A stretch of DNA of 64,000 bases from Ophiosphaerella korrae. Taxonomy: Eukaryota; Ascomycota; Dothideomycetes; Pleosporales; Phaeosphaeriaceae. Under the pieces are notes generated by a model. That model did not search any database and had not been told where the DNA came from. It was given only the letters and a program-made list of their open reading frames with translations. Numbering within the stretch: the first letter of the stretch is position 1; each line of letters starts with the position of its first letter. This document shows, one piece after another, positions 1 to 64,000 of the stretch. Made by a program: the position numbers and the translations under genes. The stretch covers positions 496,001 through 560,000 of the forward strand of contig JALNQF010000003.1 in assembly GCA_028456385.1 (NCBI GenBank), read 5' to 3'.

Positions 1-1428
1 CAGCACGCACCCAGGCCATGGGACCGGGGGCGCGCCGAGGAAGGTGCAGACGCTGGAGCACCTGAAGAGAGGCAACAAGTGCGTGCAAGTGCCTACGCGA
101 GGCGACAGGCGGCGGAGCGAGGCCGGACGCAACAGTGCCGGCCCAGTCGGATGGACACACAGCGGCAGGGTGGATAGACGCGGCTGTTGTGATGTGATGA
201 CGTTTGGGTCAATAAAAGCGTTTCACCAGGACAGGCAAGCGCGCGTTGGATTTGGGCGGGGGGATGGTTGCAGGCGCAGGCACAGGCACAGGCAGCGCAA
301 GCCGTTGGTGCGCAGGCCACGGCGCCCAGCCAGCCGGCAAAACGAGGCCAGAGGGACGCAGCGCGGCATTGCAGAGGGCGCGACTGTTTGTTGTCCGGCA
401 ACAACAAATCGCAGACGGCTGGCGCTGGAGGGTGGCTCCGAACGCGATCGGCGGCCCAGCTCGCACGCCCAAAATCTCACCCAGGCGGGGCCGGGAGCGG
501 TCTAGCGGGCACCGCATGCACAGGACCTGGGCGCCGCTGATTGGCCGGGCCCAAGGGGTTGCAGCCTCCGTCTCATCACACACCTGACAAACCGCCTCCC
601 CGATGTTTTGCTGCGTCGAGGGCGACCCTCTCTTCTCGCGATGCCGGCCACTGCACCCTCGACGGCCGGCCTCCTCACGTGTGCCGACACCACGCCCACC
701 ACCACACCTCGCCCGCACCGGGCGCAGCCGTGCCGGCGGCCCTGTCGAGCCTGGCTGTGCAGCCTGTGCCTCTGCGGCCGGCCGTTGTGGGCTGTCTGCG
801 GCGCTGCTGTGTCTCTTTGTTCTAATTACAGCCCTCTTGCGCGAACTTCTCGACACCGACACACGGGCCAGCCACGCTAAACCGCGCTAGGCCGCTTTCG
901 CCGCTGGCTTTGGATTCCCTCCTCTTCGCACCTGGGCAGAGAGAGTTCTGCACATTCCCTCCACCATCTCACCCTCCCACGCCCACCAGAGCCCCCGACA
1001 GACCACGCCCGCGCGCGCTGCAAGCCGCCCAGCACTCGCCGTCCCCCTGCGCGCCTCGTCCTTTGTTGCCGTGCCCAGCCCAGCCCTCTCCTCCCTCCCT
1101 CCCTCCCGGCCGCCTCTGCCTCTGGCCCTGCTTCTGCCTCCTCCTCTTCCTCGCCGTCGTCCTCGCTCGCTACCCACACGCTGCCTCTGCTTTCTCCGTC
1201 GGCGCCCTGCTGCCTTCTGATGATACTGCCGCGCTGCCGCCTGCCCTTGACACGTTGCCGGCTCGCCTCCCGCCGTCGCTAGACCCACCGCTCGGCATCG
1301 CCGCTGCCTCTTGTGCTTTGGTCGTTGTCGCGTTGGGCGTCATGCGATCCAAAGCACCGCTAGCCTGAGCCACCCACGATACCGTCCCCCATCCCACGTC
1401 CCCCCTCCTTCAGCGTGTCTGCCAGATT
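1..1428. other. GC-rich region upstream of the set3-like gene
   Basis: No gene is supported here. The open frames are short, overlap on both strands and mostly lack an ATG start. The last 500 bases are strongly pyrimidine-rich on the + strand (runs of CTCC and CCCT around 1085-1160), as is common in long 5' leaders of fungal regulatory genes. The region probably contains the promoter and leader of the PHD-SET gene starting at 1429. Confidence 0.5.
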
Positions 1429-4386
1429 ATGACCGACGTCTCGTCCGTCAAGGTGCACGCTGAACCTCAGCCAGCTCCTCCCGCCCTCTACCACGCCGCG
1501 CCCCCGCCCGCCTGCGCCAACGGCTCTCCCACCCTCGATGGGACCATAGAAGAAGAGGAGTCCTCCACCATCAAGTGCATCTGTGGCTTCTCCGACGATG
1601 ACGGCAACACCGTCCTGTGCGAAAAGTGCGACACCTGGCAGCACATTGCCTGCTACTACGAGACCCCCCAGGATGTGCCAGAGGTCCACGAGTGTGCAGA
1701 CTGCTCTCCGAGGCCCGTCGACTCCAAAGGCGCTACCGACAAACAGCGCCACCGCAGAGAGATACTCAACATCGGCGAACGAAAGGGCCGGCCCAAGACA
1801 ATGACCAAGAACCCAAAGAAGCGCCCCAAAGACACGCCGGGCGCTGTCCAGCCAAACGGCTGGCCCACAAACCCCAACGAGCCATACAATCCGGAACGCA
1901 AGGCCGGGAGCCCACGAGATCAACCCCCACCCAACAAGCGTCCCAAGACTAGCCATCGCTCATCCGCGTCCATAAGCGTGGTCAGTCAAGCGCCTGCGCT
2001 TGTGCCGGCCTCGCGTAAACGTGGCGCCTCAGTCTTGCTAAACGGCCACAGTCCCGTCAAGTCTCCCACCAACCCAGACGGTCCTATTGAGGAATTCTCG
2101 TCCGAGTTTATGAATCTCTACCGCCAGTCCGAGCCAAGCCCACCCGACTCAAACACATATGCGGGCATCGGCGTGGCAAACAGTATTTCCACATGGCTCA
2201 CAGACCCAGACGCCCTCGCCGAAGCCAGTGGAGGCAAGAAACCACACGACCTTTTCTCCCGAATAGACAAACCAATACACGAACTCAAGGCGCCTAACAT
2301 TACCAAACAGACCGAAGTCGACTCTGACACACTTGCGCATGGCTCGCACCCACAATGGCAATACATCACAGCCGAGGAAATCGTCGCTGAGGGTGGCTAC
2401 ATTGGTGAGCTGAAAGGCCTAGTGGGGCGCAAGGAAGACTACTTTGCGGACCCTTCAAATCGGTGGGACCTTCTACGACACCCAGAACCATTTGTCTTCT
2501 TTTACAACCACCTCCCCATCTACATCGATGTTCGGAAAGACGGTAACATCCTACGATACGCCAGGAGAAGCTGCGTCCCCAACATGCACATGAAAATATT
2601 CATCGATCCTAGCAACGATTTTCACTTTTGTTTCCTTGCTTCGCGACAGATTGATCCGGGCGAAGAAATCACCGTCGGGTGGGACCTTGACTCGGATATT
2701 CTCAAGCAATTGCAGAAGGTCGTCACTAATGGCGCAAAGGACGGCCTTAGAAAAATACAGCCGTGGGCATCGTGCGTGTTGGCTAACTTTGGCGGCTGCG
2801 CATGCGACAAGTCTACCGGGTACGAGTGTCTACTCGACCGTGCTCGTCGCAACACCACTACCGAGCCCCCAAAGCCCAAAGGCAGGAAAAATAAAAAATC
2901 ACAGGTTTCGCCTTTGAGTACAGGCCATGCCACGAACAGCCGTGCGGGCAGTGAGACATTGAACCACGATGTCGGCGATGACGATCCAATGGATGCCAGG
3001 TCCACCTCGGGCTCGCACAAGTCTAGCAGCAGGGACCACACGCCAGCCACACACTTTTCAATGGACGGTGACTTGAAGATGTCAGAACGCGAAAAGCGAA
3101 AAATTCAACAGCAAGAAAAGCTGTTCAAGCAGATGGATTTCGACGCGGATCACAAAGTCAAGAAGGGCAAGAGAAATAGTGCTGGGTCCTCTCTCAACAC
3201 GCCTAGCCTAGCTTCATCTGTAAGGCGCCTTTCTCCGCTATCGTTATCAGGCACTACTGATTCAGCTACTCAGAAACGTCTCGGTCATCATGCCGAACCT
3301 TCGCCATCCGCGCGTCATCGTGAACATAGCCATGGTGTGGCGCGGAAGACCTCCAGCAGTTCAACGAAAACCAATGGTCGCGCAGTACCGAGACCAAAGC
3401 CTGTTTACGTAGAAGCTTCGACACAGACTGAGGATGACGGCGCTGTTACTCTTCACGCTTGTGCAAAAGTAAAGGTCATGAAACCTCCGTTATCGTTCAA
3501 GCGCAAGCTACTACAACAGGCTCAAGAGGACAAGCTTCGGTGGGAGCGTATTCGGTCTACATCGGTAAAGGTGGAGAGCAGATCACCAGCTCTCCGGGAT
3601 GTATCTCCGAGCAAGCCCTCTCCGCTACCACCTTCTCCACCACTTGAGGAACCTTCAGCTATGGACACATCGACTGGCCCGGTACTAGATATCAAACCTC
3701 GTGAACCTACTCCAGCCAAAGACCCAACACCGCCGCTGCCGCCGCCATCACCGACGGCTGACGTCGAGATGGGAGATGCTGGAGTCACAACCCCAAAGTC
3801 CACAGAGCCCAAAGTCGAGGAAATGCCGGATGCTCCTCCTTCTGAGGTTTCTCCAACAGCTCCAAATCCTCCAATCATGCCGCCTGCGCCACCGTGGCCA
3901 TCCTCTACAACCGAACCCGAAACCCCATTAAAGTCAACGGATACCCATGTTGATTTACATATTAAACTTGATACCACAAGTACTACCGAAAGCAGCCCTA
4001 CAATGGCCCCTGGCCCTATCTCGAATGTTACCACAGGAAGCTCTACCGCACAGCTACTCAACAACGCACCGATTGGATCACCCTTTTCACCAGCCGTTAA
4101 CAGCTCTGTGAATCCCACGCCAGCGCGCAAGAAACTCAGTTTAAGCGACTATACCAGCAGACGGGCGAAGCTAGCCCAAACGCACACAACCGGCTCAAAC
4201 TCGACCCCTCCACTTGCGCAATCGCAATCCGTGAGCTCGCCCACGCTGTCGGCAGCAAGTTTACCAAACACAAACTCGCCATCGCGAGTAAGTGTTGAGC
4301 CCATGCTTCCACCCCTCGCCGAGGAACATACGCCAACCGACCCAACAGCTGCTTCGACGATAGTTTCCACTTCTACTTCCACATGA
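1429..4386 (+). CDS. set3: Set3-type PHD finger and SET domain protein
   Basis: This is one uninterrupted frame of 985 residues. A PHD finger lies at about residues 50-92, with zinc ligands in CICGF, CEKCDTWQHIAC and CADC. A SET domain lies at about 310-425 and includes the stretch RYARRSCVPN. The rest is low-complexity, with basic and Pro/Ser/Thr-rich tails. This order matches yeast Set3 and animal MLL5, a subunit type found in Set3C-like histone deacetylase complexes, where the PHD finger reads H3K4 methylation. Active SET enzymes have NHSC in this motif. Here it is RRSC, and the usual C-terminal tyrosine motif reads EEITVGWD, so the domain is probably not a methyltransferase, as is accepted for this family. 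The start is the first ATG of the frame. The product is expected in the nucleus. Family assignment is firm; complex membership is inferred. Confidence 0.93.
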   Translation: MTDVSSVKVHAEPQPAPPALYHAAPPPACANGSPTLDGTIEEEESSTIKCICGFSDDDGNTVLCEKCDTWQHIACYYETPQDVPEVHECADCSPRPVDSKGATDKQRHRREILNIGERKGRPKTMTKNPKKRPKDTPGAVQPNGWPTNPNEPYNPERKAGSPRDQPPPNKRPKTSHRSSASISVVSQAPALVPASRKRGASVLLNGHSPVKSPTNPDGPIEEFSSEFMNLYRQSEPSPPDSNTYAGIGVANSISTWLTDPDALAEASGGKKPHDLFSRIDKPIHELKAPNITKQTEVDSDTLAHGSHPQWQYITAEEIVAEGGYIGELKGLVGRKEDYFADPSNRWDLLRHPEPFVFFYNHLPIYIDVRKDGNILRYARRSCVPNMHMKIFIDPSNDFHFCFLASRQIDPGEEITVGWDLDSDILKQLQKVVTNGAKDGLRKIQPWASCVLANFGGCACDKSTGYECLLDRARRNTTTEPPKPKGRKNKKSQVSPLSTGHATNSRAGSETLNHDVGDDDPMDARSTSGSHKSSSRDHTPATHFSMDGDLKMSEREKRKIQQQEKLFKQMDFDADHKVKKGKRNSAGSSLNTPSLASSVRRLSPLSLSGTTDSATQKRLGHHAEPSPSARHREHSHGVARKTSSSSTKTNGRAVPRPKPVYVEASTQTEDDGAVTLHACAKVKVMKPPLSFKRKLLQQAQEDKLRWERIRSTSVKVESRSPALRDVSPSKPSPLPPSPPLEEPSAMDTSTGPVLDIKPREPTPAKDPTPPLPPPSPTADVEMGDAGVTTPKSTEPKVEEMPDAPPSEVSPTAPNPPIMPPAPPWPSSTTEPETPLKSTDTHVDLHIKLDTTSTTESSPTMAPGPISNVTTGSSTAQLLNNAPIGSPFSPAVNSSVNPTPARKKLSLSDYTSRRAKLAQTHTTGSNSTPPLAQSQSVSSPTLSAASLPNTNSPSRVSVEPMLPPLAEEHTPTDPTAASTIVSTSTST

Positions 4387-5190
4387 GCGACACGAGTTAC
4401 GATACCCCGCTCTTTTAATGGTGTTCGCTATTTAGTACTGTTGGACAGTTGGGCCCCTCGAATGCGGACCGCAGGCCGCCCCGCAATATTTCGTTCTGCT
4501 AGTCTTGTGAAATGTACAACATGTAATCGCGTCAGGGGGACAACAGCATCACTTTTTTCTCTCGGTATTTCTCCGTTTCGACCATTTGGTCATAACATGA
4601 CGAAGCCACTTGTGACGAAGGAAAAAGCACAAAAGCAGGCCTCATCATTTTCTTTTCCAGGAAGGGGGCGTTGGAGGCTGTTCTGTTGAGCGATTTTTTT
4701 TTTTTTTTTTCTCCCATGAGAGAAAGAGTTATGTTGACCGAATGGAGCATGTTTGTCCTTCGGCAAGGTCTACTGTAGACTTTTACGGTCAAAGTGACTC
4801 GATAAACAAATCAAAGTAAAAATTATTACACACTGTCCAATGTCTCATGCTAGTCGTGAGGCTGTGTGATGTTCAATCCTGTGATGCCTGGTACAGTAAA
4901 TCGATAGACTCTTGCTTGCTCTTCTCTAACTTTTCACAACGCAACATCAACCTCGCATACCAACAACCCCACAAACCCAAGTTACGCGTGAAACACCCAT
5001 CCTGTCGTTACCAACCGCCCCCAGTATTACTATAGTGTACACACCGCCATACAAATACAAATACAAATACAAATACAAATACACACACAAATACACACAC
5101 ACACAAACACTCCCAACCCAAACACTCCCAAAACGCCACGCCAATTCCCAAAAGAAACCCCCGAACCCCCCCCCCCCCCCAATCCCAGAT
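4387..5190. other. Spacer with simple repeats
   Basis: This spacer lies between the convergent set3-like and cupredoxin-like genes. It holds a 17-base T run (4694-4710), an ACAAAT/CACA microsatellite (about 5050-5117) and a 15-base C run (5166-5180) just past the stop codon of the next gene. No coding sequence is supported. Confidence 0.6.
5050..5117. repeat. ACAAAT then CA microsatellite
   Basis: About five tandem copies of a six-base ACAAAT unit run into CA dinucleotide repeats. It lies about 75 bases beyond the stop codon of the minus-strand cupredoxin-like gene, so it is probably in or near its 3' UTR. Confidence 0.9.
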
Positions 5191-6629
5191 TCAAACCACC
5201 CGCCCCCCATACCACACTTCTTCCCACCGCGCCGGCGACCGCACAGGCGTGCCCTCCATCTCCGCCGGGCCCTGCGCAGCATTAACATGCCACCCATACG
5301 GCGGCGCGGGGCCCGCGCCCCCCATTTCAATCCCGTTGACAGCCTGGTGGCCGTAAGGGCCGAGTTTGCGGTTAGGTCCCGCGGGCGAGGGCATGTGTGG
5401 CGAGACGGGGGAGACGATGTAGGCTGGGTGGGCGGGTAGTGGTGGCCGTGGTTGTGTGGGGGGCACGGCGAGGGCGAGGTCCGGGCGGTAAGGGTGGTGC
5501 GGCGGCGGGGCGTATGCGTGTGGTTCCAGGGGGGAGACGGGGCTGGGGTGGATGGTGGGTGTGGACGTGAGCGTGGGCAGTGCGTGCGTACATGTGGGTA
5601 GGATGTGGGTTGCGCTAGTGGAGCGCGAATGTAGGTGGGTGTGGTGTTGGGGGGATTTGGTGTGGCTCCAGAAGAGGAAGAGGAGGAGGGTGGAGAGGGC
5701 GAGGACAGCGGTGCCTGCTATGACTATGCCGGCGATGGCGCCGGGCGACATGTCGTGTTTGCTTGTGGGTGTGGGTGGAGAGCTGGGGCTGGGTGGATGT
5801 GAGGCTAACGGTGACTCGGGGGGGAAGGGTTCGTTGGGGTTGAGCATGTAGGCACTGTCGCGGGCGAGTTGCTTTTGGGTGGAGATGGGGGTGCTGGAGT
5901 TTGGGTTGATGGCGCCGACCATGGCGTAGTTGATGCATGAGCCTGTTGCAGAGCAATAGAAGAATATGGGCAGTGTGTCGTTGACTTTGATTGAGTATTT
6001 AGGAGGCTGAATGGTACTTGTTAATGGTGGTTGAATGGGATATTGGGGTTTTGGGATAGAAGAGAGGCTAGGTATGGGCAGGCTTACGTCGTCAACGACC
6101 TTGTCAATAGCGTTGAAGCCGGAAAAGAACCCTTTCTTATTTGGGGCCGTCATTTCATAAGGAATGCATGGGTGACCGTATTCTGCTCGGACGATACTGT
6201 GGTTGGTTGGATAGAAACGAAACTCAATGGTCTAACAATGCGTTAGCTCCCTAACTCATAAAACTTGTTTTGTTCGGTTTCAGTTCTGATCCAAACAAAT
6301 TCGACCGAAGGGTTGTCCACGGTCTACATGTACTGTTGGTCGGTGGTATAGAACAATAAAATGGGACTTACATCACCGACCCTCGCCTCAGTGACTTCAG
6401 GTCTGAACTTATGGTCGGCTAGACCAACTTGAACAGTGTGTGTTTGTGCCGGCGCAGAACTAGTCGTACTTGGGCGATCTGATGCAGTCGATAATGTGTC
6501 CATTGTTTTGGATGTTGCTTCATAAGTAACATCTTGTGCCAGACATGCGGGAGAGAACTGTGTAATCGCTGAAAGCAAGAGCACAAACAACCATGACGAA
6601 GACCAGGGGGTTCTTGGATTCGTGAACAT
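5191..6629 (-). CDS. Secreted-type cupredoxin-like protein with one C-terminal membrane anchor
   Basis: Three exons, complement of 6372-6629, 6088-6231 and 5191-6006, all phase 0, encode about 405 residues. The N-terminus has a signal peptide (hydrophobic stretch SSWLFVLLLSAI, ending near ACLAQ). A cupredoxin-like fold follows, recognisable from HKFRPEV, FYPTNHSIVRAEY, GFFSGF and FFYCSATGSCINYAMVG. A single membrane helix (GAIAGIVIAGTAVLALSTLL) is followed by a long Pro/His-rich, probably cytosolic tail. Fungal family members are extracellular serine-rich or cell-surface proteins. In copper-binding relatives a His precedes the second Cys of the last motif; here it is Ser (GSC), so type-1 copper binding is doubtful. 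Splice sites are canonical (GTAAGT and GTAAGC donors, TAG and CAG acceptors). Its precise role is unknown. Confidence 0.82.
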
Positions 6630-7570
6630 TGTGCTCGTAATGGCAGGTAACTGAAGGAAGCGGCGGCTGAGACATATATTGTTCGTGTAGGCGGTCGATC
6701 GTGTAGTACATATCAGGCCAGTCCAGTAGCAATGCAACAGGGAAGCAACTCACATAAAACAATTACTAGCGAGGCCTACTTTTGGACAGCGCGGCAAAGA
6801 CGTCAGCCTTGGTATTGCAGCTTAGTCGTAGCCATGAACTAGCTGCTAAATCCGGACTCTTCGAGGTTCCATCCAAAGCTGAATTCCTGATCAAAGCTAT
6901 TCTTCACCATCACTGCAGCGGTGACAGGTAGAGGGCCCATCTGACGAGTATCACCATGCAAGAAGACTCTGCTGCTATTTTCTTGCTCTGTGGCATGCGG
7001 TTTTCGTTTTCGCAATCAGTACGCATAGCGAAAATAGATGTCGATAATGCTCCGATCAGCAAACCCCGCAGCGTCTTAGAATAGGAACAACATGGGTATT
7101 TAGCGAAAGTGCAACCACCAACCAGGATCGAGGGATAGACTCGAAGCGCTCTGCCTGCAGGAACATTGCTGCGCATCTACATTAAGATTATATCTCCGGT
7201 TATATTTTCGGAGGCCTTCTGGCCATGCACATGCTTAATGCAACACTGTACACGTCGTGACCAGGCACAGAGGGAGCAAGAGTGCTGGAAATATACGTAT
7301 GTTTTTGAACTTTTTTTTTTGGTAAAAGCCGACTGAAAGAGAAACATCGCCTACAAACATGCTAATATGATCGCGAACTCAAAATCGAGACGTCTTGGGT
7401 GTGCCTCAGAATGTCCCTCGTAGAGTAACACGAGTCGTTCGATTTTAGTGGAGAGCATTACGCATGATACTGTTCAGATACAAAGCTCGATGGGAAATAT
7501 TCAGCCCTCAAAGGCGTTACGTACCAGTTGTTAAATCTTTCCAAGTACGTTCAATTTTCATGAGTGTGGC
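6630..7570. other. Intergenic spacer
   Basis: Spacer between the cupredoxin-like gene (promoter side) and the 3' end of the PAS gene. The short frames show no domain or codon signal. I see no RNA gene. Confidence 0.5.
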
Positions 7571-9153
7571 TCAACGGCCAGGATCGCCGAAGCCGAATGG
7601 GTCGTTGCTTGTCGAACTATTAGATCCAGATACATAGCCTGATGGAGCTACGGATTGTTGTTTACCCAATTGATTTGGGTCCGGCAGAGGAGTCCATACA
7701 GGGAGTCCCTCGGGTGGTTGGGATTGCCCTACTGGGGTGCCTCGAGCATATTCTGCAAGGCTACCATTGATTCCAGTGAGCGCCCAAGCGAAGACAGCGA
7801 CATCACGAATGGTCTGCATGAAAGTGTTTTGGAATTGGATTGGTGGTGCAGCCTGTTGCATCATCTGTGGGTGGCGTGCACCCAAAGGATAAGGAGGATA
7901 CTGCTGCGGAGCAGGATGGAATATTGGTTGGGGTGCCCATGGCGCCGCATAGATGCCATTATATTGTGCCGGCTGCGCAGCAGGTATGATTCCAGGTAGA
8001 AGTGGGCGCGCGCGGCGAAGACATACGACGAGTCCATCCGATGTGCAAGAAATGACAGCCTCCAATTCGATAGGTCCCTCGCGATACTCAGAACGAGGTG
8101 ATCCACTCTGCCGCGAAGATGCATATGAGTCATTTGCTCCATGTTCTCCAAACATGGCTTGATGAGCATCCATGTGCTCAGTACTGCTACCTAACTCAGT
8201 CCGAGGAATCGAGGGCGAGGCTCCTGGTGATAAGCTTCTGGAGTTATTTCCGCCTGAATTAGACGGCGCTCTGTCTCCTACGTCGGCTTCGGACTCGTCA
8301 TCGGAGCCAGTTACATCGGTCATGGTGTCGTCTTCACTCTCAGATGTCATGGCTTCCGGGTTGTCATCTTGGCGGGGATCGCGAAAGAAAAATCGCATGT
8401 AAGCGATGGAGTCATTGCCTTTAGCAGATTCAAGGCAGCGTACAGCATCGTCAAGGCAATTGGGTGCTATGCAGTAATAAAAGCTGCGTCCTTTCATGGC
8501 CTCTCCTGAGATGCCGATAATTTGCTCGATGCCACTCGTAGCGTACATGACAGTCAGAGTCCGTGTGAATCTATTCAAAAAAAGAGCAGCGCGAGGCTCA
8601 TGTGTCTGTTGTTCAGGACCAAGATCAAATTTGCTGGATAGATGCGACAACATATGATATCGTGGGTCCTTGGGAGATGAGGCAAATAATTTACGAACGA
8701 TAGGTGCTTCGACTGCTCGTTCTGTTGAAGTAAGTATGCATGGTATGTGCTTATGGGCAGAAAGAGTTTGGAGCTTACTTTGACTCTGCATGCCTTCCCT
8801 GTAAATACTAGTACAGCAGACCATGACATCATACACAATAGAGAAACAGCACTCGCAGCCAACCCATTCGCCTTGGCGATTCCTCAGACGACAATAGGAT
8901 AACACAGCTGCTCTGTCAAGCTTCACCCCTCGGCTATGCTGAGCCTTGGCAAGAGGCAATTCTTCGGGATGGAAGAATTGCCATACTGATCGATTGACTA
9001 CTTCATCCGGAGTATGACCTAGGATATCGACGATGGAGTCGGAAGAGTATAGAATTTTGGCATCGTCAGTGAGGTCTGCGTGCGTCAGTATGCTCCTTCT
9101 TCATATTACACGAGGAAGAGGCTACCATGAATTGTGATAAAAGTAGTATCCAT
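7571..9153 (-). CDS. PAS-domain regulatory protein
   Basis: Three exons, complement of 9126-9153, 8779-9075 and 7571-8721, encode 491 residues. The start codon sits in a strong context (CCACCATGG). A PAS fold covers about residues 10-110, including LYSSDSIVDILGHTPDEVV and a WQFFHPEE motif. A second PAS-like segment (RAALFLNRFTRTLTVMYAT, then FYYCIAPNCLDDA) lies at about 150-240. The C-terminal half is acidic then Pro/Gln/Ala-rich and looks disordered. There is no zinc finger or other DNA-binding domain, so it may be a sensor or co-regulator rather than a DNA binder. Intron 1 (9076-9125) has a GTAGCC donor and a good ACTGAC branch site. Intron 2 (8722-8778) is 57 nt and in frame. The gene is divergent from the EED gene across 1.5 kb. 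The ligand, if any, is unknown. Confidence 0.85.
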
Positions 9154-10639
9154 GGTGGCGAGTGAAATGAATTGGGAAAGTAGGGCCTAGTTCGTCCTTC
9201 ACCGCTGCAATCCAACTTGCGTCGAATCTAATAATTCGCTCTGGGACCAGCGGCAAAGGTGATGAGAAGAAAGAGGGCAAGAGTCAGTTGAGGGAGGGCG
9301 GGTATTAAAATAAGCAGGGTCCGGGTTCCACAATGGCACGTTGGGCGCAGTGTGGGCAACGTTCGGATAAGGTTGACGAGCACCGTGACGCTTGGAGCAG
9401 CAGCAATGGCAGCAGGACCGGGGCAGGGGACCAAGGGCAGCAGGTCGGATCAATACAAGCACGAAATGTTGTGGCGTGGTGAGGCTTGCTCTTGGGTGAC
9501 GGGGGTGTGGTTGTATAAGCTTGGGGAGGTTTGCTGGCTGGGAAAGTTTACAACAGCATCGTGACGAGGTAAGGGTCTGGCCTTCCCCAACCAGCTAGAC
9601 AGGAGGCAGAAAACGTGCAGAGAGCCGCTAGTTGCTCGCCCAGAAAGCAGCTATGGGATGCAAGCTGAGGCTGTTGGGGCTCGGAAACAAAACTGGAGTG
9701 GGGCTGGGGTATGCCGGAAGAAACAAAGAGCAGATGCAGGCAAACTGACGTTCGTGCGCAGAGCAGGCAAGAAAAGGTGACGTTGCCGACGAACCCTGGT
9801 TAGTCGCTGTCCCGTTGATCGACGCGTGAATGGCAGGTTACGTAGGTGTGAGGATGGATGTGACGAGCCGACAAAGTATCAGGCCATTCTTGCCAGGATT
9901 GCAGGCCGTCATACAGCTCTTGAGATTGTAGGTAGGGTAGAGACAGACTGGTGTCGCCTGGGGGGAGATGAGTAGGTAACTGAGTGCTGGTGCCACAACT
10001 GCTTCCCCCTTGGCAGCCTGAAGCCTGCCGCTCATTGGAGCGCGAGTGGACGTTTGTGCCGCTCGCGTGGCGTAGCCTTCCTGGCCATGGTTCGCCGGCC
10101 CTGGAAGATTTCTGCATGAAGGTTGTGGTGCTTTCTCCGCAGCTGGCCAACTGCATGACAGAGCCGGCAGCAGATAAGTCGAAACCCAGCATTAAGTGAA
10201 GGCAGTCGAATGCAATGACCGAGGGATTGCCTTGTCGTCGACACATTAGGGTTCCTTAGGGTTGTTCGTGCTTGGTCCGAGGTTTGGTGGCACCGAATCA
10301 CTCAACGCTACCTTCGTCATCGCCGATTTGACGCCGCGCTACGACGCCCAACCTGCCAAGCCCTTCACCTCTCCTATGCAACTCTCCTCGAGCAGCAGCC
10401 GGATAAGGGGTTAGCCAGAAATTGCACGCAGCATGGCTACCTAGGCCCTCTCACTATGCCTTTGTTACCTCCTGCGCTGCACTTGGCTGCATATTACCAC
10501 ACCCAGCCTGACCCACCACGCTAACCACATCCGATTGCTAGCTATATCTCATTGGCAGCCAATCCACAACTCACTTGCCTCTCAACTCCAAGAGCCAAGC
10601 TTGAATCTCACACCGAGCTCCTCCGTAGCAGTCTCGTAC
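9154..10639. other. Divergent promoter region between the PAS and eed genes
   Basis: This 1.5-kb region separates two outward-facing regulatory genes. The frames within it are short and unconvincing on both strands. It most likely contains both promoters and long 5' leaders. Confidence 0.55.
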
Positions 10640-12428
10640 ATGGATGTCCATGGGGAGCTGCCTTCTCTCAAGGCTACCGTTAGCTTAGGTGTGCGTTAGG
10701 TTGCCACGCTCCTTCTAACGGCTGCTACTGACATTAGTTATCCAGGGTCTAGCTAAATCTGACCTCCACACCGGTAATAAGAATCGATCCCACTTTCTTC
10801 TGCTCATGTAATTTTGACATCGTCTAGTCCAAGTATACGACGTCAAATTCTACCCGTATACGCTGCCTGGCGTCGACCCGGTCTTTGCCGTCTGTGGCGG
10901 CCCTCACGTATGTGATAACCCTGTGTTTGGCTTGCAGTAAGGCTTATTGGACCCAGGTGATTGTCTGTCGTTGTGTCTTGGAAACGAACCGTACGATCGA
11001 GATCCTGCAATGGTCTGAAAAAGAGCTGGAAAAGCCAACAAACGCCGTAAGCAACACGCACTGCGCCGCACCTCGCCAAAGACTACCTGCTGATTATTTT
11101 ACTTCTTCTGCAGTCCAGTGGCTATAACAGCCTAGCATGGTCGCAAGCTGAAAATGGTGATCCGTTGCTTTGCGTAGCTGGAGATGCGACCCGCCAGATC
11201 CATGTGTTTAATATCGCGACTAAGCAGCTTGTAGCGGTGCGTTCACCAAGTTTCGTTCAAATGCCCAAAATACTAACAAATTTAGTCGCTCATAGGACAT
11301 GGAGATGTAAGCCTGGTGTCTTTTTTTATTTCCTTTGAAATGCTAACTGATTTTGAGTCAATCGGTGATCTTGCGGTATCGCCCGTAGATCCTACAATCT
11401 TGGCATCTTGTAGTATAGACCATACTGTCCGCATATGGAGCCTAGATCCAGCACATAAAGATAAGCCACTAGCTGCAATTTGTTATGGTCAAGGCCATAC
11501 AGATCAGATACTAACACTCGCATATCATCACAAGGGCCGGTTCATCTTATCAGCTGGTATGGATACTAGAATAAACATGTGGGTAGTGCCCGATACCATA
11601 AAAGACCATGCTGGATCAGACAAGCCAATCATGGTCCACTATCCTCACTTCTCAACAACAGAAGTGCATACCGATTTTGTGGACTCTTTGAAATGGTATA
11701 ATGACCTTGTTTTCAGTCACGCCAGCCGAGAAGAAAAAATCATTCTCTGGAAAATTGACGGATTCAGTTCTGACCGTGCCGAAATACCATGCGCTCCAAT
11801 ACCCACATCAAAGGCCACCACAAGTCGCACTCCCGTAATAATTCCCGCAAATTCTCATTCAAGCACACGATCCGCTTGGGGTGGTCGTTTTCAGCGACTC
11901 CTTCAATTTGACCTACCAGACATATCCGGCTTCTATCTCCGGCTCTCACTTTTTCACGAACGTGGGCACCATCCGGTCCTCGTTGCAGGTAACGAAAAGA
12001 GTAGAGCTTTCTTCTGGGATTTACAAAAGCTTGAGAATTGTGGTACAGGGGAAGACAGCACCCAGAAGGAAGGACTCGAAGGGATTCCTCTTGGTCTGCC
12101 CCGCCACGTACGCGACGCTAGTGTTACTTCTACGGCCTCTTCTACAGTGAGCACTGGATCTAGCACAAGCAGGACTAAGACCAAGATTAAGAAGACAAAA
12201 ATAAACCTTCCGAACAAAGGCATCGGGGACCCTTTCATATCAATCCAGGCGCACAAGATCATCGAAATTCCCAAGTACAATACCTTCGCATTTCATCAAT
12301 TCGACTGGAGTCGCGATGGTCAATGGTGTGTGGGTGCTGGTGGAGGCGGAATGATAAATGTGTTTCATCGATGGGAGAAAGGGATTCCATCGGCCAGAAC
12401 AGATTCAGAATCTAATCTTCTGACGTAA
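10640..12428 (+). CDS. eed: EED/ESC-type WD40 protein, PRC2 subunit
   Basis: Seven exons (10640-10688, 10738-10773, 10828-10907, 10957-11046, 11114-11236, 11286-11306, 11358-12428) give 489 residues with continuous phase. WD40 repeats are evident, such as ILASCSIDHTVRIWSLDP, GHTDQILTLAYH, FILSAGMDTRINMWVV and FDWSRDGQWCVGAGGGG. The early segment VYDVKFYP..GVDPVFAVCGG is typical of the EED family. EED is the WD40 propeller of Polycomb repressive complex 2; it binds H3K27me3 and activates the EZH2-type methyltransferase. A low-complexity Ser/Thr/Lys insert (about residues 395-425) interrupts the late propeller. Exon 6 is only 21 nt. The first intron uses a TAG acceptor and intron 6 a GAG acceptor, so the first three exons are less certain than the rest. 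The product is nuclear. Confidence 0.87.
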
Positions 12429-13949
12429 AAGTATAATACAGCGACGAGTTCGCTAATGATGCTACCTAACTTTACCCAAAGTTTATGCAATCAAAATGAG
12501 CCATCAACAATTAAGAGACACTACGGTAACCGTAGTGTGATCAACGCGGCCGATCAGCGAGAATGTGGAAAGATGCTCCTCACCCTCAATATATCCACGA
12601 TAAATAAAGCTAACTAGGGTTCACCTCGAACCATAAGAAGCTTTTGCAGAACATGAATACCAACGTAATTTATCCTATCACTCTAAAATATCCCCACTTT
12701 AACATAATTTCCATTCCCAAATCTCGCTGCGAAAGGAAATTCGCATTGTAAGGATAACTCTTCGGCTCCATGAACCAAAGTCTGATATACCATCGCTTTT
12801 GAATTTAACAAAGTCACAACGTGGAAAGGTTGTTATGCTTCATATTAGCTTGAGTAGTATTTTATCAATGTGAGCATGTAAGCCCCATTAAAATCGGATA
12901 TATTTCAATCCAACCAAAAAAAATTGTATTATATGACATCAAAAATAGTACTAATAACAATGGAGACGACGCACAGGATGATTGTGCTGTGGCTCACGAA
13001 GAATCTGAGCTCAGGGTCTATAAGAGATAGGTGTAAGCAAGTCACGCGAAGAAACTGGCTGCTTGTGGTACAGGTTCCCAACGATCGAGCCCAAATTTAG
13101 CCTAGGATGAATACCTCAGGTATTTGAGACACAACGGCGGCCATTCAGATGAATGTCTGGCTTTCATGGTGCCTGTGTTCTTCACTCTATCATGTATCCA
13201 TGTGAAACTCATACTGCCATTTTACCGAGCCCCCTTACGTTCCATTTGAACAGGCCATCTTCGGTAACGACTTAGGTTTCGTCTACTCGTGGTCAGGGTT
13301 AGTTGGCCCTGGATTTTCGGCGATGCTAATTGCTCCATTGTAAATGTGATCCCTCATAATCATAGCGCACCGGTACATCAGTGTGGTGCTTTGTGCCCAT
13401 CAAACGACCGGCACCACCAATGGATTATTTTTGGGATTATTGTGAAGTTCTGAGAGGCTGCAAGGGACGTTTTTGGGCTCTACTTCCACATGACAACGCC
13501 ACGAGGGAGCCCCCTTGTGCAACGAAACACACTCTCCCATGTCTGCGACACAACCTAAGACACAAATACGATAGCATCTACAAAAATACTAACAGTTCGC
13601 TATTGCGGCTTCAAAAATGATGGACATTAATAATCTTCGTCTGCGATCCCGAGGTCGCATAGAAATGTGGCTTAGCTACGACCCTGTCAGAGGATGCACA
13701 CTGCCCATGGAAACATGACAATAACTACTTAAATAGTAACTAGTGTCATGAAATAGCTAAAATTAGGTCATTTCTATGATGTCAAATACGGGCTTTGATA
13801 CAGCGTGTTGATTAGTGACTTATCGTTTTGAACAAAGCGCCACGAGCGTCAGGAGAATACAAGTATACTCGCACCCGCGATTGAATTCTTCAAGAAAATT
13901 ATAAATTCCTCAAAATACGATCTTAACTTTTATATTTACATTAGATATA
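12429..13949. other. AT-rich intergenic region
   Basis: This region follows the eed stop codon. Base composition turns AT-rich, and no frame has a recognisable domain. The longest frame (13381-13620) looks random. No repeat or RNA gene was identified. Confidence 0.5.
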
Positions 13950-14447
13950 ATGATTTCCGTTACCCCGTTTCAAAACTTTTCGTGTTCCTGCACCGAATGT
14001 GGTGCTTTCTTTCTTCCAATGCCTGCGTCATCACCTACAGCCAAAGCCAGGCCCAACAAACGAGCAAACACAAAACCTGCCGAACTTCGCTCTTCACTTA
14101 GCATTTTAACCACAAATATACAACCATTACTTCGGAGGGCACCTGTAACAGGGGATGCAACTTCCGCCTCTTCTCCATTCAACCCAAAGACGCCAGGGCT
14201 TCTGCGCTGCACATATCCGTCTTGCACAGCCCGACTCCCGACCACATCGCATTCAAATCATGGCAATACACTATGTGGACAGCATATCGACGACTTGAAA
14301 AAGAGTGTCAACGAACTGATCGGTGCTCGACCAAAGAAGAATTCAGAAAGAAAAGTATCAAGGCCCTCAGCTTGGACAAAGTCGGGTAGTATGGAGGGGA
14401 GCGATATCACGTATCAGACTTCATCGAAGTATGGCCAACGAGAATAG
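13950..14447 (+). CDS. Small uncharacterised protein, possible Cys/His metal-binding segment
   Basis: An ATG-initiated frame of 165 residues that I do not recognise. It is basic and Ser/Thr/Pro-rich. A central segment has four spaced Cys/His residues in CTYPSCTARL..CGQH, which could be a short zinc site. The Ala/Ser/Lys bias and an ordered C-terminal helix-like stretch (HIDDLKKSVNEL) argue mildly for a real gene. It faces the RING gene tail-to-tail with a 258-bp gap. It could equally be a chance frame in AT-rich DNA or one exon of a larger model. Confidence 0.35.
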   Translation: MISVTPFQNFSCSCTECGAFFLPMPASSPTAKARPNKRANTKPAELRSSLSILTTNIQPLLRRAPVTGDATSASSPFNPKTPGLLRCTYPSCTARLPTTSHSNHGNTLCGQHIDDLKKSVNELIGARPKKNSERKVSRPSAWTKSGSMEGSDITYQTSSKYGQRE

Positions 14448-14705
14448 TGATTGAGAAGGATGATTTGATGCCCAAAGCATCGCGGGGTATTTACAGGACA
14501 TTCGCATTTGCAACATGGACAACATCATGAACAATGAAAATCACAATAACAAAGGAAACGCCTATATTAACTGTAAAGTTCCGAACCATGGCCCAGCCAC
14601 AATTCACAAGTTATTAAAGAATTATCTTCAATTGCAAGCTCCCATCATCACGCCAGTTGATGATGATTGTGCTCGTATAAACCGACCTCTTGTGAAATCT
14701 TTATT

Positions 14706-15137
14706 TTACCACCAAGATATCGAAATCTCCACTTGAAAAATCTCCACAGTGCTGTCCACACCCTGGGCCATGTTTTCCGCCATCCACTTCTCGTGGCATT
14801 TGACGAATGTATTGAAGTCGGCATCTTCCAAGCTTTCCTCAGTAGTTGGGCCGCCTTCCGCGCTGCGGCTTGTATCTGCCCGACACAGCGGACATGTGTT
14901 TTTGGCCTGAGTCCATGTCCCGAGACATGTGCTCCCAAAGATATGTCCACAGGGAAGCTGGATCGGATTCTCGGCGAAGTCGTATGATTGGTAGCAGATA
15001 TAGCAAGCCTCCCTGAGAGGATTAGCTGAGTTGCCGCCCTTCGCTGGAGGGTTGTGGCTATCAGGAGAGGACGTGGGCGAGTTGGTCATTCTAGATGTTG
15101 TGGCTTTTGCAGCTTTTTTGGCTTTTACGTTCGACAT
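14706..15137 (-). CDS. Small RING-finger protein, putative E3 ubiquitin ligase
   Basis: A single-exon frame of 143 residues. The N-terminal 40 residues are Lys/Ala/Ser-rich. A RING domain follows at about 45-85: CYIC, then LPCGHIFGSTC, then CPLCR. Such domains recruit E2 enzymes for ubiquitin transfer. At the position where most RINGs have Cys after H-x-F, this one has Gly (HIFG), a variant I recall from other fungal RING proteins; the effect on the second zinc site is not clear from sequence alone. The C-terminal 55 residues are acidic and unannotated. The start is the first ATG of the frame and no upstream exon is needed. Confidence 0.8.
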   Translation of the reverse strand: MSNVKAKKAAKATTSRMTNSPTSSPDSHNPPAKGGNSANPLREACYICYQSYDFAENPIQLPCGHIFGSTCLGTWTQAKNTCPLCRADTSRSAEGGPTTEESLEDADFNTFVKCHEKWMAENMAQGVDSTVEIFQVEISISWW

Positions 15138-16002
15138 GAGTGTGTTGTGTGTAAGCGTATCGTTGGGGAGATGGAAGGAATCGGAAACCTGTCTCTAGGA
15201 AACAATGGTTAAATTGGAAGATTCTCGTTGTACTTACACCATTTTCTATTGAGACATTGTGCTTTGGAAGATCATTGTGAGCGTATGATGATAGGCATAC
15301 TGCCACAACATACCAATCTGGTTAAGAGTTCTGACTTAGAGGCTTTAGCAGATTCAAGTACCAAACTCTAACTTGGTGGACATACAACTATGCATTGTGT
15401 GTTGAGTGATGTTTTCGAATAGTCGGGCATGGTTTCGTATTTAGATATCAAGCCTATCACTAAAGTCTGTGAGTGACCAACTCATAGTTGTATGATGATC
15501 TGAGTAGATTGTACGAAGCATCGATTAGACGCACCGTCGCCTAGCCTAGTCGTGTCTTCATAATCGATAATCACGGATTACTATGTAATTAGACCTAGGG
15601 ACAATCGTCCTTTGCCCATATTTACTCTAGTGTACTTCATATGAGTTAAATCGTATCATCAGTAAGCCAGCCTGAGTATTTGGGATCTCACCGCGCGTAT
15701 TTGATAGTTCAAGCAATGTACCGTACCAACAGCTGTCAAAACGAATATCTGTAAGCGCAGCCTAATTCCATCTAACCCCATTGAGAAAGGTACAACATTC
15801 TGACTTCAGCATGTCAGAAGTACCGGTAATGCTTTCAGAACACACTTCTAGGTTCGGGCCTTAACTCGAACAGGAATACTGAAGTGGGGTAATGCTAGTA
15901 TAAAAGATACGCCGCTTGACTACCGAACTGACCCCTCTTGTCGCGACTTCATCACAACACTCGTCCTATCTACAGATCTTTGATCAGACCTATTTTTTAG
16001 CC
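15138..16002. other. Divergent intergenic region
   Basis: Spacer between the start of the RING gene (-) and the start of the hydrolase gene (+). It is fairly AT-rich, with no supported coding region. A TATA-like element lies near its right end. Confidence 0.5.
15899..15906 (+). promoter_or_regulatory. TATA box of the alpha/beta hydrolase gene
   Basis: TATAAAAG lies 104 bases upstream of the hydrolase ATG at 16003. This fits a fungal TATA promoter with transcription starting around 15930. Motif and spacing only. Confidence 0.4.
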
Positions 16003-16962
16003 ATGGTTCCATCGCTTGTCCTCATCCCAGGCTCTTTCGGTAAAAGTGAAATGTACGACCCTGTCGTGCTACCGCTTCGCCAGAAAGGATACGACATCCA
16101 CGTACTCGATCCACCCTGCTATCCAAAGGGATATAAAAAGGGTACACCAGCGCCGAGCATGTATGACGATGCGAGATTCATCAGCGAATACATTACCGAT
16201 CTAACGGATAAGACTGGTAACGATGTCGTGCTGATAGCCCATAGCTACGGTGGTGAGTACATTTATTTTTGAAAAGATGGCTCGTAGCAATGCAGTTTTG
16301 ATGAATTTATTAGGTGTCCCGGCGTCTGAGTCGCTTGAGAATATAACAGCATCTAAACGTTCAGCACAAGGCAAGAAAGGCGGAGTAATTCGCATCGCAT
16401 ATCTGACTGCTGTTGTGCCTAAGGTTGGGGAGAATGTCACTACAACAATCAAAGGGGGTGCTCCGCCCATGAACATAGACGAGGTAAGTCTCCTAGTCTC
16501 TCAAGTCATGGCGAATGATTGAATCAAGAGTATGAAAGTTAATCATAGTGGATATAGTTTGGGTGGCTATCCCATACAGATCCTGCGAGCACCGCAGCGT
16601 TGACTTTTAATTCTTTACCCCCGGAAGTTGGAACTGCGTTTGTCGCCGAAAAGTTTGGTCGACATAGTGGTATCAGCTTTGCCGACACGCTGACATATCC
16701 TGGTTACAAAGACGGTCCTGTTTCCTGGTTCTTCTGTAGTGATGACAAATGTGTAACTCCGGAAATCCAACAAGGTGCTATTGACGAGATTCAAGCAAGC
16801 TGGAAAGGAACTAAGAGGGAAGGGGAAAAGGTTAGTGTCACACGTGTTGAGTGCGATCATACTCCTATTTTCAGTGCGAGAGATGAGCTAGAGAAGTGGA
16901 TGGAAGGTTTATTTGGAAATGGTAAGACTCGGCATGGCTTTTACATTGAGTATGTTAGCTAA
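16003..16962 (+). CDS. Alpha/beta hydrolase family protein
   Basis: Three exons (16003-16252, 16314-16483, 16558-16962) encode 274 residues. The chosen start sits in a GCCATGG context; a longer in-frame start at 15916 exists but adds an unconserved-looking leader. The protein begins directly with an alpha/beta hydrolase core strand (LVLIPGSFG). The nucleophile elbow AHSYGG holds the catalytic Ser and is split by intron 1. The acid is probably the Asp in FCSDDKCVTP and the base the His in CDHTPIF. Family members hydrolyse esters or lactones of unknown type; many sit near secondary-metabolite genes, but none is seen here. No signal peptide, so it is expected in the cytosol. The second intron (16484-16557) has a TATAG acceptor. 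Confidence 0.87.
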
Positions 16963-17973
16963 TAATAACACAGAGTAGTCAAATTCCCTAAGATGTATTG
17001 CAAATACAGTCGGGTTAGTTTGGCTTACCTTCAAGGACAATGCCTTAGCAATGTGCCCGAAGCCGAGATCCCTATGCATGCACTATTTGCCACGTGTGCG
17101 GCCACATACCTAGATCCACTCCTTACAATATTTCGAATGATCTGGAACTTGATACCAGGAAACACCGACACATATGGTTAGGACACCGATGGGCCGTAGT
17201 ACTTAATCAAATTTCCATCATGCATTTCGAGTGAGGCACATTGAGGCCAATAGGCATCAGAAGAGTGTGACTGAGGCCACCCCACAAGACCTGTAGAAGA
17301 GTAACTGAAACGGATAGGCGGTTAACGGCATCGTGACTACCCAGAAAGGGGTCAAAGGCAGCTGTGAGGTTTGAAGAAACATCAGCCAAAGCCTTGGAGC
17401 CCGTCTTGGATGTGTCGCAATGGTCACGGTTAACAAAAATAATTCAGGATGACGCAGCAATGCCTACATTGCGATGCCGTCTTCGAAGATGTGTTGTTGT
17501 GCATACAACAGTTCATGTTGCTGATTGGTTTTGCGGCAAGAATTCCATATTTTCCCGCTACAAATATTGCCAGAAGCCTTCCCGTTTGGCTTCAGTGTGT
17601 TCTCTAGGATAGTATCCTATTATCTTTCCCAAGGTTTCCTGTACTTGTAATGTGGTGTGTTGAGCAAGCGCATCCCCGTCGTGGCGCGTTTTAAACACGT
17701 CTGTAACCGATGGTGCGGCGGAAACGCGAAACACTACACGCATGACATTAGTTCGTGCGGAGTATTAATACTCTCGCAGAAAATCCCTATATGATCTCCT
17801 AGCTTTTCTATATTATTTGTACATACCTGTATATATTGGTGTTACTGCAGTGCGCATCTGACGGCCAGTCGTCGAATCCGTTATTTCTCTACCAAAGTTA
17901 TTCCTGTGGCCGACTCGAAGGCCTCTACGTTCGTGACGATATACCACAAGAAGGCGGGCTACCTGGCAAGAAA
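16963..17973. other. Intergenic spacer
   Basis: Spacer between the hydrolase and CFEM genes, both on the + strand. Only short frames are present and nothing is recognised. The right part presumably holds the CFEM promoter. Confidence 0.5.
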
Positions 17974-18420
17974 ATGAAGATCTCGTTGTCGTTGGTTGCG
18001 GTGGTTTTTGGAAGCGTGGGTATTGCGTTCGCATCACCAGTAGCTGAGCGAACTCCGTTCTCTCGGCGCCACGGTCCGGGTGGGGCTATTGGCGGAGTTG
18101 GGCAATGTCCAGTACGTGTCTAATGTTTTCCTTCTTTGTCGTATGGAGTTCATATGCGACATCTGAATGTACATTGAGGCTGACCCGCTATAGTTGGATT
18201 GCTGGAACGAGGCCGCCGGGGAAGTAGACTGCGACCCCGAGAAAGACGACGTGTGCCTATGCGGTAAATTCTTTGATGAAGTTTCCAAGTGTGCCGGTGC
18301 AACATGTAGCATCGGCGAGAATTTATGTGCGTTACTTCCTCATCTTGTTGAAAACTTTGCGTAGTGCTGACAAAACCGGCCACAGCTGCTTTGGATTTCA
18401 TGGAAGCGGCATGCAATTGA
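17974..18420 (+). CDS. Small secreted CFEM-domain protein
   Basis: Three exons (17974-18111, 18194-18326, 18386-18420) encode 101 residues. A signal peptide covers about 1-20 (MKISLSLVAVVFGSVGIAFA). A dibasic SRR near residue 31 could be a Kex2 site. The mature part has eight cysteines in CFEM order: QCPLDC, VDC, VCLC, SKC, ATC and a final AAC. CFEM proteins are extracellular and often GPI-anchored; some bind heme for iron uptake and some act as plant-infection effectors. This one ends right after the last cysteine, so it has no GPI-anchor signal and is probably freely secreted. The Asp of the heme-type motif is plausibly the DD in EKDDVCLC. Exon borders are supported by all eight cysteines falling in register. 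Whether it acts on iron or on a host cannot be told from sequence. Confidence 0.88.
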
Positions 18421-21400
18421 ACTATGAAAACTAACCTGAAGACGATAAGTCGGAGGATGCATCGAACTGGAGCCATATTGTACAGAATGTTGATACCCCC
18501 CACGTATATCGGCGTTCCACTTTGCTGCTTGAATTAATACTTGGTGCCTCTTAGTGAGATGATGTAATATGTAAATAAAGAATTCCCGAATTGACTGCAG
18601 GCGGATTGTGGCTTCAAGACATGATGTGAGCTGATGCCGTGATAGCGGATACGAAGAAGGTTTGGACAGCCAACGTCAGTATGCATTGCAAAATCGTATT
18701 TTGTGCATGACCACTTGTGGGTTTATGGTATCCTCGTAACAAACCATCTCAATAAAATTAATAAGAGGCCCTCGCTACAGTGGCGACTCGGTTTTCAGTC
18801 TAGCCAAGCAGCTGCTGATGTACTTTTATCGCTTGTGGTGGTGTGGATCGCATATACTGTCTCAGCTTCTAGAAGATGGTCATAATTGACTTTCGGGTCG
18901 TGACAACTGTCGCAAGAACTTGATAGCTCTCGGCCCAAGGGATAATTTCGAGGTAATGGCATCGACTGCGTTGGCTCTGTGGGATAGTAGTTCGAGCAGC
19001 TTTTCCAGCCATTGACTTCTAATGTCACTCCGGTGGAGGTTTTCGCACTGAAGGTGCATCACATCGGCCCTTTGTACTCTGGTTGTCCAAATGCGGGGCC
19101 CCAGAGAAGTTGAATGTGGAAAGCCGATGCCTGATGGCGAGATCATCCGTCCTGGTACGCGTAACCTGCTCTTTTTGCAACAGGGCTGGACGTCAGCGTG
19201 ACCCCCGGAAATTCATGCAATACCAAAAAGAAAAAGGGCAGAGTTCGATGCGGGTGTAGGGCGATCGTGACGACAATACGTTAAGAGACGAGATGCGGAT
19301 CTTCTCAGTGGATCATCGGTGAATGGGTTTGGTGATAAAGTTCTTCACTTGAGAAGGCTGGTCGCATAGTAATTCAAATCGTCAAGCAATTGCTGCCGGG
19401 CCATGAAATTGTGCAACAATAGATACAGACAGCCAACTCTGAGCGCCAAATCGAGCTGACAAAGAATGGACATGGGCAGCCATTCCGAAGATTATCCACA
19501 ATGGAGTGTTGCGTCGATAGGTACAAGCAAGCTCCTATGTGATGGTACCTTGCAGGTTCAGAAGCTAACCCCTACAAGCGGAGAATGTCGCAATGGACCC
19601 ATCTTTTCGTTTTCCGATAACACCCGTAGCACACTTCCCACGTGCAATGCACAAGTGACGTTCTTTGCTGGCAACTGGATTTTGCGGTCCAGTGTATCTA
19701 GGCTTTTTTTCGGAATAAGCACACCCCGGCCGGCAAACCTGTCCTGTCTCCTGAGTAGCGGGGCGAGCTATTGAAGGGCTAACAAGGCTGTAGAAATTTT
19801 CGAGAAGAACTGATAAGAATAGCGGGCCCCATCAGCAAGACGTTGAGACGCGACATTACTCTGTGAACATGGCTGAGGTTTAACGGGCACTTTAAGTTGG
19901 GCTTGCTGGTGGGCAACGGGAGCCTCGCCTAAGTAATAATACCAGGGGCATGGTACGTCATACCCGGAGTAGGCGGACCGTGGCTGAGCGTCAAAAGCCC
20001 TGATGAGCCCCCACGATCTGCAGTAACAGCCAAGGATAGGGGACTCCCGCCAAATAGATCCAAGTTGAGCGACTGGAGATAGGAAATGACGGGGGACACG
20101 ACCAGCTTGGAACCTACTAGCCAATCTGAGTCGCGGGCAGCTTGTTGTGATCTAGGCAGACTTGTTGGGCACTGCGAGCTAGGGGTAAGCGGATGAAGGA
20201 GGCATTCTGCCTGTATTGTCGGTTGCAGTCGCCCTTGGGTGGGTTCACCGGCCTCGTCTGAGTGAGGGCCCGAGAAATGCAAAGATGCATAGGAAGCAGG
20301 CGGGCCGGGGAGAGGGCGTGATGGCGGTCCGCTCGGCAGCACCCTGTTTAATATCCTCACTGCATGCTGGAGGAGAATTACATCAGAGCGATATTGGCAA
20401 TCTCGTGACACCTGCTGGAGATGGGACGGAGCACAGAAGGTTTGCAATTCAACATTGCTTATTCTAGACTGGAATTGGTGGTGCGTACCCCAGATCAGAG
20501 TCCCCACACGCCTCGCGGCCTGTCTGCCATGGCCCCAATTAGGAAGCACAGGCACGCAAGACCCCAAGGGGATATCCTGTGGTGGAACAGGCCGGAAGGC
20601 CAGGTGGATAAAGAAGGCCGAGACATTGGACTGGGACTGACAAGCGCATTGGTCGTTCGAGGATGAGCTATGTGCGTATGTACGAGGAGGAGGGTTAGAA
20701 ATGGGACCCTTGAGGAATGGAGCCCTTGAGGGTGAGGGTAGATGGTTGTCAACTGGTCGAGTAGTCACGGTTGCACGCTGATGCAGCAGGAGCGCTGTTG
20801 CAAAGGGAAGCAGCGGACGCGTGTATAAACAACAGGACGCCCACCATTACTACCATCACAACCATTATCATTATTATTATCATTATTATTATTACTACTA
20901 TCATCATCCTCATACTCGTCCTCGTCATTCACATTGGCTGTCTCCTCCACCAAGAAAAAGAAAAAAGAAAACTCTAAGAACGCCTTCTCCAGGCGGATGC
21001 AAAGGAGCAAAGGAGCAAAGGAGCGAAGCGCAGGCTGCACTGCCACAGCACATCGCCTCATCCACTGGCGGTTGCGCTGCACTGACTGCTCACGCACGCC
21101 TGCTTCCACGGCGAATGCGAGGGGGCCGCCCCTGGCAATAGCACGGCGGCATCACTGTGACTGCAACACGTTTGGATTCCCCACCACAAGCCTCACCAAA
21201 TCATAAGCCACCCACTCGATACAACCTCAGCGGCCCACCCTCGCCGACCTTCACCGCTACAGAGATTTCGCTGCAAATTTGTGCACGCCCGCCGCCTCAC
21301 CCCAAGGCCCAAGCCAGCAGCACTGCGTGCTCCACTGCCGGCCAGCGTGTGCTGTCTTCTGAGTCACTGCCGTCGACGCCGGACAGGAGCAGGCGCACAC

Positions 21401-21817
21401 GTAGCATCATCATCGTCGCCGTGCCTCGCGCGACCCGCTGGCAGCCCTCAGACTCCTAAGAATAAGAAGAGCAAAGACGCCATCGTGCCTCTGCCCCCAT
21501 CCACTCGTCGTCCCCTGCATCGGCCTACGCTCGGCTCCAGGTTACGGGCTCTCCGCAGCGCTGCAGACCGCAGCAGTCATCATTTGCAGCCCCGCTGGTG
21601 CCACTAGACGCTAGCCTGATACCGCCCGGGCAAGCCAAGCCTTGCTGGCGCCGCTTTTGTGCTCAATTCTCGCCCCGAGCGATCCTCGTCTGCGTCAGCA
21701 CAGTCCCCCTCGTCGTCACCCCCACACCCTCTGCCTAGCGTCTCTGTGCGCGCTCCATTGATACATAGACCCGACCCCCATCCCCTTCCCCCGACTTTCG
21801 ACTCTACCTGCAATCAC
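18421..21817. other. Gene-poor region upstream of creA
   Basis: This 3.4-kb region has no supported gene. A 279-codon frame at 19929-20768 (-) has no domain, irregular composition and no matching splice pattern. The last 1.5 kb is CT- and CA-rich and probably holds the creA promoter and long 5' leader. A trinucleotide repeat lies at 20843-20914. Confidence 0.45.
20843..20914. repeat. ATT/ATC trinucleotide repeat
   Basis: An imperfect tandem run of ATT, ATC and ACT triplets about 0.9 kb upstream of the creA start, in presumed promoter or leader sequence. Confidence 0.85.
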
Positions 21818-23156
21818 ATGTCACCCTCCGCTAAGCACCTGGGTTTTAGCAGCCTGCTCAATCCGGACGCTTCTCAACAACACCAACACCAACTGCCATC
21901 ACCACAACATCCCCAGCACTCATCCCCAATGGCTACTGCCACCGTGAGCCTCATGGCTCCTCTGCTGCAGAACGCCCCACAGCAGGCCCACGATGAGCCT
22001 CGCCAGGACCTTCCGCGCCCCTACAAGTGCCCTCTCTGTGACAAGGCCTTCCACCGTCTTGAGCACCAGACTCGCCACATCCGGACCCACACGGGGGAGA
22101 AGCCCCATGCCTGTTCCTTCCCTGGGTGTACAAAGAGATTCTCTCGCTCAGACGAACTTACTCGGTAAGAGAGCCTCTCCTTCCCTACCAGATCCTCTTC
22201 TGACGCTCTCTAGCCACTCGCGGATACACAACAATCCGAACTCAAGAAGAGGCAAGGGCCAGCATGCCGTTGCCCACCAGGCTGCCGTTGTTGCCGTTCA
22301 GGCTGGCCTGATGGAGCCCAGCTCTAGCCTTGCCCACATGATGCCTCCTCCAACAAAGCCCATTTCGCGCAGCGCTCCTAGCTCCAACATTGGATCGCCC
22401 AACGTGTCGCCACCTCATTCCTTCTCCACGTACTCGCCCAATGCCGGCAACGACCTCTCAGCGTACCGTCACGGAGGCCACAGCACCAGCACCAGCCCCA
22501 ATGGCCTGGCCAGAAACATGGATTTACTTGCTGATGCTGCTTCAAGAATCGAGCAAAGGCCTCATCATCATTCACATGCCAGCAAACACCACATTACCAG
22601 TGGATATCACCCATACAACCACCGTCTTCCTGGTCTTTCTCAATATGCATACTCACAGCCAATGTCGAGATCACACTCGCACGAAGACGACGACCCGTAC
22701 TCTCACAGAATGACGAAGAAGTCAAGACCAGGCTCGCCCATGTCCACTGCTCCGCCTTCACCAACATTCTCGCATGATTCTGCCAGCCCCACACCCGACC
22801 ACACCCCCCTCGCAACTCCAGCACACTCGCCCAGACTTCGGCCCCATGGATTCAGCGATCTGCAATTACCACACTTGCGCCACCTGAGCCTCAACCAACA
22901 GTTTGTTCCTGCGCTTGCGCCCATGGAACCGGCGACAGATCGAGAGGAGCGTTACGTTGCGCCGCAATCCTCGGGTATGCGAATTGGCGACATCATTTCC
23001 AAATCCGAGGGAGCACAGCGTAAGCTGCCCGTTCCACAAATGCCCAAGGTAGCAGTCCAGGATCTTCTCAATGGCCCGAGCCCTAGTGGCTTTTCCTCTG
23101 GCAACTCGTCGTCAACCCCCTCACTGGCGGGCGAAGATCTTTCGCACCGCATGTAG
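21818..23156 (+). CDS. creA: Carbon catabolite repressor CreA/CRE1
   Basis: Two exons (21818-22164 and 22214-23156) encode 429 residues. Two C2H2 zinc fingers lie at about 69-121: [21 protein letters not shown], then [19 protein letters not shown]. Both match the Mig1/CreA class, which binds SYGGRG sites and represses genes for alternative carbon sources when glucose is present. The 49-bp intron (22165-22213) splits finger two at its last Arg-His. The His-rich middle ([10 protein letters not shown]) and the conserved segment near the end ([11 protein letters not shown].., VAVQDLLNG) agree with CreA proteins. The basic stretch KKSRPGSP could help nuclear entry. I chose the first ATG after the leader; a later in-frame Met (residue 38) is less likely. 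Length is close to the usual 415-430. Confidence 0.95.
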
Positions 23157-23754
23157 CGCGCATATTTCCTCCACAGCATGAGTCGGCGTTTAGTAACATT
23201 ACCTGGGTTTTATGGCTTTCTGTTTAGCGAAGCGTCAAATTTCCACGACTATAGACACCAAGGATCACGAGAGGCAAGACGTGTAGTACATGACGATTTT
23301 CATTAGTACAGTTGATTTGAATATTGGATCGCTTGGACGAAGACCACTACTCAACACTCCTATTCTAGACTTTGTTTCGCTTCGATACCCCGCGAATCCT
23401 AGCGATACGCAGTCTTGTATAAGTTCCACTCAGTTTTGTTGGCTACATAGTAAGCCCCGGGCGTGTAGGGGTGGCTGCTTATTGGCAGACGACGGCAGAT
23501 AGAAATCCCCAGTTTAGCGCGTAATTGAAACCCTGTGCCAAGTTTACTCCTTCGCACTGATGTTACGAGATGCTTTGGGGGTGGATTAGGAAACCCTTGC
23601 GCGGTTGACGTGATCCTCGGCCCAGGTGATGCAACGAGAATGATTTGTGTCAGGGAACAGGGCATGCGCTTCCACTACATTGGAAGCAAGCCACTTTTTC
23701 CTGCGCACCAGTGACTGTTTCCCCACACAGATCAGCCCAAAGCTTGGAACAGCG

Positions 23755-23788
23755 AGGGGAGGGGGAGGGGGAGGGGGAGGGGGGGGGG
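23755..23788 (+). repeat. G-rich run with quadruplex potential
   Basis: Four GGGGA or GGGGGA units followed by ten G lie about 600 bases past the creA stop. Four or more runs of at least four G with one-base loops fit the simple G-quadruplex pattern. Confidence 0.8.
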
Positions 23789-26700
23789 TTGTTATTATCA
23801 AGAGAGCATCACACGTCACATCGCCAGCTCCACCGGACACGCACACGCTGCCACACAGGGCGGGGGTCGTCTCAGCCCGAAGGCGACGAGATGGACAGAC
23901 GTGGCGGTGAGGGAGTCCAAGTCTCTCCACGCCTGTCTCACTCGCCCTTGGTTTGTGGCACCACACCAACCGTGGGCCTTCTATTCTTACCAGTCGTGCT
24001 GTCGCTGGGGGCGCAGGGGAGGTGATACGCAGCGATAAGGCCAGGACGTGCGAATACGTACTCCGCACTTTAGCAGAGTTCTCCACATTATTACACATTG
24101 CCTCCTGGACCAGGGCCGGTTGGGGGCCGTAGCAACGCCAGCCTTCCGAACGCGGAAGGTAGCGACTGGGCGTGACATGCTTCTGCCCACTCTGCAGCTC
24201 AATCTCCGAAGCGACGATGCGTCCTTTATCACCGCGACGCCTTATCAGACTTGGCTGTCACTCACGCGCCGGCAGCCGTCGGGATAGGAGAGAGGGCCAA
24301 AGGCGAGTCGAGACACACCATCACACTTGGGCATATGCACCCCGGACTGGACTATGCTTCTCCGCAACTTCTTGTCTCTGCAGCACGGCGATCATCCAGC
24401 GCTGGCCTCGCGCGCCCGGCAGGTCTCGCGGTAAGTCTTCCCTTCCGGCCTCGTAACGACGGTGGCAGGCTGGCGGGCTCGCAGACTCGCAGTGTGCACC
24501 GCGACGCGGTGCAACGTTTGAACTACTCCAGGGAATCGGCCCGGCATGCGCGGCATACGTCAACCTCCATCGCAGGATGCATCTGGCATCTGAATGCATC
24601 GTGGAAGCCATCTGAGCAGTTACCTGTTCTGGGACCGGCGACCGCCGTCACATGTTGGCGCTAGATGCAACGCGTCCACTTCTGTCAAGTTTTGCTATTG
24701 CCCAGCTTCACCCATCGAAACCACGGACAATATGCACGACAATGCCACCCCCTCCCTCCTGCCCACTAGCCACACAAGCTCAAACATCAGGAGCACAAGA
24801 GTCAGCGACCATCCTCCACATATCCAACGCAACTAACGAAACAGCCGTCCAGCCCCCAATACCCGCCCCAGTCCTCATTCATGGCAATTTGTTTCTCTTG
24901 TGCGCGGGCAATCCTCTTAGGCCGCCCGCCCCTGGTTGGCTCCGCACCGTCTAGCGAGCTTCTAGATTCCTTCTTTTGAGCACCAACCCTGACCCAGCTG
25001 CGATCATCTCACCAGCGCTTTCACTGTGGGGTCTCCACGATCCTGTTGCGGCCTGCACTTTCTTTTCTTGCCCAAGCATGCGCGGAAAAGGGGAGCGGAA
25101 AAGGCTGGGTCTGTGCCTCTGTGCCCGACACGGCTTGCAATCGCATCCAGCAGATACGCCGGCAAAGAAAATGCGCCAATGAGAATCTCTACTGCGAAAC
25201 GTGATGTTGGGATATCTTCCTTCATGCAGCTACCGTTCCGCTGTGCCAGTCTGGTGGATCGCACGTTACGAACTTACGACCCTTGTGTGGAGAAGCAGAC
25301 CATTTCACAGTATGACCTACTGTATTTGTATTATCATCCCCGGCGTCTCCTCCGGAATGCGCCTGTGCTTCAGTGCTGACAAAAAGGAAGAATTGAAACA
25401 CTCCGGGTACTGGTAGCTCGCGCCAGAGGCCCGCTTCTTCCGTTCAATTCTTGAACTAAAGAGCGAAGGAGCCAGTCTCTTCTAGACTATTCCCATCGAA
25501 CCTTCCTCTCAGATTCCATTATTTCGGTACTTACCGTCAAACGACGGAAGAATTGCAAATATTTGTGCTAAAGTACCTGTTGAGCTGCAACAATCAACAA
25601 TGCTCAATTTACGTCCCGCTGCAAGGAGCAGGCCTTGCACGCTCGCAGGATCTGGCGCAACGCCTTTCATTTATTGAGCCAGGTCGCTGGAATCCGCGCC
25701 GGGAAGCGAACATGATCCAGGTTGTGTCTCGCATCCTGTCAATCTATTTTGCAGATCAGGTACTTTGAAAGGTTGTATACTCGAAGTACCCTGCCGCGTC
25801 AAGTGAACCAGCGGTCAGAGCTGCGACGCAGTATCAATGTCGGTTTGGTGTTGAGAGATCTCAACGGCTCCAATGCACAGTCTCCGCATGTCCGACTGCC
25901 AACGGTTTTTGCATACTTCGTGCTTTGTTGAGAAGGGTCTTGACGATGATGCTGTCCCACTGGACAACGGGCCACAGTCCCGACGCCATGCCACTCATGA
26001 AGCATGGCAACCTTGACAAGGTCACACACTATTGCCATCTGTCCACCAAATCTGACCTCATCGTCATCGAAATTCTGCTCACCGCCTTCATCGTGTTGCG
26101 GCAGCTCCGCGTACCACTGTTAAACAGCACATGCACCCCGGCGCCTCAGCACCTATCACGCTGGCATGAGGCATATGCAACTCCATCGACATCACCAGTC
26201 CGACATTGCCGAGCTATCTCTTATCTTTCTGGTGCCCTGTTCTACGTATCACAGTGCCCGTGCCAACACGCGTTTAATCTAGAATCTAACATTCACAAGC
26301 TTCGCGAATCTAGCAATATACGCGGGTAAATATCTACGAGCTAAAGATTGATCAGCCCGACACGCTGCCGTCATGCAAGGTCAGCAGAACGCCAAACCAA
26401 CATTCCACTCTGCTCAAAGCACTCGTCGAAATTAAATTCGCGATGTATATTTAGTCAGCCAGCGGAGTCTTCCTCACAACGCGTTAGACGTTGAAAAGTT
26501 GCATTTGTTGGGAGCGGAGTAACTGTGGTACCTTGCATGGCCTCAGTCGGAGGTCAGGTTGGTCTCAGCTCACCTCGTCCTCCGAGCATACTTTTCGACC
26601 CGCAGCATGTGAAACCCCATTGAAAAAAAAAAAAATTTACCCTTACCCCCCACGCGCTACATCCTGCCAACCGGATGATGTTCCCCAGATGCGAGCTCAC

Positions 26701-27453
26701 GGTCGTTCGGACCGGCTATTGACGAATACTTCTAAGCGGTACCTCGGATCAGGTAACTTTGCTACCTAGGTTATGCGGTTCAATATGTCACTCAAAGATC
26801 ACGTTTCAACCTCAACACCATTGCCCGTAGCATTCCGGATGGTCCCGAGGAAGCATTGGATTTGCACCCGTTGCTCTAGTGTCGGTGTCGGGCCTCCGAC
26901 TTGCGGCTGTGCTACATCAATATCTTCCGGTGGCTGTGGAGACGGTACCACTAGCAAAATTTCAAGATGTGGAGTGCCTCGGGTGATATCGGTACGTTCC
27001 CTTTCGTGGTGTCACTATCGCTACTGCATAGTAGTCGACCACTTGTACGTGTGCATAAAACCTTTGATGGCAAATAGTTTCGCAGCAGTCAACATTTTTC
27101 ATGTGCATTCCCCAAGCATGCGCTCGTAACGTGGTGATCATGCCATGCCCCGTACATCCACACGCCCTACTCGCGCACCGAATCTCCCCCTCCCCATCAC
27201 AAAGTCAATCCATAACACCGCCAATATAATCCCTTCGCGCATTGCCCCTCCTTTTTTTATCACATTACTTATTCCCTATTCCCTAGACCCACTGCATATG
27301 ACATCATCCCCCAAAATATCACACCAGCACATAGCTATTCAGCCCATGCGCCTTCCCCCTCCACCAACCATCCTCGCATTTGCACTCACCATGCACAACC
27401 CCAATATGATACAAACCAACCCCGCACCAGGTACGAAACACAGTACATGACCG

Positions 27454-27469
27454 CCCCCCCCCCCCCCCC
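27454..27469. repeat. 16-base C run
   Basis: Homopolymer of 16 C in the gene-poor region downstream of creA. It is prone to length error in assemblies. Confidence 0.85.
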
Positions 27470-29571
27470 ATTTCTTCCATGCAGCCTATATCGCGTCTCA
27501 TATAGACCAAGCGAGCATGTGAAACGACGGGAGCGTAGTTCCGCATGTAAACGCAGGGCTCGTCGGGTTACACAGAAACGTCTGTCTAGCACATGTTGCG
27601 TGTTGAGATGACGTGTGAGGGCATTGCTATGGGCAGTCAATTGGGGGTGTGAAACGAGGGTGTACAGTGTTGTACAGTCTGGTGTTCTGTGGGGGGTATC
27701 GGGTATCAAGTTTTGGGGCGAAGGGGGATTTGGCAGTGCATGAGGCTGTGAGCTATTTCAGGGTCTTCGTGGGGATCGTGTTCATGGGGTTAGTGAATGT
27801 GACCTGGATACGAAGATGGGGTGATATGTGATGGGTATTATTGATGCTGGATGGCGGCGGGAAAAGTCGAGCATGGTGGCTTGTGTGGAAGCGAGGGACT
27901 TCACCTTGCCATTACGATCTGCTAATGTCGCAAGAAAAAGCATTCTAGATATCATTTTGACGGAATCTTGGTGCTTGCTTTGGACTGTCATCTTCCGGCT
28001 TATGGCGGCCCTGTTTCACTTTTATCACCGCTTTTCTGAGCACGCTGATGGCATCTTTGGGTCCGTCGGGTACCTAGTATGGCCCCTAAATCTTTCCCAC
28101 GCTTTCTTTCCTAGTGATTTCGGCATGAGCTATGACTGCCGAAGCAATTCACCGCCAACCAGTATCCACACACACACCTTTACTGTGGCGTAAATATTTC
28201 TGCCATGGAGTGTAAATGCCCGTCGTAGCGAGTACGTGGGGTACATTGGATAGGCGAAATGAGACATGGGGCTGGCGCCAGTAACACTCTGAAGCTGATC
28301 ATGCCTTCGTAACCGATTTCCTTTGAGGCAAGAGGGACGGCAGAGGCAGCCAGGTCGCCATGCAATCCTTTCGCCGCTTTTACGACCATTTCAAGAAAAT
28401 CCGTGGAGTTTCATGGAGAATGAATAGTCAAACACCCTACGAGTTGTGTGTATTCATGTGGTGCTGATGTGGTTAAGGGCGGTGAATGGCGAAAGGCGGC
28501 AAGTTTTCTGGTATCTCAGATTCGCGCTTCGCGCGCGTCGAGGCTATGCTGTGGTACCAATAGATTGCGTATTTGCTTTCTAGATTTTAGCTGTAGTAAG
28601 TATTTCTTTTAGGATAGTGGGAATTCTGGTACGTATTTTTGAGATCCAGAACATCGAATGGCATCTTTGTGTAAGTGGCACGCCTAGTCGCAATACCGGG
28701 CCGTCAGCACATCTAGTGCGCTTTGCAATCGCTTCCTATCAGCTCTTTAGGAAGCTTCACTTTTGCTCGAAGGTGCCTGCACTTGAAACGCCTCTAGACT
28801 CTTGAGCGAGTTTGCTGTGTCACCCCCACGCACAAGTGCGCTTTTCACCCCGCTTCAACCCTCTTGACCCTGGGCATCGAACGCCACCGCTGCCATGGCA
28901 TCCAAAAGAAGCGCGACTTTTGCCGGTCAGCGGTACCGGTGCGCTGGATCCGGGGGTGCTTCCTATCACTAATCTGTACTAAAGTATGGTTAGCCCCAGG
29001 CTGTCAGATGCACGTGTGACCGATACGATAGAAGAAGGGACTCGTTGCTTGCGTTTTCTCGCGGGCCGCATGGGCTTACCGCCAGCGTGGCGGAATGTGT
29101 ATCAACTAACCGACTGCAGGTGTGATAAGGAAGGCAGGTGCAAGTGCTTCCACTTAGTTTTTGCCACCGGAAAAATTCACTCCGCGGTGCAACATATGTT
29201 GACAACTGTATTAGATACGGTGACATTGTTGCTGATGTCAGAGCGCTTGGAAGCACTTTGAGAGACAATAGTTACCAAGTTGGCGTGCGGTACTGGTGAT
29301 CTTTCCTAGGGTGTCTGTTGTACCCCACACGGCTGAATAGCGAACCTGTGTTGCGGGCCATGATATCCCTGTCATCGGTCTGGATGCAAGATCGCCAACT
29401 TGGGTTGGAATCTCCATCGGCTCATGAAACCTGCAGAGCGAGGGAAATACGAGCTTCGACCGGGTATCAACAGAAAGTCAAGATAAGCACCGGTGTGGCC
29501 AAAGATAGGCATAGTAGAAGAAGGATTCGATATGAGGAGAATAAGGGGCTCACACGATTCTCACCCGGAAA

Positions 29572-31121
29572 TCAAGGCGAAGAGGGACGGGTCATCTTGT
29601 TACTCCGCTCGTCTGGCTGAGATTCTGCACTGTCCACAGCGTCAGTGATGGGTGCATCATCTATCAACAGCCCCTCAGCAGCGACCTCGTCGGCTTCGAT
29701 CCAGCCATAGAGCTCGTCTGAATTAGGCTCTTCGCTTGCTTCTCCCTCAATCTCGGTGTGCGGTCTCTTGAGGGTCTTTGTCAACATTGGTAATACCACA
29801 GATGCTGTGATGTCGTCTGCAGCTATGCTTATGTCGTGGAGCCCTGACTGGAGTGTGTCAGTGCATATGCGTTACATAGCGCGAGACATGCAAGCCTGTA
29901 GTTCTAGGCGCTGTAGTTGATAGATTGACTTACACTCTCGATTGAGAATGGCACTACGCTTCCAACTCCCCCCTCGTCAGCGAGAGACACACCATTCACC
30001 TTGACAAGGCCAGCAAACCGGGCTTTGAGCAATCTATCTGCGTCTGCTGTGTCCGTTGCTCCCCCTTGGCGGACCCAGTCACGGAACAGAACCAGACGTG
30101 TGGACACGCCGTTCTCCCATTCAACCCCCGATATTGCCGGGACCAACAATGCTCTCGATGTTCCCCGAATCCGAGTGATCGTTTGGCAGGTAGCAAGAAG
30201 GGCGATGTCGTGCAGTGCAGTAAACCTTAAGAAGGTTGATATTAATTCATTTATCACGGTGAAGCGACGTCCTGCAGCCCAGCGACCCTGCTCGGACCGA
30301 TTTCTGGAGTCGAGGTTGCGGGGATAGGCGTTGTCGATGAGGGTTGAAAGCGAGTCAATGATAACGAGACTCGTATTCTGTGGAGGAAATGAAGCGGGAG
30401 GGTGCATGAAAAGGGCCAGGAGATGCGCTAGGGTTGGGACCGTGAGGTGATGGAAGTTGCCATGGAGGGCACCTCGATCTCGGAAGTGCCCGGGCGGGGA
30501 AGCAGCGCTCGTCCCATCATGCTGCAGCGCCAGGAGTTGAGAAGCGGACAGGACGTCGAGAAGACGCTGGGGTGGCAGGGGCGCGCATGCAGCATCTGCA
30601 AGCAATTAGCCTTTGTGTACCACCAGCACAAGCAAACACCACCACCATCACCACCATCATCATGACGACGAGGAGCGGGCAGTACGTACCAACCCAGACT
30701 ACGTGCTGGCCCTCATCGAGTGCATTAGCTGCTGCCTGGATCCTTGATATACCTCAGTGCCCATGTCTCGTGAACATAGTACGTTGAATTGAAGGCAGTT
30801 ACCCAAGACTGGTCTTGCCCACTCCAGGCGGGCCGAATATCTCCGTCACCTTCCCTCGCATATAACCGCCCGGGACATGGTGGCCCGGAAGGCTATGGGG
30901 TGTTAGGAGCTTGTTGAGCTGTGTGATGCCCGTTGATACAGTGCGAGCTCCGGGCGTGTGGAGGTTGTGAAGGGCCTGCGACGCCAAGACGGTGGGTAGT
31001 CTGTCTGCAGCAGTGTGAGCAGGTGTGTGCGTTTGTGTGGGTCGGCGGAGTTCGACGTTAATGACCTGTACATACGCGATGAGGGGGAGGGGGATACGAC
31101 AATCGTATCCTGGCTGGCCAT
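29572..31121 (-). CDS. Rad51-paralogue RecA-family ATPase
   Basis: Five exons, complement of 31076-31121, 30803-31004, 30690-30742, 29934-30595 and 29572-29847, keep frame for 412 residues. The start is in a CCATGGCC context; a longer frame through intron 1 was rejected because GTATGT..CTGCAG excision joins HRLPTV in frame. The Walker A motif is GPPGVGKT (about residue 75, split by intron 2 just after it) and Walker B is LVIIDSL. The GKVTEIFGPPG lead-in and the Walker-B context resemble Rad51 paralogues (Rad55, Rad57, XRCC and RAD51D types), which assist Rad51 filament formation in recombinational repair. I cannot say which paralogue. The acidic C-terminal tail (about 90 residues) is not part of the core. 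A possible MCB element lies upstream. Confidence 0.85.
30638..30666. repeat. CAC/CAT triplet repeat inside an intron
   Basis: Short ACC/ATC triplet run within intron 3 (30596-30689) of the Rad51-paralogue gene. It makes this intron the longest of the gene. Confidence 0.7.
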
Positions 31122-31627
31122 GGCGTGGCCGAAGGGTGATCGCGGAGCTGGAGAAGGGCAGTTTTGCGCATGTGAGCCAGTCCCGTGACCTGGCGTCAGT
31201 TTTCGAGTCTTCCATGACGCGACACGTCATCCGAATCGGCACGCGACGCGTCAAAGTGAATGCGTCGAGAATTGAGGGCTACGGTGGTGAAAACGGGCGT
31301 CAATCGCGATGCGCTCATAGCGCCATGTCACGCGAGCACAAAGAACCGCTCCGTCTGACTCGCACCTTTCACATCACCTCTGCCTCATTTCGCAACAAAG
31401 GACTCGTCAAAATCACCCTACCGTCCCAACCACGCTTAGCATGACAACGATTCACTCCATCCCTTTCACTCCAGCCTCTAAATCAGGAAGGTGGATCGCC
31501 ACTTGGCTTTGTTAGGCATCCGTATTCATGATAGCCTCCTTGCCCAGGCCCCACGAATCGCCCTTCATAAAGGACCAAGCACCTCTTCTTGAGCGCGACT
31601 GACAATTGAACCAACGTTGCTTCAGTT
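31122..31627. promoter_or_regulatory. Divergent promoter of the Rad51 paralogue and MOSC genes
   Basis: Both genes start outward from this 506-bp gap. It is rich in CGCG-containing words. An ACGCGT palindrome at 31246-31251 lies 125 bases upstream of the Rad51-paralogue ATG. Confidence 0.5.
31246..31251. promoter_or_regulatory. Candidate MCB (ACGCGT) element
   Basis: ACGCGT is the MluI cell-cycle box bound by MBF-type factors, which drive G1/S and DNA-repair genes in yeasts. It sits within GACGCGTC upstream of a recombination gene. A six-base motif alone is weak evidence. Confidence 0.3.
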
Positions 31628-33067
31628 ATGCTCGACGGCATGTTGACCGCCATCCAGAGGACTCTGGGTATTGTCGGAATCGATGCCTCGCCCGTGGCCA
31701 TCCTCACCATCCTCATTGCCGGCTTCCCAGTCATCGCTCTCCTGCTATTGGCTCTCTCCCAACGCGATGTTCCTCTTCCACCGCCGGCAGGCTGTCGTAA
31801 ACTAGGTATCAAAGGACGCAGTAACTTCGAAGATCAGTACTCTAAACGTTATGCCCGCGGGGGTACTCGAACACCATCAAATCCATGGACCATAAAGGCT
31901 CTTTTCATCTACCCTGTCAAATCATGCGCTCCAGTTGAGCTACAAAAAAGTGAGATCTTGCACACAGGACTCAAGTACGACCGCCAGTTCTCATTCGGCC
32001 AGTATGTCACTGGTCTCCCCTCCTTGGATGGGAAAGTCACGAGCGAATGGCGTTTCATGACCATGCGCAACTTTCCCCGCCTAGCAAAAGTTGAAACTGA
32101 GGTATGGGTTCCCGATCCGTCTGCACGCGACTACAAGGAGGACGGAGAGTGGGTCAAGAGTGAGGGATGCCTTGTCATTCGCTTCCCCTTCTCGCCCGAT
32201 ACGGATTTTACTATCGAGGGCCTGAAGAATTATGGCAAGATCTTAGCAGCCAAGTTGGCGCAACGCTCAGAGCCAATGCTGGAATTCAGGGTACCGTTCA
32301 ATCCATCGAAAGAGCGCATGAAGAGCAAGGGATACAGCAGTCAAAAATTTTGGATTTGGAAGGACGCCCCAGAAGCATTGAACATAGCCTCAGAAATCGA
32401 TCGAGATGTTCTAGCCAAGCTGAAATATACCTTGGGAACTTCTAACCCATTTACTTTATTCCGGATCGATCCCACGAGGTGCCGTGAGGTCCACAAGAAT
32501 GCACCAAAGAAAGAAGACGTTGGCTTCCAGCCTATGATCGGCATGCAAGATTCAGTAAGTTTTGCTGTATTGCAGTAATATACCTTCTGAAACCGTTCAA
32601 CCTAACGCAAAAATAAGTATCCAGTCCACATCCTGAATATGGCCTCAATACACGATATTGCTTCCAAGCTTCCACGCAAATCGAGACCAAATCATCTCCA
32701 GGCACCCCTATTGAATGCTCGTCGTTTTCGTGCAAATATCTACATCACCGGCCCACCTGCTTACCACGAAGATGACTGGGCTAGAACTCGTGTCACTGCC
32801 CGCACCAAGTCTGTATCGAACTCATCCATCAACTTGCACATCTCTTGCCGCGCGACGCGCTGTAAATTACCCAACGTGGACCCAGAAACTGGAGAACCCG
32901 ACAGGGATGAGCCTTCGTCGACACTAAGAAAACACAGGATCATCGACGCGGGAAGTAAGGCTGCGTGTTTGGGCATGATGGTGGTGCCGTTACAAGAAGG
33001 CGAAATCCAGGTCGGCGACAACGTCGAAGTGATCGAAACAGGAAAACATTTCTTCCTAGCAAACTAG
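31628..33067 (+). CDS. MOSC-domain protein with N-terminal membrane segment
   Basis: Two exons (31628-32554 and 32618-33067) encode 458 residues. An N-terminal hydrophobic helix (about 22-44, VAILTILIAGFPVIALLLLAL) suggests membrane anchoring. A MOSC N-terminal beta-barrel starts at about 88 (IKALFIYPVKSCAPVEL). The MOSC core lies at about 340-455, with RRFRANIYITG, ISCRATRCKLPNVDPETGE and a C-terminal GDNVEV. The layout resembles mitochondrial amidoxime-reducing components (mARC). In mARC the core motif FRPN-(I/L)xxSGC supplies the Cys that binds molybdenum; here the position is ITGPP, with no Cys. Molybdenum-dependent reductase activity is therefore doubtful. The intron has a CTAAC branch site and an AAG acceptor. 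It is divergently paired with the Rad51 paralogue. Confidence 0.86.
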
Positions 33068-33234
33068 GGCAGGATGGTCAGAGGATGAAGTTTGGACTAG
33101 ACGTCAAATCACTATAGAGAATAGACTTGACGAATAGAGTAATACTGAACCCCACACATAAAACCATCCAAACCATGACTCCACATGCCTTTCAACAATC
33201 CCTCCCTCCCTTCAATCCAACAGCTAACAAACAG

Positions 33235-34040
33235 CTAAGACATCAACCACCCCCACTTAACCGCCCATTCCCTCTCCATCCTCCACCCACTCGGATCCCA
33301 GCAAACCCCGCCCTCAATCCGCCAACTCGGCATCGTAAACAAATCCACCATCAACTCCTCCTCATCCACCACGCCCATCAACCGAATCAGCGTATCCCTC
33401 ATGCGCGGAAACGGCAACCGGTCATACCACTGCGGATGCACAGTCGACAGTTGCATTGTGGTCGGGTGCAGGGGCCGCGGGTGCGAGGGGAGAGGCTGGG
33501 GCGAGCGCGAGGACGTCGCGCCCGTGCAGGTGAGCCCGAGGATTTGGCCGTTTATTAGGAGCGCAGAGTGTACGGTTAGGGGCGGGGGTGGCTGGGATTG
33601 CGGGGACAGGAGGGTGAGGGGCGTTGGGAAAAGGGTGTTGGGGGTAGGGGTGAAGTTTAGGTCTGGGAGGTCGAAGGGGGGTAATGGGAGGGTAGGATCA
33701 AGGGAGTCGAGGGAGTCGGGCAGTGTGGAGGGAAGGATATAGCCTGAGCCGAGGTAGGGAAGTATGGATAGATCCTCTTGTGGGCCTGAGGTTGTTGGTG
33801 AGGCGCAGCTGCATTGTTTTGATTTGTGTGGCATGGGGTCGCGTTGGGTTTCTAGGCTTGTACTGGATTTTGCTTCCCGAAGACGTTGGCCTTCGCATGT
33901 CAATATTATAACTGGGATCTTGGATGACAATGATGTTTCTTACGTCGTGCTCGTTGCGCCAACCTATCCTGGATTTGCTTCCTTTTCTTAGCGTCCTTTA
34001 CGTGCTCCCATGTATCGTCTTTGGGATCTGTACGTCGCAT
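33235..34040 (-). CDS. bZIP transcription factor with DUF3425 domain
   Basis: Two exons, complement of 33944-34040 and 33235-33890, encode 250 residues. The joined N-terminus carries a basic region (RKQIQDRLAQRARRQRLRE), visible only after removing a 53-bp intron (33891-33943; GTAAGA donor, GAAG acceptor). The leucine-zipper part is very short, as is usual in this group. The C-terminal half matches DUF3425: MQLSTVHPQWYDRLPFPRMRD, then DEEELMVDLF, WDPSGWRMEREW and KWGWL. Fungal bZIP-DUF3425 proteins are thought to be nuclear DNA-binding regulators, often of stress or metabolite genes. The middle is Pro/Leu-rich. The target genes are unknown. No upstream exon is required, but the start at 34040 rests on reading frame only. 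Confidence 0.86.
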
Positions 34041-34803
34041 TATCTTGATACGTTTCTGACATCCAATTTTCTAAAAGATTTGGCATATCAGAGGCAAGAG
34101 TGTTTTGGCTGTCAATCAACGTCGTTGTTGCTTACAAATGCGCAGTAGCTAAGATTAGGCTTACTGCAGGAGGATGCGCTACCTATCCGACAAGTGCAAT
34201 TTCATATATATACCCCTCTTTTCATGACAGCTAATATTTAAAAAAAGCTTCTTGAAGTAGTTCTGATAATCCATATCTGAACCTGAGTAGATAGCTTTTG
34301 ATGAAGTGATAATCAATTTAGAGCTAGGAGTTGTTGAACAATGAAAGTAGATTGACCAATGTACGTAGGGTTTACATGTTCGCATTGGCCGGGTCCACTA
34401 GTAAAAGTATGGTATAGCCCTGACGTTTCTGCGAATTAGTCACGGGCCAATATTTCTACGGGTTAGTTATAGGCCAACGCTTCTACAGGCCAACGTTTCT
34501 ACGGTAGTAGCTATAGAAGGTATTTTTACACAAAAATTGGTAGATAATAAATCGGGATTATAGCAGGTGCCATCAGCAAAATTACTAGTAGTATAGTAGG
34601 CGAGTTAGGGAGATGAATGTAGTCTGTTAGTAATTAAGAGATTTCCCAGCCTCAAATACCTGTTAACGACAATTTATGACACTACCACTCTCCCTCTAAG
34701 GGTCTTTACAATGCCTAATTGAAACAGTAATTTCTCCAACCATACCCCAACCAGCAACCAAGTCACCGACCACTTCGCGTCCAAACACTCCAATCCTTCA
34801 CCC
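34041..34803. other. AT-rich spacer with degenerate short repeats
   Basis: Spacer between the bZIP and dehydrogenase genes. AT content rises sharply. A cluster of imperfect repeats lies at about 34417-34505. No gene is supported. Confidence 0.55.
34417..34505. repeat. Degenerate GGCCAACGTTTCTACGG tandem repeats
   Basis: Units at 34445-34460, 34472-34487 and 34488-34503 share the core GGCCAA..TTTCTAC. A more divergent copy begins near 34417, and related GTTAGTTATA spacers lie between copies. The differences are mostly C/T and G/A, compatible with RIP-type decay of a repeat, but the sample is tiny. Confidence 0.6.
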
Positions 34804-35673
34804 TTACCAAGGCTGCACCCCATCTCTAGTAATCACCTTTCCACTATCCCCATCTCTTTCCCCACGTAATACATCCCTAATAAACTCGCCTCCAACCCTC
34901 GGCTCTCCGCCTCCCATTTTCTTCAAAAACTCGGGCCCCATGCCCCCAAGGTTCGTCGCAAGAAAGCCCGGGCTGATTGCAAATACCTTGACGCCATCTG
35001 GCTCGAGCACCTTCACCCAATCCAACATCACCATGTTTAGCGCGGATTTGCTGCTGCGGTAGCTGACTTGTCGTGGCCCCGGCGCCTTGGGCCACCCTGG
35101 TTTCGGTGCCGCGGGCGCAAGTGCCGGTTTGAGGCCTCCAGCAGAAGTGGTGAGGGATGATAGCCCAGATGTAATGAAGAGTAATCGTGGGTTGGAAGAT
35201 GCGAGGAGGAGAGGCATGAAGACGTGGGTCATGACTTGTGTGGAGGTTACATTCAGGGAAAAGGACTTGGCCCAGGATGTGCGGATTGCTGTGGTGCTAT
35301 TGGGATTTTCCATGATTTCCTTTTCAAAAGATGCCCCTGTAGAAGGATTAGATTGTTTGGTTTTGGTATAATGTTTGGGGTGCTTGCCTGCGTTGTTCAC
35401 AAGGGCGTCGATACGTCCATAGGTACTCTTTACTTCATTGAATGCGCGTTCAATCGAAGCATCATCCTCGATATCAATTTGTATTGATACGATCTCTGAG
35501 TTGATCTTGGGTACCTCGCTTTGGAGTGTGGAGATTGCTTCTTTAGCTTTGTCGGGAGACCGGCTACCCATTAGAATTGTATGGGCCTGTGGTGAGGCAT
35601 AGAGAGCCTTTACAGTTTCATAACCGATGCCTGTGTTACCACCAGTGATCATAACAATTGATGTATTGGCCAT
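34804..35673 (-). CDS. Short-chain dehydrogenase/reductase
   Basis: The frame is open throughout for 289 residues. I predict a 51-bp GC-AG intron (35337-35387) whose removal leaves 272 residues. The Rossmann cofactor motif TGGNTGIG is at the N-terminus, followed by a basic SRSPDKAK that favours NADP(H). NNAG, a Ser in FITSG and the catalytic YRSSK complete the classical SDR set. The extra residues right after NNAG (KHPKHYTKTK...) are not typical of the family, and the flanks rejoin cleanly as NNAG-ASFEKEI. The true start is the ATG at 35673; the longer frame to 35730 lacks an ATG. Cytosolic enzyme; substrate unknown. Confidence 0.88.
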   Translation of the reverse strand: MANTSIVMITGGNTGIGYETVKALYASPQAHTILMGSRSPDKAKEAISTLQSEVPKINSEIVSIQIDIEDDASIERAFNEVKSTYGRIDALVNNAGKHPKHYTKTKQSNPSTGASFEKEIMENPNSTTAIRTSWAKSFSLNVTSTQVMTHVFMPLLLASSNPRLLFITSGLSSLTTSAGGLKPALAPAAPKPGWPKAPGPRQVSYRSSKSALNMVMLDWVKVLEPDGVKVFAISPGFLATNLGGMGPEFLKKMGGGEPRVGGEFIRDVLRGERDGDSGKVITRDGVQPW

Positions 35674-36540
35674 GATGATATCAGATATGCGTTTCGGGGT
35701 GGAAGTGCAAGCTTTGCCGAGCATCCACAATCGTTTACACGGCCATTTTTATACTCGAAAAAAAGCTGCCCGGGGCCGGAAACTGTACCGATGGAGTGTA
35801 GCATAGTCACATTCTGTATCGGATTTAGCTATTATCGGTGTGATAAGGGACTGGTATCGAATACCTAGTGGCTTCGCCGCGTGGAGTTAAGCCTAAAATC
35901 CGTTTACTTATTTGCGTGTATGCATTGATTGCATCACTACTCGCTGCTAAAGGTTTACATGGGAAACTAAGAATAATACAAGAGGACGACTGGTACATCT
36001 AGGCAACCATACTAATACTATTTAAAGCTTCTGATTACCATAAGCAGGTAGAGTCGCTATTGGAGGTTGAGTCTTGCTAGAAGATGACATGTCCAGGGGT
36101 TTTGGCAAATAGTCTCGAGAATGTTTCAGCGCTGGTGTGATTTGGCTCTTCATGTTTAACGGCCGTATGCCTTGAGGCGGAGATCGCAAGGAAACTTGCA
36201 TAAGTGCCAACCATGACGAGTGTAAATCGACAAGGAGCACTTGACAAGGAGGACGCAAGGGTGAACAAAGACGAAGATACAAAGGCACAGGACGTTATGA
36301 ACCAGAAAAACGCTCGATTGGAACAATACTGCATCAAACCATACCACTCATCGTCCATGCACAAGGCATGATTAAGGAAAGAAAGAAACAGGCATGCGAA
36401 ACGAAGAACCAAAACCCCCCAAACTCTCCAACAGGTCGAGTCACCAAGAAGAAACAAACCGAGAAACCAATGACCACGCAGACATGCTCGAACCATCCTA
36501 ACAAAGCTTCGCGCCTTCCATCACACTTCGTCCATCAAAC
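35674..36540. other. Intergenic region
   Basis: Lies between the dehydrogenase start and the 3' end of the repeat-rich secreted protein. Frames such as 36077-36496 (-) look random. No RNA gene or repeat was identified. Confidence 0.5.
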
Positions 36541-38118
36541 CTAGGCAGACATCGCGCCCTCACTGGGAGGACCGTGAGGACGGCTGTAAGGGCCGTGGGG
36601 ATGCTCGGTGCCGTTGATACCGTGTGGGTGAGAATGGCTCTCGCCCTCGGGTCCATATGAAGGGCCGTGAGACCCCGGGCCAGAGTACCCGGGCTTTTCA
36701 CCCCCGGGTCCGTGTGGAGAACCATGGGGCTTTGGGCTGTTGTACTTGGGCTTCTCACCCTCAGGTGCGTGAGGGCCATGAGGAGGACCATGAGGCTTTG
36801 GGCTGTTGTACTTAGGCTGTCCGCCTTCAGGTCCATGGGGAGGACCGTGAGGAGGACCATGAGGCTTTGGGCTGCTGTACTTGGGCTGTTCGCCATCGCC
36901 ATGAGGGCGCTCACCAGGGCCGTGAGAGTGCTCGCCAGGGCCGTGAGGGTGTTCACCATGCGAATGCTCGCCAGGTCCGCCGGGGCCTTTGGGATGAGCA
37001 TACTCTCCCTCGTCGTCGGATGGAGGCCAAGGGCACTCTTCACCTGCCTCTTCACAGAGCGTCATGGTCTTGCGGAAGCCGTGGAAGACGCATTGCTTCT
37101 TCTCGCCACACTTGAAGAGGAAGTTGCAAGTCTGCACAAAAGGTGTTAGTGATTTATCTTCATGAGGAAACCAATGGGGTTGGGCTTACACTGCACTCCT
37201 CTGGGTACTCGTTGCAGTCAATGCATTCCGCTGGAACGAAGTCGCAGAATGGAGGTGAGGAAGGGGTTTCTGGCTTGCCGCCATACGAACCTTCTGGCTT
37301 ACCACCCTCTAAGCCTTCTGGCTTTCCACCGTGTTGACCTTCTGGCCTACCACCGTATGTGCTTTCTGGTTTGCCGCCATGTGGGCCTTCTGGTTTACCG
37401 CCGTATGTGTTTTCTGGTTTGCTGCCGTATGTGTTCTCTGGTTTGCCGCCATGTGGGCCCTCGGGTTTGCCACCATGTGGGCTCTCTGGTTTGTACGCAG
37501 GAGGGGTGTACTGGGGTGGGCCGTAACCGTCACGACGGCCATAGCTGGGTGTCGGCTTGGCGTAGGCATTCACCGTCGTCGAGGAAGCTTCTTCCACTGG
37601 GTGAGACCATGTGTGATCGGGTGGGCCATGGGCAAGTGGGCCATGGGCCGGAGAAGTATGGGCAGGAGGCTCTCTGTAGCTAGCAGAGGTTGAAGACGAT
37701 TTCGCTGGGCCATAGGCGGGAGGCTTATTGTAAGCAACAGAGGTCGAAGATGACTTTGGTGGGCCATAGGCACCTGGCTTGTGGTTGGCTCCATGAGAGG
37801 CCGACGGCTTGTACCCTGGATGAGTCGAGGTGTATTTGGGCGGGCCATGGGCAGTAGGCTTGGCGTATGCTGCATGGCTTGTCGAGGACTCGTACTCGGC
37901 TGGAGAATGAGCCAAAGAAGTGTCTTGCCTGAAGAAGGAAGAGTTAGTGAGTGGCTTGCAAGGCATGTTGTGAAGACGTACCACGCGCCATCCTGGGCAC
38001 CATTGCCGGGAAGGGCCACGGCGGTAGCGTTCTGCATAGAAGAGTCCTTGACTGAGGGTACGGCAGGCGCTGCGGAGGCGAGGGCGGCAACGCCAGTGAG
38101 CACAATGCCGGTCTTCAT
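36541..38118 (-). CDS. Secreted His/Pro/Gly-rich repeat protein with a cysteine-rich core
   Basis: Three exons, complement of 37982-38118, 37190-37928 and 36541-37131, keep frame for 488 residues. A signal peptide covers about 1-17 (MKTGIVLTGVAALASAA). The first half has Ser/Tyr/Pro repeats (PPKSSSTSVAYNKPPAYGP). Eight or more octapeptides of the form GGKPExxH/Y follow (about residues 210-282). A 55-residue core has ten cysteines (CDFVPAECIDCNEYPEEC.., ..CEEAGEECPW). The C-terminal 150 residues are His/Gly/Pro repeats, with about 21-residue units around KYNSPKPHGPPHGP. No membrane anchor is seen at the end. I do not recognise a named family; a cell-wall or extracellular structural protein is likely. 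The dense histidines could bind metal, which is speculation. The start at 38118 is the first ATG; both introns have canonical ends. Confidence 0.8.
37260..37500 (-). repeat. Tandem repeat encoding GGKPExxH/Y octapeptides
   Basis: 24-bp units in exon 2 of the secreted repeat protein, at least eight copies, with variable last three residues (GPH, NTY, STY, GQH, GLE, GSY). Confidence 0.88.
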
Positions 38119-39462
38119 GTTAGACAGAGGTGTTGACAAAGGTTGATTTGGCTGATGACTGTGCTGAGGAGAATGGGTTGAAAGGTATGGATACTTGATG
38201 GATGATGTCTGGATGGAATGGAGTGATGATGATGGTGAAGAAGAAATGGAGCAGAGGTGGGCGTGAAGAGGTTTAAGTATGCACTGAGACGACGCTACGT
38301 TGCTGTGGGTACAAGAGAAAGGAAGAGCAGATAACGGACGGCTCCTTCGTCAGTTCCTGCGTCGTTGCTGTGAGTAGGTGCGAGATGAGACGAGCTCCAT
38401 AGCTCATAGTTGGGGAAGTGACAACGACGAACGCTCGCCGCATATTGGACGACAGTAGGGGACTTGCCCATAACAATTGCTTGCTTTCAGGTCCAGAATC
38501 ATTGGTCCTGCCTCGCATTCTCCTTCATTGTCTATCCGAGCAGGTATTTATGCTTTGCGTACCTGCACACGATAATATCTTGAGGAAATTGCATAACCAA
38601 GGGGCTGGTCGCTTCTCCAAAGCAGAAAAATGCTCCTTCCGCTCCAATATATAGCAAAGATAGCTTGTCGAGAGAAAGGTACTTTGGCCCTGATATAGCC
38701 GCGCATGGTGTTGGTGTTGTAGTTGTCAATGCGTTGCTTGTGCGTATTGTGAACAGAGACCTTGTCTCGCATGGCCCAGATTGTGAGATCATGTCCCCTC
38801 TCTTTCAGGCCTAGTCATGTAGGATCTTCCTAATAAAGGATCATACACCAGAGCCTGCTCGCTCTGAGTGAATGTCTACATCAGGACAAGCATTTTCATG
38901 GCTACAGTTTGGACCAGGTCGGCATGGTAGAGCAAAGCTGGCGTCGCTGGACGGGAGCTACTGGGCGGGCCGCCTAGCGTCTCTTTATGATTGACGAGCC
39001 GTATAAAGTATGTGCGTAGAGCTGGCAACTTCATTCGATGCTTGTGTGTGCGTATGCATCCAGTCAGCCTGCGCTCACCACCTAAGCGAAGACGCACCCA
39101 TGGAGCAGGAACCGTGGCGCCAGTATGTAGTGGTACACCAGGCATCAGCTTACCATAGCAAGGATGATAGTCTACAGAAACCGCTTGAGACCCTTCATAA
39201 TGGCCTCTCTTCATCTTTCTTGCCCGTGCATTAGCCCCGCTGCTGTGCGAGACAAGACGCGGCGAAGCGCGGTAAAGGCGCAGCCGCGCGACAAGGCTCT
39301 TTCACGAGGCAAACGAGGCAACAAGGCAACGTCCTCGCGGGCTGAGCGCTGAATTAGCCTCCCACTCTCCCACGGCCCCTGGACCCTCTTGCCTACTTCC
39401 CTTCTTCCTGCCACCATCCCTAGCTCCTACCTTCGACTCTACTCTCACTTCAACTGCCCACC
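38119..39462. other. Divergent intergenic region
   Basis: Spacer between the repeat-protein start (-) and the acidic F-box-like gene (+). No coding frame is convincing. It likely holds both promoters. Confidence 0.5.
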
Positions 39463-40560
39463 ATGGCCAACCACGTGCCTGCGCCTTCCTCCCTCCTCAT
39501 GTCCCTTCCACTCGAAGTGCGACACACCATCTTCGGGTATTCAGCCGAGCGCGAGTACCGGCCTAAGAAGCTGCTTCGCTATTGGTTCGAGAAGAAGGAG
39601 ATCAGGGAGGTTGCCGCCCAGCAAAACCCCAATGGACCTACCCCGCGGCTTATGCACGACATTGAAAGTGACGAGGATAGCGATGTGCAAGAGCAGGAAG
39701 ATGGGGACTACGAGGAAGACAGTGAGATTGAAGATGACGATGACGATGACGATGACGATGCAGAAGAGGACCATGACGACGACGACGATGGCGAAGATGC
39801 TGACGAACACAACGAGGATGAGGGCGAGGAAATGGCGGACGATACCCAAGGTGAGCAAATTGTAATCGAGTTTCTTGGGACTAGGCTGACGAAGGACATG
39901 GCTGAAGAAGACGGCGAAGACGACGATCAAGAGGACGCCACAAATTCCACACCAATAGTTCCCATTATGCGAGCTGCTCGAAAGTGGCGGCACATTCCCA
40001 ATTTCATGCGCCTGACCCATTCTCCTCCACCACTCGAGCTTCTCCTCACCTCCAAACAGCTCAACAGCGAAGCCAAGAACTGGTTCTACGACGTTGCTCT
40101 CCTGCGCATTAACGTGACAGGAAGCTTCGCCCACACCTCCTTCTTTGAGGAAGCCTCCGCGCAAATCACAGAAGCTGCTTTTTCTCCCATGGAAAACATC
40201 CGCAAAGTCGACATCAGCTTCGTCTGGGACACGACCTGGCTGCGCTCTGAGAGCACCGGCTGTGCCGAAGCCATCTTCCCAGCCCTCCTCCGCCATCGAT
40301 CTAACTTCGTTTACCGGATTCTCCTTCAAGCGCCAGATCTCAGAGAACTTGTTATCCACTGGCACGACACCGCCCAGGATAATGAGAGTGCTAACTTCAT
40401 GCTTGATATCCTAACTCCTTTCCATACTTTGCCTGTCAACATCAAAATCGAGGAGCACTATGTCGCTGCTAACGTGGAGCCACACAAGCGCAGCATCGCT
40501 GGCCAGCGCCGTGAAGAGTTCAAAGACATCTTTGCTAATGGTCTCGATCGACTCAATTGA
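39463..40560 (+). CDS. Acidic F-box-like protein
   Basis: Single exon of 365 residues, with the ATG in a perfect CCACCATGG context. The N-terminus (SLLMSLPLEVRHTIFGYSAE) looks like the first helix pair of an F-box, the Skp1-binding motif of SCF ubiquitin ligases, though the match is partial. Residues about 65-165 are extremely acidic, with runs of eight or more Asp coded by GAT/GAC repeats (39733-39800). The rest (ELLLTSKQLNSEAKNWFYDV, then PALLRHRSNFVYRILLQAP) resembles the C-terminal part of many uncharacterised fungal F-box-like proteins. The role is unknown. It stands alone on the + strand between two repeat-rich secreted proteins encoded on the other strand. Confidence 0.75.
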   Translation: MANHVPAPSSLLMSLPLEVRHTIFGYSAEREYRPKKLLRYWFEKKEIREVAAQQNPNGPTPRLMHDIESDEDSDVQEQEDGDYEEDSEIEDDDDDDDDDAEEDHDDDDDGEDADEHNEDEGEEMADDTQGEQIVIEFLGTRLTKDMAEEDGEDDDQEDATNSTPIVPIMRAARKWRHIPNFMRLTHSPPPLELLLTSKQLNSEAKNWFYDVALLRINVTGSFAHTSFFEEASAQITEAAFSPMENIRKVDISFVWDTTWLRSESTGCAEAIFPALLRHRSNFVYRILLQAPDLRELVIHWHDTAQDNESANFMLDILTPFHTLPVNIKIEEHYVAANVEPHKRSIAGQRREEFKDIFANGLDRLN

Positions 40561-41112
40561 GCTATGACAAATCTTTCTTTGGGTTAGGTATTCAGCTGTC
40601 CTTTTTCCCTTTCCAACGAGTCTATGTTCTCTGGTATTTGCGTTTGTAGTCGGATACACGGCGCTATATGGTCTTTTCGATTTCCTCTGAAATTAGCGCT
40701 TGAGATCTCTAGTATCAAGACGCAAATAGTGCAATATTGAATTCCATTCATTTGTTCAGATGATATCTTGACGAGATCTAAATCTTGTTATAGACCTGTG
40801 TGCTGACTGCTTAAATGCAGGTAAACGTCTTAAACGACATTGTAATTTTCTATCGCCTCTTTACACTCCTTGATTAAAACAAACGCAAATTCACGACAAA
40901 TCTCACAAAATCATCTCCGAATTCAATATAGCAGAAAACATGTATGCATTTATTGAAGCTCATATAGAGTTGTGAGGAGATACCCATAATACCCCCAAAA
41001 GTAAAGATCAATATGTATGTCTAAGAAGTGAAGTGGTGTGCGCCATCGAGACGCCCATTTTCCAATCCTCCATCTCATCCATCTCCTTTCCTCTCGCCAC
41101 TCCACATCCCAT
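40561..41112. other. 3' spacer between convergent genes
   Basis: AT-rich 3' flank shared by the F-box-like gene (+) and the PGGQ-repeat gene (-). Nothing else is seen. Confidence 0.5.
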
Positions 41113-42926
41113 CTAAGCAACAGTCTCACTCTTTCCGCTACCACCAATCAACTCGCTGACCCAATCGAAAAAGCTCTGTCCCTCCTTCGGTCCTGCGCCT
41201 TCGTCAGTCGTGGGTGGGAGCATTGGCTGGCCAGTTGCGCGCGGGCCGCTTGTTGGGCGAGCACCAGTTGGGGCAGGAAAGCCAGCACCAGGGCCGCCAG
41301 ATGGGCGCGGGCCACGCGATGGGCGAGGACGACGAGTGCGCGTAGCAAGTGTCGTGGGGCGGGGGGGACGGCCGGTACCGGGGAGGCCGCCGCCTGGAGC
41401 ACCGCCGCCAGGGGGCTTGGGGAAGCCGCCGGTGGGAGCTGGGACCTCGGGGTTTTCAGGTGAGGGTGTGGGGATGGGGAAGGGCGCGCCGCTCTCGGCT
41501 GGGGGTGGGAAGTCTGGGGAGTCTGGGCCGGAGGGAGGAGTGGGTTGGGTGGGTGCGCCGCCAGTGGGAGTGGGCCTTGGGGCACCGCCGGGTGAGCCGC
41601 CGGGTCGTTGGCTCGGCTTGAGGAGAGAGAAGGAGGGGAGAGGGGTATCGGCTTGTCTGGCTTTGATGTAGGCCGCTCCAGTGGTAGCAGGGGGTGCACC
41701 GCCACCTGGCTGACCTCCAGGTTGGCCTCCGGGTTGACCTCCTCCAGGTTGACCTCCAGATTGACCTCCTCCAGGTTGACCTCCAGATTGACCTCCTCCA
41801 GGTTGACCTCCAGGCTGACCACCAGGAAATCCACCAACTGGTTGGCCTCCAGGCTGACCTCCAGATTGACCTCCTCCAGGTTGGCCTCCAGGCTGACCTC
41901 CAGATTGACCTCCTCCAGGTTGACCTCCAGATTGACCTCCTCCAGGTTGACCTCCAGATTGACCTCCTCCAGGTTGACCTCCAGATTGACCTCCTCCAGG
42001 TTGACCTCCAGATTGACCTCCTCCAGGTTGACCTCCAGGCTGACCACCAGGGAATCCACCAACTGGTTGGCCTCCAGGCTGACCTCCAGATTGACCTCCT
42101 CCAGGCTGACCTCCAGATTGACCTCCTCCAGGTTGACCTCCAGGCTGACCACCAGGGAATCCACCAACTGGTTGGCCTCCAGGCTGACCTCCAGATTGAC
42201 CTCCTCCAGGCTGACCTCCAGATTGACCTCCTCCAGGTTGACCTCCAGGCTGACCACCAGGGAATCCACCAACTGGTTGGCCTCCAGGCTGACCTCCTGG
42301 TTGACCACCGGGCTGGCCACCAGGGAAGCCTGGGGAACCACCTCCAGGTTGGCCTCCTGGCATACCACCACCTGGTTGACCTCCGGGTTGACCTCCGGGT
42401 TGGCCACCAGGGAAGCCTGGGGAACCACCTCCAGGTTGGCCCCCTGGCATACCACCACCTGGTTGACCTCCGGGTTGACCTCCGGGTTGACCTCCGGGTT
42501 GACCTCCGGGTTGGCCTCCAGGCTGGCCTCCTGGAGAATCTCCAGGTGAACCACCAGGGGCGTCAGAAGGAGTGCTTGGTGGAGAACCTCCTGGGGCATC
42601 ACCACCGGGAGTCTCGGGAGTGGTTGGAGAACCGCCTGGAGCTCCACCAGGGGTGCCAGTTGGCGAGGGGAAGGTGCCAGTAGGGGCACCAAGCCCACCA
42701 GTAGCCGAGGGTATCAAGCCGATTGAGCTAGCCGCAAGGCTTGGGAAGTTGTTGTAGTCGTCTTGACGACGAACGTTACGGGCTTCAAGCTGAATGCCAA
42801 ACATGGCATCAACCACGCCGCCAAAAGGCACTATGACATATTAGTATACACATTAGAAGGAGAGAATAGAAAGAACATACCAGCGAGCGAAGATCCCGCA
42901 AGGGAAACGATGATAGCAGACTTCAT
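41113..42926 (-). CDS. Secreted Gly/Pro/Gln-rich PGGQ-repeat protein
   Basis: Two exons, complement of 42881-42926 and 41113-42830, encode 587 residues. Exon 1 encodes the signal peptide (MKSAIIVSLAGSSLA), and the 50-bp intron has a GTATGT donor and a TACTAAT branch site. After a short unique region (MFGIQLEARN..) comes a block of about 290 residues built from GGQP and GGGQ units, arranged in higher-order copies separated by PVGGFPGGQ. A Pro/Thr-rich region follows, then a short unique tail (FFDWVSELIGG). There is no cysteine framework and no anchor signal. Composition is like elastomeric or gluten-type proteins, suggesting a flexible extracellular or wall protein; that is analogy only. The repeat also keeps other frames open on both strands; these are shadows. 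Copy number probably varies between strains. Confidence 0.8.
41700..42530 (-). repeat. Tandem repeat encoding PGGQ units
   Basis: About 830 bases of 12-15-bp units (on the + strand, GGTTGACCTCCAGATTGACC and close variants), nested in longer near-identical copies ending in the PVGGF spacer at about 41820, 42050, 42150 and 42260. Confidence 0.92.
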
Positions 42927-44228
42927 CTTGATGGATGTTGAAAAGATTGGCTGATTTCAAGGTGAAAACAAGGTGACCAGGCCGATGTTGGAGTGGCACA
43001 GCCAAAAAGAACGTAGTTGAACCGCTAGGGTAAGTGAATGTGCAGAAAAGGACAAAGAAGGAGTCCGAAGGATACAACGAATCGACTGAAGGCTCAGAAG
43101 GCTTGTTGTGATGACTTGTAAGACGTGAGGCCAGTGGTAGTTATATATTCACCTCCCAAGGACGCCTCACGTCACATCTTGATCCAGCCGTCAAATTGTG
43201 GGGCTTCATAGTACCTCTACGTCAATTAAGCCCAGTCGTTTGACAATGATGAAGAAAAATCTAGGATGAGCATTGAGTGGTAATCAAGATCAACCAAGCT
43301 TTGGTATCACGGTGCGTGAAACAACTGGGTGCCGTTCAGCAGTTCCGCCAGTGGCGTTTGTTCGCTGGCATTTGCTACTTTACTGCCGTCTGATGTTTCC
43401 CTGCAGCATAGTGCCATATGTTTCGAATTCTACCCCGGGGACAAATGGCTATGGGGATTTACGCGCGGAGCCGCCGCCAATGCGCCAAGCTATCACGCTT
43501 TGTTGGTCCAGGCGAAAGCGGGTTGGGCCACGGATAGATTGTGGAGCGACTATCCTCCTTTCCTAGAAGCGTATAAAAGTCTTGTGGAACGCTAGAAGGC
43601 TGATCGGAGAAATGCCAGAGATGAAAGGGCCTTGAGCGACCTGACCGTTTCATGATTGCGCGTCCTGCGCCAAGACCACAGCGGGGACCCATGATTGGTC
43701 CACTTAGCCAAGCGACGATCATTGTTTTGTAACAGGGAGCGTGTCTGATAAAGAGTGTTTCAACTGCGGTCTCTGCCGGCTATTCGACGCCTTGTACATG
43801 CTTTGCACCGATCGAGTAATTTGCCAAGAGAGATATTATGCCATTGGATCGAATGGGCATGGAGTTTCGACCAAGACGGAATAGCGTACCATGCTTAACA
43901 GCAACATACCTACCATTAATGGCGTGAACCCTATGGAGGCATTGCCATGATGACGAGAGAGGTTGGTGGGAGTCGAGGATAGACAAGTGGCCAGGCTCGA
44001 TTACCCGATATACAAGAGGTCACATTTCCGACCATAACGGTATAACACCAAGTCGTTAAGGTCCAAGGGAACCCGATAGCATCAAGCTGTAAGGCCTTGG
44101 ACAAAGTTTTTTTCAATCTATGTGCTGCTAGAATAGGGCCTTTGTTTATTTGCTTATTGACATTACGTTAAAGACACCAAAAGACATACCAGAAGAAGAA
44201 CGTTGTACTGGCTCCGTGATTGATTCTT
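42927..44228. other. Intergenic region
   Basis: Upstream of the PGGQ-repeat gene and downstream of the transporter gene, both on the minus strand. Short frames only, with no recognised element. Confidence 0.5.
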
Positions 44229-45792
44229 TCATAGCCATCCAATGCGCTTTGCGGCATAGCCCCAGCCACTGAGCAAGGCAGTTACACCCGTAAAAGCAAT
44301 GAGAGCACCATAGCCACTTCCATATGCCATCCCTGTACCCCAGTTCCCCGCAAGCAGAAGAGCCTCGGATAGCGGACCGCTGCATAAGTTACCAACTCCT
44401 TTCCCGGCTGATAAACATGCCCATACCATGCCAGAGTCCGCGCCTCTTCGCTTTTCTTGAGTGTCACGAGTGATCGCACTCCATGCGCTGGACTGGCACC
44501 CTGCAAAAGCACCATATACGACACAAAAGCAATAGAGAGGGACAAGCGATGTGGACAGACCCCAGAGAAGAATGACACCCACTGCAGATCCTATAGCTGA
44601 TACAAGAAGGCAGTGGACGACATGGTATCTGTCAGTAGCAACTCCCATGCACAAACAGCCCACGAAGGCGGCGCCATTCAACAAAACAATGGTAGCGGTG
44701 CTTTGAATGCCATTGGCTCCAAGTGAACGGGCAAACGTCGGTAGGTAGATCGCAGGGAGGAAGAACCCGAGGCTTTGGATGATGTTCCCTGATTGCAAGA
44801 TCAGGAAATTCGAACAAGTCCAAAAGGACATGTCAAAGCTTCTCGATTGAGAAGTGTGCGATATTGGGAGCCGAGGTTTGAAGAAAAAGACGATCGGAAA
44901 GTTGAGTATGACGAATGAGAGCGCACACACTCTCAGGGTTGTTCGGAAGCCATATGAGTGAAGCAGCCATTCTAGGACGACTGGGAGAATCGCTCCACTC
45001 AGGCCTAGACCGGCCATCGCCACTCCGTATGCGAAGCCACGGCGACGCCTCATATCCGTACCTGTCAGTGTCAAAGTGATATAGTATTCTCGTGTTAAAT
45101 TAACTTACACCCACCACTCTTCAATGTAAAACAGAATAGGCGTCCAGGCCAAGCCACCGCCAAGCGCATAGATTATTCCTTGAGTGAGAATGAGATGCGG
45201 TACGCTTGTTGAGAATGACCCAAGACCGAGGGCGAGACACACAACGGTCAAACCAACAGGAGTGGCGTATTTGCGGAACCGAGGAAAATACTTCAAGATC
45301 GCAAACCCTGATACTGTCAGTACTAGGTAGATTGTATGTCTTACATGACATTGCTCAGGGATTGTTTCCCACATATTGATATATCCATATACATAATGCC
45401 CTAGGTTGAACTTAGTTTGCTAGAAACTACAAAAGTCGGTATAGGCAAATTACCATGGCGCAAGCTCCTATAACAGCAACGTTACTGGAGCCAGCAAAGT
45501 CATTTTTGCTATAGAACTCCTGGAAAATACCATATGAAGATGGGAATCCTCGAGTCCTGATTAGTGGAAGACTTTTGCATATTGAGAAGGCCATACCCCA
45601 GATAAGTGCTTCTAACATGAAGCAAGCCAGCAAACATAGCCATGCCTCTTTGCCTTTGTCGGTAGGTGGTAAAGAGAAGCCTTCATCGCCATTTGCCACA
45701 TTATGAAATGGCTCGATGTCGACCGTAGATGCGATAGAATGCTGTGGGTTGTGTGACGTCAATTCGACATGTGTACTGCAATTTGAAGCCAT
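44229..45792 (-). CDS. MFS transporter, monocarboxylate-permease type
   Basis: Four exons, complement of 45454-45792, 45373-45400, 45109-45307 and 44229-45048, give 461 residues in continuous frame. After a hydrophilic N-terminus of about 50 residues, membrane segments begin at WLCLLACFMLEALIWGMAF. GFPSSYGIFQEFY is the signature seen in fungal MCT-like permeases (MCH family). Later landmarks are GGGLAWTPILFYIEEWWV joined to RRRGFAYGVAMAGLGLSG, and LYCFCVVYGAFAGC. It probably moves an organic acid or similar small solute across a membrane; the substrate is unknown. Exon 2 is 28 nt. The intron after it needs a weak GTGGGA donor (45308-45372), because the stronger GTAAGA inside would leave an intron of only 36 nt. 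The last intron has a GAG acceptor. Confidence 0.83.
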
Positions 45793-46757
45793 TTTATATC
45801 TAGTTAGTAGATTAGAAACTATTAATCTGTGGACGCCTTTTGTTTCGAATTTGGACGTTTTTGTAGTTGCGAGTTGGCTCTACTAGCAGTACGATTAGCT
45901 CATTTCGATCAGACGTAGGGCGTATTCGATAAACCTTGTAACCATTACCCGACGGGAACCGCGACGCATGGTTACCGCGGCTCCGATACCGCGAATATTG
46001 ACGATACTCGACCCGGTATAAGGGGGGTTGGCTAAAAAGAGTCAGGAGAAGAGATCAAGTATCACGTATCGACGTTTACCTCAGATCGCCGCCTCGTTGT
46101 GGTGTACTAGAGTAACGGAGCAGCTTATTGTACAATCAGGCACTGGAAAGAGGTGCAAATGAACAATAATTCAAGACTGTATTGGCCTACCTGCTAAGAA
46201 TAGGGCGATACTGATAGCGAAAGACTTTGACATTTGAAACTTGACCATGATAACTATTGTGGAGGAAGCATAAAACAAATGTCGTAAAGTAGAAATGGAC
46301 AAATGGACAAATGTACGTTTTAGTACTGTATGCAATTTTTACAAATATGTAACTTGTTTATTTGAACGGAAGCATTCTGAAGTCTGATACCTACGTCTAC
46401 GAGCATAGCAGACCAAGGCTTTGCGCAAAACGAGAGCTCAAATGTAGATCTAAGAAGAATGCAAACCTCACCCTATTTATTAAATGTAGAGATTTGCATC
46501 CTGAGTAAATACAGCGGTTGGCTGACGTTAGGCTCTCTTCAGAGTCTTGTTCTATACCCGCCTTCAGGGTTTTTTGTTGTCGACAATTTCTGATCCGCTC
46601 CTAGTCCACCCCACTATCTACTAACAAGATTCCTCCACCTTCTATAACGTCACCTGCTTTTCGAGGTTGAGCCATATTTTGTCATGCAGATTAGGTCTTA
46701 GTTTACGTTGGTCTTAATATATTAACTAATTCTTAAGATCTTCATAACCAGCATCAA
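45793..46757. other. AT-rich spacer left of the tRNA gene
   Basis: No gene is supported. A stretch with several CGG/CCG words lies near 45955-46015, upstream of the transporter start, and could include Zn2Cys6 sites. I see nothing else. Confidence 0.45.
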
Positions 46758-46794
46758 TCCGATATGGTCTAGTGGCTAGGATTTGTCGCTCTCA

Positions 46795-46802
46795 TAGCAG
46801 TG
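46795..46802 (+). other. 8-nt tRNA intron at position 37/38
   Basis: TAGCAGTG lies immediately after A37 and before C38, the standard place for eukaryotic nuclear tRNA introns cut by the tRNA splicing endonuclease. C32 could pair with the G three bases from the intron's 3' end, as the anticodon-intron pair requires. Confidence 0.75.
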
Positions 46803-46822
46803 CCGACAAGGCCCGGGTTCAA

Positions 46823-46873
46823 GTACGTTCAGCCACCTTTGATATCAGATTAATCATACTAATGATTTCCTAG
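46823..46873 (+). other. 51-nt spliceosomal-type intron inside the T loop
   Basis: The insert begins GTACGT, contains TACTAAT (46857-46863) and ends TTTCCTAG, with about 10 nt between branch site and acceptor. Length and signals match the short mRNA introns in neighbouring genes. Its ends cannot slide, because the flanking bases differ, so the junctions are exact. Confidence 0.75.
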
Positions 46874-46896
46874 TTCCCGGTGTCGGAATCAATTCC

Positions 46897-46902
46897 TTTT
46901 TT
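46897..46902 (+). terminator. Pol III terminator of the tRNA-Glu gene
   Basis: A run of six T begins nine bases after the discriminator base, where RNA polymerase III terminators normally lie. Confidence 0.75.
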
Positions 46903-47801
46903 GCCCTGTTCTGGGCTGTGTGGTTTTTGCTGATGCACAAACAGGATGAGGAAGCAGCACTAAATTCTTGGGCTAAGTGAGGATTAGTGCATGTGTAAGA
47001 TTGCTAGAGGCTCAGATCCTGATTCCTTTTTGGCCAATTGTAGATTACTCTAGCTTTACACTCTCGAAGCCTATTTGCTCATTTTCGAATCATCTTACTT
47101 GAGTAATCGAACTCGACTGCACAACCGCGGGAGTAGCACAGAACGCACACGTTGGTTTGCCCTATGTACTACGCTATGGTCGAGCGTCTTTCAAATATTT
47201 AGTACTAGTTTCCTGTTTTGCTGTATAATCTTCTATTCAGAATTTCACGACTGTATCATGTCCTTGACGTGATACACTGCTAGTCCCATGGTCCATTTAT
47301 AAGCAGTGCCGTACTTTTGTCCAGCACCAATCTATGCTCAATATAAATACTTAGAACACATCGAGATGAGAATCAGAAATACCTCTAGACTGAAAAGACT
47401 AGGGAGGCTCGCGTTGAATAAGCATACTACACACAACACAGCTTTACAGCATATATAGATCAAAAGGCTCACCGCCTACGCATCATAAAAGAAAAATTGT
47501 CTTGGAAGGTGCTAGAGAAATTTTATCGAATTGTTGAATGTGCCCACCTTTGCCTCCTGATTGGTATCATATCCCGCCCTTGCGCAGTCTTCCATGCAAA
47601 TGCCTACAAACGCTTCAAATACAATGCCATTTTTGATATACACACTTGCTTGTCTCGTCATTCGCACCCCCCACTATTGTATAGCTTTCTACCCCCTAAA
47701 CATTACCCTCCTACCCTCTCTTCACTTCCTGCGCGTCCCTTGTCGTGAAGCACGGGCGCATTGCTATGCGAAAAGAACGATCGCATGCGAAGATCTAACG
47801 T
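46903..47801. other. Spacer right of the tRNA gene
   Basis: AT-rich DNA between the tRNA terminator and the 3' end of MTR10. No gene is supported. Confidence 0.5.
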
Positions 47802-50800
47802 TTAACCAGAGAATCTGAACCGCGAAGCCTCCAATCGACCCAATCCTTCCCTTGGCGCAACGTTTCTTCTGCGATAGCTGGTTGTGAAATCTTGCAAGAT
47901 GGTCCTAATCATCCGGACATCGCCAGTCTGTATGCGCTGTCGGATATTGTTCAGGAAGCGTTCGCTTTCTTGGGGCGTGATGCTGCCTTGTGGTAGCATG
48001 CTGACAGTATTGGCCACCCACTGGGCGACCTGTTCAGGCATGAGTTCAAATAGGTCAAGTAGCACACCCGACGAGTCGGCAAAAGCACCTTCAGGGAAAC
48101 TGTACATCATGCCGGTCATGATGCACTGGACGAGTTCAACGCCGGTACGCATTACGAGTTCCTTGACACGGTTTCGCAACGCTTCGGGTATATTATGTCG
48201 TGTGGTGTCAAAACTAGACGAGGGTGAAGAATTGCGTCCGTATGCTAAAAGGTCCCGAAGGAAGTGTAATGTGGCGATGATCGGATCCTCTTTGAGGAGG
48301 GTGAGAGCGTTGCAAGATGCCAGAATGATAGTGTCCATGAGAGGTGATGATATTGACTCAGACGGAAAGTAGAGCGCCATATCGGCAGCGAGGCGGAAGT
48401 AATCTTCTATAAGGTCGGGCAACTCCTCTGGCGGTAGGTCGTTCAGGATCTTGAGGAAGGTCTTTGCCTGCTGCTCGTAGAATTGATACACGTCATTGGC
48501 TAGACTTGGATCAACCTCATCCACCCCTTGTGAAAATTCTCGGACTACTGAGGCTGTTGCCCAAAGGAAACATCCTTGTTTGGAAGCCTCGAAGCCTTCG
48601 GTCAATTTGGTGGCGAGCTCGGGAAGAAGCGGGCGCATAGCAGTACGATAGGATAAAACCATGTACCGCCAGCATCGACAAACTCTCTCGAGAATTGGTA
48701 TGCTCTTGTTGAAGTGTGTGATTATATTTCCAAGCATGGGGAATATTTCTTGGCAGTACTTGACCGCGGGGTGTTCTTGGCCGGAGGGTATTTCTGGTTT
48801 GACTATTCCCACAAAGATTGTAATCAGATTGATTTGGTCTATTCGATTATCAGTTATAGCTCTTCAATATGACGTACTAGTGCATAACTAACCAGCAAGT
48901 AGCTTCTGCTCTGGTTCGTCTTTTGCCTGCTGTGCAATCGCGACTAGATGCTGCATGACTGGATCCAGGTAGATTTTGAGTGTCTGGTAGAGCTGGTCGT
49001 TGGGTACCTTGGCAACTACAGATGCTACACCTTCGGTTATCTCTTCCTGACTGCTGATTGGGAGGCTGTTCAGATGTTTTGCATAAAACTGCTGAAGAGG
49101 GAGTATGAAGTTGACAAGCAGACTAGCACAGTCGTTGCAGAAGAACTTGAATGATAGTGCAGCAGCTCGAATGACATCTTTAGTCGAATGCTCAAAGGCT
49201 GCCATGATAAAGTCCAGTTGAGGCTGTAATGTGTCGGGGTGCTGCGCAGTCCACTCTGTGTACCGGCCAAGAGCCATTACTGCTTGGAAGCGAAGTTTGT
49301 TATGGTCGGGTATCGATGCGATGAGCGGTATGAGACGAGGTAGCATGACATCCTCATCAGAAGGTACCATTCGGCCCATCGCCCGTACAGCGAACAACGG
49401 CGCCTCCAACTTTTGCCATTGGGGCACATTGCTTGCATTTGCCTGTGGACCGTATGTCTGCACCCATTGCTGGATAAGACCATACGGTTTTCGCAGACAC
49501 TCCACAACGCCCATGACTTCACAACAATCCTTCAGCACATCACCCATTTGATGACGGAATTCGCGGAACTTTTCTTCTGCGTCGCGGTCGCCCTCGAACA
49601 GATCTTTTTCGTCGCCGCTGTCCGGCTTCGGGAACTCAAGATGGCCAATCATGACATCGACTAACTTGGAGTATATGTCCAAAGATTGCACCCTAGCCTC
49701 CGCATATTTGTCGATTGTGAGATACTGCTTCAGGTCGTACCAGAATTTGAATGTATGTGAGATCGCATCCCTCTCCTTGTCAAGAGCAGCTGCTTCTAGA
49801 ATCGCCTCAACAAGACTTCGGAAATCGGACGGTAACCGTGCGATCAACAAAACCCAAGATTCGCCAGCTTCCGCAAAAACTTTGGCGATGCCCTTGAATT
49901 TCTCTAAGTCTTCTTCCTGGGCTGCTTGAACCAGTTTTGGACGAAGAGCAACCACCTGTGGGTATAGGGCAAGGATCGATGGCATAGTTTCGTCTACATC
50001 TCGGGTCTCAGCTATTAAAGCGCTCATACATTCGACAGCGGCATCGAATGGCTCCCCTTCTAGTACGGATAGGTCGTCGACAACGATTTTGAGCAAGGGA
50101 GAATTTATGATCGAGTCTAAGGGGATTTCGCGCATCCAGGAAGTTATGCAATTCAGGAGCTGTGGGTTACGGGTAGCTGCGGCTAGGAAATGTCAGGACG
50201 CAACGAATGGTGGGGGGAAGGGCGAACGGACGTGATGATATAGCATATCGAATGAGAAGCTCCAGAGCTTGCTGGGCGTTGTCTTCGATCAACTCGGCCG
50301 TCCTCATAGTCAATTCGTGTTCCTGGCCACCAAGTATTAGACTCTAACTCTGATATCATGTGTCGGTACCGCGGGGATGTGCCGAGGCTGGAAAAACATG
50401 GACTGTTGCGGCTCGATGGAACGTACTGTGAGAGCGATCTTTCGTCCATGCGTAACTTCTTCAGGCAGAACGCGTAGGAAGTCCAGAACGCAAGGTAGGG
50501 TCGCTGGATCTGTTCCAAGGGCATTGACCACGTCTGTGAGGACCTCCTTCCATTCCGTCATTTGTATTGCTAGATTAGCAAGACACACACACAGCTGCAA
50601 CCTAATGGGCTTGGGGCCGGCATGAAACGTTGCAAGATTGCGCATGATGGATGCTCGAAGCTCTGGAAGCTGTGCACGTGGTACTTGGTGGAGATCGTAC
50701 ACGATCTGGCCGTGTTAGAGACGAAGCAGCAGAGGGTTCGACAGCATACCTTTCCCTTCAGTGTCGTGGCGGCGAACAGTTTTGCTGCTGCATCAGCTGG

Positions 50801-51023
50801 TGGTGACTCAAGGATTGCAATGGTCATTGACCAAGCATTTTGCTACGATGCTGTGTTAGCCCGATACGCAACCATCCGTCTTGCTACGCCGACCTACCGA
50901 CTTCTGGAACTGCTCTAAAAACTGATGTGCCTGTTCTTTCTGAGCGCGGTTGCCCCCCGACTGCATCATGTTGTGCGCCGCGAGCACAGGCTCAAAATTC
51001 TGCTGCACGCCGTTCGCGGCCAT
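47802..51023 (-). CDS. mtr10: Mtr10/transportin-3 nuclear import receptor
   Basis: Six exons, complement of 50898-51023, 50750-50842, 50427-50705, 50232-50322, 48893-50182 and 47802-48838, keep frame for 971 residues, almost exactly the length of yeast Mtr10. It is a HEAT-repeat protein of the importin-beta superfamily. The exportin-1-like N-terminal block (QNAWSMTIAILES.., LFAATTLKGKIVYDLHQVP) is clear, and CITSWMREIPLDSI is typical of the family. Mtr10 and transportin-3 carry SR-type RNA-binding proteins into the nucleus, and yeast Mtr10 also takes part in tRNA retrograde transport. The exon 4 donor reads GTCCGT, which is unusual but the only option preserving frame. The gene is divergent from SME1. 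Confidence 0.93.
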
Positions 51024-51436
51024 GTTGGATCGGGTGAAGAAGCGTCGTGGCGAGGGAAATGGAAGCGGGGAGGCCTCGGAGTGGAGATATGGCGGGGTAC
51101 TGCTCAGGTGTTGTTGGGCATAAACTGCGTCAACTGGGCGGGTATTAGTATGGAGATGAAGAAGGCGCCAGGCGAGATGGCGTAGAGGTGGGGGCTGGTA
51201 AAAAGAGAGGAGGGTTGTTTGGAGAAGGTGGAGCAGTCAGACATATCGCATAACTGCTGGACAAGTCAAGAGCCTCGCGCACCTGCCCGCCAAGACCAGC
51301 CTAAAATGTTGGCTGAGCGAGGGCTGCAAGCAACACAACTACGCCTCCGAACATTGCAACGATTGAACACACCCCGCTGCCGCCACCCACTAACACTTCA
51401 AGCACATAGTAATTCCAGACCTATTACCTAAGCAAA
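51024..51436. promoter_or_regulatory. Divergent promoter of mtr10 and sme1
   Basis: A 413-bp gap separates the two outward-facing start codons. The frame at 51219-51431 has no domain and is treated as noise. Confidence 0.6.
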
Positions 51437-51931
51437 ATGACTGGACGAGGCGGTTTGTATATTGCCTGTCTGCCTCTGCGACAACTGCTAACAAGCCCCA
51501 GGCCGCGGTGGAGGAAAAGGTACGGACCGACTGTGCCACGTACATCACGCACTGCGGCAGTACTAATGTCTTCATAGTCCTCCTCCCTCCCATCAACTTC
51601 ATCTTCAAGCTTTTGCAGTCACGGGCAAGTGTCTCAGTATGGCTCTATGAGAACTTGGGGATGCGCATCGAAGGAAAGCTTAGGGTGCGATTTCCCTCGC
51701 CCTAGTCGTAATTGGCGTACTAATAGAGTTGCAGGGTTTCGACGAGTTCATGAACCTCGTAATCGATGACGCGGTCGAGGTCACACTTGCAAATCCAAAG
51801 AAGGATATACCTGAGGGCCGGCGCAACGTTGGTCAGTGTGGTAACTGGAATCTTGCAGGGCTAGCTGATGCATCACAGGCCAAATCTTGCTTAAGGGCGA
51901 CAACATCTCTCTCATTCAACAGATCCAATAA
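51437..51931 (+). CDS. sme1: Small nuclear ribonucleoprotein SmE
   Basis: Five exons (51437-51452, 51502-51519, 51578-51684, 51735-51831, 51879-51931) encode 96 residues. The first two exons, 16 and 18 nt, encode the Gly/Arg-rich start (MTGRGGRGGGK). The Sm1 motif region includes FIFKLLQSRASVSVWLYENL and GFDEFMNLVIDDAVEV, and the Sm2 motif is ILLKGDNISLIQ. SmE is one of seven Sm proteins that form the ring on U1, U2, U4 and U5 snRNAs, so it is a core spliceosome component in the nucleus. Four introns in under 500 bp make this the most intron-dense gene here. The exon structure is well supported because each junction restores the Sm fold sequence. Confidence 0.94.
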
Positions 51932-52050
51932 ACGCCAGTAAGGCCTGCACTCGCCATGTCCATATACAATGTCGGAAGACAGGCCTCGATCCGGATACAA
52001 TGTGAGAAACTATCTTTCATACTCGCATCTAAAAGAAGGTTGGATGGGGC

Positions 52051-52844
52051 TCAGGGCGTTGCGCGACGAAGCGCCCCATCGCCTATGACCAAGGCGTCCA
52101 GGCGATAATCGGACGTGTCCATGGGGACTGAATCGTTTGGCGGGAGGAATTGCTCGGTCAATGATAGACCGACTTGACGTGGTTAGTTAGCCCTCCACAT
52201 ATTCACAATTAGTAGTTCTTACCACGAAAAGGCATGCGCGATACTTGGTGACATCGAGTCAAGAAATAGTCGTAGAAGCCTTTGCCATGCCCGAGGCGAC
52301 CAAACTGGGCATCGAACGCCATTCCGGGCATGACTATCAAGTCTAAGCCCTCTGAAGCCTCATGCATAGCACCGTCCGTGATGCCCGTACCGCCAAAGCA
52401 ATTTGCACGTGATGAAATTGAATCTGCGCTGGGTGTTGGAATGCCCCACTTATCTGGCTTCAGGGTATCGAAATCTTCCATGGAGTGTAGCTCGAGCATA
52501 TCCATTACTGACTTTGGCTGGCCATAGTTTGGATTGCTGAGGTTGTAGGTGTAGGGAATGAAGACCTTCTTGCCCCGATCTAATGCATCGCGAACAATAT
52601 TGCTGGTAGCAATCTCACCACCGGGCATGGAGAGATACACGCTTATTCTCTTTGCGGCTGTGTATTCTGGCATAGAAAGTAATGTCTTGATTGCATTTGT
52701 TGCTGGCATATGGTCAGCCTGGGCAAAGGCGTCGCAGATTAACTAAGTACTTTGGGTAGCAGCAGATGCTTGGGGCAACTCCTTCAGAATGTCTCTAATT
52801 TTGTTTCTAAACTCCTTCTTGACCGCTACAAGCGATGCTGCCAT
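52051..52844 (-). CDS. 5-formyltetrahydrofolate cyclo-ligase
   Basis: Three exons, complement of 52751-52844, 52223-52702 and 52051-52172, encode 231 residues. The enzyme (also called MTHFS, yeast Fau1) uses ATP to convert 5-formyl-THF to 5,10-methenyl-THF. Landmarks are KKEFRNKIRDIL at the start, AAKRISVYLSMPGGEI, VMPGMAFD, the ATP-phosphate loop GRLGHGKGFYDYFL, and the C-terminal RLDALVIGDG. The start at 52844 is in an ACCATGGC context. An upstream ATG in another frame (53064) is discussed in the findings. The intron acceptors are CAG and AAG, and the first donor is GTACTT. The gene is convergent with SME1, with 119 bp between stop codons. Confidence 0.93.
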
Positions 52845-53340
52845 GGTTGAATACCGTGCTTGAATTTGATATCGGCTGTGTTCCAGGAATAGTATCCTTT
52901 GCTGTAATTAGACCGACGAGACAAAATGACGTTGAGATCACGAATTGAGCCGAAAGCAGCCGCCATATAGTTAGCAGAACGGCTAAGGGACAGGCAATGC
53001 TATCGATAAGCACACAAGACTGAAAGCACCAAGCAGAGAAAAGCCGCGAGAGCAGAGCGGCCATGGTGTTGGCGACGGCGCGCAGCGATGTGCACGTTAC
53101 CGCTTAGACCCCTGTCCCCTGTCAAACGGTGCATTCCAACCAAGCACAAGCCAAGAAGGAGGCGGCGGCAAGATGCAACTTTACGTCCTCAAACCACACC
53201 CTGAACCCGGCCTTGCTCTACGCTCTGCACTTCAACACCACATCAACTGCCACCACCGCCCACCCACGCTCTCTCCCTCTCCGCATCCGCACAATACCGA
53301 CCGCTTACACTCGCTCAACCGTGCGCTTCACATACGAACA
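52845..53340. other. Divergent region between the cyclo-ligase and rot1
   Basis: A 496-bp gap between outward-facing start codons. It includes a minus-strand upstream ATG frame (53064 to 52807) overlapping the cyclo-ligase start in another frame. Confidence 0.5.
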
Positions 53341-54231
53341 ATGGTGTCGAGGATAGCAGCGTTGCTGCTCTCAGGAGTCGCGCTTCTGCAGGTCCAGGCG
53401 CAAACTGTGCCTGCAACAGACTTGGTTGGCACATGGAGTAGCAAGTCGAATTCGACTCTGACCGGCGATGTATGCACCCGAATCACCCACACAGAGACAG
53501 CTTGGCGCTAACGAGCATTGCAGGGCTTCTACGACCCCGTTGGCGAGAGATTGATCGAGCCAAAGCATACAGGAATCAGCTACTCCTTCTCAGCTGATGG
53601 CTTCTTCGAATCAGCGTACTACCGCGCTATCGCAAACCGTACGTCCACCTTGCAGCACGTGAGAGGTAGCGGCAGCGATAGCTAACCGTATCGCAGCACA
53701 ATCACCAAAGTGTCCCAAGGGCATAATGCAATGGCAACACGGCAGCTACGAGAAACTCGCAAACGGCTCACTCATATTAAAGCCCATCAAAGTCGATGGC
53801 AGGCAACTATACTCGGATCCATGTCGCTACAAGTCCGCTGTGTACACGCGATGGAACACCACCGAACGTTTCAAGGTACGAATCACGCTCCTTGGAACGA
53901 TTGTAATGCTGACTCGCCTCTCTAGCAATATCTCGTCGCGACCGACAAATACCACAAAATTCCCCGTCTCGACCTCTACCAAGCCGATGGCGCCCCCCTC
54001 ATGCCCCTCTACCTCGCCTACTCGCCCCCGAAAATGCTGCCCACAACCACCCTGAACCCACTTGTCACCCCTACACCGGGCGCCAAACCAGGCAAAGTAA
54101 AGCGTGGCGACCTACCCATGAACCACGAAGTCCTCTTCAAGCGCTCAGACAACAAAGTGCGCGCCGACCAGTGGTGGTGGTTCGGCGTCTTCATAACAGC
54201 CGGCGGCGGCATCATGTACTGGTTCTTTTGA
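53341..54231 (+). CDS. rot1: ER protein Rot1
   Basis: Four exons (53341-53469, 53524-53638, 53697-53875, 53926-54231) encode 242 residues. A signal peptide ([18 protein letters not shown]) is followed by the family motif [16 protein letters not shown] and, across intron 1, [31 protein letters not shown] and [20 protein letters not shown] are further conserved blocks. The C-terminus carries one membrane helix ([19 protein letters not shown]). Rot1 is an essential ER membrane chaperone in yeast, needed for beta-1,6-glucan synthesis and glycoprotein folding. Several N-x-S/T sites fit a lumenal domain. The start codon is in the context ACAATGG. Confidence 0.95.
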
Positions 54232-54879
54232 ACCTGCCTTCCTCCAGACTCGGAAGCCTCGGTACGATCGTTTTCAGAAAGTCCTCATCATGTTGACACC
54301 TACGGCGTTTATCATCGGCGCAAAAAGGTTTCGTTTGATTGCATTTTACTTTACATCACATCATATTACACATCTGTGGGTTAGTTGGTATCATGGCAAC
54401 GCGCAACGAGAAGGGGAGCGAAGCACGGTAAGCGAGCGCACTTGGGATAATTTCTTTTGCAGAATATGCATGCGGCATAGATAGCCATCACCCTTTGTAG
54501 AATGGCAAGACCATTTTCTTGCATCTGAGATGACGTGTATTCGTTCGTTCTTGTGCATCTAGGATCTACTTTCTAATCAAGCTTTGGGAGTATATGGTAT
54601 GATCGCCATATCGTGACTTTTGCTTCGTGCGAGTTGCCCAACGCTGTGAGGTTGTCGTGACATGATTTTGATAGATCCAACAGGCGACGATACTTGGTTG
54701 ATGACCCAACCTGCCTTCACACCAAACCCCTGGGAAACAAAGAGCCTCCTTCACAACATGGCATCCTCGTGAACCGACCAGAATTGCGCAAACGATTCAT
54801 CCCACACACACCTATCCACCTTTCCACTGTCTGTCAAGCTCTCTTTCCTCCCTTCTCCCAATTACCAACTCACGTCCCA
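54232..54879. other. 3' spacer between convergent genes
   Basis: Between the stop of rot1 (+) and the stop of the Zn2Cys6 factor (-). Nothing coding is seen. Confidence 0.55.
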
Positions 54880-57800
54880 TTACAACGCAAACCTCTCCAA
54901 CCCTGCCCTCAAATCCTCCTCCGTCCCCAAAATATTTTGCGCCCAGGGCGAAAACCGCTTCTTGACTACATATCCGCGCTCGTGGTTCGCGCCAGTATCG
55001 CTCCATTCCTCCACTCTATTCTTCATGCCTCCTGCCCCCTTGCCAAACGCATCGCCATCCCGGTCTCGCCAATACTTTCGCGGGGCCGGCGACGTGGGGT
55101 CTTCCAAGATCAACGGTCCCTTTTCGCCAATCGGGCGTGTGCGACGCTGGTATGGTGGTCCACGGCCCATAGATGCGGCTTTCTCCCAGCTTGATTCGCA
55201 GCCTCGGGCGATGATGCCGGCGGACGCCCAGCCTGTGCGGCGATCGATTTCTAAAAGGCGGGTGATAAGCCATTTGCGCTGGGTGGGGTCTTGATACTGT
55301 ATGCCCGCGAAGAAGAGAGAGAGCGTTGATTCGGTTAAGACGGCGCCCAAGGAAGGTGAGAGGTCTTCGCCGAGGGGGATTTGCATGCCGGCTGTGATGC
55401 GTCCGATTAGAGTTGTATAGGGCTGGGTGGCTTGGGCGCATACGCCTGCTGCCATCTGTGCGGCTGGTGGCATGGCGGGGTGAGATCGGAGGATAATAAT
55501 TTTCGCGAGATGTAGTAAGGTCCAAAGGATGCTGATGTCATAGCCCCTATACACAAGGGGAGGGCCAAAAGGTGTCATATTGCCAGTGCTGCCTGGAACG
55601 GGAGGAGCGAGATCAGGTGGTAGAGGTGCAAATGCTTCAGAGTTGGTGAGTACTCGCGCAACAGTTGCGTGCGCGGCCGTTATGCTATCCCATTCTTCAA
55701 TTGCAGCTTCGTAAGCGGTTGGGAGATCCCGATTCTTTGGAAGAGGTACGTTCGGTGTGGGAGGAGAACGCTCGTAGTTCGGATTCACGTAGCTGTTAGA
55801 AAGAGGTGCAGGTGGACCCGCTGGGGCCATGCCAAAGAAGTCTGGCATCGCAGGAGGAGGTGGTCCACGTGATGGGGTTTTTCCTTGACCATCTTCGTTC
55901 ATTGAAGGAGGAGGTGGTGGGCCAAAACCTACAGGTGGTGGGCCTTTCCACCCAGGTGGAGGTGGGCCTTTCCATCCAGGTGGAGGGCCTTGCATGTGAG
56001 GCGGTGGGCCCATAGGCATAGTCGGGGTCGGTGGTTGTCGACCTGGAGCACCACTTGTGGGCGGAGGCGGACCCATGCTACCAAAACCTGGCATATCTGG
56101 TCGAGGTCTCCAACCCCCATCCGCCTCTACTTGTCTGAGTTTGCGGGCTCGGTCACGGAAAGAGAAATCTGCTATGCGGCCAAGCAAGAGCAAAAGGTGG
56201 TCATGAGTGCCATAAAGTGCATCGGCTCGGCCAAGAGGAGCTCGTGGTGGACAGTCGGTCCATTTTCGATATGGCAAGCTAGAAGACATTAGTTAAGACC
56301 ATCGCTTCGTCACAATTGTCTTACATCAAAGGATTACCGCTAACAATGCCCTGGAAAGCATCATGTCGAGCGTACCACCAGTACAAATCCTGGAAGGTTT
56401 CGATGCCCTGTAGGTCTAATGTATAAAGCAGATTATTCTTCTTCTTTTCATGCTTTCCGCCATTCTCTTCAAAGACAAATCCAAACTCATCATAACTGAT
56501 CTTTTTACCAACAATAGTACTAACTAGGCTCTCATCTAAGAGCATAGTACTTTCATTTAGTTTTTGGCTGAGAAAACTCTGATCGATAAGCATCTCAGGG
56601 TTCTGGTAGACAGCTTGTTTGTCTGCTTCAATTTGGGCGGCTTTGAGGCGACGTGCCTCGCGCGTCAGTGAACGAAAGTCAAGTTCAGTGAGAAGTTGTG
56701 CAGCCCCAACCAAATGAGTAGACCACTTGACATGCTCAGCTGTCCATACTTCGTAATAAGCTAGAAGCATCGATGTTGCCAATGTAGATAGGGATAATCG
56801 CTTCTTTTGGTGGCTAAGACTACGGCTAAGACGTTTGAGTGAGTAGGCATAATGTTTGTATGATGGGGTAAGCGACGCTCCTTGTAGCCTTGCGATTTGT
56901 AAACTCGCAAGAGCTAGCATAGCATGCAAAAGGCCTTGATTGCCGAGTGCTTTGATAGGAAGTACATATGTCCATAGACTCTGCTGAACCGCGGGAGTTG
57001 AGCCTTCAAATATCAAAGTGCTATTTCTAGGATTTCGTTCATATATTGATATGGTTGGTGCGGTCTGCATGAAAAGTTAGCAAGGTATGCCAAAGTATGT
57101 TGGTAAAGTAGTGACCAGCATAGCTGAAGCAAAAACTCTGATCATAAACACCTAGTTGGGCTCGATACAACAAATTTCGGCATTGACCATAGGATTTGAG
57201 CAGTCACGATGGATCCTTTTACAAATCCCACATTTATTTGAACTTACCACATGGATATAGTGCGCAAAGACACGTGCCGTCTTCATGTTTCTCAAGGGGC
57301 TCGCGGCATACTCTGGTTTGTAATGAGTCAAGAGGCCATCATACATAAAAGCGTCATATCGCCTAATCCCAAGCTCATTGGAGTTCTCGAGGTGTATCCG
57401 ACGGATGATGTTGAACTCTCTACTTGCAAGAACTCTATTGTCGTTGTCGTTACTTTCGTCTTCCACGTCAAGCATCTCTTCATCTGACTGAACATCCCAA
57501 TAATCGTCGTCTTCATTCTCAATGGCGGCGTCGTCAAGGACCTGAGTAGGGCTGAGATGATCATCGCCTCCAAAACCACTCAGTAATAATTGGGGCTGAG
57601 GCTGTTGGGCGTGGGAGACCGCTAATGGCTGTTCTGTAAATCGGACAAGTTAGCTAATTTGCTCTGTAGACATCAAATGAGTATACGACGGTCAACGATT
57701 GTCCAAATGCAACATAATTCAGGTCTCATCGCGTTACGTGGGGGGCTGGGATTGATGACAAAGGACATGCACGTTGCCGAAGAAGAGATGTGTTGTTTGA

Positions 57801-58940
57801 TGGGACACGGAAGAAAGATAATAATGGTCATTAAGTGTATGAGGTATGTAACTAAACACGAGACATACCGAGGACAGGTTGAGGCAAATACTTTACATCC
57901 GGAGTCAATTCATGTATGGGTATCTGAGCGGAGGGATAGCTAGAATGGCTGAAGTCAGCATGAGTAATTGCTGCTGGATAATTATAAGGTCCAGCTCGAC
58001 CCATCTCGGCCGGGCTGGCTTGGATTTGTTGAAGAGCAGTGTTGGGGTGGCTGTTATATCGCGGCAAAACAGGCCGGGCTTCTGCGTATGGCGAATAATG
58101 ATCACTGCGCGGCGATACACTCGAATGTGAATGATACGAGTTCTGCTCGTCCATCTGGCCAGTAGTTTGGTGCTGATAGAGCGATTGCTGGGGCATAACC
58201 TGAGAAACAGCAGGTCTAGATTCTAGGTTGCTGTCATACGAAACAGGCACTTGGTGATAAGGGGCCTGGTTCTGACTGTAGAGCGGAGCGGTTTGGTATG
58301 TGGCGGTTGGCCCTTGGCTGTATTGCGCTGGGGGGCTTGTTTGTACAGGTGAGGGCTGGGGGAAGTACGATGACGTTGCTGTTGGCATCTGTGCATGATG
58401 GTGTGGAGAAACAAGCGGTTGTTGGTGATGTGGTGATGGCAGGGGCTGTTGATAGCCAGCTTCCTGGGTATAAGCATGAGGTAGTCCACCAACCATGATA
58501 TGTTGGGGTGCTGGTAGCCCAATAGGATCCACATTTGACAAGTCGTGGTTGCTCAGTGGTCGTGGTTCAATGGATGTGTGCGATGTCTCCTGCGGTTGAG
58601 TAACGGGGTGAGGCGGTCTATATGGTTGATTTCGGGTCCCAGGAAGCATGGATGTATGATACTGGATGGTGCTGATATGGCCTGAATGATTTGGCCAGTT
58701 CTCGATGGGTGTTTTGAAAACGACTCGTTGGTTGTAGCCTTCACATTGACGCTTCGACTTGAGGCAGTTACCGCAGGTAGGACGTTCCTCTCCACACTTG
58801 ATACGACGTTTTCGACATGTAAGGCAACCAGTCTTAGTCCTTTTTCTCATCTTGGAGCCTGTTGCGACTCCTGGAGCATTCCCAGTAGGCGAAGTGTCGC
58901 CAGCACCATTTGTTGGTGAGGTGGCATGGACATTCTCCAT
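54880..58940 (-). CDS. Large Zn2Cys6 transcription factor, acr-2-like
   Basis: Four exons, complement of 57869-58940, 57248-57633, 56325-57064 and 54880-56278, keep frame for 1198 residues. A Zn2Cys6 cluster is at 39-66 (CLTC, RRIKC, ERPTCGNC, KRQC), followed by EGYNQRVVFK. A Gln/Pro/His/Tyr-rich linker of about 250 residues and an acidic segment (DDAAIENEDDDYWDVQSDEE) come next. A fungal-specific regulatory domain (Fungal_trans_2 type) starts near residue 510 (LLHAMLALASLQIARLQG). A Pro/Gly stretch (GPPPPGWKGPPP) at about 800-895 interrupts it before the final helical part. The zinc cluster and downstream sequence recall Neurospora acr-2, an acriflavine-resistance regulator, from memory only. 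It is a nuclear DNA-binding regulator with unknown targets. Intron 1 is long at 235 bp. Confidence 0.88.
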
Positions 58941-61900
58941 GATGGGAGTTGGGATAGTTCGTCTTCTTTTAGAATTCTGATGAAAGGGATGTAGGTATGA
59001 TGCAAAGATGCAAGCCTGGCAGATAGGTACGCTTGGCGGTGAAGCAAGGCAAGACCAAGTAGGTAGATCAGGCGGGATGATGTTTGCCCGTTACGAGGCG
59101 GATATGTGGAGCCGAGAGGAATTGAGCTCTCCGATATGTCGATCTGCAGTAGATAATTCTTGCGGGGTCACAGCTGTCAAGCGAGTATGATGAACCCTTT
59201 TGAAGTTTGAAATATGGGAAAAGTCACCTCCACACAGAGGCAGTGTTGTGGAATGCTGGAGGTGTGACAAAAACAATGCAGAGAAGTCAATTATTCAAGC
59301 CCACGGGAACCATGTGGAGAATGGGCGTCTGTTAGTTATACAAAAGAGAGAGGGCGGCACGCACCAGGTGTCGAACGCCGCTTTTGTCCTAAAGGGAACA
59401 AGCGGCAAGCCGTCCGAGGACAGACAGGACGAGAAAGGGTGTACGTAAAACGAGAGGACTTGCAGAAACAACAGCAGAGGTGTGAATGGTGTGGGCTAGA
59501 AATGGGACTATGCTCATCTGAGAGGGCACGGTACATGGGGCCTGGTCGAGTACGGGCTGGGAGGGCCTCTGCAACAGCAGCAGAGAAGACCACGGGTGGA
59601 GAGGTGAATTGGCGCAGGGCAGCAAAGAGAGGATGATTCTATTCGGCAGCGGTAGTGCAAGGCTCGATGGGTTGCGTGCCAGTGGCCAGGATGTCATGGC
59701 TGACGCTAGGACTGCGGAGGGCCACTGCTCGCAGGAACAATGATGAAAGATGGCGGCTGTGGTCTGTGAGCGACCCAGGGATCATGGGTGATGCGTCTCT
59801 TGGGTCGGGCAGACTAGACTAATGAGCGAGGGGGCGCCTCTTCACCCTGGATGGTGGATCTTGAGGTGAGCGGGCCCAGAATAGCACAGCGTGATACGTG
59901 ATACCGGAATACTTGCTTTGCTGTGGCAGACAGAGAGGCTGGCCGGGTCTGGCCCGAAAGGTGAGGCTGAGGGTGTCATGAGCGAGGGCGTGCGTGAGGG
60001 AGCAAAGTGCGACAAAACACCGAATTCTCTTCCCGCTTCGGCATGCAGAGGAGCAGGACTGGGTGTCTGCCAATGCCGAGGTCGTTGATAGGGCCGAGCA
60101 GAGTCGGTTGCAGATTTGCTAGACGTGTTTTTGGCCCTACAGTACATGTGATACCGATTGAGTATCCATCGTCCTTGGCGCTGAACAGCATGATTGATTG
60201 ACTGACTCCTCACGGTTATCACTAATTATTAGTATTATTATTACCATCTTCATTGTCATCACCTGCTTCTGTTTTACTCCTATTGTCTGGTCTGATCAGA
60301 CCCATCACTATCACCATCATGCATGCGCCCAGCGGCACATCTGCTGGGTCCATCTGCTGGGTCCATCCTGCTACAGCTGAACTTTTTGCGCACCCACCCC
60401 CCACCCCCTCGTCCCAATCTGTCAGTCTGCCCATGCCGCCACCATGGCCTGTCTTCTCCTCCACCGTCGGTGCTCTGCACCCAGATTCAAGCCTCTCCTA
60501 ATCCGAAGTAGCGCAAGTCTGCCTCATGGCGCGGCTGGCCAACGAGCCTAATTTACGCCTTGAGGCAATGCAGCCCGACCAACCTACTGGACCGTCGCTA
60601 CCAGTCACTTCCACTTGATGCAACGATTTCATTCAGGGGCCTCCGCATCTCACACGCATGTCATCTCGATTGTCCATGGTCGAGCCAGAAAACACCCGTC
60701 ACGCTGGTGGCGCACCCCTACCCAGCTGACTGCCAGGATGAAGAGGAAACTGACGGCCCCTCTCCTCTGCCATCCGCACGGCCCCGCGCCTATTCCCGCT
60801 TGGGCCCTCTGATATGATTTTCTGCCAGGAAGCGTGGACCCAGCAGTCAGGACTCAGGGCCTCAGCCTGATAATATGACATCCTCAAGCCCATAACCTAT
60901 CCGCCGCCGGCTACATACATGCCAGCTCGACCCAACTGCACAGGGGACCTGCAGACTGACCATATCCGCCCCGACGGACATCATGCCGGTATATGTTCTG
61001 TAGCACCATGTTGCTATATTTGCGAGCCCATGTACTTGGTCACCTTCCATCTGCAAGAGCCCATGACAAGTGCCCCTGTCGTGCCGACAGCCATTCATCG
61101 ACCGTCATGTCCATCTCGTCACAAAAGTCACAGCTTCTCCAATCGTCTGCTTGACCTCTCGTTCTGGCGCCTCTGCCGTTCGCAAATCCGTGAGCCTCAC
61201 CTTCAACCACTAATGCACCAGACCCATGCCACCACACGCCTGACACCACGCCCTGAGTGTTGGGCTTGGAACTCGGCCAAGTATGTATCTATGCAAGATA
61301 AAACCACACGATCAAAATTCGGTGCGTTGCAGTACACCAGCGCTGGTGCTAATGTGCCTCTAGTCACCGTTGCCGTCACCCATCCGTGAACATGATGTTG
61401 CTCGCTTGAATACCTAAATAGTACCACACCTCGTCTAGTCCGCAGTCTCGGTATCCGTACCCAGAACATTATTCGTCGCTTGCCCCACGATGGAGCTTAG
61501 GCACGGATAGAGCCTCTAATGCCCAATATTGGGTTGGTCAGGGATGCCAAACAAGGTTGCTTACAACCTCAGAGTAAAACGCCCAGGCCAGTCATGCGCG
61601 CCACTTGCCGCACTCTTTTACGAAGTAGATTCCGAATGCGAGAGATGCTGTCCCCCTCTGGCTGCACTTGGATCAAAAGCAATCGAGCTGCCGGAACACC
61701 GGTAGCTCCCGGATACGAACAGCTCTGACCGGTATGAGTGGGACCAAAACATGACCATCCTTAATCTCGGCGCTATTATAATGCAGAAGAAATCAAGTTT
61801 ATCTTCAAAAAAGTTTGCAGCGAGAACGATGAAATGGTCACAGCTAATAGGGGTAAGATGTGCAGAAATAGCCGCCTGTTGCAGAACTCAATCAATCAAA

Positions 61901-64000
61901 AAGCAACATAAATTGCGTAGCCTCAACCAACGGACGCACCAGCGCAAATCTGTTGGAGGTTGTGGCTTCCACGAGCAGCGGGTCAGCACAGTGCACTATG
62001 CGGCGTAGGTGAACGGCGACTCCCAGTGAAACCATTGCCATAACCGGCGATATTAAGCGATCTGGACCCTCAAACCAAAAGCCTGAGCCTTGCAGCTGCC
62101 GTGATGCGATATCCACACCCGTCACTAGCTCATGAGCTTGGGCCAGGATTGGGCTAGCGTTTCACGTGGCGTCTAACCATTTTGGCAATGTATTGCGAAA
62201 AGCACGTGACCTGCATCGCCGTAGTGAATGTACTTGATAGGGGTGATGGTTTCGAACAAGAGCTTTGGCAGCTAGCAAAAGGAATCTCGTCAATGACATT
62301 CTGCGATTCTCGCACAGGCTGGCGCTCGGCACATCCTCACTCGTAGAACATAATAATATCTCGGTCGCACATACGCGTTGAAATCGTCAGTGTTATCAAT
62401 CCTAGTGCTGACCACAGTAGCCATCAAGGCCGTCTTGGAGGATGAAAGTTTATCTCATCGTCGACTTTACCCCAGAAGACTTTGCTGCATACTTGGTTCT
62501 CCCAACAGCATGGTTAGACTATACGCATGTGCGGACCAACACTCGCGGTAGGACCACTTGTTCGTCTCACCTGCATTGAATAGACCGGAGAGCCCCACGA
62601 TCCTGCTGTACCCCTGACGGATCTATACCTAGATCCCAGTCTATGATCAGTTCGGCCTTTCACAATTCTCATAGGAGGAACTTCAGCGTAGGAGAATGTT
62701 CACTCAGTTCATCCATCATTAGGCCCCATACGACCCGGGGTAGGCGAATTTTTCGGCCAAACATAGAACTGGAGAGGCAACGCTTGTTTCAGGCTCAAGG
62801 CGTAAAGTTGATCAGTTATCAGTTGATATTGTTTCTGCTTCGCCGCGGTAACCTTGACAACTACAGCAGCAAGGACTTCCGCACAGATACCGTAGATACC
62901 TCCTGACACAACTGGATCCCACGCATCACCCGCAAATAAGGCCTTCCGTCTTGTAGCCAAATGTCCGATGCATTCCCATAATTTGGCCATCGGGATTCGC
63001 GGAGCGGGACGAGCTCCGAAGGATGCACATGGGGTCGCACATCGAGGATCCATGCCTGTCATCCTAGTCAGTACTGTACGCCTTGTCAAGCATCAATATT
63101 AGATCACCTACATTTACAATTTATGATCACGACAGCCTTGCGTTCGGGCTCGGATTATAAGCTTCAATGAAAGACAAGGGTAGTTCCTAGCTGCTGCATC
63201 AATGCAGTAGCCAGTGCTATCTATAGCATGTTTCCAATATACTAGATCTAACAGGTGCCACTATCAGCATAGTTTATTTCTTGAATACCGTGGTTATGGT
63301 CCTGCCAACTACGTAATAGCTTAAGAAGTTTGGATTGCTGGTGCTAGTTCACACATTTATAACAGATCAAATTAATATATTCAGCATTTATGGTGATCAC
63401 ACGGCTAAAGAAACAATAAAGGAAAAGTATCATATCCGTGAGCTTGCGCTGCTTGTTTTGAGAAGTATGAAATGTGGACCAGGTGTTCAAGTGAAGCATG
63501 ATACAAATGAGCAATCGATCAACATATACCGGTTGCAAATTACAGTTCCAATGTACAATAGTATCTACGGATAAACCATATGAGTAATTGTTCTTTAGCT
63601 TTGTCTGCAGAGGGGGGTATCCGCCTAGAGCTTGAGGCAGATCTAATTCCTACATATTGACCAGACATTGCGGAGATGCACTCACCATATACATTGGTCT
63701 CGTTGCACACCAAAAATGCAGGAACTGGGATTCCATGTACCATTTATAATTGGATTATAGCTTTACTCAAGCACCCATGCCTCATTAGATCCATATCATA
63801 ATATATTTCTACCTAGTTTAGAGATTGTGTGCCGGGACGGACACCTCAGGAAGTTGTCATATCGGGTCCGTTGGCTTGTTTCTTCTCGGTAAGTACGAGG
63901 GTTAGTCTCAAACGATGTACAGGTACAGATATCAACAAAAAATCCAAACATCAGTAAAATGCTAGTGTAGGGCTTAGTAGAAGTAACCTCACAGAATTCA
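58941..64000. other. Gene-poor right end of the window
   Basis: This 5-kb stretch has no gene I can support. The left part (58941 to about 60500) is GC- and CT-rich and probably holds the promoter and leader of the Zn2Cys6 gene. The middle has only random-looking frames. A minus-strand frame at 62709-63089 has some ordered-looking sequence but no recognised domain. The last kilobase is AT-rich. Confidence 0.4.

Follow-up and report, generated by a model that had tools for sequence, protein, structure and literature searches.

Putative spliceosomal introns in nuclear tRNA genes of the fungus Ophiosphaerella korrae

Introduction

How can a nuclear tRNA gene whose T loop is interrupted by 51 nucleotides give rise to a tRNA? 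The question is raised by a tRNA-Glu(CTC) gene of Ophiosphaerella korrae (Pleosporales), which lies in a window of 64,000 nucleotides, the whole stretch of DNA analysed here (contig JALNQF010000003.1 of assembly GCA_028456385.1, positions 496,001 to 560,000). The splicing of tRNA and that of mRNA are usually treated as separate systems with separate substrates, and in a 2026 review of non-canonical splicing the tRNA pathway is described as spliceosome-free. An earlier note on this DNA had read the block as a U2-type spliceosomal intron, and its author knew of no described case. Our searches of the open-access literature likewise turned up no nuclear tRNA gene reported to have a spliceosomal intron (bioRxiv and most subscription journals lay outside that scope), and could not find an earlier description of tRNA being made through spliceosome-type introns.

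Results

Anatomy of the interrupted tRNA-Glu gene

The features of the gene are listed in Table 1. As it stands, the gene is missed by ARAGORN and by the Rfam tRNA model at its gathering score. With the 51-nt block excised, which joins GGGTTCAA to TTCCCGG, ARAGORN calls tRNA-Glu(CTC) across the whole gene; with the block left in, it makes no call. The claim that the cloverleaf is complete only without this block was right in that removal is required, but an 8-nt intron at the usual position 37/38 must go as well. To call the junctions unambiguous was slightly too strong: T-arm geometry alone allows three registers, with same-length removals shifted by +1 or +2 nt still forming a 5-bp stem and a TTCRANN loop, and it is the GT...AG ends that pick one of them. 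The intact A box was read against the A-box consensus, and the N59-T60 positions of the B box are occupied by the GT of the intron.

Table 1. Features of the tRNA-Glu(CTC) gene, in window positions
Feature	Positions	Strand	Basis
tRNA-Glu(CTC) gene, 131 nt unspliced, 72 nt mature	46758..46888	+	ARAGORN on spliced form
A box / D-arm internal promoter TGGTCTAGTGG, intact	46765..46775	+	read by eye
Anticodon CTC of tRNA-Glu	46791..46793	+	ARAGORN cloverleaf
Canonical 37/38 tRNA intron TAGCAGTG, 8 nt	46795..46802	+	cloverleaf and copy alignment
B box of unspliced gene, GGTTCAAGTAC	46816..46826	+	matrix score 10.6
Spliceosomal-type intron, 51 nt, T-loop site 58/59	46823..46873	+	alignment, signals, T-arm geometry
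5' splice site GTACGT	46823..46828	+	intron table
Branch site TACTAAT; branch A at 46862, 11 nt before intron end	46857..46863	+	intron table
3' splice site TAG (block ends CCTAG)	46871..46873	+	intron table
T6 Pol III-type terminator, begins 8 nt past gene	46897..46902	+	

The closest open reading frames (ORFs) of at least 250 amino acids, at 44229-45104 and 47802-50192, are ones that we take to be transporter-like and importin-like, respectively; the homologue source of the latter bears the name 'transportin-3'. Among the 120 homologues listed for this importin, the top match stands at 91%, and the one assigned to a named organism, Teratosphaeriaceae sp. CCFEE 6253, at 60%. Elsewhere in the window, positions 41113-42840 hold an ORF of PGGQPGG-type repeats that is long in several frames.

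Three tRNA-Glu(CTC) genes carry the block

The whole 131-nt gene, searched against the 63-Mb genome, was found at three places with no further copies: the window gene (contig C223), C845:35921-36051 and C1:750303-750433. A genome-wide search with its first 25 nt, allowing up to three mismatches, led to the same three genes alone. When aligned, these genes have identical exons and unrelated flanks, and their canonical introns differ by one T/C (the C1 copy reads CAGCAGTG). Their T-loop introns agree in 40-44 of 51-52 columns, next to adjoining exon bases (20 + 15) that are identical, and keep GTAYGTTCA, ACCTYTGATATCA, CATACTAATG and TAG while the remaining positions vary. Since the same block occupies the same place in two further copies, and recurs in other tRNA families, its presence in the window gene is not due to chance. 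The block is neither an isolated case nor an acquisition of a single copy. Following the check proposed in the earlier note, an uninterrupted Glu(CTC) copy was looked for and not found; all three genes found carry the block, and none of them was recovered by a genome-wide RF00005 search.

The intact T arm of Glu and Gly, CCCGGGTTCRATTCCCGG, has no exact match in the genome and two at two mismatches, which we read as genes for Glu(TTC) and Gln(CTG); ARAGORN called the latter, unspliced, as Lys. The Glu(TTC) gene is uninterrupted, so Glu(CTC) itself may be dispensable.

Interrupted tRNA genes across the genome

The earlier proposal of a U2-type intron in the T loop of a nuclear tRNA remains the best reading of the block, and such introns recur. 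We found 25 spliceosomal-type introns in 24 nuclear tRNA genes of ten amino-acid families, counts that are lower bounds, as the patterns allowed few mismatches and the assembly of 974 contigs is possibly incomplete. By reading, the introns lie at 58/59 (16), 54/55 (3), 53/54 (2), 25/26 (2), 34/35 (1) and 11/12 (1). None occupies the canonical 37/38 site, where a separate intron is usually also present.

A gapped pattern made up of the T loop, GTANGT, TACTAAY and YAG matched seven places, compared with none for its reversed control. Six of these became callable tRNAs once the block was cut (three Glu, two Gly(GCC) and Leu(TAG)), and the seventh, on C279, is by reading a tRNA-His gene with a second such intron at 25/26, which was called His with both introns cut. 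The ungapped 5' junction GTTCRAGTANGT is not itself enriched, because it gave 53 matches against 93 for the reversed pattern; 50 of the 53 were tested together and the other three (C845, C974 and C667:355271) earlier. Fourteen of the 53 fall in tRNA genes, 13 of them called and the C279 His gene read: three Glu, two Gly, Leu(TAG), two Leu(AAG), Leu(TAA), two His, Asp, Ile(TAT) and Arg(TCG). ARAGORN calls at L092 and L098 were dropped as spurious, with four-base anticodons in AT-rich sequence.

Because GTANGT is built into the T-loop patterns, we also searched with D-arm patterns, which demand nothing of an intron. A GT-AG or GC-AG intron outside 37/38 was present in 17 of 34 nuclear tRNA genes from these searches (0/3, 6/9, 4/10, 3/8 and 4/4, search by search). 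Left out of the 34 were five matches on C92, taken as mitochondrial, a mitochondrion-like copy on C2, the repeat-borne C171, C477 and C769, matches that are not tRNAs, the unassigned L125, L127 and L144, and two further matches (C556:350314 and C734:102062). D-arm patterns are blind to introns that break the D arm itself, as in Gln.

L125, L127 and L144 are tRNA-like genes whose anticodon arm is unassigned, and further introns are possible in them. The C2 copy (L021, C2:113942-114013) is a mitochondrion-like tRNA-Val on a 568-kb contig, and its D arm matches copies on the 88-kb C92, which is probably mitochondrial. L037, L038, L047, L049 and L050 are tRNA-like copies rich in AT; the upstream flank TTCTTAAACTAGTATCTTAT is common to three of the five, and they probably represent a dispersed repeat with a tRNA-like part.

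The interrupted genes include a Gly(GCC) gene on C790 with a GC-AG intron (GCAAGT...TACTAAC...CAG), read by eye since the script demanded GT; Asp genes on C80 and C101 with introns at 53/54; a Trp gene on C142 (25/26); Leu(CAG) genes on C81 and C112 (54/55); and a Gln(CTG) gene on C52, which turned up through the T-arm check and has the intron GTAAGT...GCTAAT...TTAG at 11/12. Pro(TGG) introns were found at 54/55 (C973:122830) and at 34/35 (C973:124059, from the RF00005 list); these genes, the two found for Pro(TGG) (L016 and L151, C973:122823-124082), stand about 1 kb apart in opposite orientation, with different intron sites.

In several families, no uninterrupted copy is present among the genes found: the introns occur in 3/3 Glu(CTC), 4/4 Gly(GCC), 2/2 His, 1/1 Trp and 2/2 Leu(CAG) genes. 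One Asp(GTC) copy, C778:15791, is uninterrupted, yet by reading it has an A.C mismatch in the T stem. Window ORFs make ordinary use of the codons for His, Trp and Gly (GGC/GGT), with 100, 57 and 177 occurrences, respectively, among the 4095 codons of nine hand-picked, uncurated ORFs.

The two His genes, on C135 (L079, C135:161237) and C279 (L055, C279:142002-142209), are identical once spliced. The C279 gene has three introns, spliceosomal-type ones at 25/26 and 58/59 and a long canonical one; its 25/26 intron (53 nt, GTAAGC...CTAAC...CAG) is absent from C135. This pair makes the cleanest natural experiment on the presence and absence of an intron. Two non-fungal collections, genome_contigs and viral_contigs, held no match to the exact gapped pattern, and viral_contigs none to a 26-mer, results that are silent on relatives of the fungus.

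Splice signals of the introns

Twenty-two introns were tabulated first, after which the two of Leu(CAG) and then that of Gln were added. All 25 keep their splice ends, measure 49-53 nt and start with GTANG or GCAAG. In the tabulated set, G1, A3, G5 and a YAG 3' end are present in 22/22, with T2 in 21 and C2 (GCAAGT) in one. The search demanded GTANGT for 14 of the 25 introns and TACTAAY for seven. The 11 introns found without the GTANGT demand begin with GTAAGT (five), GTAAGC (three), GTATGT, GTAAGA and GCAAGT, all of them GTA or GCA with G5.

In 24/25 introns there is a YTRAY whose A lies 9-14 nt before the 3' end. Before Gln was added, the count was 23/24, versus a mean of 2.0 in shuffles; for the 18 introns not picked by TACTAAY it was 17, versus a mean of 1.4 and a maximum of 6 in 2000 shuffles. 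The stricter CTAAY was present in 15 of 18 introns not selected for a branch site, versus 0.5 in shuffles, and missing from three of all 25 (His C135, Arg and Asp C334), of which Asp C334 also has no YTRAY. The GT/GC-AG ends with a GTRNGY-like 5' site, and the branch site at a set distance from the 3' site, are those of U2-type introns.

The earlier note likened the block to mRNA introns of neighbouring genes. Introns of window protein genes inferred from reading frames (for example 11237-11285, 51685-51734 and 56324-56279) look alike, at 46-50 nt with CTAAY; they were picked for their branch site out of 36 unverified candidates, of which some are plainly false. As side observations, a YACY motif recurs near intron positions 13-16 in several 58/59 introns, TGATATCA-like stretches are present in Glu and His introns, and the intron sites seem to prefer loops and junctions.

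Predicted folding of the tRNA after excision

Excision gave a full-length ARAGORN call in 24/24 genes. ARAGORN is permissive, however, as removals of the same length elsewhere were also called (288 of 1655), and it was rejected as sole proof of excision; the case therefore rests on splice signals and T-arm geometry. In 5 of the 24 spliced genes, the isotype or anticodon given by ARAGORN differs from our reading (the anticodon of both His genes, one Asp, one Pro and Gln). Unspliced, with introns of up to 60 nt allowed, a single gene of the 24 was called full length (Trp, as Gly); when longer introns were allowed, Pro(TGG) C973:124059 was called Leu and Gln was called Lys.

A 5-bp T arm with a TTCRANN loop formed after excision in 20 of 21 scripted cases, the Arg miss resulting from a wrong gene end entered in the script. 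When alternative removals of 30-80 nt around the 21 T-arm introns were tried, 32 of 24,227 also left a perfect T arm, and the 20 of these that were inspected are shifts of the same block by +1 or +2 nt. By reading, the Trp tRNA has an A.C mismatch at 31-39. In 8/8 paralogue pairs compared, both genes have the same exon sequence around the intron (20 bases upstream of it and 15 downstream) but not the same intron.

Pol III promoter and terminator elements

B boxes were scored with a matrix built from 24 uninterrupted T arms of the same genome, which themselves score 6.7-16.4; A boxes were read by eye and left unscored. In the unspliced 58/59 genes, the B box reads GGTTCRA followed by GTAN (GCAA in one) and scores 9.4-12.4. 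In the 53/54 genes, the AG of the intron makes AGTTCGATTCC, with a B-box score of 15.2. The exonic B box of the 54/55 genes falls to 1.9. The Leu(CAG) introns each hold a GTTCGA box of their own, one scoring 12.0 (shuffle p 0.01) and the other 7.7 (p 0.02); in these two genes (L156 and L157) the element stands at an almost equal intron position. Internal B-box scores with p <=0.03 were obtained for 5 of 24 introns (both Leu(CAG), Arg and two Glu), where about 0.7 would be expected. In Gln, the final TAG of the intron precedes GTAGCGG, and an A-box-like TAGGTAGCGG survives, as read but unscored.

Of the 23 genes measured (Gln left out), 21 have a run of at least four Ts that begins 4-18 nt past the gene; for the two Leu(AAG) genes the T runs lie at +34 and +37. 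The longest T run within any intron is four. An A box, a B box and a T-run terminator, the elements of a Pol III gene, are thus present, with the exception of Pro(TGG) C973:122830, in which the B box is broken and the best substitute scores 2.1; this gene counts against a promoter rule. We take the B boxes and T runs as evidence for probable Pol III transcription of the unspliced gene.

Likeness between introns

Introns of paralogues are strongly alike, and those of different families at most weakly. Among 300 pairs of all kinds, the best likeness between families is that of His and Glu, with a z of 4.4 once the branch region is excluded; an earlier z of about 5 was rejected as inflated because its shuffles broke the shared branch site. 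Likeness between families may reflect either a common origin or a shared function. Introns at 58/59 occur in seven families (Glu, Gly, Leu, His, Asp, Ile and Arg), a recurrence that could stem from transfer between T arms, from repeated gain, or from retention only where the promoter survives.

Discussion

We consider it very probable that the nuclear tRNA-Glu gene works, that its 51-nt block is a U2-type spliceosomal intron, and that many tRNA genes of the fungus carry such introns. We propose that Pol III would transcribe the entire gene by way of the A box and of a B box preserved despite the insertion, and that an intron of 49-53 nt would be taken out, presumably by the nuclear spliceosome, its loss allowing the T arm, D arm or anticodon loop to fold. 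The canonical 37/38 intron would be cut by the tRNA endonuclease, and the ends would then be processed as in other tRNAs, in an order of steps that we infer.

A different route to the same tRNAs would keep spliceosomal removal and release them from Pol II transcripts, with no meeting of Pol III and the spliceosome. Spliceosomes normally act with Pol II, and the Pro(TGG) gene at C973:122830 has no convincing B box. Against this stand the runs of four or more Ts that follow 21 of the 23 genes measured at a distance of at most 18 nt, with no run of five or more in the introns, and the B boxes across the 58/59 junctions, at 53/54 and within the Leu(CAG) introns. These terminators and B boxes point to selection for Pol III, and we consider release from Pol II transcripts unlikely. 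The blocks could also be cut by the tRNA splicing endonuclease, in the manner of ectopic introns in Cyanidioschyzon, archaea and the Guillardia nucleomorph. The enzyme is evidently active, since most tRNA genes read have canonical introns. GT-AG ends and a placed branch site would not be expected of its substrates, however, and a bulge-helix-bulge, scored in strict register alone and with no positive control, averaged 1.33 of 4 central pairs over 24 introns, where chance gives about 1.5. We regard endonuclease cutting as very improbable, marginally more so than the idea that the genes are dead copies, which we also hold to be very improbable.

If the insertions had destroyed these genes, uninterrupted genes would do the work elsewhere, and searches that tolerate few mismatches in 974 contigs, with lower bounds for each family, might have missed them. 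Yet the three Glu copies share identical exons amid unrelated flanks, every His, Trp and Gly(GCC) gene found is interrupted, and all 25 introns keep their splice ends. That the GT-AG blocks are a coincidence of pattern searching draws on the motifs built into the searches for 14 (GTANGT) and seven (TACTAAY) introns; but the intron-blind D-arm searches found half of their genes interrupted, including the GC-AG case and sites at 53/54, 54/55 and 25/26, and the gapped pattern matched seven places against none for its reversal. With recurrence on many contigs, chance or artefact was rejected, and we give coincidence almost no weight.

Reading the blocks as spliceosomal introns places them near several known systems. 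The U6 snRNA gene of fission yeast has an mRNA-type intron in a Pol III gene that is spliced out (PMC10484740). There, as here, a spliceosomal intron would sit in a Pol III gene, but U6 is part of the spliceosome, whereas the hosts here, tRNA genes, have their promoters inside the gene; in the present genome, the sequence matching U6 is full-length (99 nt) and has no intron. The 18S rRNA genes of ascomycetes also contain spliceosomal introns (Cubero 2000; Bhattacharya 2000, both as cited in PMC11889510); these are likewise non-coding RNA genes of fungi, and differ in being transcribed by Pol I and in the kind of RNA. The canonical 37/38 endonuclease introns share the same genes, most of which have both, and differ from the blocks in position, ends, uniformity of length and branch site.

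For Cyanidioschyzon merolae, archaea and the Guillardia theta nucleomorph, tRNA genes are reported with ectopic introns outside the usual place, in some cases more than one per gene (PMC4090602, PMC3978253). Those of Cyanidioschyzon and archaea are described there as of the bulge-helix-bulge type and endonuclease-cut, a structure unsupported here in strict register; in the nucleomorph a defined bulge-helix-bulge is often absent. Introner-like elements of Dothideomycetes, by which spliceosomal introns spread in fungi, are reported as multiplying (PMC4457414), whereas the tRNA introns here are at most weakly alike between families; an introner-like origin, as raised in the earlier note, may still apply to them.

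It seems somewhat more probable than otherwise that this fungus needs the spliceosome to make the tRNA used in translation, that spliceosomal introns have repeatedly entered tRNA genes, that two splicing machineries serve one and the same pre-tRNA, and that the tolerated introns mostly rebuild a Pol III promoter. The GT would continue the B box at 58/59, the AG would complete it at 53/54, the Leu(CAG) 54/55 introns would supply a whole B box, and in Gln(CTG) a TAG would serve as the beginning of the A box.

Genes of this kind can escape standard tRNA finders, as the window gene escaped ARAGORN and the Rfam model. If the proposal is true, about half of the tRNA genes sampled by D-arm searches would need the spliceosome, which would join tRNA and mRNA splicing; the spliceosome would be able to work on strongly structured Pol III transcripts, the tRNA genes of this fungus would form a natural set of pairs with and without introns in RNA genes, and translation capacity would depend on splicing capacity.
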